Assembly: GCA_010094025.1 (NCBI GenBank)
Contig: ML991783.1
Coordinates: 1 to 64,000 of the forward strand
Length of the DNA: 64,000 nucleotides
Direction: 5' to 3'
DNA from: Viridothelium virens
Lineage: Eukaryota; Ascomycota; Dothideomycetes; Trypetheliales; Trypetheliaceae
A model generated the notes under the pieces. That model was not told the origin of the DNA. It searched no databases and was given only the letters and a program-made list of their open reading frames with translations. The position numbers were made by a program, and so were the translations under genes. Positions 1-64,000 of this stretch are shown piece by piece (the first letter of the stretch is position 1; each line of letters begins with the position of its first letter).

Positions 1-2126
1 GCAGCTCTTGCTATCTTAGATCCTAGGAATTGCATGCTACTAGAACTGCAACCAAAAACAATGAAGCTACTCAATTTATGATGATTTTAGACACCGTTTT
101 CGGAGAAAAGGACTCGATTCATTTCTCTGTGTAACCTGAGGTAAGGGCTCTATATAAACCTCATCGAAAATGAGGACAGTAAAAAACCTAATTAACTAGT
201 AAAATGAGGACCTACGTAGTAGGTTCGAGAATCTCGCGCATTGACCCTCGTGTAGAGCATAGCGAGATTACGCGGTAGGCTAGGTTGATTGGATCAACTT
301 CATGAAGAACATCATGAACATCATCAATTTATATTGCGAGATTGCTTTGTTAATAACACCCTCAGTTTCGCAGATGCTCACTACGATAAAATGTCCAAAC
401 AAACCCCAAGAAGGTAGAAGAAATTGCACTGCGGATATAGATCAACAAACTATCTGATTGTGGTATCCCTTCTATATGAGGTTACTTTGAGCTTGAATAT
501 CCTCCGCTATATACTCCATTGATTCTACTCTCTCCATTCACCCAAATCGGTTAGTGGTATTAAAGCATTAACTCAGCAAAATTACGCTCGGCTCAACCTT
601 AGCTCAGCTTTACTCAGGCTTGCTCAGTCGTGCTCGGTCCTGCTCAGTCTTACTTATATAGTGTCAAAATATCGTTCAGGCTTAAACAACCGTGTTTCAG
701 ATCTGCTCAGTCTTACTCTACGTCCCAATTCTAGGAACTATTCGCTTTCAAATTATCCTTAAGAAAATATCGTCATATATATGCGACTATCGTGGGGATG
801 CCAGAACTGGACATGCAAGAGTAACGGAAGCCATGAATTATGTTAGAAGCTCTATGGACCACCCTTCAAGCCTTGTTAGCTTCTGAGACACGGTGGACTT
901 TTAATTTCGATAACACCTGAGGGCCGTGTCCTTTTCCCTAGCCATTGTCGAGTAGGCACCCGCAAACTCGATCGCAGCGCTGACCATGCAGTCGCCGCCG
1001 ACTCTGGCACTTGTCATAACGGCGCTTGGGGAGGACCCTGAGCTACTGGCGGACCCGTCGCTAACGGCGGAGAGGATATTTTTTGTGCCAATGCAGATGC
1101 GGATCCAGAATTTGACACCGCAGATGATAAGACGTCTGTTTAGGTTTGGGGATGGTGCTAGTATAGTTTCTTCCTTACTCAGCTCTTATGTAGGAGTTCT
1201 CCTCTCGTATATAGAGGCCCCTGCTTTATATAGGGATATTCTGGTTAGTATACGTCTGCGTTTCGTATACGGTGAATATGCTTTTGTCAGGACAGAGTGC
1301 TTAGTAAGTCCGGCTTTGTTGGGAAGGTCTCACAAACAGGCTGAAATATCTCTCAGCGGAGGTGGAAGATACATTCAAGTTTTTACCCCTAAGTTCAAAT
1401 GCATTCCCTCGCCTTATTCCTGGGAAAGGAGAGAATATTGAAGGAAAATAGGTTCCAGGAAGTACAAAAGTTGGCGCCGTAACCCCATAAGCCGCCAAAA
1501 TGCACCGAGACAATACTTCCTGACCAAGGGAGTTGCTACCTGAGCGTTAGTTGGCTCCGGATCTATACGAGCAAGATGATGAGCCGGCTGAGCAGTACGA
1601 TGCTGATACGATACATGACGCAGCCATTCTCTCATGAATCTCGGGACTGTATAGGAAAGAAGTGAGTAGTTCACTCGTTCTTTGAGACAGCTTCTGGGAA
1701 TATAATGCTCACCAAGACTTTTTTCAAACCTTGCTTATGCCAAGATGCGTGTCATTATCTTGAAGCTACTTTGGAAACTCGGTCTCGCATTGGCTCCAGA
1801 ATCAGACCACCATAATTGGACAAGCTCTTAGAAGACTTTCTCAAACGAGGGTTTATGGTAGACTCATCCCAAGATAAGATTGAAGAATGAATGAAGAGGA
1901 CCCTGAGAATTGAGCATCAACATTTACATGTGTAGGAGTTGGTAGTCACGAATTGTTCAGATCAACATGTAATGTCTGAATGTCATGCGGCTCATCTCCT
2001 ATCGGCTTGCGTGATTGACCGTCGTTTATGAAGACCATTATAATGTGTATCAGTCTATGCCTTGAGTGTGTTATAGAAAAGACTCTGATCCCTGATTAAC
2101 TTTTGAGAATACTACAGTTTTATTCT
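1..2126. other. Gene-poor, repeat-bearing stretch
   Basis: I see no convincing gene on either strand. The left part is AT-rich, and positions about 495-890 hold one copy of a dispersed repeat annotated separately. Open frames around 986-1441 (plus) and 1301-1674 (minus) have no recognisable domain and no intron structure that would extend them. The stretch ends at the stop codon of chorismate synthase. Confidence 0.6.
495..890 (+). repeat. Dispersed repeat, copy 1 (decayed)
   Basis: This block aligns by eye with 60320-60690. Shared landmarks are GGTTAGTGG near 549, a GCATT.ACTCAGCAA block near 565, a run of 10-11-bp units built on GCTCAG (about 580-655), and GAAGCCATGAATTAT near 828. Copy 1 is richer in A and T than copy 2, and most differences I could align are C-to-T or G-to-A, the direction expected of repeat-induced point mutation. 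A weaker relative with the same GCTCA-type units lies at about 63420-63600. The family is unknown to me; no coding capacity is evident. Confidence 0.6.
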
Positions 2127-3460
2127 TCATCGCGCGAGCGCCGCCATCTTTCTACCTCCTTGCGTCAAAAGAGCGTCCAGAATGCAAATTGAAGCCATGG
2201 CCTCCACGATTGGAACCGCGCCTAAATATGGTTAGCAGAATCAGTTTTATCGTTATTTGACTTACGCGGAACAACGCAGGGATCATGACGCCCTTTAGCC
2301 TCTAGAAGTCCATCACTTTCTCCTTCAAATGTGATCGTTTGTTGAGGCAGTCCAATCGTTGCAGGCGACTTGAAAGCGACACGAAAAAAGACTGGCGCGC
2401 CGTTCGTGATTCCTCCCTGAATACCTCCGCTGTTGTTCGTCGAGGTTGTGAGCTTTGGTTTCGCAAAGCCGTTCTTGACATCCGAATCCGTGTTGGGGTT
2501 GCGAATAAACATGTCATTGTGGGCGGACCCAGGGATTTCTGTTCCTTCAAATCCAGAGCCGATTTCAAATCCCTTTGTCGCTGGAATGCTGAGCATACCG
2601 TGGGCGAGTGTCGCCTCCAACTTCGAAAACACCGGTTCGCCTAGTCCAGTTGGAACGTTTCGAATGACACACGTAACTGTGCCTCCAATACTGTCCTGGC
2701 GATCTCGAAGCTCGGCAATGCGATGCTCCATTCTGGCAGCCAGTTCCGGGTCTGGACACCGGACAGGCGACTTGTCAACGATTTCCCGTGTAACCGTTTG
2801 AAGCAGTTGAAGAAACTCGGGGTTATGAGAAGTGCACGGGTACTCAGCTGTTGGTGGAATGTGATGAATACTCCCGACAGATGAAACCCAAGCAACAATC
2901 TCAATCCCATGGGCAAGTTTAAGGTAGTGCTCACAAAGAGCGCCTGCCGCCACACGGCCGATTGTTTCTCGCGCACTCGAACGGCCCCCGCCCGACGAGG
3001 CACGAACACCATACTTCTCAAGGTAGGTGAAGTCGGCGTGACTAGGGCGCGGATACTGCCTCATGGTATTACCTTTGTAGTCTGAGGGGCGGAAGTCTTG
3101 GTTTTTGACGACCATGGCTATCGGGGTCCCGAGTGAGACTCCTTCTTCCACCCCTGACTGGATTGACACAATGTCAGCCTCATTCCGAGGTGTCGTAATA
3201 GAGCTTTGACCGGGGCGGCGGCGAGAGATCTGATATCCTGTGTTACAAAGTTCTAGAAAGTACAATGGTTGTTTCATATACTAACCTGAGGCTGAAGTAT
3301 CTCTTCCGAGACCGGGACTCCAGGAGGAAAATTGTCGACAATACATCCAACGCTGGGACAATGGCTACGGAAATTAGCGACCAACGCTTTCCTAGCTCGA
3401 GATAGACATTTACCTCTCGCCGTATGTCGTTACACGCAGAAACTGCCCAAAGGTTGACAT
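2127..3460 (-). CDS. aro2: Chorismate synthase
   Basis: Chorismate synthase converts 5-enolpyruvylshikimate-3-phosphate to chorismate, the last common step of aromatic amino acid synthesis; fungal enzymes also reduce their own flavin. I read four exons: 3414-3460, 3286-3364, 2266-3229 and 2127-2221, giving 394 aa. The start MSTFG and the following VTTYGESHC match the family N-terminus, with the catalytic His in GESH. Further signatures are [34 protein letters not shown] and, across the last intron, [17 protein letters not shown]. The length fits fungal Aro2. The residue after GESHC is Pro where Lys or Arg is usual. The gene reads away from a promoter with a TGAGTCA element (3616-3622) and two CACGTG boxes, suggesting CpcA/Gcn4-type control. 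Confidence 0.97.
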
Positions 3461-3615
3461 GGTCCGTTTTGTTCACGGTTTGTCGGAGACGTACGTTCTA
3501 GGAAAACGTTTGTTGCCAGATCTGTTGCTGTGGACTGGAGCCAACCATCAAATATTACAGCCACTTCTCAAGGTAGACCGTGTGACGTCAACAGTGTCGT
3601 TCTGAGTCCCATTCG

Positions 3616-3622
3616 TGAGTCA
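3616..3622. promoter_or_regulatory. TGAGTCA element upstream of aro2
   Basis: TGAGTCA is the canonical site of Gcn4/CpcA-type bZIP activators of amino acid biosynthesis. It lies about 156 bp upstream of the aro2 start codon. Sites of this form are expected about eight times per 64 kb by chance, so it is the position before an aromatic-pathway gene that supports the call. Confidence 0.6.
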
Positions 3623-3674
3623 CATATGTGGATAATTACTGGTTCTGAACATACCTTACTTCCAGAACGAAAAG

Positions 3675-3696
3675 AAAAAAAAAAAAAAAAAAAAAA
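3675..3696. repeat. 22-nt poly(A) tract
   Basis: An uninterrupted run of 22 A on the plus strand sits in the aro2 promoter, about 215 bp from the start codon. It may act as a nucleosome-excluding poly(dA:dT) tract; this is inference. Confidence 0.7.
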
Positions 3697-3702
3697 CACG
3701 CT

Positions 3703-3722
3703 CACGTGCACTCGCACACGTG
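3703..3722. promoter_or_regulatory. Pair of CACGTG E-boxes
   Basis: Two perfect CACGTG palindromes (3703-3708 and 3717-3722) are spaced 14 bp apart, immediately beside the poly(A) tract and about 250 bp upstream of aro2. CACGTG is the core for bHLH factors such as Cbf1/Pho4 types. Which factor binds here is unknown. Confidence 0.45.
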
Positions 3723-4176
3723 ATGACCTGAACGCAATTGGAACCATGCTCCCGTCTTACCCTATGGCGATAAGGCACGTAGCATGAGTAAGCATGAAAC
3801 GGCTGGGTCCTCCGCGACGAGCGGCTCCAACAAAACAGTGTATACAACCTTTCAGAATGTGTACATGTTTACCTCCTCAATCATGCAAAATTTCAACAAA
3901 TAAGTTCCTCCGATCAGGTTTGCCTGAATTAAACGGAATGATTTTGATGATAGATTTACGTCTTCACTGGTACTGGTCTAGCAGCTCTGCGTGTTCAAAA
4001 ATTTCTCCTTAAAGTGAAGGCGATGTTTCTAGTTTTCTAAGTCTGCTCCATGAACTCTCTCCATGCCCGACAATATTTGTTGATTCTATATGCGTTTACT
4101 CAATCTCGGCAATTACAAATCGAAGCCTCAATCGATTAGTGAACACTACAGATTTTAAAGCGCTCGTTTGCAATAT

Positions 4177-5371
4177 CTATGTATTGAAGTCTGCTACAAT
4201 TCGCCCAGCTATCTCACCCTTGCGAAGTCTTTGCATTGCTTCTGGGAGTTCTCTAAATGGTACAACTTCGCAAATCTGCTTCAAAGCTCCACGTTGAGCG
4301 AATTTGAGAGTTTGATCGATATCAGCCAAGCCAGCTACGACCGTTCCTCGGCATGTGAGATTCCGAAAGCAGAACACGTTGGGATCGGCTCCCAGAAAAG
4401 CTGTGCCAGCAGAAGGAAGTCCAATACACATCACTATAGCACCAACACGGGTGCCAGTCAGTGCGATTGCATTATTGTACGCTGCAGGAGCTGTGACGAA
4501 GACGCTTATTTCATTGTCAGCCTAACACGTCACAGAGTCTCTTATGCTCTTTATCACTTACCCATGTGCCCCTTTTCCGTCCGCAATCATCTTGACTTCC
4601 TCCGCCACATCTTTACTTGTCTTGAAATCGACAAAAGCCTCCGCTCCCGCTACCTTCGTGGCCAGATCCCTTTTCAAATCTCCGGTATCCACTACGATAG
4701 GTCTGAAGCCCATGGCTTTTGCGAGCATCACTCCCTGTGCTCCGACTCCGCCACCACCGCCTGCGAAGCAAGCCCAATTCCCAGGCTTCAGACCCGATTC
4801 CATGAGGCTCCGATAAATCGTGCTTGCACTACACATGATTGGACCGGCAATCTCGTCGCTGACGCCTTCGGGGATCGGACTTGTATAAAGAGCCGGGGAC
4901 ACCACATACTGCTGATAACTGCCGGTTTGAGCGAGACCAGTATATACTGCTGAGGGACAGTAGCATTCCTTGTCACTCCAGCAAAGCTCACAGCTTCCGC
5001 AGACATTCCATATAGGCTTAAGACCGGCACGGTCGCCGAGCTTGAAATTCTTTACATTAGAGCCCAGCTTCACAACAATCCCGGCGCCTTCGTGACCAGG
5101 TGAACGGACTCCAAATTGACTCATGGGGGGAACAGGCAGGTCATTTAGACAAAAGTGAACGTCTGACATACACAGACCCGTAATATTTAGTTTGATGAGA
5201 ACTTCATCGGGGCCTAGAGAGGATTGTTAGTTCGAGATTGTTATAGCTGTTGTTCGACACACCAGGCTCCGGTACTGGCACGTTCTGAATCTCCATATGG
5301 AAGTTAGGCCCCTCGTTGCAAACAACAGCCGCCAAACACTCCTTTGGGATGTGATATTCCTTGTGCTCCAT
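4177..5371 (-). CDS. Zinc-containing alcohol dehydrogenase
   Basis: Medium-chain, zinc-dependent alcohol dehydrogenase (NAD(P)+-linked interconversion of an alcohol and an aldehyde or ketone). Three exons, 5263-5371, 4562-5213 and 4177-4504, give 362 aa. The catalytic zinc ligands are visible as Cys51 (GLCMSD), His77 with Glu78 (PGHEGAG) and the Cys in PIMCSAS. The structural zinc loop has Cys108, 111, 114 and 122 (CGSCELC then C). The nucleotide-binding glycine motif is AGGGGGVGAQG. It resembles fungal ADH I-type enzymes (AlcA/AlcB class). The substrate cannot be told, so no symbol is given. The start is the first ATG of the exon carrying the conserved N-terminus. Confidence 0.93.
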
Positions 5372-6489
5372 AATGCTATACTGTACCTGTCTCTTTTTTA
5401 CGCGAAGCAGACTTCGGAAATCCTTATGACAAAACCAGTGCGAGAGTCTTCACCTTATAATGCCGCTCTTCAAGGAACTCGTCTTCTTGACGCCCTTTAA
5501 CACAGAACACAGCCCTACCTTCCTAAAGCCCGAGGATAAGAGTGCTCAAGCGGGGTTACGAATCAGCCACACATGATAAATCGCGCGGCAGCGTTCCGCA
5601 ACCTTGGGTTAGAATTTGCGAAAAGGGTAAACCGACCGTACCGAAGTCAAGTTGCATAAGTCCAGATCGCCATGTAATGGAGATCACGGTTCAGCAGCTC
5701 GATGGCCAGCTCCTCAAAGTGCGCACGGAGATAAAGTCCAAAATGCGGGGTAGGTTTGGGAAAAAAGAAAAAGAAAAAGTCATTGTCGAGACTGTCATGT
5801 CGTTCCAGCGCGCTGGTGCCTGACGGAGCAGTAATATTGGGATTTGAAGGCCATCCATCTGCGTGCTGGAAACCCAGTGCATAGGTGTAAAGGTACAACC
5901 ATCGATGATTGGTATTGCAATGGCCCGATTTGCAACGATGAACGTCAAATTTAGGCATCGTCCAATACATACCAGTCACACGGCCCTTCTCCAACTGCAG
6001 AGCGGCAGTCTTGTTGATTTAAACAAAAGACTGGGTAAAAATCGTTGACCACTACACCCGCATGGCGAGTAAGATAATCTGGGTCTTGTGCAATTAAAAC
6101 CCTCAGGGTTAAAGTCATCCTTCAAGTCGTCAACTCGACCGATCAGACTAACACTATCATCAACTAACATGAACTTGTTAGTCCAGAGGGCTGAATTTGT
6201 TGCTCTTTACTCGCCCATGAAGGTGCATTAGTCATAGAATGTTGATGAACTTCTCCGAAGCATTCATACTCTTGTCTCCGAAGAAGAGCACAGAAGTGAT
6301 GATCTTTTTACCCAGTGCTTAAGTCGTTAAGGCCAATGCATCAACGCAAAGCATCAAATAGCTTCTGAAATAAAACATGAAATGCAATGGTGATTTGTAG
6401 CTGAAGTTTCTCCTCCTTCCGATTAAACAGAAATTTGTCACTTACAGATAGTTCTTGTCAAGAAGCATCGCTAGACGTGACTTCAGAGT
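5372..6489. other. Intergenic, no gene seen
   Basis: About 1.1 kb between the alcohol dehydrogenase start and the end of the NDUFAF7-like gene. It contains A-rich and T-rich patches (near 5760) and only short open frames without domains. It presumably includes the dehydrogenase promoter. Confidence 0.55.
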
Positions 6490-8326
6490 TCAGACAGTCA
6501 CATCTCCACCAAATCCTACAGGCCTCCTCTTCCGTCCCCCAGTTTCCGCCTCCACATATGGCAAAATGGCCATTGCCTTGTATATCCTCCCCATTCCCTG
6601 TGATCCCCGGTCTACCAGCCGTTGCCAACCTGCCTCGATCCTTTCCACATCTTCCCTCAACCCATCCTTCTTTCCCATCTCCGCTCCTTCATTCCGTCCA
6701 CCTTCCAAACTCTCCTGCCTCTTGTTCGCTCTAGCTATCGCTCCTCTTACCAATTGTCCGACCCTTTCCCTTCCCCCCATCGCTTCCAGCCATATCCCCT
6801 GTTCCACGGGCCCGTGAACCTCAACATTTGGACTTGACCGGATCGCCGCCTCTGCAAGAGCAACAAAATCCACATCGACGCTCAGATCGACACGTCCCGG
6901 CTCCGTAAACGGAGAGACGCGGGCATGGGAGTGGATCCCGCGAAGGGAATTATTGGGGACGGTTGAGGTGGGGCCGTAGTCGAGGATGAGGGCGGCGCCG
7001 GAGGGGTGAGATTTGGTGATCGGGGGTTCGCTGGAACGATTGGAACTGCTAGAAACGGAAGCCGGGGTCGTCCGGGATGCCGACTGGTCGGAGGTTGGTA
7101 TTGTTGCATGGGATTGGTGAGAAGGTGCGACGGACGAGGTTCCGCCGCCAATGCGAGTCGCGAAGTCTGCAGCGTAAAACTGGGATTCGGGTGATATTTC
7201 GATAACGGAGCTCGGTTGGGATCGTAGGGCTTTGTAGCGAGGGGAGAGCTCGGGAAGGTAGAGGCTGTGCGGAGTTGAAGCTTTGGACTGGGTGAGCTGG
7301 AAGTCTGGCTGATTCTCGGCGGCTTTGAGCTCGCCCTCTGTGGCTAGAAAACGGTTGGGAGCTGAAGTTGGAGAAACCACAAGTTCACGCCATTGAGATT
7401 CTTGAGCTTGACGGGATGCCGAAGATGATGGAAGTGCGCCGGCCATTGAGGTTGTGATAGGTGAGTCTGGAGCAGGAGCAATTGACTGGAAGACATGGAT
7501 CGGAAGGGCGTCAAAAAATTCGTGAGCGATGATGAAAGGTGTTTTTGTCGCGTCTGCAAAGACATTAGATACAGTCCCTGGATACGTCCAAGACCAAAGT
7601 ACCTTTAGGAACGAACCGCACATCCTCACACCACGTTATCCTCAACTGCTCTGAATGTTTGCTCGTACTTTGAAAGCCGGTTTCAGTTTCTTGCATGGCC
7701 GCATCTCCGCATAGTAGCTGCTTCTGCGCTTTTCGTAGCGAAGAACTTGCTTCCACAAGATAAACTGAATCGATCGCAGCTGCAAATGGGGGAAAGTTCC
7801 TTATTGTCTATGTCCAATTCAGTCACAATTTCCTGGTCGTGAGAGAGATGCCTACCCTCAAAGCATCATCCATGAGGGTACCTCTTCCTGGTCCCACTTC
7901 CATGATATACACACCTTCGCTTTTTCTGCCTTGCGCGATCCACTCTGCCACCATCCATATTCCTACGAGCTCTCCGAATATTTGAGATATTTCAGGCGAC
8001 GTAACAAAATCGCCCTTCTGGCCAAATTGGTCTCGGCCTTGAGTTTGTGAGGTATAATATCCGCCATCTGGTGAGGTAAGGCATTGTCGCATGTACGCCG
8101 CTACAGAAATCGGACCTGTTGTCTTGTAAGGCATTAGCATTGCTTTCCCAGTCGATAAAGATTTCAATACCGAGATAGCTTCAGCGAGATTCTTTGCCAA
8201 TGGTGTCGACCATTGTCGACTCTGAGAAGAGGCACACCGTATCGGAGATTGACGCGTTGGCAGGGAAGGACGCCATCTTGCGCAGCGGACTGCTGAGCCT
8301 ACCGCTCGAAGGCAGAAGCTATTCAT
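6490..8326 (-). CDS. Complex I assembly methyltransferase NDUFAF7/MidA
   Basis: Mitochondrial SAM-dependent protein arginine methyltransferase of the NDUFAF7/MidA family (DUF185), which methylates an Arg of the 49-kDa complex I subunit during assembly. Three exons, 7856-8326, 7603-7807 and 6490-7553, give 579 aa. The basic N-terminus rich in Arg and Ser looks like a mitochondrial presequence. Family blocks are [28 protein letters not shown], the SAM motif [27 protein letters not shown] and [14 protein letters not shown]. The protein is much longer than the human one (about 440 aa) because of Ser/Pro-rich low-complexity segments, mainly after the AHEFFDALP block and near residues 360-400. The C-terminal [25 protein letters not shown] matches the family block (LRGIRGH...DVDF-like). 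Confidence 0.93.
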
Positions 8327-8791
8327 AAGCTACCTCAGTGTCCACTTTATTCATCCATCTCCATGTATACGCTTTACCGGCTTGAAGTCGTAGGCGATGG
8401 TGAAAAAATGAAAGGTCCGTCTATTTCGATGATGTACGGAGTATGATGCCTATCGAGCTATCACCCTTCGATAATTAGGTAGACAGCTCCCTGGCGCATG
8501 GATCATCTCCTCGACACTCGACTACACTTTGTGAAAATAGTTTATGTATTTTCCAGTGGTGACACACGTTTGATTTATATTTAGTAACTGAACTATCGTG
8601 ATATAATATAATACAATTTTTTTTTTCTCCTGAGAAACATCTTCACCACTCTATGCACATAAAATTAACCGTTCTTCTTATAGTTGAATATACATCTTAA
8701 TCTTCGCTGAATCTATCAAACACGCTTCTTGGTATCCTAAACCAAATGAATTACGAACTCGATTCTTTCACTTCATGCATATGAAAGTACT
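8327..8791. other. Intergenic, no gene seen
   Basis: Short gap between the NDUFAF7-like start and the stop of the Rds1-like gene, AT-rich with a T-run near 8620 that may belong to the 3' end of the Rds1-like transcript. Confidence 0.55.
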
Positions 8792-10369
8792 TTAACCAGC
8801 TTGATAAATACCGAGAGCCCTGACGTGTGGGTTGATCATAGACAGGTTGAACGGAGATAGATCAAGGTACTCATCCGTCAGGGCGACGAACATGGTACCA
8901 TTGACGGTTGGGTCACCCTCATAAACCTCACTTGCAGGTTGGAAGGTTGATCCGCGGTTGGGACCAGTAATTGTGAGGGGAGTGTAGGTAAGGTTAAGTT
9001 GAGCCACCCATGCAACGTACTTAGGATCACCAGCAGTGGTACTAGTAACGTAACTGTTGTTTGGCCCAACCTTCAATCCCGGAGTCTCCCACTCGAAAAC
9101 AACCTCACGGCCAGGGAAACTAAGAGGTTCGGTCTTGTTACGTGTGACACCCGGCTCGCATCCGTAGCCAGTAACATTGAGATTCTGGCAACTCTCGTCC
9201 GAGGGAATAGTTGAGATGCCTGGGTCGGATGTGCGATAACCCGTAACTTCGTAATTTGTGGTATCATTGGCAGAAAGGCGGTTGATATTGGGGTTGTTGA
9301 CGACGTGGAGTGCAGGGAAGTTTTGCCATGCGAGGCGAGTGGTGTTCTCAGGACAGGTGCTAATGTAGGGTGCAAGGTAAGTCCATGCCCAGGACTGAGG
9401 AATACCTGTTTCAAACCAGACAGGCATTGGGAAGAGGCCACTCATCTGGCGGAAAGACATCTGCTGGCGAGCTTCAGTAGCAATTGACTGAGCAAGAAGT
9501 TGCCCAACCTCCCGAGAATCTAGGTGGTTGATAAAGCCCCACACACCAGATTCTCCCCAACGAGTGAGAACCTGATTAAAGTCCAGCCACTCACGCACCG
9601 TGGTATAAGGGTAATTGTAAGTGCATTGAGGAGGAGCGGTCTCGCCAAGCATGTTAGTCAAGAGAGTCGCATGACCAGATTCTTGATTAGCCATGAATTG
9701 GATGAGAGATCGATGCTCGGCAGTGAGGCCAGCTTCGGCGAAATCATCATCAGAGAAGATAGCAAGACCGTTGTTGAAGAGATCGAGCTCGATCCACTCC
9801 TGATAGAGGCCAAGAGTGATGGACTCAAAGTCAAAATCCGAGTTCACCATATAACGAGGCTGGGATCCATTCGTTCCGAGACCGCCATCGGGAGTATAGG
9901 GCGCAGGCAAAGGATTTTGGGGAATTCCGTCGGTGTTATAATACGTCGCAGTTGGATTTGGAGGGAGAGTGCCGACGGAAGCGGCCAGCGTTGCTGGACC
10001 ATTGGCAGCGCCGGTTGTGGTCGCAGAACCTGAAAACGGTCCATGGCTTGTCGCTCCCGTAACATCACTGCTCCTGCGTGGAGGTGCTGATAGGTCGATA
10101 TTTGGGATGGTACCAGTTGGTGGAGCAGTTGCTACGGCAGAAATTTGAGAACCTGGGCCAAAGGTGCTTGCTAAAGGGCCAGCAGTTGGGTTTGGATTGA
10201 CAAAAGAAGCATCAGCATCATTGTAACCTGGTAGATATGCTGTGCTGAACCCAGTCGACTCTGCAGTGCCTGATCCAGAATCAGAGCTCGAGCCATATTG
10301 TTGTGGAGCTGGTGCCGCAGCTACCAAGCCAGCTGCAAGAGCGCAACGAACAATGACTCTCGAATACAT
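8792..10369 (-). CDS. Rds1-like secreted ferritin-like protein
   Basis: Single-exon, 525 aa. Residues 1-20 form a signal peptide (hydrophobic ALAAGLVAAAPA). A Ser/Gly/Pro-rich segment follows to about residue 165, then a ferritin-like four-helix region with carboxylate and His residues (ESITLGLYQEWIELDLFNNG; ANQESGHATLL; EARQQMSFRQMSG). The C-terminal half carries several N-glycosylation sequons (NTT, NDT, NVT, NKT, NLT). The layout matches fungal proteins named after S. pombe Rds1, which is induced by nutrient and other stresses; the biochemical role is not established. It is probably secreted or in the cell wall. Metal binding is only inferred from the fold family. Confidence 0.88.
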   Translation of the reverse strand: MYSRVIVRCALAAGLVAAAPAPQQYGSSSDSGSGTAESTGFSTAYLPGYNDADASFVNPNPTAGPLASTFGPGSQISAVATAPPTGTIPNIDLSAPPRRSSDVTGATSHGPFSGSATTTGAANGPATLAASVGTLPPNPTATYYNTDGIPQNPLPAPYTPDGGLGTNGSQPRYMVNSDFDFESITLGLYQEWIELDLFNNGLAIFSDDDFAEAGLTAEHRSLIQFMANQESGHATLLTNMLGETAPPQCTYNYPYTTVREWLDFNQVLTRWGESGVWGFINHLDSREVGQLLAQSIATEARQQMSFRQMSGLFPMPVWFETGIPQSWAWTYLAPYISTCPENTTRLAWQNFPALHVVNNPNINRLSANDTTNYEVTGYRTSDPGISTIPSDESCQNLNVTGYGCEPGVTRNKTEPLSFPGREVVFEWETPGLKVGPNNSYVTSTTAGDPKYVAWVAQLNLTYTPLTITGPNRGSTFQPASEVYEGDPTVNGTMFVALTDEYLDLSPFNLSMINPHVRALGIYQAG

Positions 10370-12166
10370 CTTGTGAGAAGACAGGAAGAATTCTTGCTAG
10401 AAGAAGATTCATCCTGCACGCAAGTATTGGAGAAGAGTATATATTGGCGGCCATAACTAGGGCTGATCACCTATGAACCGTGGCAAGGAAAACTATCGAC
10501 GAAAAAATGAAGTCATGACTTTCAATAACGCTAACGCGAGAGGAAATAAGCTTACGAACGGGAATCGAACGGGAGGAATGCATACCACGGAATGACCGGC
10601 AGTCGAAAATTGTGGACCTACCTGTAATCCCGTTATAGATTTTCACCATGGCTGACGGATCCAGTTCTAGCTTCCACTCTATCCGAGAAAGAATACACTT
10701 CAGTGGATCCTGTTGCCACGCAGCTCTGGGGCAGGTGTACATGTAGCATATTCCAAGGCTGGAGTCTGATCAAATCAAACGCGAATTGCTCCAATGGGAA
10801 AAGCTGGAAGAAGACGGAGAGCCTGCGTACGGTAACTAACAGTGTCACGACATCAAGCAGGGGCATCCCATGTCGCCTCACTGCCTGGATACCAATGCGA
10901 TTGGTAGAGACACACGTCGTCAAGGTCTCAATGTTGGGTTGAACAATACCACATTGTTCATCACCAGCAGGGAGAGGAAATAGTAGCGGCAGAGCAGAGT
11001 TCAAATTGTTTCGAAGTGAGGTCACGATTTCCTTTAGCGCGGATCCACCGGTAACCTCCGGGCTGAGCTAGATTACGAAACAGGGCAGGGCCAGAACGTG
11101 TGGAGCTGGGATAGGATAGCATTGCCGAGCAGATGGAGATCGGATTTGGATCGAACTTTTGCCATGTTGATGATGGGATTTCGTCTCTGCGCAGACATTT
11201 GGGTTGTGAGAAACCAACCTACCCCCGAAAAATCGATTACAGATGCGACTATCGTAGCAGTTAAGACGGCTACCAAAAAAAAATCAGCTTTCACCCCAGA
11301 GACATGTCAAAATGACGTCGGCGTGACTGAGGTTTCCTACTATTCGATGCTTGGAAGAGGCCAGGCTTAGGTGCTTAGGTAGAGCTTGAAAGACAGGCAT
11401 GATCCGTCGGTAAGCTAGGGAATTAGCATATCGGAACCATGCACGATCTCACGAAACTTATACCACCGACTGCGTCATCAGCTTTCATCCATCCAGCATT
11501 CAACGGTGTCGGGCCGCGACGCCACATTCTCTAACCAGTTCCTCACAGCGCGGCGGATTCTATGGGCTATTAATTGCGATAGTCTTTATATGAAGCAAGC
11601 TGAGTGGAAATAGCGATCTACCATGGCCAAGATGTCCAGCATAGGCTAACTGACTGGAAATATCCCGTCCTTCCGATCCGGAATCCTCGCAAGCTTTGCA
11701 TACCAATACTTTTCCCCCTTTTGGCAGTATCATGACCAATTTCTCAAGCTGACAGTCAGTTCTACCACGTCGAGCTAGGGAGACACTCTATTCTAGCCGC
11801 TTTCCAAAGAATTGGCAAGGACTTCCTCCGGGAGACGCGAGCTCGCCACCTTGTATTTCCCTACTGCTGTACTGCTTGGGTTGCACTAATGGCCCGATAT
11901 CCGTGTTGCAGTAAAACCGGTATTGCCTCGTCGTCCGCATGTGGAAAGCCGCTATCCTGGCTCTTCACTTACACAGACCTACTACTGGAACATTCCGTCG
12001 CATGTGTTGCCTGCGAGTAGAACAGGGTAAATATAGTGAAGTAAGCAATCGCTGCAGTGCACGACTGGCAATAATCCTTTGAAATATCTCTAACAAGAGT
12101 ACCGTGGCATACCTCTATTTGGTAACTTGCATGATTCTTTACGCCGCCCCTGTGATGTAATAGTCA
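10370..12166. other. Intergenic; possible degenerate coding remnants
   Basis: About 1.8 kb without a supportable gene. Minus-strand frames at about 10470-10740 and 10633-11025 look protein-like in composition but have no acceptable ATG and no splice set that joins them cleanly. They may be remnants of a lost gene. The right part lies downstream of tof1. Confidence 0.4.
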
Positions 12167-15100
12167 CTACTCGTCTGAGTCGCTCTCAACAATGAAACCA
12201 CTCCGAATCAGTCGCCTAGATGGTTTGAGTACAGGCATGTCATCCTCACTCTCGTCTAAGAATGTCGCAGTTCCTTCCGCCTTCTTTACCGGATTGATAA
12301 CAGATATCTTCTCATTCGACTCTGGTATCTGCTGCTGTGAAGATACCGGAGTATCCGTTTCCACTTCGCCGTGCTCGTCGCTGCTTATGATTTGCATTGG
12401 TTCTTCTGCCTCAACCGATGATGAACGGCTGCTTGTTCTCCCTGATCTCGTCAGGTCCCTGTCGCTTTCATTTTCTTCTTGTTCGTCGTCGATGATGGCT
12501 TTCCTCTTCTTTCGGCTGCTGCTAATTTCCCGAGCTTTCCTCTTCTTAGACTTTTCTCCACTCGTTGCACTCTTCCGTACTTCTATCAATGCCCTTGCTA
12601 CTGCATCTGCAGTCTTTCTTCTTACAGCCTCTTCTTTTGCAAAGAATTCTTTGTCTCTCTCTTCATCGTCTTCCTCATCACTATCATGAACAAACAACTC
12701 CGACTTGATCTTCCGCCTCTTTTCCAACTCAGCTTCCTCCCTCTTGGCTCTCTTTTCTTCTGCTCTCCTATCTCTCTCTTCGTCGTTGATATCACCATCA
12801 TCTGTCTGCCTCCTTGGAACTCTTCGCTTCTGTTTGAGTTCTTCTAGAGCATTCGATTTTCGATTTGTAGGACCACCAGCAGGAAACAAGCATTCTTCAT
12901 CCCCTGATCCCTCACTATCGTCATCATATGCAGGGCCAGGTCTTTTTGCTCGTTCACCCGCTGCTTTGCTTCTTACAAAGTCAATGGCTGCTTTACCATC
13001 TTCATAGGTTGGCGGGTCAAATTCGAACTTTCTGATCAGATTGAGAGAAGAAGCGAGCTGAGCTGCTGTCAACGACGATGGAATGATCCATGACGCATCT
13101 GGATCATCCATATCACCTAAACGAGAACAGCCAAGCAGAGATAACAATAATCGGAGTTTGTTGTCCTTAAAAAGAGCAGTACGCTGTTCATCGGTGACCG
13201 GTACAACGACTGTTTCTTGAAATGAGCGATAGTCGAGATCAACGGACCATTCTGGCAGCGTGTACTCACCAATTGAAGGCGCCTTCTGTCCTTCCCCAGT
13301 GACCATGTTCTCCGATCCATCTGACCCAGCAGTCTTTCCTGACTCTATTCTCGCTTTGTTCATCTCTTCCCACCCCTTTCTCTCGTCGGAGGCTTTTCCC
13401 AACACATCTTTGATCCATTTTAGTAAATCTCCTTTCCCCTGATCTACCAACACACCAACTGCAACACCAAATCTTGCTTCTTCTCCCTCAACTGCAGGCT
13501 TCACTTCTAACTCCGCTGGTGGTCTAGGCTTTACTTTAGTTATCTCCCGTTCAAACCCATGTTCGAGATAATACATCGTCTGAGGTATTTTACTGAACAA
13601 CAACTCTACCCCAAGCGTCTCCTTTCTCTCTCCCATCTTCTTCACCAACCGTCGGAAAACCTGTCTCACCAGCTCCTCCCATTCCTTGAAGATTGCCTTC
13701 TGAGAATTAGATTCAGCAAGGAGGGGCTCAGGACCTTGGGTGAGCCGGTAAAAGAGTGCCAGGATGTCAAGTCGGAAAAGAATTAGCGATTGCTCCATCT
13801 TGAATGCTACTCGATAAAAGAATCGATGTGCGCGCTTCAGCTTTTCGGGATCAAGTTCTCTATAGTACCGGAGGAAATGCACAAACGTGTCAACGCATGG
13901 TTGAGTCGTGAACCGCGCTACGAATCGTGTGAAATCGAATTTGCGTTCTGAAGAGGCGCGTTGAGCTTCTTGGATATCGTCATCTGAATTACCGAAGGCT
14001 TCATCTTCCTCACCGCCTCCTCCATCTTCTCTGTTCACAGGTTTCTGTTGGCGCTGTCGCTTTTTCCGGATGCGTCGGCGGGTGCGTATTTGTAGGTCGA
14101 CATTTTGCCTCGAGTAGCGCTCTAGTATGCGAAGAAAGACATGGGAGAGCTCGGTACAGGCATCCAAGTAGCCAAAGCTATGTTGACTAGGATTGAAATT
14201 TCGGAGTATGGAAATGATCCTGTCATGCGTTGTCTGCTCATAGAAGATGCGATTCTGGATGTTCTCTGCAATCTCGAGGTCTTCGTCATTGGGAGAGTTG
14301 GCCATTTCCTGAACGGTGAGGAGAATCTGTGTGAAGCATTTCATTCCAGCATTGAGGTCGAGCCAGGATTTTTCATCTAAACTGCGCTGCATAGTACGGT
14401 TCAGAAGAACAAAGGTTTCCTGGTTGAGCACACTTGCAACAATTCCGAAGCTCTCTTCCTCAGTTATGGAGGTATCGTGCTGATTCTGGTTAATGCGTTG
14501 ACGCCGGATTGCTTCACGTCGAGTACACTCCGCCCGGAGAAACCAATAAACGAGGTAGAAATACTGCCGGGAATGAGACGGAGTGACGCGTTCGGCCTCC
14601 CTTTCGATTGCTTTTCGGAGATGTGTGAATAGTGGGTTAAATGATGAGTCTAAAAATTCTTCGATAAATACGCGAAGATGCTTGCGTCCGGAATTGTTAA
14701 GTGGGATTTCTCGATCAAACTCATAGTTCTTTACCCTCGTAAGCTTGAATACTTCAATGAAGGGATGACCTTACCGTCAGTGGCTCCTCCGTCTTGTTGC
14801 GGCTCCGTTGCTGTGGCTTGTTCCATTTCTTCTGTTTGTCTAACTTGATAAGCGTTGCATCCGCATTGCCAATGACATTTTGTCCGGAAACCGTCGAGAC
14901 TTTTTCCTCCTCTCGCTTTACCCAGATCATAGTTCCAAATCTATTGTGTCGAGTTGGAGCGTGTTTAGCGTAGCCAGAGAGCATGTCTTTTTCCTTTCGA
15001 AGGATGTCTCTAAACTCATCTGTCTGTTTCGTCCTAAATGTGTCATGTCCCATGAATAGCTTTTCCGGATTTACGCCTTTCAAGAGATGAAACAACGTTT

Positions 15101-15937
15101 CAAGTATCATCACATCCTGCTGGTTAAATTCGTCTCCTATGCTCGACGACATTGTCAAGAGAAAGTTAAACACGTCCTGGTAATGAAATGCGTCAATCGT
15201 TGCAGATCGAGAAACCTCGGCTTCATCCTCTTCTTGCGCTAGGTCTGATGGCTGTGAGATGAGAGCGACGTTGCGTAGAAAGTAAAGGACAATACGTATA
15301 ATGCCTTCGTCTCTTGCAGATCTCTCACTTCTCTCTTCAGCCATTGAAGGCAAGGCAACACGTATTGCGGTTCGTAAGATTTTGGCATCATCATGGTGCA
15401 GGACTGCTTGCTTATATGAGACTTGAGCAAGCTGAAGGTAGGGGATATGTGTGTGATGGTTCACTGTCATGCGCGTATCGTCGATTTCGAATGGCCATGT
15501 TAACGGGACCAGAAGTTCCACTGGACCTGATCAGCATCCCGTCGTGAATTGAATAGTTCCTTTTGTCCATACCGCAGGCTAGTGCAGTCTTGTATTTCAT
15601 TCTATCATCCGTCTCATCCTCCCTCCATCGGGCCAATATTTCAAGCAGATCACCTCGGACCAGATTGGCATCCGCGATGCATCTTGCAACGTCGAAACGA
15701 TTGAGATTGTTATCATATAAATTCAACCATTTTTTCAGATCCTTCAGGCATGCTAGCGCATCGTCACCAAGTACATAGCGCCCGTCTAAGTCTGCGCTGC
15801 TGCCTCCGACCTGCAAGATATTAGCTTTCGTGTTGTTTCTTGAACATTGAGATTCAACTTACAGCTGAGACAAGACTGTAGACGTGCGCTCGTACTTCAA
15901 GGTCGATTGGATCTCGTTTGTAGTTCTCACCCTCCAT
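12167..15937 (-). CDS. tof1: Replication fork protection protein Tof1/Swi1/Timeless
   Basis: Timeless-family subunit of the fork protection complex (with Csm3/Tipin), which travels with the replisome, supports checkpoint signalling and holds forks at barriers. Four exons, 15863-15937, 15573-15810, 14775-15526 and 12167-14728, give 1208 aa. The TIMELESS domain is near the N-terminus (about residues 25-320), with CGPVELLVPLTWP and later FLRNVALI and FNFLLTMSSSIGDEF typical of the family. The second family region covers ARFTTQPCVDTFVHFLRYY onward. The last 350 residues are charged and low in complexity, with basic stretches that could be nuclear signals (KSKKRKAR, SSRKKRK), and the protein ends in an acidic SDSDE. 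Two ACGCGT boxes lie just upstream of the start. Confidence 0.95.
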
Positions 15938-15980
15938 CGGTAGGCGTGAGTGGTAAGGAAGGTCGCAATCGCGAAAAACG

Positions 15981-16007
15981 ACGCGTAAATGGAAGCGGAA
16001 GACGCGT
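15981..16007. promoter_or_regulatory. Two MCB boxes (ACGCGT) before tof1
   Basis: ACGCGT occurs at 15981-15986 and 16002-16007, 44 and 65 bp upstream of the tof1 start codon. ACGCGT is the core bound by the MBF (Mbp1-Swi6 type) complex that drives G1/S replication genes in yeasts. Two copies within 27 bp before a replication gene is a strong positional match; function is inferred. Confidence 0.65.
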
Positions 16008-16040
16008 CGTGGGGAAGCTCAGTGTTGCTGGGAAGGTCTC

Positions 16041-16052
16041 CCGAGGCCGAGG
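16041..16052. promoter_or_regulatory. Tandem CCGAGG boxes before 3-hydroxyacyl-CoA dehydrogenase
   Basis: Two CCGAGG hexamers (reverse complement CCTCGG) lie back to back about 140 bp upstream of the dehydrogenase start. CCTCGG is the core recognised by the FarA/FarB fatty-acid regulators of filamentous fungi, which control beta-oxidation genes. The match to this target gene makes the site plausible. Confidence 0.6.
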
Positions 16053-16186
16053 TTCGGTGCGTCATGAACAACAAGGATCCACCAAATCATCAGGTCCAAC
16101 ATATTTGCCCGAGCATGTGAGAATTCAATTTCCTTCCCTGAACACCACACAGTCTTACACGTTTCTTCTTTTCTTTTTTCCCCTCG

Positions 16187-17317
16187 ATGGAAGCCATGTG
16201 GTCTGTCAACTTCCGTCGCCAGTTGCTACAGCATGTCTCTGCAACCAAACCAAGACGCTGCTTTAGTATAAGCCCTACACGAGCAGTCTCGGAGGTGAGG
16301 AAGCTTGGAGTCGTTGGTGCTGGTCAAATGGTTGGGACACATTCCTTACTATCATACCGCAATCCGTTGACTAAATTCAGGGCCTAGGAATTGCTCTAGT
16401 GGCAGCTCAGAAAGCTCAAGTTCCTGTGACCCTAGTGGATAATTCCCAGGCCTCAATTGACAAAGGCTTGAAGTTTGCAGGTAAGTTTTGGTTTGGTGCC
16501 CATTCATTCATATTCTAATGACTACAATTCAGACAAACTCTTGGAAAAAGATGTGTCAAAACAAAGAATTACGAAAGATGATGCAAATGCTGTTAGAGGT
16601 CGTCTCAATCCAACCATCAGGATGGACGATCTCGGAGATGTCGATTTCGTAATTGAAGCAGTTCCTGTAAACAACCTGTCCTTCCGAACCAGTGTCCTCG
16701 ACTAAATCCATACTTAGGAAATTCCAGATCTCAAAAATACCATATTTTCGACCCTCGCCAAAACTTGTCCACCACATGCTATTCTTGCTACAAATACCTC
16801 TTCAATCTCCATAACCCGAATTGCTGCCTCCACTACCGCCGGGAACCCACTTGATCTCCACGCCGCTTCCCGAGTCATTAGCACACACTTCATGAATCCC
16901 GTCCCTGTGCAAAAAGGCGTTGAAATCATTAGTGGGCTCCAGACCTCCTCCGAGACAATATCTACTGCGATCGCCTTTTGCGAACGCATGGGAAAAATTT
17001 GTTCACAATCTGCCGACTCTCCTGGCTTCCTTGCAAACAGAATACTGATGCCGTACATCAACGAGGCCATAATTTGCTTAGAGACGGGTGTTGGGGGCAA
17101 GCAAGATATAGATAATATTATGAAGAATGGAACGAATGTACCTATGGGACCCTTACAATTGGCAGACTTCATCGGATTAGATACATGTCTGGCAATCATG
17201 AAGGTATTGTATGACGAGACAGCGGACAGTAAATATAGGCCAGCCATATTATTGAGAAAGATGGTGGATGCGGGATGGCTTGGAAAGAAGAGTGGGAAGG
17301 GATTTTACGAGTATTAG
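16187..17317 (+). CDS. Mitochondrial 3-hydroxyacyl-CoA dehydrogenase
   Basis: L-3-hydroxyacyl-CoA dehydrogenase of the monofunctional HADH/3-hydroxybutyryl-CoA type, the NAD-linked third step of beta-oxidation, acting on short chains. Four exons, 16187-16330, 16381-16480, 16533-16666 and 16718-17317, give 325 aa. The N-terminus is Arg-rich and acid-free over about 25 residues, as in a mitochondrial presequence. The Rossmann motif LGVVGAGQMGLGIA is split by intron 1, whose donor is the less usual GTTGGG. Other signatures are ATNTSSISIT, the catalytic His in THFMNPVP, SPGFLANRILMPYINEAI, PMGPLQLADFIGLDTCL and the C-terminal GKKSGKGFYEY. It shares a 249-bp promoter with tof1. A second ATG lies three codons in. 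Confidence 0.95.
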
Positions 17318-17425
17318 ATAATGATGGCAATCTGTATTACATATGCCCCATCTGGCCAAAAGCAATCTACTAGTAAATGTTAGGAAGCCTTCCAAAAGGA
17401 TATTTGCTTTTGACTTGCACATGAT

Positions 17426-18141
17426 TTATGCAAACTCAGTTTCGTCGTTATTCGGTCGAACCCATCCCAATCCCTTCCACACTATATTCACAGTGAGCAA
17501 ACCTAAAGATACAAATGAAAGACGGTGGACTTTAGCTTACTTTGCATCTTGTCCCAATCCTTCCACCAATGTGATATCAATCCTTGATCGTCCAAAATGA
17601 AGTTTCCCGCAGCCGTCCATTGACCCCTTCTCTTGGTCGCCTCAATACCATTGTGAGGCCCACCGATGTGAGAACCAGTTGCTGTATACCTCAAAGAAAC
17701 GAAGTTCTCTATGGGGTTTCCATTAGTTCTAGAGTACGCTAGTAACAAGAATAGGAATACCTTTGGCAACCACAACATCGAATTGAATGATGTGAAGATC
17801 CTTCAAGCTAGACATGACGTGACTGTGCGAATCTGCATATTCCTCCGGCGTGTGCGAAGTAGGAAAGGTGCTGCGAGCATCGAAGGTGCTACCTTTGGCA
17901 CAAAATTCAGCCACTGCCGTGGCGCTACTATGCGTAGGTGAGTAGGCAATCTGGTATGTGTCAGATGTGTTCAATAGTATGCAGTCAATGGTCAATGCAC
18001 ACATACGTCCATGTAACTCAGAACCGTCTTCACGTTCCGCTCTTCTTCTGCACTCAAGTTTTGGGGAATGTTCTTGATCTCCTTTGAGACACCGAAGCGT
18101 TTAGCAGTCTCAGCTTCGCTAAGGCTTACAATTTTACCCAT
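17426..18141 (-). CDS. NTF2/SnoaL-like fold protein
   Basis: Four exons, 18007-18141, 17761-17950, 17541-17708 and 17426-17502, give 189 aa; the last intron is only 38 bp. The central part (EFCAKGSTFDARSTFPTSHT, FVSLRYTATGSHIGGPHNGIEATKRRGQWTAAGNF, then GLISHWWKDWDKM) has the pattern of the NTF2-like superfamily: a cone-shaped small-molecule-binding fold used by SnoaL-type cyclases and many uncharacterised fungal proteins. No catalytic pair can be assigned with confidence. It ends 108 bp from the convergent 3-hydroxyacyl-CoA dehydrogenase gene. Function unknown. Confidence 0.75.
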
Positions 18142-18742
18142 AATTGCAATTAGAGTTCAGATAAGGGAGAATCTGGGAAAAGAGAATACAGATAGAGAGT
18201 CTCAATCATAGCATAATGTTTTGAGTATTAATGAAATGTATTCGTTGCTTTTGGTCTTGACGTCATCAGCGGGTCGTCTTTGAAGTGACCCTGTACAAAT
18301 GCGGAGTTACGGAAAACAATGTCCAGGTCTCTAGGATAGATCAAGGTCCTTCAGGGACATTTTCCGTCCTAGTCAGTGAAAAGGTGAATGTTGTCGATCA
18401 TTCTAGCGCTGCGTGATCCAAAAGAAATACCCCTTACCACCTTTACTCCAAGTAGGATGATCTGCATGATCTAAGCATCGGCTGGTTGTTGTGCCAAGCA
18501 TCGTTGCTACCATGATGGAAGACTTCCAATATCATGGAGTCGCTGAAGCATTTTAACCAGCACCAGGAGTACGACTAGAGCTCGGCCTACCGCACGTTGT
18601 AACCAAAATTGACTATGTAAGCCAAAATAGGCCAAGCTTTGAGACTTTACAGTGTGTTATGTCCATTGTCGTCCGGGGAGTTTTGATCTATTCTTTGAAG
18701 GCACGAAGACGATTCATGTAATGTCATGCGCGTCAAGGTAGC
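18142..18742. other. Intergenic, no gene seen
   Basis: Promoter side of the NTF2-like gene and 3' flank of the next minus-strand gene. I see no further feature. Confidence 0.5.
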
Positions 18743-19604
18743 TCACTCGACCCTTCGCACGCCAACGACGCGACTGAGACGCTCCTCCATGTTCAGCATG
18801 GTCTCGTTAGATTGTCGCCCTCTTCGTTCCATATCTGCCATGAGACTGTTTGAATTGATATGAGCCACTCCACCATGTCAAAATCGAAGGATAATGTACA
18901 TACATAGAAAGTTCGCAAACTTGTTTTGCCATGCGCCTGGTTTGGATTCTTGTCACAGACTCAAGCATCTCCACAACCTTTGATCTCTCTTTAAGCCAGA
19001 TGTAGCGCTGTACAAGTCCAATTTTGCGATAGTCCGTGGCGTAATAATCATCTTCATGCGGATGACCTCGTCGATTTCTCCCCTTTTCTCCGTCAGGATT
19101 TCCAGCATATGCATGACCTCCTCCATCACGGGTATCGTAACTGCTTCGACTTCTCCTCTTCCTACTTCCCTTTCGACTTCGTCCATCTCCGCCTCTTATC
19201 CCTTCTTCTTTTTCTCCCCTAAAATCGTTGGGATCTTCATACCCCCACCAGGTCCGATATGCAACAGAATCTTCAACTAAGAATGGTCTTTCCAGTCTCT
19301 TGAAGTCTCGTATCATGTGCTTGACTGCGTCAGCCAGCACCTTGAAACCCCCTTCATCGTAAAGCTCTATGCCTCGCGTCTTTCTCCGAACGGCTCTTAA
19401 ATGTGCTCTTTCCTCGTATAGGGCTTGTTTGAGATTGCCTAGATAGTCTGGAACTTCAGTCGGAGCAGCGCGGATGGTTTTGATGTTACTCCAGAACACA
19501 CGGAAGGCGGTAGCGACGGTAAAGGCGAAGGAGACGAAACCGATAACTACAGATGCTAGTGAGACAGGGGCGATGGAGGAGTTGGTGGAGAGCGAGACCC
19601 CCAT
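18743..19604 (-). CDS. Hypothetical membrane-anchored protein
   Basis: Two exons, 18904-19604 and 18743-18845, give 267 aa. A hydrophobic helix near the N-terminus (VSLASVVIGFVSFAFTVATAF, about residues 14-34) is followed by a helical region (NLKQALYEERAHLRAVRRKT, then a second helix ending HMIRDFKRLERPF), a charged, Gly/Arg/Ser-rich disordered segment (about 130-190), and a C-terminal helix pair (LVQRYIWLKERSKVVEMLESV ... LSILMADMERRGR) likely to form a coiled coil. The splice at the C-terminus is supported by the frame continuing to MLNMEERLSRVVGVRRVE. I do not recognise the family; the architecture resembles uncharacterised ascomycete proteins. No function is proposed. Confidence 0.65.
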
Positions 19605-20652
19605 TTGGTGAGCTAGGAGTGTTTAGCTTGAGGAAGCTCTGGACGAAGGAAGATAAAAAAGAGAGGGGAGAAGGAATAACACAGAGTGTCGGACATCACA
19701 CATGATCATCAGCAATACTGAAAGTGTCTCGAGGATCCAGCAGGTGGATTCATGATCTTGTTGCAGGTGGGTATCTCAAGGTCATGTGGAGTCCAAATTT
19801 GGGGTCCCTCCTAGGTAGGGTTGGAGGAGCAACGCGTGATGCAACGCTTTCATCATCAGCATCCCTGGTCTTGAACTTACATGTACATTTGGCCTACTTA
19901 AAGCTTGTTAGGTACTTTGCAATGTTTGCTGATGCCCATCTTGACCCATGCTCCAGATGAAAGTAATCTTAGAACCAAGGATTAGAACGGAGATGCAATA
20001 TCGGGGCTGCTGTGTACTTCCACCCTTGTGTGGCCGCGATCCGATGTCGCTCACAACACTACTCCGTACTGTAACACGTACCCCAAAGCATATGCCAAGA
20101 TATTGGCTAGGATCAAAATGACAGCAATTTCTTGTGGATCAAAGGTACGCTATCTCGGCGTATCTCTGCTGATGAGACTACTTCATCCCAATCATTTCCT
20201 ACCGCTGCAAGCTCCCTTAATCTTTAGTACAACTTATCTCCTCTCTCCTCGGCTTTTGTCTCCATCAGTCCTTATATCCACTAGTCCGCGACTTCATAGC
20301 TCGTAAACGGCTGAAACGCCGACTCCGGCCGAGCCGTCTGAATAGCAGCCAATGGTTCTTGGTCTTTGACAGCTTCTGCCCCGCCAATTCAGAAGCAAAG
20401 AGACTTAGATACCTAAGTAGCACATCAACCCCGGAGATCATGCCGGGCCATGGCACAGGCCGTCAATCGCATACAGTCGACGAGCCGTATAATCATACCG
20501 AGCAGCCTGCTCTCATTCATTCGTTTATAAAAGATTAACCTTCCCAGCTGATCGCTTGGTTCATCTCGACATTCGTTTTCATCTATATCATCAGTCCTCA
20601 GTCCATTAGAAACATTTGCACCATTTGAGACCCAAAAAAGTCCACTTTAACA
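19605..20652. other. Intergenic (divergent promoters), no gene seen
   Basis: About 1 kb between two divergently transcribed genes. Open frames here are short and without domains. Confidence 0.55.
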
Positions 20653-21868
20653 ATGACTACCGAGACCATACCTCCAATGGGTAAGACTCATCCTGAGCTG
20701 GAAAAGGTTGGTATATCAGCTGCAACTTCGTTACCGACTACCAGCTTAACCTCTCATTCAGATACTTTCGCAGCAACCTCCGCCCCCAATTGCCAGCTTC
20801 GACGATGTTCCACGCATGCGCGCCATGCTCTCTGAACGAAAACGTAAGCTTACCGCTACCATGGGTGGTAGTGGACCTCCAACCGGCATCACGGAGAAGG
20901 ATATACAGGTTCCCTCGCGCGAATCAGGCCGTACTATCACCTGTCGAGTCCACTCCCCTTCGCCCGAGACGGCACCCAGAGAAGGAAGCCCGCTATTTGT
21001 GATTTTTCACGGAGGAGGGTTCTGCTTGGGTGGATTGGAAAACGAGGAGTTGCTTTGTCGAGCTTTTGCAAAGGAATTGGGTGTTGTGATGCTGAATGTC
21101 GATTACCGGCTTGCACCCGAGAATCCATTTCCTGCTGCACCAGAAGATGCTTGGGATATTGTGAAATGGGTGAGTGCTTCCGACATATACGGTGACAGCG
21201 ATATGGGAAAGACTGTTGCTGAAGCAATCAATAGGCTGCTACGCACTCGTCTGAACTTCACGCCAATTTGAATCGAGGATTTATCGTGGGTGGCATCTCT
21301 GCAGGCGCCAACCTCGCCACAACGATGGGACATCAGGCAAGGGATGAGAAGCTCTCACCTCCAATCACTGGCCTTTATTTGTCAATTCCCACAATCTCTA
21401 CGCCTGAGTCGATTCCGGAGAAGCACAGGAATATTCACATCAGTAAGATTCAGAACGCGAATCCGCCAGGTTTAGGGGAGGAAGCCATACGGAAATTCGA
21501 GGGTGAGTCTCATAACAAAGGGCCAGCTCTGGTGTCTCCGCGAAATTGTACTGACGAAACTTTACGAAGAAAACTATGCGCCTGACAGATCATCTCATCT
21601 TTTTGCTCCTTTAGGCTGGCCCTCCGGACATACCAATCTTCCACCAACCTACTTCCAGATCTGTGAGCTTGATCCACTTCGCGATGATGCAATAGTCTTC
21701 GAGAAAATGCTGAGAGAAGATTATGGGATCCCAACCAAATATGACTTTTACCCGGGCTTACCTCACGGATTCTGGAGCTTTCATCCAGAAGCGGAGTTCA
21801 GCCAGAGGGTGCCCAAGGATAGTGTGGTAGGATTGAGATGGCTTTTGGAGAAAGGCGTCTCGAGTTGA
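20653..21868 (+). CDS. Alpha/beta hydrolase, HSL-type esterase/lipase
   Basis: Alpha/beta-hydrolase-3 (hormone-sensitive-lipase-like) carboxylesterase. Four exons, 20653-20706, 20762-21169, 21235-21502 and 21570-21868, give 342 aa. The oxyanion-hole motif HGGGFCLGG is followed by [17 protein letters not shown]. The nucleophile elbow is GGISAGAN, with Ile where most family members have Asp (GDSAG). The acid and base are most likely the Asp in [10 protein letters not shown] and the His in LPHGFW. No signal peptide is present, so it is probably intracellular. The natural substrate is unknown; fungal relatives act on short acyl esters or on secondary-metabolite esters. It converges on dac1 with a 170-bp gap. 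Confidence 0.9.
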
Positions 21869-22038
21869 ATCTCGGCGAAAAGTTTGTCCAAGTATAGCAT
21901 GGGTGCATTATGAGGAAACCCCATAGTGAATGCCCGCCTTATGTGCGGAAGCAATCTCAACAGCCTTGAATTGTGAACAGAAATATCTATCAACCCGAGG
22001 TTGAGGGAGTCGTAAGCCAACATCAAACGGCAAATTCT

Positions 22039-23467
22039 TCAAATCTGTCTCTTGTATACCATCGAGCCAAATTTCCACACTTGATCTACTAACAACGCTT
22101 TTCTACCAGAACCCTCTTGTGCCTCAGACAGGACAACCAGATCAGCGTCCGCATTATGCTCGAGGCAACCCTTTGTCTTTTCAAGCCTGAGCATCTTTGC
22201 TGGAGTCGATGTCACGGGCTTTATGGCTTCGGGAATACTAACTTCTGCTGCGTTGTAGAAATTATTGACACAATCGATCAACGGTATAGTCCTGTACCCC
22301 GGTTCAGTTTTAATTGAGCTTTAGGACCAAGTTCAACTCACACTCCGGCCAATGTTTCTGAATCATTCAATGTCAGCACATTGCCCTTCTTTATAAAGTG
22401 ATCGCCATTGGTCCAATCATACGTTCCATCCGGCAAGCCAGCGGGATGCATCGCATCCGTTACGAGGATAAATCCATCTGGATGCGCATTCCAAGCAATG
22501 ACGACAGAAGTAAGATGAAGATGTACGCCATCCGCGATGATGCCAAAGTATGGTCTCTGGAGCTTATCTCCTTGACCAAGTACGCCAAAGATTCCAGGAT
22601 TCCGATGATGCAGAGGCCGCATAGCATTGAAAAGATGGGTCACCATTGTAGATCCGGCATCCATGGCAGCCTTCATCTGCTCGTATGTTGCTTCTGAGTG
22701 GCCTACTGAGAAAATGATCCCCCGGGAGACGATGTCAGGGATGGCGGCTGCAACCCCAGGAAGTTCAGGGCCAGCAGTGATCATCTTTATGATGGGATTG
22801 AAGACATCGTTCGAATCATGCTTCGGCCGTAAGTTATCTGGCCCATAACACTCCAGTATGTCTTGAAATCCATCGGGTGCTTCTTGTAGTACGTCAATAC
22901 GGTGCATCCCATTTTTGGTTGGGCTAATGAAAGGTCCTTCACAATGAGCGCCAAGTGATTCAGCACCATCATTCGGGTTGCGGCGAGCCCCCGAAGGACC
23001 ACAATACGGTAAAACCTAGACTGTTAGCTTCTTAAATGACCATCACCTTCCTGCAATGGACATTATATAGCTTTTACCTTATGATACACTTCTTGATGCG
23101 CGCTCGGAAAGGTCGGTAGGTATGAAGTTACGCCACTCTCAATTAGGCTTCTATTGACTCGGCGAAAGCCTTTTACGTATTCTGTAATGTCTCCTGGCAC
23201 GACCGAAAATGAGAATCCGGCAAAGCCATTTAACTGCACATCGATAAAGCCAGGAGCGAGGATTCGACCACCGAGATCAATGATTTCGTCTGGTATTACC
23301 TGATGCTGATAGAAGGCGATCTGACTTTGGATTATCTTGCCAGTTTTCGAGCTAATCCAGAGATCTTCATTCACGAGTTCGTTTCCTTTGATCAAGCGGC
23401 AATTTACGAATTTGACGATATGACTCTTAGGTCCACCCGGAGAGCCAGGTGATGTAGAGATTGGCAT
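22039..23467 (-). CDS. dac1: N-acetylglucosamine-6-phosphate deacetylase
   Basis: Converts GlcNAc-6-phosphate to glucosamine-6-phosphate and acetate, the committed step of GlcNAc catabolism. Three exons, 23078-23467, 22342-23015 and 22039-22291, give 438 aa. NagA-family landmarks are all present: APGFIDVQLNGFAG, GAHCEGPFISPTKNG (metal-binding Glu), VGHSEA and THLFNAM (metal-binding His residues), and the catalytic Asp in LVTDAM. The 3' part, STPAKMLRLEKTKGCLEHNADADLVVL, is the usual amidohydrolase ending. It lies divergent to the GH3 N-acetylglucosaminidase gene across a 1.2-kb promoter and near the Ndt80-like gene, matching the known fungal GlcNAc cluster. The symbol follows Candida/Trichoderma usage for the deacetylase. 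Confidence 0.95.
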
Positions 23468-24679
23468 CGTAGGCCACAGGGATACAGGCCTCAGTATTCT
23501 GTATCAGCTCTGCGTTACCACAATCATGATCAGTAAAAGCTCGAAATGATATTCTCCTTTGGTGGAGTGGGTCTTCAGGTCGTCAAATATTTAAGGCACT
23601 CGGTCACGCGGAACGTAATTGAAGCCTCCAAAGCGGTTTTCATTGGGCTGCATTATCGATGAGATATCAGTGTCTACGCCAGCCAAGGGTCATGAGATAA
23701 CTCCACAGGATTGCAACCAAAGAGAGTGGTATCGGTCAGCACGAGGGCGATGAAACGTTGGCAGCATTGGACGGTGACGTTACGTTGAAACCAGCCGTGC
23801 CTACCTGCTCTCCGTACACCCCCACTCTGATTCACCCACATGGAAAGTGACATTCGCGCCGACCATGGATCTAGTAAATGTAGTTCTATAAGCACAAACA
23901 AGATAGAAAAGCCGGCTAGATCTCATTCCAATTTGCTTCTCGAGCTTCCGCAAGTTTGATAGTTGGCAGTGGCACTGTTTGAAGCGTGAGCAAGTTCTGG
24001 AAAAAGCGACTTGAATTGCCAACTGCAAGACACGAGGCTTTGCGACTGGGGAACACTTCACTGGAACCAATTCTGGCTATTGATCTGTGAGTTTCTAAAT
24101 TCATTGATAACTTGAGAATCAGAGAAACTTATAGCAAATAGCACATGAGCAATCAAGAATGGCAACATTTGTCACAGAAATATACTAAGACTGTCTAAAT
24201 ATAGCACTTCGGTACATGGGTATTGAAGTCAGACCCAATAATGTCGCTCCTGACATGGCAAAAACGCGATCGCTAAAGATTGATGAGCGACAGGTAGAGA
24301 TAGTCAGCCAGTAACTATTCCGTATGAAGGTGATGAGATTTGCTTGCAGGGTTCGTCGGTCCAGCCTTTCAGTGGCGTGGGTGGCGTGTCCATGGGTATT
24401 TCCATGGACCAGTAGGCCGAGGGACTCGATGACTAAACCAACTCGGGCTTTCCATAGGTCTAAGAAATCGCTTGTATCTTTGCGCAACATTATCTTGAAG
24501 ACTTCGACCCTTATCTCAAACCCCATGTCGCCGGATGTCGCCAACAATCAGATCCTATAGACAGTCCTAATGGCTAATCGATGGGTTGCCTTTCGGTAGC
24601 TATCGCCTCTGAATATCTAAGTACCGAGCCTTCGACCTGAGGTAATCTGTTCCGGCTCAGGCCCATCACCAGCGTCACC
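23468..24679. promoter_or_regulatory. dac1/nag3 divergent intergenic region
   Basis: 1.2 kb between the divergent deacetylase and GH3 genes. No protein-coding gene is supported. By position this should hold the shared or back-to-back promoters; I cannot assign a RON1 site because I do not know a secure consensus. Confidence 0.45.
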
Positions 24680-27656
24680 ATGGTTGTCAAACAAGAAGCC
24701 AAGTTGGACCCAGTATGGGATGATCCTGATAGGTATGACTCTGCATAATAGTCCTTGACAGGAAGGGCTTCGTGTAACTCAGTGACTGAACTCTTGCAGA
24801 ACCTTAGGTCAACTATTTATGATGGGATTTGATGGAACGACAGTTACTCCGCAGATACGTCAACTGATTGAGAAGCATCACCTTGGCTCTATTCTGCTAA
24901 CAGCGAAAAATCTGAAATGTATGTGACTTTGCCTAACCTTCTTGACCCAAGTCTAAATTCAGAGTAGCCGCCGAACAGACAACTCAGTTGGTCTATGAGC
25001 TTCAGAAATGTGCTCATGACGCTGGACATCCCGTTCCACTACTGGTTGCCGTGGATCAAGAGAATGGCGGTGTCAACAGTCTCTTTGACGAGATATACAT
25101 TCGGCAATATCCCAGCGCGATGGGCGTAGCTGCTACTGGTTCGACTGACCTTGCTTATGAAGTCGCAAAGGCTACTGCACAGGAAGTCTCAGCATGCGGT
25201 GTCAATTGGATTATGGGACCTTGTCTGGATGTGTTAACTAATGCTCGAAATCAACCATTAGGCGTCAGGACAAGTGGGGATGATCCTCAAGAAGTCTCAG
25301 CATATGGTGTAGCGTTCATGAAAGGTTACAAAGAGGCTGGCCTGGTCACGCTTGGAAAGCATTTCCCGTCTTACGGAAATCTTGAGTTTTTAGGCTCTGC
25401 ATTAGATGTGCCCATCATAACGGAATCCTTGGAACAACTCAGCTTGAGCGCACTCGTACCTTTCCGGAATGCTATCCGACAAGGCCTTGATTCCATGATG
25501 GTTGGTGGATGTGCCATGTCATCTGCAGGTCTGAATGTCATGCATGCCTGTCTATCCGAACAGGTTATTGAAGGGCTTCTGAGATCGGATCTCAACTTCG
25601 ACGGCGTGGTGGTCTCCGAATGCCTCGAAATGGAGGCTTTGAGCCACAATATCGGCGTTGGTGGGGGTACAGTCATGGCAGTAAATGCTGGCTGCGATCT
25701 TGTTCTCCTCTGCCGCTCTTTCCCTGTCCAGCAAGAAGCCCTGACGGGGCTCAAACTTGGGATCGATAATTCTATGATATCCCTGGATCGAGCCAAAATT
25801 TCGCTACGCAGGATTCTCAAGTTGAAATCAAAGTGCACCACATGGGAAAAGGCATTGAATCCACCAGGGATAGATTGGTTGTCTACTCTGCAACCCTCAC
25901 ACACAGGCCTTTCTACGAAAGCCTACAACAAATCTATAACGGTCGTTCGAGACAAAGGTCGGTTTTTACCACTTACTAACATAATAGATCCTGAGGAAGA
26001 GTTATTACTGTTAACACCACTTGTCAAACCATTGGCAGCATCAGCCGCATCAAAAGCCCTGTCAGAAACTGCCAATACTGGCTCACCGGAACCTGCGGTC
26101 TGGGAGAGAAGCGCTTCTGTAATGAGCGGAGAACGAGTGTTCCGGGAATTAGGTCGATCGCTCGCAAGGCAAAGAAGTGGACGAGTATTGCACACATCCT
26201 ACACTGCAAACGGTGTTCGGCCGGTACACGAAAATCTTATCAATCGAGCAAGCGCAATCATTGTACTTACGGCAGATGCGAATCGCAATTTATACCAGCA
26301 AGGCTTTACAAAGCATGTCTCCATGATCTGCAGTATGCAATATTCAGCCGGTGGTGAAAGGCGTGAAAAGCCGCTCATTGTGGTTTCCGTCAGCTCACCA
26401 TACGACTTTGCAATGGACGCAGGGATAGGAACCTATATTTGCACATACGACTTTACCGAGACAGCTTTGAACTCACTCGTCAACGTATTGTACGGTGAAC
26501 ACTCCCCAACTGGGACTTTGCCCGGCACAATCAGTCAGAGCCAGAAGCTACACCAATCAAGGCAGCATTGGCTTGTAGAGAACTTCAACGAGGAAAGAGA
26601 CGCGAATGCTCTGGACGCACTCCTCAGAACTGTCGTCGAGAGCACGCCGCTGAACCAGCACTCAGAACTATCGAGTGCGAGCTCCAACTCATTTCTACTA
26701 CACAATCAAGAGATTATTGAGGCCCACTTTGTAGTGCGCAATAGTAGCACACATGTCCTCTACGGATTTTGCTCAACCTACTTTTTCAAAACAACAGGCA
26801 CAGGCGTGATAGGCGGTCTGATTGTAGATCCATCGAGGAGGAAATTGTCCATCGGCCATTCTCTTCACAATCGGGCTATCCGAACGTTGCTACAACGAGA
26901 AGGCATCAAACGATTTCAACTAGGTTCCAGACTCCCCAGCATGTTCCTTGGTATACCGACTGGCCACGGCTCAGAACGCAAACGGCTTCGAGCATGGTTT
27001 GCTAACATGGGGTGGAACACGGCATTGTCTCGACCGGTATGCAGCATGGTGGCACGCAATCTGGCATCCTGGGCACCACCAGATGGTATGGCGAAGAGCC
27101 TCCAAAGTGCCGGTGCGCAGTTTGATCTTGTCTATGGGTGGGAGTACGCCGGCCCGATCCTTGATCACATCAAGACGAACAATCGACAAGGACTCGCAGA
27201 GGTGTACAATATGGCTCTCGCCGACTCTTCGGCTTGCGGCATCATTCGAGCAAAACGACCTGAAGACGATACACTTGTCGGCACTGTCGTGCTATATAAT
27301 ATGCAATCGAATCTTGCAGAATTTGTGCCTGGCATCAAAGATATTGGCGAAACAACAGGGGGAATTTCGTCGCCGGTCATCTCACCCTCGGTAGGAGAGT
27401 ATTCTACCCTTTTACAGGGCTTGATACTTCTGGGAATCCGATGTCTCAAGCAGCAAGGATGCAATGCTTGCATTTTGGACTACGTATGTGCACGCCCTGT
27501 CGGCGAGGAAAAATTGACCAAATTCACTGACTTGATTTCCAGATGGATGGCGATGGTAATTTCGATGGGCTCTCGGCTATGGGCTTCGGAGTTCTTCACA
27601 ACTTCGAAGAAGTCTCTTGTGATGCGGCGACATGGACGATGGTCCCACCATCGTAA
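24680..27656 (+). CDS. nag3: GH3 beta-N-acetylglucosaminidase fused to GNAT-like domains
   Basis: Four exons, 24680-24732, 24800-24918, about 24965-27483 and 27543-27656, give about 934 aa; the acceptor of intron 2 could shift by a few bases. The N-terminal 320 residues are a GH3 barrel: LGQLFMMGFDG, VAVDQENGGV (about 87), NWIMGPCLDV, KHFPSYG (about 188) and VVVSECLEMEAL (about 273). A second GH3-type domain follows to about residue 590. From about 640 to the end are acetyltransferase-like lobes, with the acetyl-CoA motif VIGGLIVDPSRRKLSIGHSL and a second lobe ending NFDGLSAMGFGVLHNFEEV. GH3-GNAT fusions are known in fungal GlcNAc clusters (Trichoderma NAG3 type). No signal peptide, so probably intracellular. 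Unusual residues at the catalytic positions are described in the findings. Confidence 0.9.
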
Positions 27657-29083
27657 AAGATAGTTAAAGGCGGCACCTGCAGAGATCCAGGATGCTATGC
27701 GGCTTATGTGGCGTCTTAGTCGTGATTTGACCTTACATGTACCAATCAGGTTGGATGCCCCGAGATTTGATCAGTCATTTGTTGGAGCTTGGACAACGTT
27801 AGGGGATTTCGGAGGGCGGGTGGCAAGCCATCAGATGAGGCTCGTCACCTAGTTTCGAACAAGCGTTTGTAGTTTCAGGCTCTTTCAGGCTCAGGAGTGG
27901 TGGGCGAGGCGATGGATTGGCGGAGCGGAGAGCGACTGCAGCGAAGCCTGAAGAGGCAGGTGCCGGGAGGGCCGAACGGGCGCTTGGGAGGTGCGGGTGA
28001 TGTGGTAGGAACACCCAGCTAAGGCCTAAGGAATGTGGATGTGGATGTGGAAGGGATGTGGGCGCGAAGGAGCAGGTGGGGCCGTTGATTAGCCTGACCG
28101 GGTGCGGGCCTCGCCAAATGCTGCCGAGGGCGCGAGGGTGCGAGGGTGCGCAGGCTCAGAGGCACGAGAGGCACGAGAGGCAGGAGGCCCAGGAGGCCCA
28201 GGAGGGCCCGGAGGGGAGCGTTGGTGGCATTTGCTGGTCCACATACAGCCACTACCTGTAATGTAGCTCTTAGCCTGCGTCGCCTAAGCTCGCCGATCAG
28301 CGAACATCGAAGCTCTAGAAAAGCTGTGGAAGCAGCTTCTCGCCCGCGCTGCAGTGTCGCTTGTGACTCCACGTGCCATCGAGCAAATCCTCCTTGAGGT
28401 CCTTTCCCCACCACTTTCTCGGAGGCTTGCTATTCTCCACCCAAAATAACATCTCGTTTCAGACCCTTCCGTCCTCCTTGTCCCGCCGTAATTATTATCG
28501 TTCTTTTTCGTTCACTCTGCTGGGCCCTTCCGCCCGTTTCCTGTGTGCCGTTTCCCTCACTCGGGTACGTGCGCACCTGATATGTTTTGGATCTTCTGCG
28601 TTGTCCGGACTCGCATTTAGGGCTGGCCAGATAACACTTGGGCGCTTCTGCAGTTGGCCGAAATCGTCATCGCATCCTGCAGTCGGTCGCACAGCGACGG
28701 CCGTGAGCAGTCGGTGGCCTGTCCTTTGCTGGTAGGAGAATCCGGCTCAGCGACCCCCGTACCACCACCACCCTCCGCTGCTGACCTGCTCTCCCGCGTC
28801 CCTGCACACTGTCAAAGCGCAACTGGTCGTGTTCACTGGATCCTGCTAGTCTTTGGGCTGTCGCATTGCTGCCGAACCGTGATAACGATTCTACGACTAT
28901 CCAAATTCTCTCAGCAGCGCCTTCCAGAGCCGTCCCAGAAGCTCCACCTCGACTACTATCAACGGTCACCAGTCGCGCCCTGGCTTGTCTGAAAAAGATA
29001 CTGGTCGACTCATATTGAATGCGCATGCTGCGCCTGCATACTTTCCTGTTCTTACTGTTCCGTGTCGGCAGCTTCGAGCCATC
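27657..29083. promoter_or_regulatory. Long 5' region of the Ndt80-like gene
   Basis: 1.4 kb without a supportable gene. The left part (27800-28350) is GC-rich and low in complexity, including near-tandem GAGGCACGA and AGGAGGCCC units at about 28158-28215. The right part (28430-28700) is pyrimidine-rich, as in many fungal core promoters. It is probably the promoter and a long leader of ron1. Confidence 0.45.
28158..28215. repeat. Short GC-rich tandem units
   Basis: Imperfect head-to-tail copies of GAGGCACGA followed by AGGAGGCCC-type units lie in the upstream region of ron1. Open frames in several registers across it are composition artefacts (Arg/Pro/Gly runs). Confidence 0.6.
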
Positions 29084-30837
29084 ATGGAGGGCTTTGATAC
29101 GATTACCATGTCATATTTGACCAATAATCCAATGTCACTCTCCGGCGCAACGACGGCAGATCAGCTTTCAGCTTCGCTACTACCTCATGATATGGCTGAT
29201 CATCTATCCAATTTCGACGCCGAGACTTTCCCAGGGTACGTTGATAGGTCTCCTCTAACCTCCCTCGCTCTCCTTGCGATACATACTATGCGAGCCATTC
29301 CATCGGCCCCACTTCGAAGCAACTCTGACTTTTATTTAGAAGCGACGACAATTTCGGGCCGCCTCCAATACCACCTCATACGCCAGGTCTCAAACGTTTC
29401 TCCAGTACTTACGAGGATCCATTCTCCGATGTCCTCAGCACATACGACCAACCGTTACAGCCTGAGCAGAACGGAACGGAGAGCGAGTCGATCGACCGCG
29501 ACAACAAGCTTCTCAGCTTTTCCGTTCCAACACTCCATTATAGGCTCCTCGACTATGCTCTGCGCCCAACGTCCATCACACTCTCTGCCCAACTCCATGG
29601 CATGTTCTTTTTGGCCGAATCGCCATGGGCAGCCAGTGGTGAAACGGCGGCACCGCCAACTGAGTTGACATGTTATCGTCGCAATCTTTTTCAGATCACA
29701 GGTACAATCACACTACCACGCATGCTACGTTTCATCATGACCGAGCAAGGCGAGCAGATCCCAATCATTGCGCAGGAACTATCTATCTCGGCCACTGAGT
29801 CGGTTGAGGGTAACTCGGTCAAAATCATATCAGTACCATGGAAAACACCAGCGACAAACCAACCTGTTGTCGAAGATAAGGCGGAAAAGGAGCCATCTGC
29901 AATTCTGCTTGACTTGATTAATGGACAAGAAATGGATTCTGAGTTTGTGAGCTTTCCAATTGCCTGGAAACGGCTGCAATTTAGGATCGCCACGGCGAAC
30001 AACGGCAGGAGAAAGGAGCTGCAGCAACATTTTGTCGTCCGTCTGAAAGTTGTTGCTACTCTCGCAACCGGCATCAAAGTGCTAATTGCAGAGAGCCAGT
30101 CTGGTGCAATTATCGTTCGAGGCAGAAGCCCGAGAAACTTTCAATCTCGAAAAGATTTCCCGTTGAGCGCTGGGGGCTCTACTTCAAGGAAGAACATGCA
30201 CTTACCTACGGCGCCCACTCGGACTCCTACCAATGATTCGCTTCCTCAACTCACTCCTGACCGCATCAAAAACAATGGACCAACATCTAATCCCTTCCCT
30301 AATGGTAACACGGACTTGCAAATTTCTCCCGACTTTTTCGAATGGAAGATTCCCACAGGACAGACTGGGGCGATGACCGCGATCCCTCAAGATCCCACAT
30401 CCTATGCCCTCGCCACCCCTAACGCCTACGCTCAGTCCAGCCCAGATTTATCCCGTCACTCCCACCACGGATCTCGTTCTGTGACTGCACCTATCAATCT
30501 ATCGCTCACGGACGATGAACCCAAACCCAAATCATCCGCCTCCCCTTCAAATAGCAACAACGATGGCCAGCCGCGCAAGCTTCCAAAACTCAATAGCGTA
30601 CCTCCGCCACCCCGAGCATCTAGCTTTTCCCTCAACATGATCAGCAGTCCAGATGAGAGTGCGGATCTTCTCTATGAATACTTTCCTCTTGGTTTGGATG
30701 ATTGGATGCCCCCTGTAGATGCAGTGTACAGACCACATGTGGTACATCAACTCAATCTACCCCCTGATCCAAAGGCACAGGCAGTCAAGAACCGAAGTAA
30801 GAGGTATTTCTCAGAGGATCAAGGGCCTGATAGATGA
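29084..30837 (+). CDS. ron1: Ndt80-like transcription factor, RON1-type
   Basis: Sequence-specific regulator with an Ndt80/PhoG DNA-binding domain. Two exons, 29084-29235 and 29340-30837, give 549 aa. The domain spans about residues 105-325 and includes ITLSAQLHGMFFLAE, ELTCYRRNLFQITGTITLPR, PIAWKRLQFRIATANNGRRKE, HFVVRLKV and RGRSPRNFQSRKDF, the Arg-rich contacts typical of Ndt80, VIB-1 and XprG. A Ser/Pro/Asn-rich linker follows, then a conserved C-terminal block near 495-545 (EYFPLGLDDWMPPVDAVYRPH). Its position beside nag3 and dac1 identifies it as the cluster regulator RON1 rather than VIB-1 or NDT80 itself; that is context-based. The first in-frame ATG was chosen as start. Confidence 0.85.
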
Positions 30838-33276
30838 GATATGCACATCATACACAGAGCTTTCTCGTCTCGGCTTACTCACACGGAGAAAGATGAAAAA
30901 TCGAGTGCCGTGGTCGACATTCAAGTTCGGCTCATGACACATTGACACCGTACACTGCAAACTTATGGGGCTAACGAATACATACTGCGCTCCGCTACCT
31001 CAAGTCATACTGCATGAGGCTACGAACTCCATGGAACAACACTGTCATGACTTCGGCTACCTACTTGAGGTCGAAGCGTTAGTTTGCGGTATTTTACGCT
31101 TTTCAGCACCGTTTAGTTGTGTCATCGGACCGTCTTAGGTGAAGCCACACGACTTCCAACTGCGTAACACGGCGGATGTTTGACAGCCGAGAGATGCTTT
31201 TGTGTTAAAATCCGAGAGTTCTCCAGACCAGAATGCTAAAGGTTACCGCATTGGATGTTTGATCCCAAAACTGTCACGTCAACCTCGAATGCTAAACCGC
31301 TCTGGGTGTGCTTCGAGTTTGTGCAGACGCGTGCATCCTGAGATTTCGCTCGTCCGATTGGGAAATTACTCATAAAGATGGTGTCCAATCTGATGACATC
31401 TTTGGCCGCCAGTCTCTCTCGGTCCAATGGGCCAGCCTTACTTGATCCCTACCACAGGACACGGAAACCGCCGATCCTGTACGCGGTTTACAAATCCTAT
31501 AGTTGGTCACGCGCATCAACAGAAAGAGTCGACTGACGATTTTCAATCGGACCCAGAATACCCGGAAGCAATTTCCCTTGCTTTCCGCGATCTGTCGCAG
31601 GAGCTCCAATGTTCGCACGTTCACCTACAGCGGACGAAAGTAAGAGACCACGTCCCTGTGTACCCGCCTACCGGCCGGATCGAGATGCTGTGCTGCGTGA
31701 CATGATTCTGTACTCAACAACCAGCCGGCTTCGCTTCTGTGCACGCCCGGCAACTCCCTTTACCGGTGCAGGCAACTCGGAATGCTGCATGCTTACTTTC
31801 ATTATGGCTGGGTTGCGTACCATGAGCTCGACACGCATTCATTCATCGACCTGTGAATCATGGAACCGGTGGGACTCGACTGGAAGACCTGCTGCACCTG
31901 ATGCTTGAGCGTGTCTGCGCTTATCAAGTTTGTGTCACAAGAGATGACCTATGTATTGGAAACTGAATTCACGAATGTATTGGGATGGGATTTCTGGAGT
32001 ATTTCGGCCCAATGCTACAGCGCGGAGTATGGGAAATTGGGATTCGGTGAGATTGATACCCGAGGCAAGCTGCCAAACCCCCACAAGAGGCTACATCTGT
32101 AGTATTGATGATGAGGAACCTCATGATCTCTGAAATTCCGTAACTCACAATTACAATATTTGTCTTTGATGATTTTTCTTGGCAAATAGAGATGCACAGT
32201 GATGCTTTAATATATGTCTTATCTGTAGTCGATGCAACGATCGCAGAACACCCTTCCTACGATTGGAAAATCCCCGCAACACCGAAGCCATCAGATGAGA
32301 GAATATTCACCGAAAATAACCAGATCTCAGCCTTCTTCAACAGCAAGATTTTATCTCTTACGAGCACAAGTAAACGGACGCTCATTCTACAACAGGTCGG
32401 GAGGTTTGAAAGACTGAGCGGAAGTGGTAATCGAGTAAGAGAGGCTGCTCTTCGTATTCTTTATCCTCGAATGTGAAGAAGTTGTCGTTCATTTCTTTTT
32501 CTCAAGGATGGTTTCGGGGGATCTGGAGACTGAGTGCGAGTGTCTATCCAGGAAACGAGGTTGCACTGTAGCGCCTTTGTCGCCGCAACTTGAGAAGCCT
32601 TCCTCTACTTCTTGTGGATGGCTATGGGCGATTTGAAAGACGGAGTAGGGACAGCCATCCATTCAAATAGATTGCTCTCCAAGTCTTCTGTCGTCGTACT
32701 TGCGGAAGTCATCGTCAGTTTTGTTTACTTGTCGATGGTTCTAGGAGCTTATAAGCTAGGAGTGCTAAACGGCTTAGTGTAGTTGCTGAGGCTTATGTTA
32801 TGGCCAAGGGAGATCAAGTCTACAAAGCCGGGGTAGTCGTCCACTGTAAGAGTTTGTCTTTTATCTTCCTTACAGCATTTAGAGAATGTATCGCCATTAG
32901 GGGTCGACATATTGTTAATTCTGCAGCTTGCTAATACAGAGTAGTGTACCTAGCAGTGTCAAGAGACAGTCGCAAGAGACCACTTCCCTACGGCCAGTAA
33001 ACATCGTGTATATGCGTTGCATGGCAAAAATGGTACCGGGTTGAGAGCAGAAATACGAAAGTGAGTCTTGCCTGTCGGATTAGGGGCTTATGGAACCAGT
33101 GCTCAAGTGGGAGTTGAACGTGTCCTACTTCGTTCCTTGGAATCGTTCAAATGGCGCTTACAGACATGACATAAGAAGAGAACTCGCCGTATAATTTCCA
33201 CTTCGTCGACTGAAGCCAACCGAAAAATCGATTCTCATCCCTGCCACAGTTTGACCATCCATATGGACCACGTATT
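30838..33276. other. 2.4-kb gene-poor region
   Basis: No gene is supported. Frames such as 31427-31705 and 32192-32476 (plus) have no domain, no signal peptide and no neighbouring exon that extends them. No repeat or element end was recognised. Confidence 0.5.
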
Positions 33277-34182
33277 CTAGCTATTGATGTCCTGATCTGA
33301 AGCTGGTGCCAAGTTTGCATTCAGCTCCCGCTCAAATGGCATGTTTTTGCTTACATCATGTTTGATATCACGCTCCGTAAACCCCGTAATCGTGATCCGT
33401 CCTAGGGGCTTTGTCCGTCCATTTGAGTCCTTATCCCCCGCATACCATCTTGCTGCGTTGGCCTTTCCATACACAATCTCCTTGACCGCCCATTCGATCA
33501 GCATGCCAAAATACTCTCCGTCTGCGCCGTCGTCGTAAAGGTAGCGAACTGCGTCGCTCATAGGTTGCTTAGACTCCGGGTAACTCTTTAACGGAACTTG
33601 CATTTCGATCTGGAATTCGGCTTTAAGGGCTGTGCTGATGATGACAAAATTGGCGATATATTTTGTGCGGATACTCGGGAGCAGGGAGGCGGTGCGCACT
33701 TTATTCTTGAGGTTTTCCGTGATAGTTTCAACAGCGCGAGGAGGTACGTCTGAGTCGCGGACCGTGACATCTTTGCCGAGCCGCTTGTTTTTATCGGTAT
33801 ACATCCTGTAGTAATACCACTTCGGAGAGGGTAGGCCGCACCCTGGGAGAATCAATTAGTTGAGATGATGTCGGATCCTCAGGCTTGGCTTACCTTGGTT
33901 TTCGTTGTTGGAGCCTCTTTTCTTGTGACTCAATTTCGAGGACTGTTGCGTTCCCAATTTCTTCATGCAAGCTACTGGCGGAGGTGTTGTCTCATGCAAA
34001 CTTGGATTCTCCTCCGCCACTGATGCATTTGGGAAAAGTTCCTTCACTTCGTTCGCGAATTGCCTATAGTTTGAGCCACCCTCGGCTGAAGGTGCTTGAG
34101 GTTTCGTGCTTCCACCATGCGAAAGAGCTGGAGTCACCAGGCCTGCAGTCAAGAGTAGTCCAAGGGGACCAAAGACCTTCAT
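33277..34182 (-). CDS. Secreted protein of unknown function
   Basis: Two exons, 33894-34182 and 33277-33842, give 284 aa. Residues 1-21 are a clear signal peptide (VFGPLGLLLTAGLVTPALS), and the predicted mature protein starts with His-Gly-Gly. A disordered Pro/Ser/Lys-rich stretch reaches about residue 95. The remaining 190 residues look folded, with KWYYYRMYTDKNKR, KYIANFVIISTALKAEFQIEMQVPL, YFGMLIEWAVKEIVYGKANAARWYAGD and a C-terminal acidic end. Only three cysteines are seen, one of them in the signal-proximal part, so this is not a typical disulfide-rich effector. I do not recognise the family. The mature N-terminal His recalls copper monooxygenases, but no other feature of those enzymes is present. 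Confidence 0.75.
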
Positions 34183-34460
34183 TACTGGAAGAGGGACCTA
34201 GGGCCTAGGCTCTCTTAATCTGCGGTTCCGAAATTGACTTAGACAGAATGTACAGATTTGATATTGTATGATAGTCAACCGAGTTCTTGATGGAAGATTA
34301 AATGAATATTTTAGCTCCTTCAATTAAAGAGTGACGAGAATTGATATCCAAAGGAGACCGTGCCAGCAGCCTTGTTCGTGGAATTGGCAAACGATTTCCA
34401 GGGCTCCCGGATTCATATTGCCTCACGAAACACATGACAAGTTGCACACTACTTCACCAT

Positions 34461-34952
34461 CTATTTGATGTTGTGTGCAGTCTGCTTTGTGGCATGAACT
34501 AACTGACCTTCCTGGCTCGTTGGGCTCAAAGCTGAGCTGATACAGTAGCGATCGCCACTACATGGAGCACTTGCAAGTCCCGCTTGCCAGTAGAGGTAGT
34601 GATACAGACGGTTGGGTTTAACAACTGGTTGTTGGATCGTGAGAAGTTTATCGGAGATCAACGCTAATGAGTAAATGTAAGTTGGATTAGTTAGAATTCT
34701 AGATAAAGTGGTGCCTTCCTTCAGACTGAGGGAGACGAGGTGAATGCAGTCAGTAGTAAGCCATTTATACAAAGAAGCATTTGAAAGGAAAGGCAATCCT
34801 CGCACAGGCACAGTAGTGGTGTTTGTCATTTTGAGGCGGGTAAGGTAAGCTGCGAAACATTCATTTCCATCCAACAATGGTGATTTCTCTCGCTGGTGTT
34901 GTTGTCCGGTTCTGCCCTGTTGTCTTGAGCTGCCGGGAGGGCGTGACGTCAT
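34461..34952 (-). CDS. Hypothetical open frame, doubtful
   Basis: An ATG-initiated frame of 163 codons with a Gln/Arg/Ser-rich start and a leucine-rich middle (CIHLVSLSLKEGTTLSRIL). No domain, signal peptide or neighbouring exon was recognised. It could be part of the leucine-rich relic to its right, or chance. Confidence 0.2.
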   Translation of the reverse strand: MTSRPPGSSRQQGRTGQQHQREKSPLLDGNECFAAYLTRLKMTNTTTVPVRGLPFLSNASLYKWLTTDCIHLVSLSLKEGTTLSRILTNPTYIYSLALISDKLLTIQQPVVKPNRLYHYLYWQAGLASAPCSGDRYCISSALSPTSQEGQLVHATKQTAHNIK

Positions 34953-35599
34953 ACTAGGGGACAATCATGCATTAGGTATTATCCTACCTATTCATTGCGA
35001 CCTCTAAAGTCGAAAGGAGAATCCGATAGATTTCTTTGCTTCCCAAAAACCCAGTCAAGGCTGCCCCTGTCCGCAGTAGCTTAAGTCTTGACTTGACCTT
35101 TTCAAGAGCAACACGTATTACCTTTGAGTAAAGGCAATACACGTTTGTGGGACTTCTTGATTGTCATACTCCTTTCTTGCCCAATATTTCGATTTAGACA
35201 CAAGCGTCCTCAATTCTCGAAAGAGCAATGAGTAGCTGCTTATGGACAAATTTCAATGCTATCTGGTCTCTTCTATGTTCATAAGATTCAGCAGAATCTA
35301 ATCCTTTACACAGTAAGGCACATATGCTCCCGAGCGGTATGCTTACCAAACCATTGGTTAAATTTCGACTCGTCCTTCTGGTTTCCATACCCTGCGCCGA
35401 TTCCAAATCTGCCCGAGGAGCATCGAATGCTCAGAGGAGAGTTCCGATACGCGATTTGAGCAGATCGAAAACTACTCAGGACATATACCAGGGTGAATCA
35501 AGAAGTCTCGATCCCATCAGAGTGACTGGCATTTCGATCTCAATGTACCCCAAAAGTCCCATAGAGGTAGTTACATTTGCCATGTTGACATTATCTTCT

Positions 35600-36380
35600 C
35601 GCATTCCCTGATAAAGGCTCGTTAAATCTTACCTCAGCTCCTCTAGAGAAAGACAATTATTGATGTTTGCGTCCAAGAAGGTTGTTTCAGAGGCGATTGC
35701 TGTTTAGCAAGTATGATCCATCACGAGTTTGGCGTCTGTCATGACGACTTTGCTCAGAGGAAAAGCTCTCAATGCGGTCAGGCGTCGGTGTGGCCTCAGT
35801 CCTTCCAAGAAGCCTTCTACCTTGGAAGAATCTGGAGGCGAAGGCCGCGGTCGAAGATCTATCTGCTCTGATCGTGGTACGCACGCCTTATGCCAGCTCG
35901 AGGAGTAAGGGTGATAGGTTGCAAGAGATGGTAAAATCAACTTACCAGTGGATTTTCCCTATCTGTCCCAATGCTTCTGTTTATATTTACACACCCGTGT
36001 CCACATTGAGACTGCTGGCTGCTTGGAGAGTTCGCAGCAATACATCCCTCGAGCCGCGTTGGAAACAGGACAGTCCTCTACGTTTGTTTGCGAGCTCATC
36101 ATGTAAAGAAAACAACAAGGATAGCAACGTAATCATTGCTCTTTGACCCCAATTTTCGATACTCTATTCGTATTTATCCATCGAATGTCCCCAGTGTATC
36201 GGCATAATGTGGAATGATCCTTTACTCCTTGCAGGCTTTTGCTCCAATCTGCTGCTTTGGTCGTCTTTGTCACTGGTCTGTGGTTCAATCGGGGTTCATA
36301 TAGGGCAAGCAGGTTGATCGATGGTAAGGAGCGCGTGGCTACAAGTATTGGTGCTATCAGCATGAGGTCCACCGTAGTCG
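35600..36380 (-). pseudogene. Possible relic of a leucine-rich (F-box/LRR-like) gene
   Basis: Minus-strand pieces read as leucine-rich protein fragments: VDLMLIAPILVATRSLPSIN, GLRPHRRLTALRAFPLSKVV and NNCLSLEELR. Such phrases are common in fungal F-box proteins with degenerate leucine-rich repeats. The pieces lie in different frames, and the stop and frame changes between them are not all explained by introns. I treat this as a probable remnant; the family assignment is a guess. Confidence 0.25.
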
Positions 36381-37090
36381 ACCTAGCAAAGCCAGTAGAA
36401 GTCAGCAGAAGTCAGGCCATAGCTGCGCCGAAGTTACTGGAAGATATTCTTCAAAGCTCGATGAGACACCTTCATCCACTTCGATGTACCTTCGTTGAAA
36501 ATTCTTCAGCGTAGCGCGTAGAGATGGACCGCAAAGACGTGGTTAATCATACGGGACGTAGATGCGTAAGCTTCACGATACAAAGAGTGTCACGCAGGGT
36601 ATGAGTGGAAATGTAGTTTCATAGAGTGCAGAGACGGAACACAAAGACACGAGTATGGCTATAGAGAGCACCGAGAGTACCGAGAGTGTAATGACAACAA
36701 TGTGACAACCAGGGTGGCACGAGCAGAGAGGTGCGTGCCTGCTGTGTACGCCGACGGCGGAGGAAAGAGCCGCTACATCTTCATATCACTTCCAATTATT
36801 CATCCTCCCTGAAAATGGCATCGTCGACACGTAATTATTATGAACCGTTGCTCTCGAAAGCTGTCTCATCGAACTCAGTATACGAGGAGCTTCCAAAGGT
36901 TTTACCGCGAATTTCATCCAACTCTCAAACCTTTGAGAAATTCATCCTATGCTCATTCAGTATCACACACCTAGAGCTCTCTCGGACGCTTCTACACTCC
37001 GTACGGAGTGCCAAATCCCGGTTGCTTTCTTCAACAAATCTATTCCCGATTTTGAGAGGCTTTCACTCCATAGTTAGAGCGTAAACTATC

Positions 37091-38383
37091 ATGTCATCGT
37101 GCGTTTCATCGCCTTTTAATGCGATAATCAACTACGATGATGTTTACGTCGAACCTCTCATTCTCTCCGCTCTTCAGTCTCGTCTCCCACCAAATTCTTA
37201 CAAAGTGATCACGTCACTTTCAGACCACTCATTCCAAGATACCCCATGCCTTCAGTGGCGTTCGTACGAGAGTCTTGATTTCGATGTTGCACTCTCGAGC
37301 CCATCAACGTGTCTAATCAACTCCTACATATACCGTAAAGCAGTCACTCGGAAGCACTACCTCTCCACCACAATATCGAACTGGATAGTCAAGCACCCAA
37401 CCTCCTTATTGAAGCATCACTATAAGCCTACAGTGGTGTTCGAACTCGATTATGCTGAATTTTTGGACGATGCCTTAACTGAGGCCGATTCTTGGGACCT
37501 CCGCATGAGCATGAAGGCGAACCTGGCCAGGGAGGGGAACGATAGAGAATACTGGATCCTAAAACCTGGGATGAGTGATCGCGGGCAGGGGATCAGACTA
37601 TTTTCCACGGAGACAGATCTCATGTCCATTTTCGAAGGATGGGAGGCTGAACAGCCCGATTCTGATGAAGATGAAATTGACGAAAGCTTGTCCATGCAAG
37701 AAGATGCAAACGAGAAAGACTATTTAGTTGTCTCCGACCTCCGCCATTTTATCGCTCAGCCGTACATTTCTAACCCTCTCCTTCTAGCCTCTCTCTCTAA
37801 TCCGCCTCATAAATTTCACCTCCGTACCTACGTAGTCGCTGTCGGCGCTCTCAAAGTGTACATCTACCGTCCTCTACTCGCTTTATTCGCTGCATCCTCC
37901 TATCGACCGCCGTATGAATCTGACGAGCTCCAGCGACATCTCACAAATACCTGCCTGCAGACTGAAAGCGGCAGCGGGCGTGCTCACGACGGCAGCGTGC
38001 GCCTGTTCTGGGATCTTCCATCCTCCGTCCCCGGGCTCGGGTTGGATTGGAAAGATTTTGTATTCGACCAAATCTGCGCGGTGACAGCCGAGACCTTCAC
38101 TGCTGCCTCAAGGGAAATGGTAACGCATTTCCAGCCGCTTCCCTGTGCCTTCGAGATCTTTGGGTTGGACTTCCTGGTCGATCAGAGCGGACAAGCATGG
38201 TTATTGGAAGTTAATGCATTCCCCGATTTCAAACAAACGGGAGAGGACCTAAAAGACGTAGTACAGGGGCTATTTGAGGAGGTGATAGACGTAGCAGTAA
38301 AACCCTTTTTCGGGATCGAGGGGAAAGCGCCGACAATGGGGATGATGAGGCAGGTATTGAATCTGGATTTGGGAAGGCGATGA
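37091..38383 (+). CDS. Tubulin-tyrosine ligase-like (TTL) family protein
   Basis: Single exon, 430 aa. ATP-grasp-type amino acid ligase fold of the TTL family, related to the C-terminal part of yeast Pby1. Signatures: INYDDVYVEPLILSALQSRL at the start, REYWILKPGMSDRGQGIRLF (ATP-binding Lys and Gly-rich loop), RHFIAQPYI, KFHLRTYVVAVG, the ARHLTN-like QRHLTNTCLQ, and the metal-binding FGLDFLVDQSGQAWLLEVNAFPDF. An acidic insert of about 30 residues (DSDEDEIDESLS) separates the two ATP-grasp halves. In yeasts the relative is associated with P-bodies rather than tubulin, so the true substrate is unknown. A start at 37091 keeps the conserved N-terminus. Confidence 0.9.
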   Translation: MSSCVSSPFNAIINYDDVYVEPLILSALQSRLPPNSYKVITSLSDHSFQDTPCLQWRSYESLDFDVALSSPSTCLINSYIYRKAVTRKHYLSTTISNWIVKHPTSLLKHHYKPTVVFELDYAEFLDDALTEADSWDLRMSMKANLAREGNDREYWILKPGMSDRGQGIRLFSTETDLMSIFEGWEAEQPDSDEDEIDESLSMQEDANEKDYLVVSDLRHFIAQPYISNPLLLASLSNPPHKFHLRTYVVAVGALKVYIYRPLLALFAASSYRPPYESDELQRHLTNTCLQTESGSGRAHDGSVRLFWDLPSSVPGLGLDWKDFVFDQICAVTAETFTAASREMVTHFQPLPCAFEIFGLDFLVDQSGQAWLLEVNAFPDFKQTGEDLKDVVQGLFEEVIDVAVKPFFGIEGKAPTMGMMRQVLNLDLGRR

Positions 38384-38584
38384 GACATTGTAGAAGCAGT
38401 ATTTCGCCTGGTGTGGAATTGTACAGACTCGCCTATTCCCTAAACTAATTTGGGTTGTCCCTGCCATCTTTCCGAAACTCGCCCAGGCCGTCACCTATTG
38501 GTAGGATGCAGAATTCATCAAATGTCCACCACGAACCTCGCCAATTCATTTCCTATGAAGCCTTCAGCATCATTTGCCATGATA

Positions 38585-41109
38585 TCATATCCGCCCATTT
38601 GATGCCCCAGAGCCACCAAGTTGACTCTCATTCGCCCCATCCGGATAGAAGAAAGCAGCCAGCCTGTTCAATCCTGTTAGCAAACTTTTGTTTTCTTGTG
38701 GACTTTTCTTTCAGATGTGAGCACTCACGCAATAATCACATAAGCCGCAATCAGTAAACTCCCCTCCAGATAATTGCTCCTCCCATCCAGCACTAAGAAA
38801 TTCACTACAAATGCCGTCACAAACAGACTGATCGTCTCAAAGAGATTGAAATATAAGCTCATCGCCTTGCCCAAGATCCACCCAAGCAACACCACCAATG
38901 GCGTCACAAACAACGCAATCTGGATGCTGCTTCCGACTGCCACCCCAATCGCCAGGTCCATCTTATTCTTCGTCGCTACAGTCACAGCCGTAACGTGCTC
39001 CGCCGCGTTGCCCACGATAGGCAGGACGATGAGGCCAATGAAGGCTTGTGATACGGAGCTCGAGGCGGTCATAGCCGGAATCGCGTCGACGAGGAACTCA
39101 GCACACAGGGCCACGAGCCCGGTTGAGAGGAGTAACATCACAATCGCTGAAGTCCTGCTCAAGTGGGGAGCGTCTTCTTCCTCGGACGGGTAGTCAGGTC
39201 CAGTGCGTTCGCTCGCGGCACGGAGGACGCTTGCAGGGTTGGGCAAGGACATTGAGTTTATGGCAGGGGGTTGCGGGCGATTGAGACGATCAGGAAGGGA
39301 GTTGGTGCGACGAAGATTTGAGGAGCCGGGAATTGGCTTGTTGACCGGTCCAAGTGCAGGGGAAGTGCCAGGAGGAGGGGTGGTGAAGACAGTATTCGAA
39401 AGGACTTTGGGAAGCCCAGGGCGGAACGACTGACGATTGGAGAGTTGACGAATAGCTAGGTTTCGCCAAGCCGAAGAAGTCTCTGGCCCAGGGGTTGAAT
39501 TTTGTGGCTCGTCCACAAAGCCAACTTGACGCTGGGGAGACTCGTCGGGCGCAAAGTTATTATCGCCCGGTGTACCTTCTTTTTCGTTATGTTCCGTTGG
39601 CGGGCTCTTCATGGATTGCTTCCTGTGCTTTTTTTGCTTGTGCTTTCTCTTCTTCTTCTCCTGCATGGGACGGTCAATGGAGCGCACCGGAGATTTGGAA
39701 GATTCTCCAGCCTCTGTTTGAAAATCACGCACTCTCGGTTCGCTACGTCGCCGGGGAAGATTAGCATCAGTATCAGCTTCGTCGCCACTCATGATATCAC
39801 CAAGAGCAGCACGTGGAAAATGGCCATTTAAATGGCCGTTACCAGTTTTTGTGCCGCTCTCGAGACTTGTCTTGGTCATCTCTGCTCCAGGCGAACTTAC
39901 GACAGAAGGCGTATTGGTTGAGCTGGCGCTAGATTTGCGACGCCTTCGATTTCTGAAAGCTCGCTTGATTCGTTTGGCTGTTGTATGTGAACTAGATGAT
40001 CCGTCTGTATCGCTACCAGTTGAAGAATCAGAACTCTCCGAGGAAGTCTCCATGAGTTCCGCCAAGACGCCAGGATGGGATTCCTCATCGATAATCTTCT
40101 GCGGAGTGCTCTCGTACATGTAGGCGTGCGACTTGAGTTGGAAGAGCAAGTAGAGGACATAGACGAGCAAGAGAACCACACTGGTGCCACGGCTGATTTG
40201 AAGAACCTTTGAATCTGCGTCTCCCGTGTCATTGAAAGAAGCGTGGAAAGCAGTAGGCAGTAGAAGGCTCATGACACTGAGACTTAGAAGACAAGCACTC
40301 ATCTGAGTTACAGTGCTGTTGTATATCTTGAAAATGCGAATTAGCGACTGGAAAATTGAAGCTTAGCTGCGATGACTGTTTACCTGTTCACGAAAACGAA
40401 GACCTCCAAAGAGAAAAGCCATGCCGAGAATCAGGAGCAAGTTGGCTAAGATAGAGCCGAGCAACGATGCTTGCACGATCTGGATCTCATTCTTGACCAG
40501 CGCAATGATGAAGATAATCAGCTCGACAGCATTGCCGAAGCTTACATTCAACAACGCTCCCCACGTGTCACCAAGTCGACTTGCCACACTCTCAGTTGCA
40601 TGTGTCAAGATGCCGGCAAGCGGGATGACGGCTATGGCATTAAGCGCAAAGACGATAGAGGGATTAAGACCAGCCGCCTTTACAGCAATACCTGCAGGTA
40701 CGAAAACCAGAAGCAGATTGATCCAGCTTCTGGTCAAAGCCTCTCTGGTATGAGTGACGAAACGGACTGCTCCGTTCTTCAAACGAGTTGTGATTGCCAG
40801 CTCTTGCTGCTCTTCAGTTCCTACTTCAGGTGGTGGTGCAGGAGGAGGATTTTCTCCTGATGTATTGTCTGCAACGCTGTTGCCCGTGGGGTTTCCATCA
40901 TGATCGCCACTCTTCTCATTGTCGGAGCTTGAAATGGTATTGTGAAGGCACGCATCCTTCTGTATGGAAGCCGAGGAGGTGGATTGCTCGTTTCTCAGAG
41001 GTAGGATCGAGTGGTGCGCATCCGAACGGATACGGTCTAGGAAGCTCGGATTGTCAGTCTCTCCCATCGATGGTGGATTAGGTGAAGGAGTGAAGCAGGA
41101 AGTGAGCAT
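38585..41109 (-). CDS. Vacuolar Ca2+/H+ exchanger (CAX family)
   Basis: Cation/proton antiporter that loads Ca2+ into the vacuole (Vcx1/CAX type). Three exons, 40384-41109, 38729-40326 and 38585-38663, give about 800 aa. Two NCX-type repeats each carry the acidic motif: NVSFGNAVELIIFIIAL in the first and LPIVGNAAEHVTAVTVA in the second. Transmembrane helices cluster at about residues 100-310 and 630-785. Between them is a cytoplasmic loop of some 300 residues, rich in Ser, Arg and Lys (KRAFRNRRRRKSS; EKKKRKHKQKKHRKQ), much longer than in yeast Vcx1 (411 aa in total). The N-terminal 90 residues are polar. The start could be the next ATG at 41067. The short last exon restores the family's final helix and stop. 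Confidence 0.92.
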
Positions 41110-42185
41110 GTAGGGCAGGAGGTTATATATCGTAAGGCGCAGGCAGCTAGGCCGGGCCGACCTGAGGCTTAGCGCACAGGGACTGGGCAAGCCACGCCCG
41201 GAGAGTGAGGAGAGCAGCAAAAGAAAAACTTACGCATCTTGTGAAACGCTTCAAACGCACAGAATGTTACCAAGAACGAGCTTGTTGATCAACAGTTCTC
41301 GCGTTCCTTCCTACTTTCTAGAATGCAAACAAGCTTCGCACGTCATAGCATCATAACAAACCTGGTAACCTTGCCACGCTTGCCAAGACAAACCCAGCTC
41401 TTGGCGTTTCGCCTTGATTTCCACTTATCGAATTGAGGCTAAGTCCGCAACTCTAACTCAATGAAGTCTCGATTTTCTTTCCTAGTCCTTTGTCCTTCTC
41501 TATTCTGGGTATCAACACCATTGCTCACTCCCAAGTAAGTGATATTGCGATCTTTCACTGCCAACACTTGCTGAGCTTTATTCCGTTGTTCCTGTGGCCT
41601 TTCATAGATAGCCTCGAAAAGGCTATGCACCACAATTCCTCTACGCTCTAGTGACTTCAAGGCAGACAAAATTTCTCAGCGGAGCAAATTACTCCGTACT
41701 GGCTGCATCGTTTTTGGCTGTATGGTAGCCCAGCCAGTTCCTATTTTTTCCGCTCCTTTTTCTCAAATATGAAGATCTTCTACCTCGACATTTTTCCAGG
41801 GACTTAGGGAGGCCTTTTCATTAGATCTCTCCAATGCCATCAAAAGCCACAGACATATGGGCACGCGAATATTTTGTATTATCTTTCCCATTGGTTTAGA
41901 TTGTTGGATATGCATGTACCTATCTGGGTTTCGCTATTTGTAATGCCAACCATTGCCTTACCTAGCAGATAGATAATAAGTGAATGGATGAGTTTGTACG
42001 TCATGTGAGGCCCTGCCTAGTATACCTGACCGTGGTTGGATAAGGTAAATACAAGCTCGAGCTGCAGAAGAGTATTATATAATGTGTGAGACTCGGGTGA
42101 GCTTCGGCTACTCTAACTCTGTCCGCCCTCAATTCGAACAATCTCCTCGCTCCCATCCTAGGTTCTACTCACTCATAGCACAACC
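41110..42185. other. Intergenic (divergent promoters), no gene seen
   Basis: 1.1 kb between the exchanger and the transaldolase-like gene, which diverge. Short open frames only; no element recognised. Confidence 0.5.
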
Positions 42186-43201
42186 ATGGACAACTTATTT
42201 GACGAAGTCCGTGCAGTCTCTCAAATCAGTGCTTTCTCCCCCGGTCGCGAACTTCCCGAGGATCTTGGTGACTTCCAACATGCTATCGGGGATATTCAAG
42301 GCTCCTACGTGCATCTGCAACGCGAAGCGTACGGCGACATCAGAGCAAAAAGTGTCAGCGACGCTCACAAATATTCCAGCAAATTCCCAGAAGTATCTGT
42401 TGAGACTCTCGCGACAGAAATTGCTACCATTCGATTACTGAAATCGATCGCGGGACGCGTACAAGGCTATTTTCACCTCCCTACAAACCCGACGCAGTGC
42501 TTCAGCGTCGACCGCACAGTAGCAAACGCACGTCGCGTCTTGTATCTCTGTCGCAAATCAGGCATACACAGGTCAAGCATCGTCATTCGAATCTTTTCTA
42601 CCGTCGAAGGTTTCAAGGCGTGTGAGGAGCTATCCAAGCAGGACATCAAGACTTCTGCCATTGCTCCCGCCATGCTTGAGCAGGTCGCTAGAGCAGCCGA
42701 AGCGGGCTGTGCCTTCATAGCTCCGCCTTGTAGCGATTTTTGCGACGTTGACCGACAATATGATTTCAGACTGGTCACCGCTGCTCGTGACTATCTTGAG
42801 AAATTTGGCTACAGCTGTTCCGTACTCCCCGAAGGACCCTTCCATTTCGGCAGTGCCTTGGTTCTTATGGGTATGAAAAGCATAGCACTCGACCCGCTGG
42901 CTATGTGCGAACTGAAACATGTCACTCAATGGGATCGAAACTGGAAGTATTTCGGATACTTCGCTCAGATTGAGTTTCCTAACCTGGAAAAGCTGGTTTT
43001 CCAAGATGATGGAGACTACCAAACCAAGTTACTCAACCGCCCAAGTGGTGGAGGACCAGCCGTGGAGCTACCTACTTATACGGTAAACAGCATAATACGT
43101 CTCTTCTCTCGTACTATCACGGCTTACTCCTGTCTCAGTATATTCGGCACGCTTGTCAAGTGCAACAAGACTTTGAGAATTACATGAGGCAGTTCTGCTA
43201 G
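42186..43201 (+). CDS. Transaldolase-like protein lacking the Schiff-base lysine
   Basis: Two exons, 42186-43082 and 43139-43201, give 319 aa. The order of segments follows transaldolase: a helical N-terminus, IAGRVQGYFHL (GRVSTEVDARL in true enzymes), SVDRTVANARRVLYLCRKSGI, SIVIRIFSTVEGFKACEEL, then AEAGCAFIAPPCSDF (CAEA..LISPFVGR) and ARDYLEKFGY. The position of the Schiff-base lysine (LIKIASTWEG) is Arg135 here, the Glu after GRV is absent, and NLTLLFS is replaced by a different stretch. It is therefore unlikely to perform transaldol transfer and may be a pseudoenzyme or have a new activity. The intron before the C-terminal YIRHACQVQQDFENYMRQFC is well supported by frame. Confidence 0.8.
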
Positions 43202-44734
43202 GATATCCAGCGATGACCGGGACTACTTGTACAGATTGGCGTTCAGCGGGACGCATTTGCTTGGAGTTTGGGAAGAAAATGTTTCACCGATTGTTGACCT
43301 CTCTTGAAACTCTCGAATGGCAGCATCCCGAAACTGTGAAATTTTATCGTAGCATCGCAGGGTTCCCCATAGCCGCCACCTCCGCCAAAACTCCCCCATC
43401 AGCGCCAAAGTTCACGCACCTCACCAATTTTACCTATAAACTTACAGTCTCAATGGTTTTCTCGTTTTTCCACCCCCTTTACTGTCTGATTTAGAAATTA
43501 TGAAGCAATCCAACTCACTATTGTCTTTCTCTATTATCCACACCTAGTTTTTCTAAATTTTTAGAGAGTCGTGGGTGCTGCTCTGCGTAGCTGTACATAC
43601 GGAAAAACCTCAGTGGACTTGGAGATCCTCAATATAACTCTAATCTAATCTAATTTCTACTTTAATCTTTATGTGGGTGTCGCCTCTCTGCGCAGGTCTG
43701 GCTTGTCTATGAAGGTCCTGCCTCTCTACGCAGGTTTCACCTCTCTGCGCAGACCTCTCACCTTTGTACGGGTCTCGCACCTCTGTCTAAGCCTCACGCC
43801 TCTATGTAGGTCAATCTTGCCTCTGTGTAAGCCTCACCTCTCTGTAGGCCTTTTATCTCTACGCAGGCCTCTTATCTCTACATAGGTCTCTCACCTCTAC
43901 CTGGGTCTCACACCTTTATGTGGGTCAGTCTAACACCTCTATGTAGGTAGATCTTATACCTCTATATAGGTACGTCTCGCACCTCTGTGTAAATCTTACT
44001 ATTTTAAGGTAAGAGACCCATGCAGAGATGTGAGACTAACACAGAGGTGCAAGACTTACGCAGAGGTGCGAGACCTGCGCAGAGGTGCGAGGCCTATGTA
44101 GAGAGGGGAGACCTGCGCAGAGATAAGAGACCTACGTAAAGAAGCGAGGCCTGTCCAGAGAGGGGAGACCTGCGCAGGGATGAGAGGCCGACCCAGAGAG
44201 GTGAGACCTGTACAGAGATTGAAGTAGAGATCTCGGAGAGTAAGCTTAAAATCTTCAGTCAGTCTCAAATATTCCTAATAAGGCAATGGAAGTGGTAAAA
44301 ATATGTGAAGTAGTGAAATTGTAACTTCTCTAGTGGAGTTTACAATATCTCCTCGAAGAGTCGCGATAGAAGGATGGGTAAAGTTGGAAGCTGTACAGTA
44401 ATTAGGATATGATTATTGAGGGTTACCTGGATGACTTACTTATAATCTCAACCGCGACGGTCTCTGCATAAGGCATGTTCTTTTTGGTTGATGAAAACCT
44501 TCTAGGTATACACCCGGACTACAATTCCAGCAGTTGTGATGGGGTCTCGGCTTGTCGTTGAATCGCTCATATTGTGTTCACGAGCTGTCCCGCACTCGAC
44601 CACGACAGTTTGCGTGCCATATCCCCATCCAAGCAACACCAAGTAACCAGGTACAGTTCTGGATTTTGTGCGTAAACTTCCGCTTGTCATTGAAATGCCG
44701 TGTTTCATTCATTTATGAGCCATTATCTATCCTA
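43202..44734. other. Intergenic region holding the foldback-like repeat
   Basis: Between the transaldolase-like gene and did2. It contains the inverted minisatellite at 43660-44235. Frames on both strands of the arms encode the same Leu/Arg/Ser-rich peptide pattern and are shadows of the repeat. Confidence 0.6.
43660..44235. repeat. Foldback-like inverted array of an approx. 20-bp minisatellite
   Basis: The left arm (about 43660-43990) is a head-to-tail array of variable units such as CACCTCTGTGTAGGTCTCG. The right arm (about 44010-44235) is the same unit in the opposite direction, e.g. CGCAGAGGTGCGAGACCTG. A short spacer (TACTATTTTAAGGTAAG region) separates them. The outer ends also correspond: TCTACTTTAATCT on the left and, in reverse complement, CTACTTCAATCTC on the right. 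Long terminal inverted repeats made of tandem subrepeats are the hallmark of foldback elements. No transposase gene is inside, so this would be non-autonomous. An ordinary minisatellite that inverted is the alternative. Confidence 0.65.
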
Positions 44735-45440
44735 TCAACTCCTTAGTGCTCTTAATCTTTCCCCTAGACCATCTTCCTTTACCTCTTCCAAATTTGCTGC
44801 TGATGGTACCCTTTGTGCATCCATCTCCTGACTCATCTCTATGCCAGCCTCATCCGCAACTTGACTCATTAATCGATCCACGTCCTCCTGTGGGGTTCCT
44901 ACCGCAGTTGCGCTCGAAGTTGCATTCTCGTAGTATCCTGTCGCCACATCGAGATCCTCAAATTGCGTCTCAAAGCGATCCATGACTGCGCTGATCTTCT
45001 CCAGGTCCATCGTTTTCATAGCCGAATCCATGCCCTTTGTTACCCCAATCATTGAACTTGTGACTTGTCGCATAGTGACGGCAGTCTGCACTCTTGAAGC
45101 GACACTATCAACACGCGAGCCGAGGCGGAGAAGGTTGAGCTTTTGATTCTGCTTCGAGATTGCCGACTGAGCATGAATGCGCGCGACGTCTTGGTGGCCT
45201 TGGGAGAGTGCCTGAAGCGATAAGCGTGAGCGCCATTTGCTAATAGGATAGTTTCAATGAAGCAGTATAAGGTGTCACATACTTTTTTCAGCTTTGCCCT
45301 CTCTGCCTGCTCATCTTTGCCAGCCTTCTGGGCCTGCCTATTTAGCTGCTTGGTCGTGAACTAAATTGTAAGCGCAAGAAGCTCGAGAATTGAGTAGAGC
45401 GTACTTTAAGGTTAAACAAGGCTTTCTCCAAGCCCGACAT
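44735..45440 (-). CDS. did2: ESCRT-III-associated protein Did2/CHMP1
   Basis: Late ESCRT-III component that recruits and activates the AAA ATPase Vps4 at endosomes for membrane scission and filament disassembly. Three exons, 45405-45440, 45283-45360 and 44735-45211, give 196 aa, the usual CHMP1 length. The start [12 protein letters not shown], the basic first helices ([20 protein letters not shown]), [18 protein letters not shown] and [25 protein letters not shown] are highly typical. The acidic C-terminal half ends in [12 protein letters not shown], the MIT-interacting motif. The first coding exon is only 12 codons. An upstream in-frame extension without splicing is not needed. Confidence 0.96.
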
Positions 45441-47781
45441 AGCACAGTAGTGGTTTGAGAGGTTACGGGAGATGGTTGGAGGTAGTTGGTGAAGAGGTAC
45501 CTTAATGACGCTAGCGAGCACAAGCATAGGTAAGGTAGGTAAGGTATTAATAGCGGCAGCCGCTGTCATGCGTCATCTGCAATATTACGTAAGCGCTATC
45601 AATATATCGGTTGGGGTTTACTTGTGAACATCTTTGCGGTGGGGATTCATGCAACGACGCGGCGCAGCGCGCGTTGAGACAATCTTTTCCTTTCTCCTGT
45701 ACATCATAGGCATTCAAAAGTGTTCTCGTAATGTCAAGCATATGATTTCACAGTATGTAAACGAGACTACACGGGAGCATTATGTACAGTTATTCACTTT
45801 TGCAGGGGGGTTCTCCCGATGAATTCAATAGTAGGACGACATTACCCAGAAACACCATGCTATGGATCTTGACAAACACTCTTCAGCTATTTCTGCCAAA
45901 TGACCCCATCGTCCGAACGAAGGAGCCATCTCGCACAAGATCTCGTGCGATCCTTAAAGCCACTGTGATTGATTGGATGTGTGTCATTTCGGATCTCTGC
46001 ACCCGCTCGAGGATCTCATTATATTCGTCTTAGGAAAAGAGATTAGAGGCGGAGGTTTGCAATGTGAATGTGGACTAATTCTAACAAGGTGACGAAATAT
46101 TACTTCCTGAACCAAGCCATCATTCATGACAAGACCGATACACTCAGGAATGAGACGGCCTCCTAAAATTGCGGACGCCTTCTGTATCAGCCTCTATCCC
46201 ATCCGTGACAGCAGCGCTACCCTCTATTGCAATATCTTGTGCTTCTTCGTTGGCGACTTCTGCTCTGAAAGTCTTAGGTATGCTTTCCGCGGAAGTCTAG
46301 TGTATCTTTCCAGCTTGCCGCTATTACATCTAGAAATAGCTAACCAGTAGATCTAGCGGTGTGTTCTCAGGGTATTCTCCGAATAATGTTGTTGGACAGC
46401 CTTTTCAAATGTATGCAACGCGCCAACGGAATTGACAGTGGGCTTTGCGTGGTCAGGAGGAAGATTTCGAGCGGTCTGATCACATTCCTATGATAAGCTG
46501 CTCTCTTCGAGTGTTGTTGATATTGCTGAAGTGTTTCGACAAAGGAAAACAGGCGGATCGTCCGTTACAGTACAAAATTGCCCTATATTAAAGCGTATAA
46601 GCGGCGTATATTGAGTGACATACAATTCAACGGGGAAGAAATGTCAAGATGGTAAATAGAAGATGGAAGATGAAGAATTGCCTAGGCGCTCGTAACGTGA
46701 AAATGAGCTTGTGCCGGAAGTGCAACTTGTAGAATTGCGCCCAAAGATTTTGGGAGGGGACCGTCGTCAGGCATGCCGTGCCGAAGGTTTGGAGCTTGCC
46801 GAAATTTGTGCAGCCGCACGGGCAGAATTTAATCACCGTCGCAAGTGCTTTGCCTTCTTCTCCTCTGCCTCATCTGAGTGTAAAAGCTCATCAGACGCTC
46901 GTTTCATGTCGGTCAGTACTCTCCTTCAATTCCATTCGCATACATGATGAGCATTGTGTCGCCCCTATCTAACCCAAATTCATGGTGATCGACTTATCCA
47001 AGCCAAACGGACTAATCTGAAATTGCATCCATTCTTGATCTTCTCCACTGCAAGAAAGGATAGACCAAGCTAATCGATCCAATAGTTCACCGCATACATT
47101 CTCTGACGAAGACCACTCGAGCCATCGCTATCGCTTGGAAAGGGATATGTACTTACCCGGGGAGGATAAGGTAGAGGAGGTCTAACTCTTCCTCAAGGTC
47201 CTTTTCAGCACCCTTAACTTCAAGATCTTCTCAGCGCGTGGTGAAGCACGTGTGGCGTAGACGTTACCTATAGATTCGGAGATTTGGTCATCCGTATTTT
47301 CAAGGGTTTGTGCTACTGTTCTATTGCTTACCAAGCCTTGTTTTACAATGATGATTCAAACAATGTACTATCAAATTCGGATGTCTCATGACGAATCACT
47401 TGGTTCGATTACCTGAATGTCGCCTCTACTAAAGCTGGCCTGTCCATTTTGATACAGAATCGAGCTAATATTTCGTACAGAGCTGCTTATTTGCCGTGAT
47501 CCAACTGAGTGATGGCTTGGTAAGTGCTGGCTTTACATTCACAATTTAAACATTCATGATGACTCAAAACATTCCATGCTACTACTGAAGGAGGTCTTCT
47601 CCTAGTGCTGCTAAACATGTATGCTTTTCATCTTTCGACTGATCATCTCCAAACTGCTCGAACAACATTGAGAGATCAATAGTTTCTTGAAGCTGACAAA
47701 TGCGAGTATAGTCCAAGTACCCCCGATTCGGAAAGTTCGATGTCGTAGCTGCAGCTGCTTCGCCATGCTTATTTAGGGATC
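45441..47781. other. 2.3-kb gene-poor region
   Basis: No intact gene. Minus-strand sequence at about 45830-46340 reads in places like protein (e.g. ERVQRSEMTHIQSITVALRI and EVANEEAQDIAIEGSAAVTD), but stops interrupt it and no splice set rescues it; it may be a gene relic of unknown family. The remainder shows only short frames. Confidence 0.4.
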
Positions 47782-48710
47782 CTAGAAAGCTTTCAATTCA
47801 GGTGCCTGCCAGCTATGCTGTGTTAGATTTCCGTCGCTGCAAAGATGAGAATTTGCACATACTCGATGAACTTTCCGCTTAAATCGCTCGTCGCATTCAA
47901 AACTAGCCGTCCCATCACCCTCCCAGGCTGTTCCGGCTGTAGCAAACCCCCGCTCTCGTATAGGTCGACGAATTTCTTGGCATCTGCCTCATCCATTCTT
48001 TGACGGTGGGTTTCTCTGATGCTCGTCTGCATCATTGTGTTCACGATGCCTGGTCGTACAGATATCGTGCAAACTTCAGGCTCTTCCACTGCAAGTGTCT
48101 GGACTAAATGATTGAGAACAGCTTTGGAGGCGCCATAAGCACCCCATGTCGAGTAGGCTTTGGTAGCCGCTCCAGAACTGCAGATTATTATGCGACCGCG
48201 CGAGTGCTTAACGAATGGGAGGCAAGCTTTAATCTGCATCCTGTCAACCTATGATCCTCTTCCATTTGGTGCGGCTTTCTCACCAATGCGAGAGAACCAA
48301 AAAAGTTAATGTCGAATGCTTCTTTCCATTCTGCGACAAACGATTCACTAATTCTTTTGACCGGGTCTAGCACGCCATGATTCACAACAAGTCCATCAAT
48401 ACGCCCCCACCTGCTCATCGTCTCATCAGCGATTTGGCCGCAGAACTTCATATCAGCGACATCACCCCTCTGTGTGATCAGTCGTCCGGTTTGATGGTGA
48501 TCTCGTTCGAGGTCCTGTAGCGGCTTCTCACTCCTTGCGACTGCCACGACATGGCACTGTGCCTCTGAGAGAAGATATTGCGTAATTGCTAGCCCAATAC
48601 CTGCGTCTTTATTAGTATCCAGACTAGTCTCAAACCAGCCAATTGAATCAGTTCTCACCTCTTGAAGCACCTGTTACTATGATGACCTTCTCTGTCGTGT
48701 CGTTATCCAT
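47782..48710 (-). CDS. Short-chain dehydrogenase/reductase
   Basis: NAD(P)(H)-dependent oxidoreductase of the classical SDR family. Four exons, 48659-48710, 48284-48600, 47863-48233 and 47782-47812, give 256 aa. The cofactor motif TGASRGIGLAI spans intron 1; NHGVLDP corresponds to the NNAG motif. The catalytic Ser is in ICSSGAATKAYSTWG and the Tyr and Lys in AYGASKAVL. The C-terminal exon gives GKFIDWQAPELKAF, the expected end for the yeast Irc24/YIR035C-like subgroup (benzil reductase-like). Substrate unknown. It is divergent from the Tda3-like gene (241 bp), so the two may share regulation. Confidence 0.9.
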
Positions 48711-48951
48711 ATCTGGTCAGTATTCATTCACAGGATGTTGAATATGAAGGAATTTTTTTTTTTTCATTTTCACCGACTTTGGCAAAATCAAATGTCGAAC
48801 AACAGGGGTAGACGTCATGCATCGGTAGTGGGGCACCTCGGGGCAGACTTCTATGTATTCCGTACCTTACTATTCGAATCAAAAGTGAACTGCTAACAAC
48901 CCTCTTTATCTATCATGGTCTTTCGACGCTAGATTTTCTAGAGTGGCTACC

Positions 48952-50196
48952 ATGTCGAGTACCGTCATTATTGGAGCGGGCATCATTGGGACCGCATCAG
49001 CTTATTATCTCTCCCAATCTTCTCACACCAGAGCCGAAGATATCCATCTAGTCGAAGTGACTCCTGAGCTCTTCTGTTCTGCTTCTGGGAATGCCGGCGG
49101 CTTTTTGGCCAAGGATTGGTTCTCTCCAGCAGTTGCCCCTCTCGGGGCACTATCTTTCAAGCTTCACAAAGAGCTTGCTGATGCTAATAAAGGCAAAGAA
49201 AAATGGGGCTATTGTACCAGCACAGGCACGTCGCTCACTCAAGGGTCACCTCGAGGAGCAACCGGGTTCGATTGGCTACGACATGATGCGAGCCGTGCCG
49301 AAGCCGCTAAAGGGAAGCACGAATATTACGAAGGGCAGGGACCAGCATGGCTCGTTCGTACTGAAGGTTCAAATCTCGACATCATTAGCGAAGGTAACTC
49401 TGTAGCCCAAGTCGATCCTCGTCGACTCTCCCAATTTCTTCTTGGACAATGTAAAGCACGAGGCGTGCAGTTTCACCATCCCGCTCGGCCAGTCTCTGTA
49501 TCAAAAGATTTGCGTGATCACCTGGCAAGCGTACGCATCCAATCCGCTACTGATGAATCCGAAACTGATATTCCCTGCACTCGGCTGCTCATCACTGGAG
49601 GCGCCTGGTCTCCCGACATCTTCCGCACGCTCTTCCCGGAATCAAGCTTTACTCCTCCTATCAATTCCCTCGCCGGCCACCATCTCCTTGTCAGAAGTCC
49701 CCGCTGGTCCGTCCCAAATGAAACATTGGGTTGCCACTCCGTCTTCACAACCGACGACTCCGGATTCTCTCCCGAACTCTTCTCCCGCATCGGGAGTGAA
49801 ATATACGTTGCAGGCCTCAATGATTCTTCTCTCCGCATCCCTACCACACCTGCGGGGGCGGAAGCCTTGGTTGATGAGGGCAGTGTTGAAAGGTTACGGA
49901 AAGTTGCGACTCGTATGATGGTGCGAGAAGGATGCCCTGACGACCTTGAGGTCATCCGCACAGGGCTCTGTTTCCGTCCGGTAACGGCGAGTGGACGGTC
50001 TATCCTTGATCGTATCGCCGACAAGAAACTGAGCGGCGGATTCAAGACGCTCGGAGGTGGCGAGGGGGGAGTGTGGATAGCAGCCGGTCATGGTCCTTGG
50101 GGAATTAGCCTGGCGTTAGGCACTGGAAAAGTGATGGCGGAGATGATGGAGGGGCAGCCAACGTCAGCTGATGTATCGGGATTAGGGATGAAGTGA
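48952..50196 (+). CDS. FAD-dependent oxidoreductase, Tda3-like
   Basis: Single exon, 414 aa. DAO-type flavoprotein. The N-terminus has the FAD dinucleotide motif VIIGAGIIGTASAYYL followed by the acidic end of the second strand (HLVEV). SASGNAGGFLAKDWF is characteristic of the Tda3 group. The C-terminal IRTGLCFRPVTASGRSILDRI and GGEGGVWIAAGHGPWGISLALGTGKVMAEM is the substrate/FAD-covering DAO ending. Yeast Tda3 is linked to endosome-to-Golgi recycling, and relatives oxidise amino acids or amines; the activity here is unproven. The first ATG in the frame was used as start. Confidence 0.92.
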   Translation: MSSTVIIGAGIIGTASAYYLSQSSHTRAEDIHLVEVTPELFCSASGNAGGFLAKDWFSPAVAPLGALSFKLHKELADANKGKEKWGYCTSTGTSLTQGSPRGATGFDWLRHDASRAEAAKGKHEYYEGQGPAWLVRTEGSNLDIISEGNSVAQVDPRRLSQFLLGQCKARGVQFHHPARPVSVSKDLRDHLASVRIQSATDESETDIPCTRLLITGGAWSPDIFRTLFPESSFTPPINSLAGHHLLVRSPRWSVPNETLGCHSVFTTDDSGFSPELFSRIGSEIYVAGLNDSSLRIPTTPAGAEALVDEGSVERLRKVATRMMVREGCPDDLEVIRTGLCFRPVTASGRSILDRIADKKLSGGFKTLGGGEGGVWIAAGHGPWGISLALGTGKVMAEMMEGQPTSADVSGLGMK

Positions 50197-50872
50197 CGAT
50201 TTAGGTCAATGTCAATGTGTTAATGGCAAAAACAGTACTTCATATTTGAGATGGATCAGGAACTAGTGAAATGAAGATTGTTCGAGCGGGAAGTTATCCT
50301 TGGAATAAACCAGTCAGGATGGACCAACGTGCCGCTCGCTTCTCCCATTTAGCTATAAGAAAAAAGCATCTAAACGAGAAATGCTTGGGAAGAAATGCTT
50401 GAGAAGAAGGGGTTACAACATACTAAGGCGGTAACTCACGACTTTTAATCAACTAGGAATCTCCAACTCTCAATCATGGGCCGTTATCTGAGAGCCAATC
50501 AGAGGAATCTCCATGATGGCCCTTGTAGCTCATTGGAATATTGGGAACCAGTGCACTTCGCAGAGGTCAAGGTATTGTAGGGTTGGCCTCTTGACAAATG
50601 ACAGGGCAAACACGCTCCCTTCAAGTAAAGAGTACACGAGGGTGTCTCTCCGGCCCCCAAGCCGGTAGCAGTCAGCCTCTTTGTGAAGGCCAGTGAATAA
50701 TATAGCGTGTGGCGGTCAGATTCCACATGGAATGAGCTATAGATCTTATAGTCATGAAGCTCTTCGCCTAAGGTACTGGAGGCTTTTTCGCTCCAGCCCA
50801 TGCATCCTTACTCGCCGACTGGTATTCTACCTTTTTCGGGACTTGATCTGAGGGTATGGCACTCTAAGGCGT
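50197..50872. other. Intergenic between convergent genes, no gene seen
   Basis: 676 bp between the 3' ends of the Tda3-like and DUF3245-like genes. I see no feature beyond short frames. Confidence 0.5.
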
Positions 50873-51573
50873 TTACCGTTGTAACATACTCTTCGCTTTC
50901 CTTTTCATCCTCTTGCGCTCCCGCTTTTCAGCCCTCTGCGAAAGAACCTGGTCGAGATAATTCTTCACCGGCTTCTTCAATTCTCGTTGCGAAGCATCAT
51001 TCCTCTTGGGATCCCCAGCACTCTCGTCGCTGCTGCCATATTCCTCCTCAATGTGAGTCGACTTCATCATTGAGATCGGTGCTTCTCGCTCCAAGGAGGT
51101 GATCTTGTGGTTGTGCTCCTGTTCCGTGTCCAACCTGGCGGGTATCTTGTATTTCTTCGCCCTGATGGCCGGTGCTCGTCCGCCTTCTTTGTCCTCATTG
51201 TCGTCCTCGTCCCGCGATCGCCTCGAACCTGTGGGTGCACCATTCAGCGCGGACTTTTCGTGCTTCAGCTTGCGCCTCCCAAGCAACTGCTTGCGTAGTT
51301 GTTCATCCCTTGAACGCGGCTTTTGCTCCAGGCTATCCTCCTCAAATTCTTTTGGTATAGCAGCCCCGACACCTAGCCTAATGATGGTTAGCACCAACTG
51401 AGCGAAGGATTTTCATAGATTTGGACTTCCAAGTCGGGTGTTGGAGTAAATGGCTGCTGGGGGCTGGCAGTATCGGCTGTTGAGGATGGTAGCCACGATC
51501 GTAGAACGTTCAAGGATCGGGTGCGAGTGAGGTTCGTGCGATTCAAAATGGCATCACCTTCCTTCGAAGACAT
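50873..51573 (-). CDS. Small conserved fungal protein (DUF3245-like)
   Basis: The N-terminal part (MSSKEGDAILNRTNLTRTRS then VLRSWLPSS) and the remainder (LGVGAAIPKEF, a basic RDEQLRKQLLGRRKLKHEK helix, acidic middle, and a very basic C-terminus RAEKRERKRMKRKAKSMLQR) fit the small fungal DUF3245 family, probably nuclear or nucleolar by charge. The two parts are in different frames, so a splice is required at about 51375-51420. The acceptor side has a good branch-point-like GCTAAC before CATTAG, but I could not find a donor with the correct phase, so the junction is uncertain. About 225 aa are expected. It is divergent from succinyl-CoA ligase beta (202 bp between the starts). Confidence 0.65.
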
Positions 51574-51775
51574 TGGTGCCGTTCTCAAAATAACGATAAC
51601 GACTACGACGTAACACCTTCAGCCAAAATGTGAGCGCGGCATCAGTGCGAGAGAGGGGCTTTGGTGGCTAGAGATTTCCGCTCCGCTCCGTCCTCCGACA
51701 GCTACCACCCAGCTTCGCCGAGCTTTCTTTTCTAGTAAACAGCACTTGGCCTCACTTCCAGGGGCATACTCCGAC

Positions 51776-53133
51776 ATGTACAGGCTTGCGTGTAGCCGGC
51801 CGCTGGCTGCTGCAATTAAAACTGGTCTCAAAGTAAGATTGCCACATTTCTTTATCTAAACACTACTATTGCCGGCTTCCATAGAAGCTCTTTGGACTAA
51901 CGAGTTACCTATGAACAGGAGACTCCGACCCGAACTACGCTTTCGCAACAACGTCGCAATCTCTCAATTCACGAATACCGCTCGGCTTCTCTTCTTGAAT
52001 CCTACAACATAGGTGTTCCCAAAGGAAATGTGGCTCATTCTCCCGCCGAAGCAGAAGAAGTTGCCAAGCAGATTGGCGGCGATGATATGGTTATCAAGGC
52101 CCAAGTTCTTGCCGGAGGGCGAGGAAAAGGGACCTTTGACAATGGGTTCAAGGGCGGCGTCAGAGTCATTTATTCACCAACCGAAGCCAAGATTCTTGCC
52201 GAGCAGATGATCGGACACAAACTCATCACCAAGCAAACCGGAGAGAAGGGACGTGTCTGCAACTCCGTCTACATTGTTGAGCGCAAATTCGCTCGTCGCG
52301 AGTTCTATCTAGCTGTGCTCATGGACCGCGCAAGTCAAGGTCCTGTCATTGTCGCCAGCAGTGCTGGAGGTATGGATATCGAGACTGTAGCAAAAGAGAA
52401 TCCGTCTGCGATCATTACCACGAAAATCGATATACACAAAGGAGTCACTGATGATATCGCGCGCAACATTGCTCAGAAACTCGGCTTTAGCGAACAATGT
52501 ATCGAGGATGCTAAGGACACTATTCAAAAACTATACAAGGTCTTCATGGAGCGCGACGCCACCCAGATTGAAATTAACCCTCTATCCGAAACCAGCGACC
52601 ACAAGGTTCTATGTATGGACGCCAAACTCAACTTTGATGATAATGCGGAATTTCGGCAGCAAGAAATCTTTAGCTGGCGCGACAAATCGCAAGAGGATGC
52701 CGACGAAGTTAAAGCGGCAGAACATGGCCTCAACTTCATTAAACTCACCGGAGATATTGGCTGTTTGGTCAATGGTGCCGGTCTCGCTATGGCCACCATG
52801 GATATCATCAAACTCAACGGCGGTTTTCCCGCCAATTTCCTCGACTTGGGAGGAGGTGCAACTCCTGAAGCCATCAAAAAGGCCTTTGACTTGATCACAA
52901 GTGATCCGAAGGTCACGGCCATTTTTGTCAATATTTTCGGGGGTATTGTACGCTGTGACGCCATTGCGCATGGTTTAATCCAGGTAGTCGAGAGTATGAA
53001 CTTAAGAACTCCTGTTATCGCGCGGTTGCAAGGCACAAACGTTCAAGAGGCGCATAGGCTCGTGAGTGAACTCCGCTCATCTGATCAAGTCATGGTGACT
53101 AATGAGATAATCAGATCAATGACTCGGGACTGA
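51776..53133 (+). CDS. lsc2: Succinyl-CoA ligase beta subunit, mitochondrial
   Basis: Beta subunit of succinyl-CoA synthetase, the TCA-cycle enzyme making succinate and ATP (or GTP) from succinyl-CoA in the mitochondrial matrix. Two exons, 51776-51832 and 51919-53133, give 423 aa. The first exon encodes a short Arg/Lys/Ala-rich presequence (MYRLACSRPLAAAIKTGLK). The mature part begins LSIHEYRSASLLESYNIGVPKG. The ATP-grasp domain shows MVIKAQVLAGGRGKG, EFYLAVLMDR and IEINPLSET. The C-terminal CoA-ligase domain has LVNGAGLAMATMDIIKLNGG, PANFLDLGGGA and VNIFGGIVRCD. All family motifs are intact. Confidence 0.97.
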
Positions 53134-54230
53134 AAATATTCCTTGTCGACAACTTACAAAGTGCGGCTGAGAAGTCTGTCCAGTTCTCAAGGGTCGTGAA
53201 GATGGGTAAGTTCTCCCACCAGCCAGTCTGAGTATTTCTAATGAGCCTCAAGCACGCGAAGCCGATCTTGGTGTGACATTCTCTCTTGGTATTTAAGCAG
53301 CCTCACCTCTATTGTAGCGCATAGTTTCGTCAATAAATCCATTTGAACGGTCAAACTTATAATACGAAATAGAAAGAATGGCTTGGGTGCAGACGTTCAG
53401 CATAGTAACGCCTCCTAACAGGTACTAATGCCTCAGTGTTTTCGGTGCCTTAACCCTCTTGGCCTCCATGCCAGCAACAAGCTAGTCCGACAATCTTACT
53501 CGAACTTATGCGACTGTGAATCATTGGGCTCCCCATGCACAAGATTCTGCGAGGTTAAGAATTAAATGTATCTTGCGAATTGAGACATTTCTCTCCATAC
53601 TTAGATTTCTAAATATTCGCCAGTCTCCCGGATCGCCCAGGCTTGAAGTGGATTCTGTCTGAACAACCTTGACAAGACGCATGGCAATTATGGGTCGTAA
53701 CTCTATTTCGTTATAGGTCCACGTCAAAGTAACCCCCGGGGGCAGTACTTGTGTAGGGACAGGCTCCAACCCTCGGGCAACCGCAGTTCGTACCGTAAAA
53801 GAATGCTGGAAATCCAGATGTCGCGATTGAATTCGTCTGTCCTACTTGTAACTCTTTGCTTTTGATTGAAGGTGCTTGAACTGTAACCTCAAACTACATC
53901 AAGGCTGAAAACATTGGGACTACCTTATGATGTTCAGATCTTTTACAGGCGAGCTCCCATGTAAAATTGCTGATGCACGATCTCGTACGGTAAAGCGTAG
54001 GAGCGCGCGGAGCGGAGCAAAGCAACACGGCACGGCTTCAAGCGTCACTCAGTTAGGTTTTGCCGCTCACCGCCCTATCGTACTGCGCAGTCATGCAGAA
54101 ACCAACGCGGTGAATTTTGGAAGCTTCAAGCGCCTACAAATATCTCCATGATCCTCCCTTGATCTCGCATGCAAGATGACCCGACGTTCCGATACCTCTT
54201 CCCAGCTTGACCAAGTTAGAAGCATCAATC
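53134..54230. other. Intergenic, no gene seen
   Basis: 1.1 kb between lsc2 and the NC2 beta gene. The minus-strand frame at 53521-53769 has no domain. Confidence 0.5.
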
Positions 54231-54917
54231 ATGTCTGACAGAGAGTTCGGAGGTACGTGTGCCTGCTGTTGTCCCTTGACGCGCATAACCAACGGAATCT
54301 TCATATTCGCAAAGGCACATTCTGGACTATTTGTTTTGCATACTCTCTGCTTTCCGAAGATAACGTTGCCAAGAATATAGCTCAACCTCTTTGACCGTGC
54401 TGCCAACCTTTCATCAGTTAACTCTGCGTTCTGTTATGCAGGCACGGACGATCTTTCCCTCCCCAAAGCTACCGTCTCTAAAATCATTACCGAGATCCTC
54501 GCCACCGATACTCATGGCGGCATCGCCTTCGCCCGAGATACACGTGATCTGCTCATCGAATGCTGTGTCGAGTTCATCACCATGATCAGTAGCGAAGCCA
54601 ACGAAATCGCCGAGAAGGAAGCCAAGAAGACCATCGCATGTGAGCATGTGCAGCAGGCGCTTGAACAACTTGGGTTTGGCGATTATGTGAAGGACATCCT
54701 GGAAGTGGCAAGCGACCATAAGAAGATGCAGGTGGTGAGTCACTTTCCTATGCGGAACAGCATCGGAACCAAGATTAATGGATATCTGCAGCACCGAGAG
54801 AAGAAGCAGAGTAAGATGGAACAAAGTGGGCTCTCGGAAGCGGAGTTACTGCGGCAGCAGGAAGAACTGTTCAGGAGCGCGACTGATAAGTTCAATCAAG
54901 GTCCACAAGAGGACTAA
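54231..54917 (+). CDS. ncb2: NC2 beta / Dr1 transcription repressor subunit
   Basis: Histone-fold subunit of negative cofactor 2, which with NC2 alpha (Bur6) clamps TBP on the TATA box and blocks TFIIA/TFIIB. Three exons, 54231-54252, 54442-54734 and 54792-54917, give 146 aa. The histone fold reads LSLPKATVSKIITEIL, FARDTRDLLIECCVEFITMI, SSEANEIAEKEAKKTIACEH and GFGDYVKDIL, all diagnostic. The C-terminal SKMEQSGLSEAELLRQQEELF is the usual helix. Intron 1 is unusually long for this locus (189 bp) and leaves only seven codons before it. Intron 2 (57 bp) is a multiple of three with no in-frame stop, so unspliced RNA would add 19 residues after the histone fold. Confidence 0.94.
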
Positions 54918-55166
54918 TCAAATAATCAAGATGGGTTACGGGTTAGCATGGAACATCTCTGCGTTTGGCTGGCGTTAATTGCGGTGGCCATAGTGTCTTT
55001 ACACGTGCAATAACATTCTCATAACTTTGATGCAAAGCCATACTCCACGGACAACGCTATCACCTCCTTTCTCGTTTACATGTGCTTGTAGAGAGACAAG
55101 GCTTCAATATCGATAGTGTAAGCAATATTTTCTTTTCGACTTTCTCAAATACCTGCTACACTCATT

Positions 55167-57304
55167 CTAGATGTCTTCATCACCTTTGGCGATAGGATTC
55201 AATGCTAATCCGCCTCTCCCTGCCTTCAAATCGATTGTTGCCTCTCTCCTGGCCTTCGATAACGACCGCCATAGTCTCGAGCCGCTGGGTGACCTTTCGA
55301 CTACTTTGGGAATTGCCGGAACCGGTGAGCTGATCGGTCGAGATCGTGTCCCGGTACCTACTGGGACCGATGTGAGTGAATTGTGTTGAACCATCTCTTG
55401 TAATGCCAGCATCCCAATATCAGATTCCTCGCGACTGGATCGTGACTCGAGAAATCTACTTCTTCTTTCTGGGGTGGAGTGTGCGGGTCTTCCAGCCGCT
55501 TCAGCCGCTTCTGGGACCTCTAATTCTTCCGGAATTTGTTCATTTTGTGCAAAGCTTTCTACTCTAGGTGTGTCTTTCGGCAAAGGCGGAGGTGGTGTGG
55601 ACATATCAAATGGATTGGTTTCTTCAACGGCAGGAGTCGGTAATAGCGGCTTTGCTACGCTGTGCGGATGAAGTTGCAACACACGATCACCATCGAGGAA
55701 CCCCTTTTCCAAGTCGTTTCTGGGTACGGGAAAGGACGTGTCCGGTCTAGGACCGGCACAGCTCAGTCTCCCACTACCGACAGCAAGAGAGTCGTCTTCA
55801 TTGTCTTCACTCTGACGCTGGCGATCCCCGTATCGAAGCAGATCAAGCCAGCCAGTAACTAAGGATGGTCGGCCAAGAAGGACGAATATTTCAACTCCAA
55901 TAAGCTGACCCAAAACAATAGTGTCAGTACAGGCCTTAAAGAATATGCTATCGATGTGAGTCTTACCGAGACGAGGATGACCGAGGCCAATACGGTCGAA
56001 GGTCCCAGAGTCAAAACCTTGGCCTGATCAAGACATGCATTCTTATCTCCATTCGACTCAATCAGGCAAAAGCCCCACATTTCCAAGTCCAGAACCCTTG
56101 ACGGAGTCATAGGACTTGAAGCGAAAAGATCCTCTTTGAGGAAGACGGTCGTGAAATATCCCACTTCGATAATGACAAGAATGCTGATTGCAAGACCACG
56201 CCATTGAGATAACAATACCTTTCGAACTTTGCTCCATGTCACCTCTGCGCTAATTGGGTTGAAACCTTTGCTGCTGATTGTCCTTTCTGCAGAGGTATTT
56301 GTCGTCCTGTGATCTGCAAGCACATTGCGAAGGTAGACCCAGATACAATATACACTTGTTGCGAGCTGCATAGCTACAGCGAGTCCAGCGAACACGATCA
56401 GCCAAGCCCAAAAGTCCACGATGGTGTGTGGATGGTTTGGCAGGCATGTCGATCCGATGCGGTTGCTCACCCCCGTCGCCAAAAGAGCAGCCGTAAGTAG
56501 TACTGTGTTGATCCCCCAGCCAAATATGTGCGAGAACCAGAAGAACAATTTGCCAGGTATCATATCCCAACAGACGCGAAGGTGCATCCATAGGATGCGA
56601 AGAAAGACTAGGGAAGAGCTCATCAGCACGACTTGCAGATCCTTGGATCATAACACCAACTCCATATTGCTGCACCCATCCCACCTGCCTGCACCAGTGC
56701 TCCTGTCCAAGCACATTGCAATTCGGAATGCATATCATTCGGCGTGATATCGTTGTAACAAATATTTGGAGGCGAACAAAGTGATATGATGAACGAAAGC
56801 TGGAGCCCTTAAGTCAGCTATATCCATCCAGTGCTCGAGCTGCGACAAACCTGAACCATCATTATGGCAGTGATCAACCCAACGCTCAAATAATGTCGGT
56901 GACTTTTGCTTGCTGGTAGCAGAGCGAACGATAGCAGTAAAAATGAGCAAAAGATGAAGCCCACAACATGGATCCAGCTTGCTATTGGCAGTTTCTTGTG
57001 CAGGAATTCTATATTCAATTCAGCCTTCCGTTATCGCCACACATGGAAACGAAACGGAATACCATCGGAATAAACCCAGTGCTGGACGGGACATGGGAGG
57101 CAACACTCGATAGAGCTATTGAGCAGTGATGGTCCACAGAATCGGCCCGGTATATCTTCAAAGGTTTTAGCTACCGACAGCACTGAGAAAAGAATACAAC
57201 GTACAGCCTCCAGTAGGAGGATAATCGGTCTGTGCTAGGAACGGAGGAGGGCAGCCATCGATTACGCTCACAAATGGACCGTTCGAGCCGGATGGGTCTG
57301 ACAT
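55167..57304 (-). CDS. Seven-transmembrane receptor-like protein with Cys-rich ectodomain
   Basis: Six exons, 57205-57304, 57063-57155, 56851-57008, 56661-56799, 55967-56607 and 55167-55904, give 622 aa. The N-terminal 64 residues are extracellular-like and Cys-rich (DGCPPPFL, PPTGGYIPGRFCGPS, ECCLPCPVQHWVYSD). Seven hydrophobic helices follow: SWIHVVGFIFCSFLLLSFAL; a second ending IMMVQLSFIISL; AWTGALVQAGGMGAAIW; WGINTVLLTAALLA; WLIVFAGLAVAMQLATSVYC; GLAISILVIIEVGYF; and LASVILVSLIGVEIFVLL. Loop motifs include FLRILWMHLRVCWDMIPGK. A polar 220-residue cytoplasmic tail ends the protein. The plan matches a fungal GPCR-like class with Cys-rich ectodomain (MG00532/GprM-like, or frizzled-like in layout); the class is uncertain. 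It lies beside a divergent-looking regulator gene on the same strand. Confidence 0.78.
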
Positions 57305-57725
57305 ATTGAATGAATGAAGGTAGTGAATGAGTAATATTCACGATGTCGGTCTTGCGACGGTAAGCCCTAAAAATGATGCCAATTGGGTGCGAACACCTAG
57401 ACCAGAAAGTTACGAGCAATTCGAGACCCATGCTGATTGATCGGCGCCTCTTTCAAGGGTGCAGTCTGTATTTTTGAAAGCTTTCTTTATCTTCGTGTAA
57501 GCAGACGAAGTGATATGTCCATATGCCGCAAGCGGATAGACGCGTCTGACCCGGGAGGAATGTTGGAACCAACCGGCTGGCACTGCTCATTGCGAGCCGC
57601 TTTCTAAGGAGCCTTGATCCACAAGACACTGAAGGGTTCGAACAATTATGTTTACTTCACCATTACTGCGCATTGCATTGCAGCGCCGAGTTTCAATTGA
57701 GAGAGCTCGTAGTACGCTTGAGCGT
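57305..57725. other. Intergenic, no gene seen
   Basis: Short gap between the start of the receptor-like gene and the stop of the regulator gene; presumably the receptor promoter. Confidence 0.5.
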
Positions 57726-59919
57726 TTAGCCCAGAAAAAATTCATTCGAACCAGCATGCATATCCTGATCATTGAGGGACGCCAAAGCATCCGTAAAATC
57801 AAGCGGAAAATTCAAGTCGGGATAGCTTCCTAGCACTGCATCGATATTATCAAAGGCACCATCGTAGCTTGTGTTGCTAGCGGATGGAGTCAGTCGTGAT
57901 GCATCTTGAGCTACATGTTCGCCCCCTGCGCTGCTGATCGGCTGTTGTCCGGAAAGCTCCGTGGGTGAGTACACGTGGAATGGGTCTTTTGGATCTTGTT
58001 CCAAAGAGTTCTTCTCACTGCCGCTACGAGGTAGGTTATTCCGAGACGGTGGGCTGTCATATGAAGCTTGCGATCGATGCTTAGATCGCTCAGCCGCTCT
58101 GCCTTGACCGTTGGCTCGAGGTCTATCGTCGAGAGCTCGGGACACTTTGTTTGCTCTGCTTATGACCGCTCTGCCCATCTCTGCCACGACGCCAGCCGAG
58201 TGCCATACTGTCTTGAGTCCTTCTAGAATATTGCAACATTTCTCCAGATCCTCTTTCGCACGAGCTTGATGCATACTTAGTTTGCTCTGGCGGTATTGGC
58301 GATACGCAAAACTCATGGATAGGGCCACTGACCAGTCTGGAACGGGAAGCGGTGGCAGATTTCGAGCCGATGGACTTTCCATAATTGAAATAACCCGGAC
58401 AGCAGAAAGGCTTGCTCGTACGTAGGATGGTGTCGAACGTGCCGGTCTCTCCATGGATCTGGATCTACACGATAGCATGGCGACGCAATGATATAGCAGC
58501 TCTAGAAGCGCTGCCATGAAATCAGCATCAGGTAAGATAGAACTCGTGCGGATACAGACTCACTTATGACCTCATTCTGAAGTTTATCACCACCAGTTCC
58601 AACGATGTCCTCAAAGGCAGGAAAATCCTCTTCCCAACCAGTGGATGCAGGGTCGGCAGAAGGTCGATAGAAAGATATGATGTTCTCCAAGTATGTGCAC
58701 AGTCGAAGCCACATTCCAAAAGCAGTATGACGGTATTTCTTCATATCCATCATGTTAGTGAGACCGATGTCTGCCTCCTTGAGTTGCGTGGGCCTGGCAT
58801 TGATGGATCCATTTGTCAGCTTGTCCAAACCCCACAGGCACCAGAATAGCTTTTCCAACCGCTCATCACGAAGCTCTTTCCTAGCTCGACCTAGGTGGAG
58901 CCCAATGGAGTGCGCATACTGGATGGCTTTGGCAAGGTGAACCGAATTGTCGTCATGCTCAGCAGAAACCTCACGGTTGATGGATAGTAAAGCATTAACT
59001 TGGATGAGTACCAATTTATCTGTCTCTAGATGTGCATTCAGTGACGCAACAATGCTCGAATATAATCGGTCTGCAAACTGCTTGGGTTCTAGTAATATGG
59101 CTGCCTCGTCCTGGAGGCGGAGATGGGGTCGTGCAGTATTATGCCGAGAAGCTACCAAGCACACGGCTTGTAGGAGCGTTTTCGAAACGGTCCCATCCTT
59201 ATAGGCTGCCTTGAAACCGTCTTTGTGAATGATAGGGAGGAGCGGTTGGACACTGGAGAAATAAATGTCCATAAGTGCCTCTGTATCTGCGTCTGAAGGC
59301 AGGACCGAGACCCCCAAAGCCTGGAGGTAGCTTTCGAGAGCAATTTGAATGCGCAACTTCCGTTGTTGATCTATACCTCCAGACACAATGATATTTGGGA
59401 TTCCCTGCGTCTCGGTCTGTTTGACAGTCTCTGGCTCTTTCTCCTTGGCCGAAATGAAATATCCAATCTGGCTTTGACTTGGACCGCCAATTCCCCGCTC
59501 CTGCATACGACCTCGCAGCACAGACTCCGGAGTCATGTCGCCAATGAATCTCGAAGGATTCTCTGTTGATTTGTCTCCATCAGAGTGTGGCTCCAGCATT
59601 CCCTCAATAGTGACCTTTTCATAACCATTTTCTTCATTTTGAGCGGCTTGGGGTTCTAAAACATTCGCGAGTCCTCCATTGTTGACTTCGACTTTATCTC
59701 TAGCTTTGCTACCTACGGGTGAGGCTGTTGAGGTATTTGTCTCTTCTTCGGTAAAGGTATGATCGCATCGCTTCTGACAAAAAATTTCAGCACAACTACT
59801 CAATACGACGTGAGAATAAAGCTCACTCTGCGCTTCTTGCACGATTCGCAAGCTCTGTAGACTCGTTTCCGCTTCCGAAAAAGCTCATTGTCCGCAGCAA
59901 ATGTGATCATGGTCGACAT
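57726..59919 (-). CDS. Fungal-specific transcription factor with partial zinc cluster
   Basis: Three exons, 59827-59919, 58564-59773 and 57726-58510, give 695 aa. A basic N-terminus (FRKRKRVYRACESCKKRRKRC) provides the first three cysteines of a Zn2Cys6 cluster (Cys24, 27, 34), interrupted by intron 1. The second three are not visible: the sequence goes on DHTFTEEETNTSTAS. The fungal transcription-factor domain spans about residues 185-450 (LMDIYFSSVQPLLPIIHKDGF; ALLSINREVSAEHDDNSVHL; AKAIQYAHSIGLHLGR; LEKLFWCLWGLDKLTNGSINARP). The C-terminus is Ser/Gly/Asp-rich, as in activation regions. Target genes unknown. Start: two in-frame ATGs lie three codons apart (59919 and 59910). Confidence 0.85.
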
Positions 59920-60319
59920 GGCGAGGTCATGCTCCAGGAGGACGAAGATTGTGCCAGATGGAGAAAAATCGACAATTGACCGCTCTCATTGATTCTCCGA
60001 AATCGCGACTGATGGTTCGGCGTTCTACAAAAGCTCCAATTGTTATAGGCTTCGAGTTTTCAATATGAACCTGTCGAGCCTGTGCCCAACAATGAAGAGA
60101 AACGGGATACCTCCTCGACGGTACTTTACCTGGAGGTACCCCACGCGAAATCGGCTACCTTTCCCCTCTTCTACCCAATTGTTCGAGCCAACTCTTATTA
60201 TACCGCAAGCGCATGCCTACTCAGGCTCGCCATGTAGTACTTTCAGCTCTCCAGACTCCTCAGAAGTCCACGATTGTTGTGGCTTTGATCGTCGTGAGGG
60301 CAAATCTCACCGTGTTTTG

Positions 60320-60690
60320 AGGAAGGTTTCGCTATATTCATACAGAAAGTGACCTCTCCGTACACCCAGCTAGGTTAGTGGCCTTTAGCGCATTGACTCA
60401 GCAAGATTTCGCCCGGCCCAACCTCTACTCAACTCTGCTCTGTCCTGCCCCCTACTGCTCATGCTCAGCTCAGTTGTGCTCAATCTTAATCAGCCGTGCT
60501 CCCGACCTGCTTAGACTGCCTCCGTGTCCCGATTCTGGGATCCCTTCGCCTTTAAGCCGAAATGTTGTCAAGTCTATATTACTATATTAGGGGTCCTGAA
60601 ACTGGAAGCCCCAACACTGGTTGAAGCCATGAATTATATCGCAAGCTCCTTGGCCTGCCATCCAAGCCTCTCTGGAGGTTTGGCGTTCCC
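60320..60690 (+). repeat. Dispersed repeat, copy 2
   Basis: Second copy of the repeat at 495-890, in the same orientation and about 60 kb away. It keeps more C and G at shared positions, so it is the better-preserved copy. Landmarks: CTCTCCGTACACCCAGCTA, GCATTGACTCAGCAAG, GCTCAG-type short units (about 60420-60520), CGATTCTGGGA and GAAGCCATGAATTAT. Its true ends could not be fixed; no terminal repeats or target duplications were found. Confidence 0.6.
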
Positions 60691-61039
60691 ATAGGAGGTG
60701 TCCCGGTCACGTGCACCAGAGCGCCCGCGACCTGTCCTTGCTATCTCAAGCGGTGCCCGTGCAGCCTTCAATGGTGTCGTCACGAAACTGTGAGGTCCAG
60801 CGAGCTATGCTATCAAGTAAATAGTGACGAATGTAGCATCACTACTATTCTGACATTCCATGAGCTATCTCCGTAGGCTCAAGCTTACTTGAGGTCTATC
60901 GCCAGAGAACAAGCTTGTGGAAAATGTTATTCGTGGCGCGCGTTATCTTAACGCCTGAGCGAGCATACCTCATGACAATCCCTTTAACACTTCCTTCAAT
61001 TTTCTAAACTTGTTGCTATCCTCTCACTGAAATATCAAG

Positions 61040-61267
61040 GTGATTGATGCTGAGTGCCGTGACAAGATCAAAGACGTCTCTCACTTCTCGGACGACGAAC
61101 CAGTGTTGACTGCAGATGACTGGGAGAAACTGGCAGCAGATGTCGGTGCTACAGTCAGTGACGCTGAAATTGGCTGGGACGATGCCATCAGCGATGATGG
61201 AGACTGGGACAGTGACAAGCAAGACGAGGGATGCGATAAGGGGGACAGAGAGTGGAATGACGAGTAG
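61040..61267 (+). other. Acidic open frame, possible 3' exon
   Basis: A 75-codon frame with no ATG reads as a strongly acidic tail (FSDDEPVLTADDWEKLAADV, then WDDAISDDGDWDSD). It begins right after a possible acceptor (TATCAAG/GTGATT), so it could be a terminal exon of a gene whose upstream part I cannot find, or a fragment of one. No domain recognised. Confidence 0.25.
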
Positions 61268-61553
61268 GCTGAATGTCTGTATTCCCGCGCAACCTTGCAG
61301 ACTTGTTTTCAGGGCAAGCGAACTACTTGGACTCCTGTGCGAGGAACTCCATGTGATATCTATCTCCTTAGTCATGTCAGTTAGGTATTCGATTAAATCA
61401 AGCGGTAGATATGGAATAGAAAGCACTGTGAGTGCAATAGAGAATATCGTCTACTCGTGAGGACTGCCTACCGTAACTTAGTTTCAACCTCAGCCACTAA
61501 AGTATCCTGTCTACAGTGTCCCTCCACAAGGCTCTGTAAATCTGCTAGTCCAA

Positions 61554-62971
61554 CTAGCCTACACTCTCTTCAACTTTATTCCCAGGATGGCGAGTGCCCT
61601 TGTCTTTGACCTTTTTCTGCTTCTTCTCCGGGGGCGGATATGCCTTCAAAGTGAGCTCCTGCCATTCATTCGACGCTTGATACGCCGCCTGAATGGGCGC
61701 CATGAGGCTAACGAGGGCGGCTGACACTGCAGGCTTGAGCAGTTGTGGCGTTAACTAAGGTGCAATTAGCTTCCAGTAGATCCTTGTAGCGGTGTTGAAT
61801 TAATACGTACGATATCGTTCTTGTAATCATCATGCATCTGCTTGATATCGGTGTATAGAAGTGGATCCAACCCGTCTCTGCGTTCGACACGGAATTCTTT
61901 GCAGCCCTTGAGAGCGGCGGCCGGTAGTAGAATGGACTCGACTAATGCCAAGATCCCGTTCTCGTCGGTAACTCGAGGAACCGCCACAGCTTTGCCAATC
62001 TTCTTAGAGATGACTTCGGGAGGGTCGAGGAGGTCGATCTTGCTATCTGATGATTTCAAGTGAGCAGCCGTATCTTGGCAACGAACGGATCCGAATCATG
62101 GCACAAAACAGATAAGGGATAATATTACCGGCGTCACTGGAACTCATTTTTCCTCCTTTCAAGCCGGCAACCATGGGACTAACGAGATGCGCACGCTAAA
62201 GATCCCATAAGTATGTGATGGTTTCCTGAGTTGCTGCAATCTCACCTGCCGATATCCAAGTTTAGGTAACCATTCCTTTGCGGCCACGAATAGCTTCCTC
62301 TGGTCGACACCTACCTCGGATTAGCAGGATACAATCAAACTTAATGTTGAGAATACCTCCTAGCTGAGCGTCGACATGAAGATGTTCTTCATCGAGCACT
62401 TGAAGGATAGGGTAAAGAAGGCCGCTCAAGGGCGAATTTCCCGATTGTTTGACAATTTCTGCCCCAGCCCTTTTTGCGTCATGTTCTGATACCAAAGATG
62501 ACAACCGATACACATCCATCACATATTCGGGACTCTTCTGATATGAAGTTCCGAGAACGAACTGGAGCTTTTCCGTGGGAACGCCCACAGACTCTAATAT
62601 TGCCGTTATAATCAGTCGATACCAGACGGCCCGACTCTCAACAAGCTCAATTGGCGCTTTGAGATTGTCGAGGAAGCCGTGAATGTCGGCCAGTAAGCAG
62701 ACAACGTCGCAACCCGCCGCCAAAAGCTGTGCGATTTTCAAGGCTGGGACGTAGTAGCCAGTATGAGGTCGACCGGTCGTCGCGGTACCTGCGTGGTAAA
62801 TAGGAGAAGACATCAGCGTGTCCGAAGCAGATCGAAATAGAAGGAGGTGTTACCCCAGTACACTCTTGGGTTCCGTCCTTCGGCCAATATACTCTCAATC
62901 AACTCGGGGTCCAAAATTTCGGCAAGATTTTCGCGAATCATTGAAAACCGCTCTTTCGCGTCGAGATCCAT
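61554..62971 (-). CDS. tys1: Tyrosyl-tRNA synthetase, cytoplasmic
   Basis: Class I aminoacyl-tRNA synthetase charging tRNA-Tyr. Six exons, 62854-62971, 62357-62788, 62246-62310, 62129-62195, 61811-62046 and 61554-61754, give 372 aa, close to yeast Tys1 (394). The HIGH-type motif is in [14 protein letters not shown] and the KMSKS-type loop is [11 protein letters not shown]. The Tyr-binding region shows [16 protein letters not shown] and [15 protein letters not shown] (written here across intron 2; the nearby reading is [11 protein letters not shown]). The C-terminal region is [20 protein letters not shown] through a Lys-rich tail ([14 protein letters not shown]), as in eukaryotic cytosolic enzymes. 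There is no mitochondrial presequence. Two TGASTCA elements lie within 175 bp upstream. Confidence 0.96.
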
Positions 62972-63053
62972 GGTGAGAAGATAGCATTTGAGAGAAGAAG
63001 CCAGAGGTAGAATGCTCAACCCGAGGAGTGAAAGATCAATTGATTTTTGGCGT

Positions 63054-63060
63054 TGACTCA
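63054..63060. promoter_or_regulatory. TGACTCA element upstream of tyrosyl-tRNA synthetase
   Basis: A perfect Gcn4/CpcA-type site 83 bp upstream of the start codon. Fungal aminoacyl-tRNA synthetase genes are known targets of general or cross-pathway control. Confidence 0.6.
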
Positions 63061-63084
63061 CATATCATGGAAACGGTGCAGAGT

Positions 63085-63120
63085 GAGCCGAGATTGAGCC
63101 GAGATTGAGCCGAGATTGAG
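63085..63120. repeat. 11-bp tandem repeat
   Basis: GAGCCGAGATT occurs three times head to tail, with a partial fourth, between the two TGASTCA elements of the tyrosyl-tRNA synthetase promoter. Confidence 0.8.
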
Positions 63121-63136
63121 TCGGACGTGAATTTGC

Positions 63137-63143
63137 TGAGTCA
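63137..63143. promoter_or_regulatory. TGAGTCA element upstream of tyrosyl-tRNA synthetase
   Basis: Second Gcn4/CpcA-type site, about 166 bp upstream of the start codon and 77 bp from the first. Two such sites this close together are unlikely by chance. Confidence 0.55.
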
Positions 63144-63812
63144 AGGGGCCAATTCGACTAACCTAGTTCGGCGTATAGAAAGATTGCTTTTTATGCTTTC
63201 ATAGCACTGCCAGCCATAGATCTCCGGTACCGGAATAGAAGCACTAAACACTCGACGTATTGTCTAAAGGTTCTAAGCTTCCGTTACGGCGATCTCCACA
63301 CTAAATTTGACTAATAATCTGAGCTTTAGAAAGATGACGGGCGAATAGTATAGTTAGGGGGCTTTTAATATTAATCTTATTTAAACTTCTATAGGTGAAG
63401 AGAGAGTTCGATACGAACTACGGTCACTTGCTCAGTGTCGGGAGCCCCAAAATCAGGCGCCGCTAGTTCAGGCTGCACCCATCCTGGCTCACTGCGACTC
63501 AGGGCGTGCTCAAGCTTGCTCAGTTTGGCTCGCTGACGGCTCGGGCTGCTGGCTAAGCGCTCACGTTACACACCTGAGGGAGGTATCTTAACTCACGCCC
63601 GAACGCAGAAATGGACTTTGTATGAAGTCACTTTGTCCTTGAATACATTCCGCCATTTCAGGCCAGAAATCATGGATGAACGAAAATGAAATGCGAAAAC
63701 ACTGTTTATGGTTGGGCACACTTTGCTCATACGACACTACGCTGTTTCTCATTATTGAAGTATGCAACAAGAAGCCAACCCAAACCTTAATCCCATCAAC
63801 GCCATAACGCCT

Positions 63813-64000
63813 TCAATTAATCTCAACGCCAGAATCATCAGTATCTGAGCCTATCTTCTCAACAGCAGCATCTGACTCACCATCATCTGATGCTGGTTCG
63901 TCACCCTCCGACTGCGATTCCTGTGCACTAGGATTCGTGCTTGAACCGCTCAGCTGTCCCCTCCCGAACTGTCTCTTGACCAATTTAGCATACTTTCCTC
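63813..64000 (-). CDS. 3' end of an unknown gene (runs off the window)
   Basis: An open minus-strand frame enters from the right edge and ends at 63813. About 62 residues are visible: a basic KYAKLVKRQFGRGQ stretch, then a Ser/Glu/Asp-rich tail (SQSEGDEPASDDGESDAA, ending DTDDSGVEIN). Such a tail is common in nuclear or nucleolar proteins, but the family cannot be identified from this piece. The rest of the gene lies beyond 64000. Confidence 0.6.
   Translation of the reverse strand, partial: GKYAKLVKRQFGRGQLSGSSTNPSAQESQSEGDEPASDDGESDAAVEKIGSDTDDSGVEIN

Follow-up and report, generated by a model that had tools for sequence, protein, structure and literature searches.

An N-acetylglucosamine gene set split into two groups on one contig of Viridothelium virens

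Introduction

Three adjoining genes in a 64,000-nucleotide stretch of Viridothelium virens contig ML991783.1 (hereafter, the window) raise the question of where the remainder of an N-acetylglucosamine (GlcNAc) pathway has gone. A first-pass annotation recognized dac1, nag3, and ron1 side by side and proposed that the catabolic cluster known from Trichoderma was either split at this site or reduced to three genes. Here we ask which of the two holds, and what the proteins encoded by the two less conventional members, a GH3-GNAT gene and an Ndt80-family gene, are likely to be.

Results

The dac1, GH3-GNAT, and Ndt80-family genes adjoin one another within positions 22039 to 30837 and have apparently intact frames (Table 1). 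The outer ends are exact: the dac1 frame stops at 22039, and that of ron1 stops at 30837. Matches to TIGR00221, to PF00933 with PF00583, and to PF05224 bear out the original reading of the three as consecutive, and the gene models agree with the arrangement described for them, in which dac1 and the GH3-GNAT gene point away from each other, with ron1 downstream of the latter and on its strand. These models were made by hand, and all introns (dac1 has two, the GH3-GNAT gene three, and ron1 one) are GT..AG, with uncertain splice sites at intron 2 of ngs1 giving the two protein lengths listed. The left flank, annotated earlier as an unrelated esterase, is an alpha/beta-hydrolase gene matching PF07859; it is not a known part of the GlcNAc pathway. 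Searches of the window for RNA families returned no matches at the gathering threshold.

Table 1. Positions on the contig of the features of both gene groups
Feature	Coordinates	Strand	Details
Left flank, alpha/beta-hydrolase, probably esterase	20653..21868	+	PF07859 9.4e-23 and 4.9e-09, two ORFs; start read by eye
dac1, GlcNAc-6-phosphate deacetylase	22039..23467; exons 23467-23078, 23015-22342, 22291-22039	-	438 aa
dac1/ngs1 intergenic, putative shared promoter	23468..24679	.	1.2 kb, between divergent starts of gene models
ngs1 (also nag3), GH3 + GNAT	24680..27656; exons 24680-24732, 24800-24918 (or -24922), 24965 (or 24963)-27483, 27543-27656	+	934 or 936 aa
ngs1-to-ron1 intergenic	27657..29083	+	57.6% GC, 17 ATGs
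ron1/xprG, Ndt80-family transcription factor	29084..30837; exons 29084-29235, 29340-30837	+	549 aa
ngt1-like transporter	115620-113988	-	UNC-93/MFS family
dam1, GlcN-6-P deaminase	117125-118212	+	TIGR00502 nagB; 1ne7
CRAL-TRIO gene	about 118.7-119.9 kb	+	within distal trio
hxk3-like (hxk3/HxkC-like) hexokinase	121856-123457	+	PF00349 + PF03727

Identification of dac1 draws on several lines of evidence. Its score against the nagA equivalog model TIGR00221 is 235.9 bits, above the curated cut-off of 225.65, and its best PDB match is the GlcNAc-6-P deacetylase 7nut (3.5e-79). In that alignment the EGPF, GHS, THLFNAM, and VTDA motifs, which we take to hold the NagA active-site residues, are all conserved. 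Exon 2 has a single relative in the genome, 40% identical, on C38.

The GH3-GNAT open reading frame matches PF00933 (6.3e-52) and PF00583 (1.4e-5), and its PDB match 4zm6, an N-acetylglucosaminidase, aligns across both the GH3 and the GNAT parts at 4.1e-71. Gly201, Ala203, and Glu276 replace the Asp, His, and nucleophile Asp that 4zm6 keeps. In motif A of the GNAT part the acetyl-CoA contact residues Val678 and Gly688 are conserved, and a nearby loop carries Ser where 4zm6 has a conserved glycine. Domain order (GH3, then GNAT) and protein length fit the NGS1 sensor size of about 930 to 960 aa. No second close copy was found in the genome, where the single match, on C8, is 26% identical.

The ron1 product carries an NDT80_PhoG domain (PF05224), with E-values of 7.7e-40 in the genome-wide profile search and 8.7e-40 in the window search. 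The genome has at least two PF05224 genes, this one and one on C12. In PDB searches, the window gene had no match at E <= 10 with its main exon as query, and the C12 gene matched yeast Ndt80 at 1.4e-8, a contrast of scores rather than a tree.

Transporter, deaminase, and kinase are absent from the window, as annotated, but profile searches of the genome located candidates for all three in one group on the same contig. This second trio starts 83,150 bp past ron1, occupies 114.0 to 123.5 kb of the contig, and has a CRAL-TRIO gene inside it. The six pathway genes form two groups of three over a total span of 101,419 bp, with ordinary genes in between. All six gene kinds of the Pezizomycotina GlcNAc catabolic cluster are present, the transporter and kinase being assigned solely from family and position. 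Support for dam1 comes from TIGR00502 (nagB; 388 bits, cut-off 236.9) and from the solved GlcN-6-P isomerase 1ne7 (7.7e-114). This nagB-type gene is the weaker PF01182 match, on C13; the stronger match, on C31, was rejected as the deaminase and is a 6-phosphogluconolactonase (TIGR01198, 197.2 bits against a cut-off of 124.45). For the ngt1-like gene, the best other match to exon 1 in the genome is 32% identical. The hxk3-like protein differs from hexokinase 1bg3 at two places, a threonine that precedes the KGF motif and the Asp of the DGS motif. Family and position suggest the ngt1 and hxk3 identities, and the kinase role is putative. The A. nidulans protein HxkC, named as the HXK3 orthologue (PMC4950302), is described as a non-catalytic hexokinase-like protein (PMC3821154).

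Promoter motif searches lend no support to shared regulation of the two halves. The Ndt80 MSE, CRCAAAW, occurred 0 times in four upstream regions against about 3.4 expected, and the shorter forms fell below expectation as well (CACAAA, 2 against 3.8; CRCAAA, 5 against 7.4). Within the dac1/ngs1 intergenic region, CRCAAA occurred 3 times against 1.5 expected, and CRCAAAW did not occur. A 9-mer, CAGCCAAGG, has a single copy per promoter in three promoters; across 144 kb it occurs 4 times. It was rejected as evidence of shared regulation because 15% of random window triples (n = 1,888) share an equally rare 9-mer; 28% share some 9-mer.

Discussion

The GlcNAc gene set of V. virens is split, not lost. 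A cluster reduced to dac1, nag3, and ron1, with GlcNAc-6-P recycled by another route, would match the view from inside the window, where just three pathway genes are visible. Because the contig of the window also carries the ngt1-like, dam1, and hxk3-like genes in one group, all open after splicing, reduction to three genes is excluded, and we give it almost no credence; of the two original proposals, the split is the one that stood. Very probably, then, the locus is one half of a complete but split utilization cluster, with the regulator and deacetylase here and the rest 83 kb away. The name nag3 invites another question, whether the GH3-GNAT protein works as an N-acetylglucosaminidase and sets GlcNAc free. 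Its nearest solved relative, named an N-acetyl-beta-D glucosaminidase, aligns over both domains, but the Asp-x-His and nucleophile Asp of that relative are Gly-x-Ala and Glu here, and Candida Ngs1, in which the His of that pair is missing, is reported to have no detectable N-acetylglucosaminidase activity (PMC5063960). The losses agree in kind and spacing with the residue positions published for the 932-aa T. reesei NGS1, which has Gly206, Asp208, and Glu282 at the catalytic positions, and Val678 and Gly688 are ten residues apart, as are Val685 and Gly695 in its motif A (PMC12176254). C. albicans Ngs1 is given as 963 aa (PMC5063960). With the catalytic residues replaced as reported for NGS1, the enzymatic function assigned in the first-pass annotation is unsupported, and we regard it as very unlikely. 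The protein does not have the appearance of an active N-acetylglucosaminidase; its residue pattern is that of NGS1, a sensor of GlcNAc that carries an acetyltransferase domain.

A similar choice concerns the Ndt80-family gene, which could be a VIB-1-type regulator whose position beside ngs1 is incidental. RON1/XprG and VIB-1 are described as sister clades, but the same account presents VIB-1 as an additional paralogue confined to Sordariomycetes and Leotiomycetes, and it places A. nidulans xprG next to the nag3/ngs1 orthologue, the adjacency seen here (PMC4950302). The genome has at least two Ndt80-family genes, and with two found and the second NDT80-like, a separate VIB-1 paralogue was not seen. 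A VIB-1 identity is thus decidedly improbable. Placement in the NDT80 clade is disfavored because the main exon lacks a PDB match at E <= 10, in contrast to the C12 gene with its match to yeast Ndt80. The window gene is best called ron1/xprG, judged from these comparisons, and the other PF05224 gene found NDT80-like.

For the observed genes, gene order, apparently intact frames, and GH3 catalytic residue loss, a scheme of co-regulation and GlcNAc sensing may be proposed after the models of Trichoderma and Candida. NGT1 would import GlcNAc, and NGS1, a GH3 protein without catalytic residues fused to GNAT, would bind it. RON1/XprG would keep NGS1 in place at promoters in each half, where GlcNAc would bring about local histone acetylation and switch transcription on, and HXK3, DAC1, and DAM1 would convert GlcNAc to fructose-6-phosphate. 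In T. reesei, induction is reported to require both RON1 and NGS1 (PMC12176254, PMC4950302). In C. albicans, Ngs1 is reported to bind GlcNAc, GlcNAc-induced promoter histone acetylation to depend on Ngs1, and Rep1 to recruit Ngs1 (PMC5063960, PMC12570498, PMC9925049). The absence of CRCAAAW speaks against a classical Ndt80 site and agrees with a Candida Rep1 motif described as unlike the CACAAA of Ndt80 (PMC9925049).

We infer that a single local rearrangement caused the split, the simplest form being an inversion that has one half of the cluster at its end. Two loci at most about 93 kb apart in a 30.7-Mb genome would have a computed chance of about 0.6% if randomly placed, which favors a local event. 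Comparing 144 kb with itself yielded 6 matches, every one in a local repeat at 43.7 to 44.2 kb, and no repeats at the block edges, so no inversion mechanism is shown. It is conceivable, if unlikely, that the break was non-random and left two modules on divergent pairs (dac1/ngs1 with ron1, and ngt1/dam1 with hxk3), sensor and regulator staying with the deacetylase. If lineage-wide, the pattern would amount to a stable form of the pathway in two modules, its halves co-switched by one RON1-NGS1 pair without a classical Ndt80 site.

The gene complement of the pathway is complete in the genome, a misleading enzyme name gives way to a likely sensor role, and the locus adds a data point on fungal catabolic clusters that break up while their genes persist. 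The split also offers a natural setting in which to test if co-regulation depends on genes being physically clustered.

Split GlcNAc clusters have already been described for other fungi, and the arrangement here is ordinary. The same six gene kinds make up the Trichoderma reesei cluster (hxk3, nag3/ngs1, dac1, dam1, and ron1, plus ngt1), where the GH3-GNAT protein is likewise degenerate at its catalytic residues and the regulator likewise belongs to the Ndt80 family (PMC4950302, PMC12176254); in V. virens, by contrast, the genes stand as two trios separated by 83 kb in which ordinary genes lie. In Aspergillus nidulans, xprG adjoins the nag3 orthologue as ron1 adjoins ngs1 here, and the cluster is also in two parts, for which a chromosomal inversion is blamed; the likeness drawn here concerns the split itself (PMC4950302). 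Histoplasma capsulatum is alike in the spread of its pathway genes (NGT1-HXK1-DAC1-NAG1-GIT7), reported across a 75-kb region, and is also reported to have an NGT2 (PMC3778022), of which we found no close relative, the best being the 32% match to ngt1-like exon 1. In Aspergillus fumigatus, nagA, the beta-N-acetylglucosaminidase gene, and ronA are numbered consecutively, with dacA three numbers before nagA (PMC12584764). There the deaminase gene nagA is numbered beside the glucosaminidase-ronA pair, whereas in V. virens it is dac1 that adjoins ngs1 and ron1, and dam1 lies 86 kb from ron1.

Two halves on one contig

The GlcNAc cluster of Viridothelium virens is split, not reduced, because the genes for an ngt1-like transporter, a glucosamine-6-phosphate deaminase (dam1) and an hxk3-like hexokinase sit beyond ron1 on the same contig (C13; 485,159 bp, of which the window is bases 1-64000, in a genome of 30.7 Mb and 175 contigs). 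The first-pass annotation had asked whether the cluster was split or cut down to three genes; the former stands and the latter falls. Introns in its genes, together with its gene content, mark the genome as most likely that of a filamentous ascomycete. The deacetylase gene dac1, a GH3-GNAT gene (ngs1) and an Ndt80-family gene, all claimed for the window, were recovered by gene models and family matches. Profile searches placed dac1 in the nagA equivalog family, above the model's cut-off, and found GH3 and GNAT domains in ngs1 and an Ndt80 domain in ron1; the solved deacetylase 7nut matches dac1 at 3.5e-79.

Features on contig C13, in contig order, and on contig C38 of the same assembly; gene models were built by hand from splice consensus alone and are predicted
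Feature	Position	Strand	Description
alpha/beta-hydrolase gene		+	
dac1	C13:23467-22039	-	three exons, 438 aa
ngs1 (GH3-GNAT gene)	C13:24680-27656	+	four exons, 934 or 936 aa, depending on uncertain intron 2 splice sites
region upstream of ron1	C13:27657-29083		57.6% GC; 17 ATGs
ron1 (Ndt80-family gene)	C13:29084-30837	+	two exons, 549 aa
repeat	C13:43666-44219		local, imperfect, inverted and direct; about 70-74% identical
ngt1-like	C13, 115.0 kb	-	507 aa after splicing
dam1	C13:117322-117885 (PF01182 match); best model 117125-117126, then 117180 onward	+	intron of 53 bp splits the start codon between AT and G
CRAL-TRIO (Sec14-like) gene	C13:118693-119937	+	between dam1 and hxk3-like, inside the second half
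hxk3-like	C13, 122.6 kb	+	four exons after splicing, 477 aa
UNC-93-type transporter gene	C38:185294-186124		32% identical to exon 1 of ngt1-like
NagA-type deacetylase-like gene	C38:242472-242864		40% identical to dac1 over 116 aa

The second half emerged from profile searches of the same genome for the remaining pathway genes. Deaminase profile PF01182 matched at two places, on C13, where the solved isomerase 1ne7 matches dam1 at 7.7e-114, and on contig C31, where the gene is a 6-phosphogluconolactonase and not the deaminase. One of three PF05978 matches is the ngt1-like gene, divergent from dam1; the ngt1-like product exceeds the cut-offs of both the UNC-93 and the MFS_1 model. The hxk3-like gene, in which both hexokinase domains were found, is among five PF03727 matches, which fall at four loci. 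On C38, the second deacetylase-like gene and the UNC-93-type gene lie about 57 kb apart and are possibly a second amino-sugar set.

Between ron1 and the ngt1-like gene lie 83,150 bp of other sequence, within a dac1-to-hxk3 span of 101,419 bp. Thirty ORFs of at least 200 aa with little overlap were kept from this interval and 16 were scanned against Pfam; 15 matched at E <= 0.001 (an EF-hand one below its curated cut-off), and one had no Pfam match at that threshold. The genes scanned are ordinary, encoding, for example, tubulin-tyrosine ligase, succinyl-CoA ligase, TFIIB, a MEC1-like HEAT protein, Mediator 17, a kelch protein and a kinase. The repeat in this interval was the sole self-match in 144 kb.

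Enzyme or sensor

The ngs1 protein aligns at 4.1e-71 to the solved N-acetylglucosaminidase 4zm6, which we take to be the Rhizomucor miehei enzyme called RmNag in the Trichoderma reesei paper. It keeps VDQENG, GVR and KHFP, motifs that make sugar contacts in NagZ. Gly201 and Ala203 replace the Asp and His of 4zm6, and Glu276 replaces its nucleophile Asp, so the function implied by the first-pass label, N-acetylglucosaminidase, is not supported. The acetyl-CoA contacts of GNAT motif A are kept (Val 678 and Gly 688, ten residues apart), with Ser for the 4zm6 loop glycine two residues ahead of Gly 688.

The T. reesei study lists variant residues Gly206, Asp208 and Glu282, renames NAG3 as NGS1 and proposes it as a GlcNAc sensor (PMC12176254); we equated its positions with ours by kind and spacing, from the published residue numbers. 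For Candida albicans, published reports state that Ngs1 binds GlcNAc with hydrolase activity not detected, that GlcNAc-induced promoter histone acetylation requires it and that Rep1 brings it to those promoters (PMC5063960, PMC12570498, PMC9925049). Because the catalytic residues are replaced, the GNAT contacts are kept and these parallels exist, the V. virens protein most likely functions as a sensor.

Regulator, regulation and kinase step

Searching the whole genome with PF05224 found at least two genes, the window gene, whose main exon had no PDB match at E <= 10, and one on contig C12, for which yeast Ndt80 is a match at 1.4e-8. A published tree separates an NDT80 superbranch from a second one of RON1/XprG and VIB-1, the latter being an additional paralogue that Sordariomycetes and Leotiomycetes carry (PMC4950302). 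With one gene NDT80-like and the other beside ngs1, the window gene fits ron1/xprG, and a VIB-1 identity is disfavored.

Four upstream regions (dac1-ngs1, ngt1-dam1, hxk3 and ron1) held no site of the MSE type (CRCAAAW), where the rate on the contig would predict about 3.4, and only one 9-mer, not significant, was common to all three catabolic promoters. We thus infer co-regulation of the halves from work in Trichoderma and Candida. The region upstream of ron1, richer in GC than the other three (47-51%) and with 2 of its ATGs out of the ron1 frame and without a stop ahead of ron1, may be a long regulated leader. Across C13:1-144000, TACGGAGTA, common in Eurotiomycetes, occurs 12 times on both strands combined, whereas 0.4 occurrences would be expected under a first-order Markov model and 1.1 given the base composition.

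Aligned to hexokinase 1bg3, the hxk3-like protein keeps five motifs (SFP, KGF, VND, GTGTNA and ISG-YLGE) as well as the N-x-E Glu, with Gly for the Thr preceding KGF in one half of 1bg3 and Asn for the Asp of DGS. By analogy, this protein would carry out the GlcNAc kinase step: HXK3 is proposed in one paper as the GlcNAc kinase and also as the orthologue of Aspergillus nidulans HxkC (PMC4950302), which another reports as non-catalytic (PMC3821154).

Comparison with known clusters

A split GlcNAc cluster is an already described kind, and we do not claim the exact three-plus-three order as unpublished. Published accounts describe a split cluster in A. nidulans, with an inversion given as the cause (PMC4950302), and a dispersed one across 75 kb in Histoplasma capsulatum (PMC3778022). 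For A. fumigatus, one paper gives nearby locus numbers for the pathway genes, dacA and nagA being separated by two other genes, and its authors term the pathway genes non-clustered (PMC12584764).
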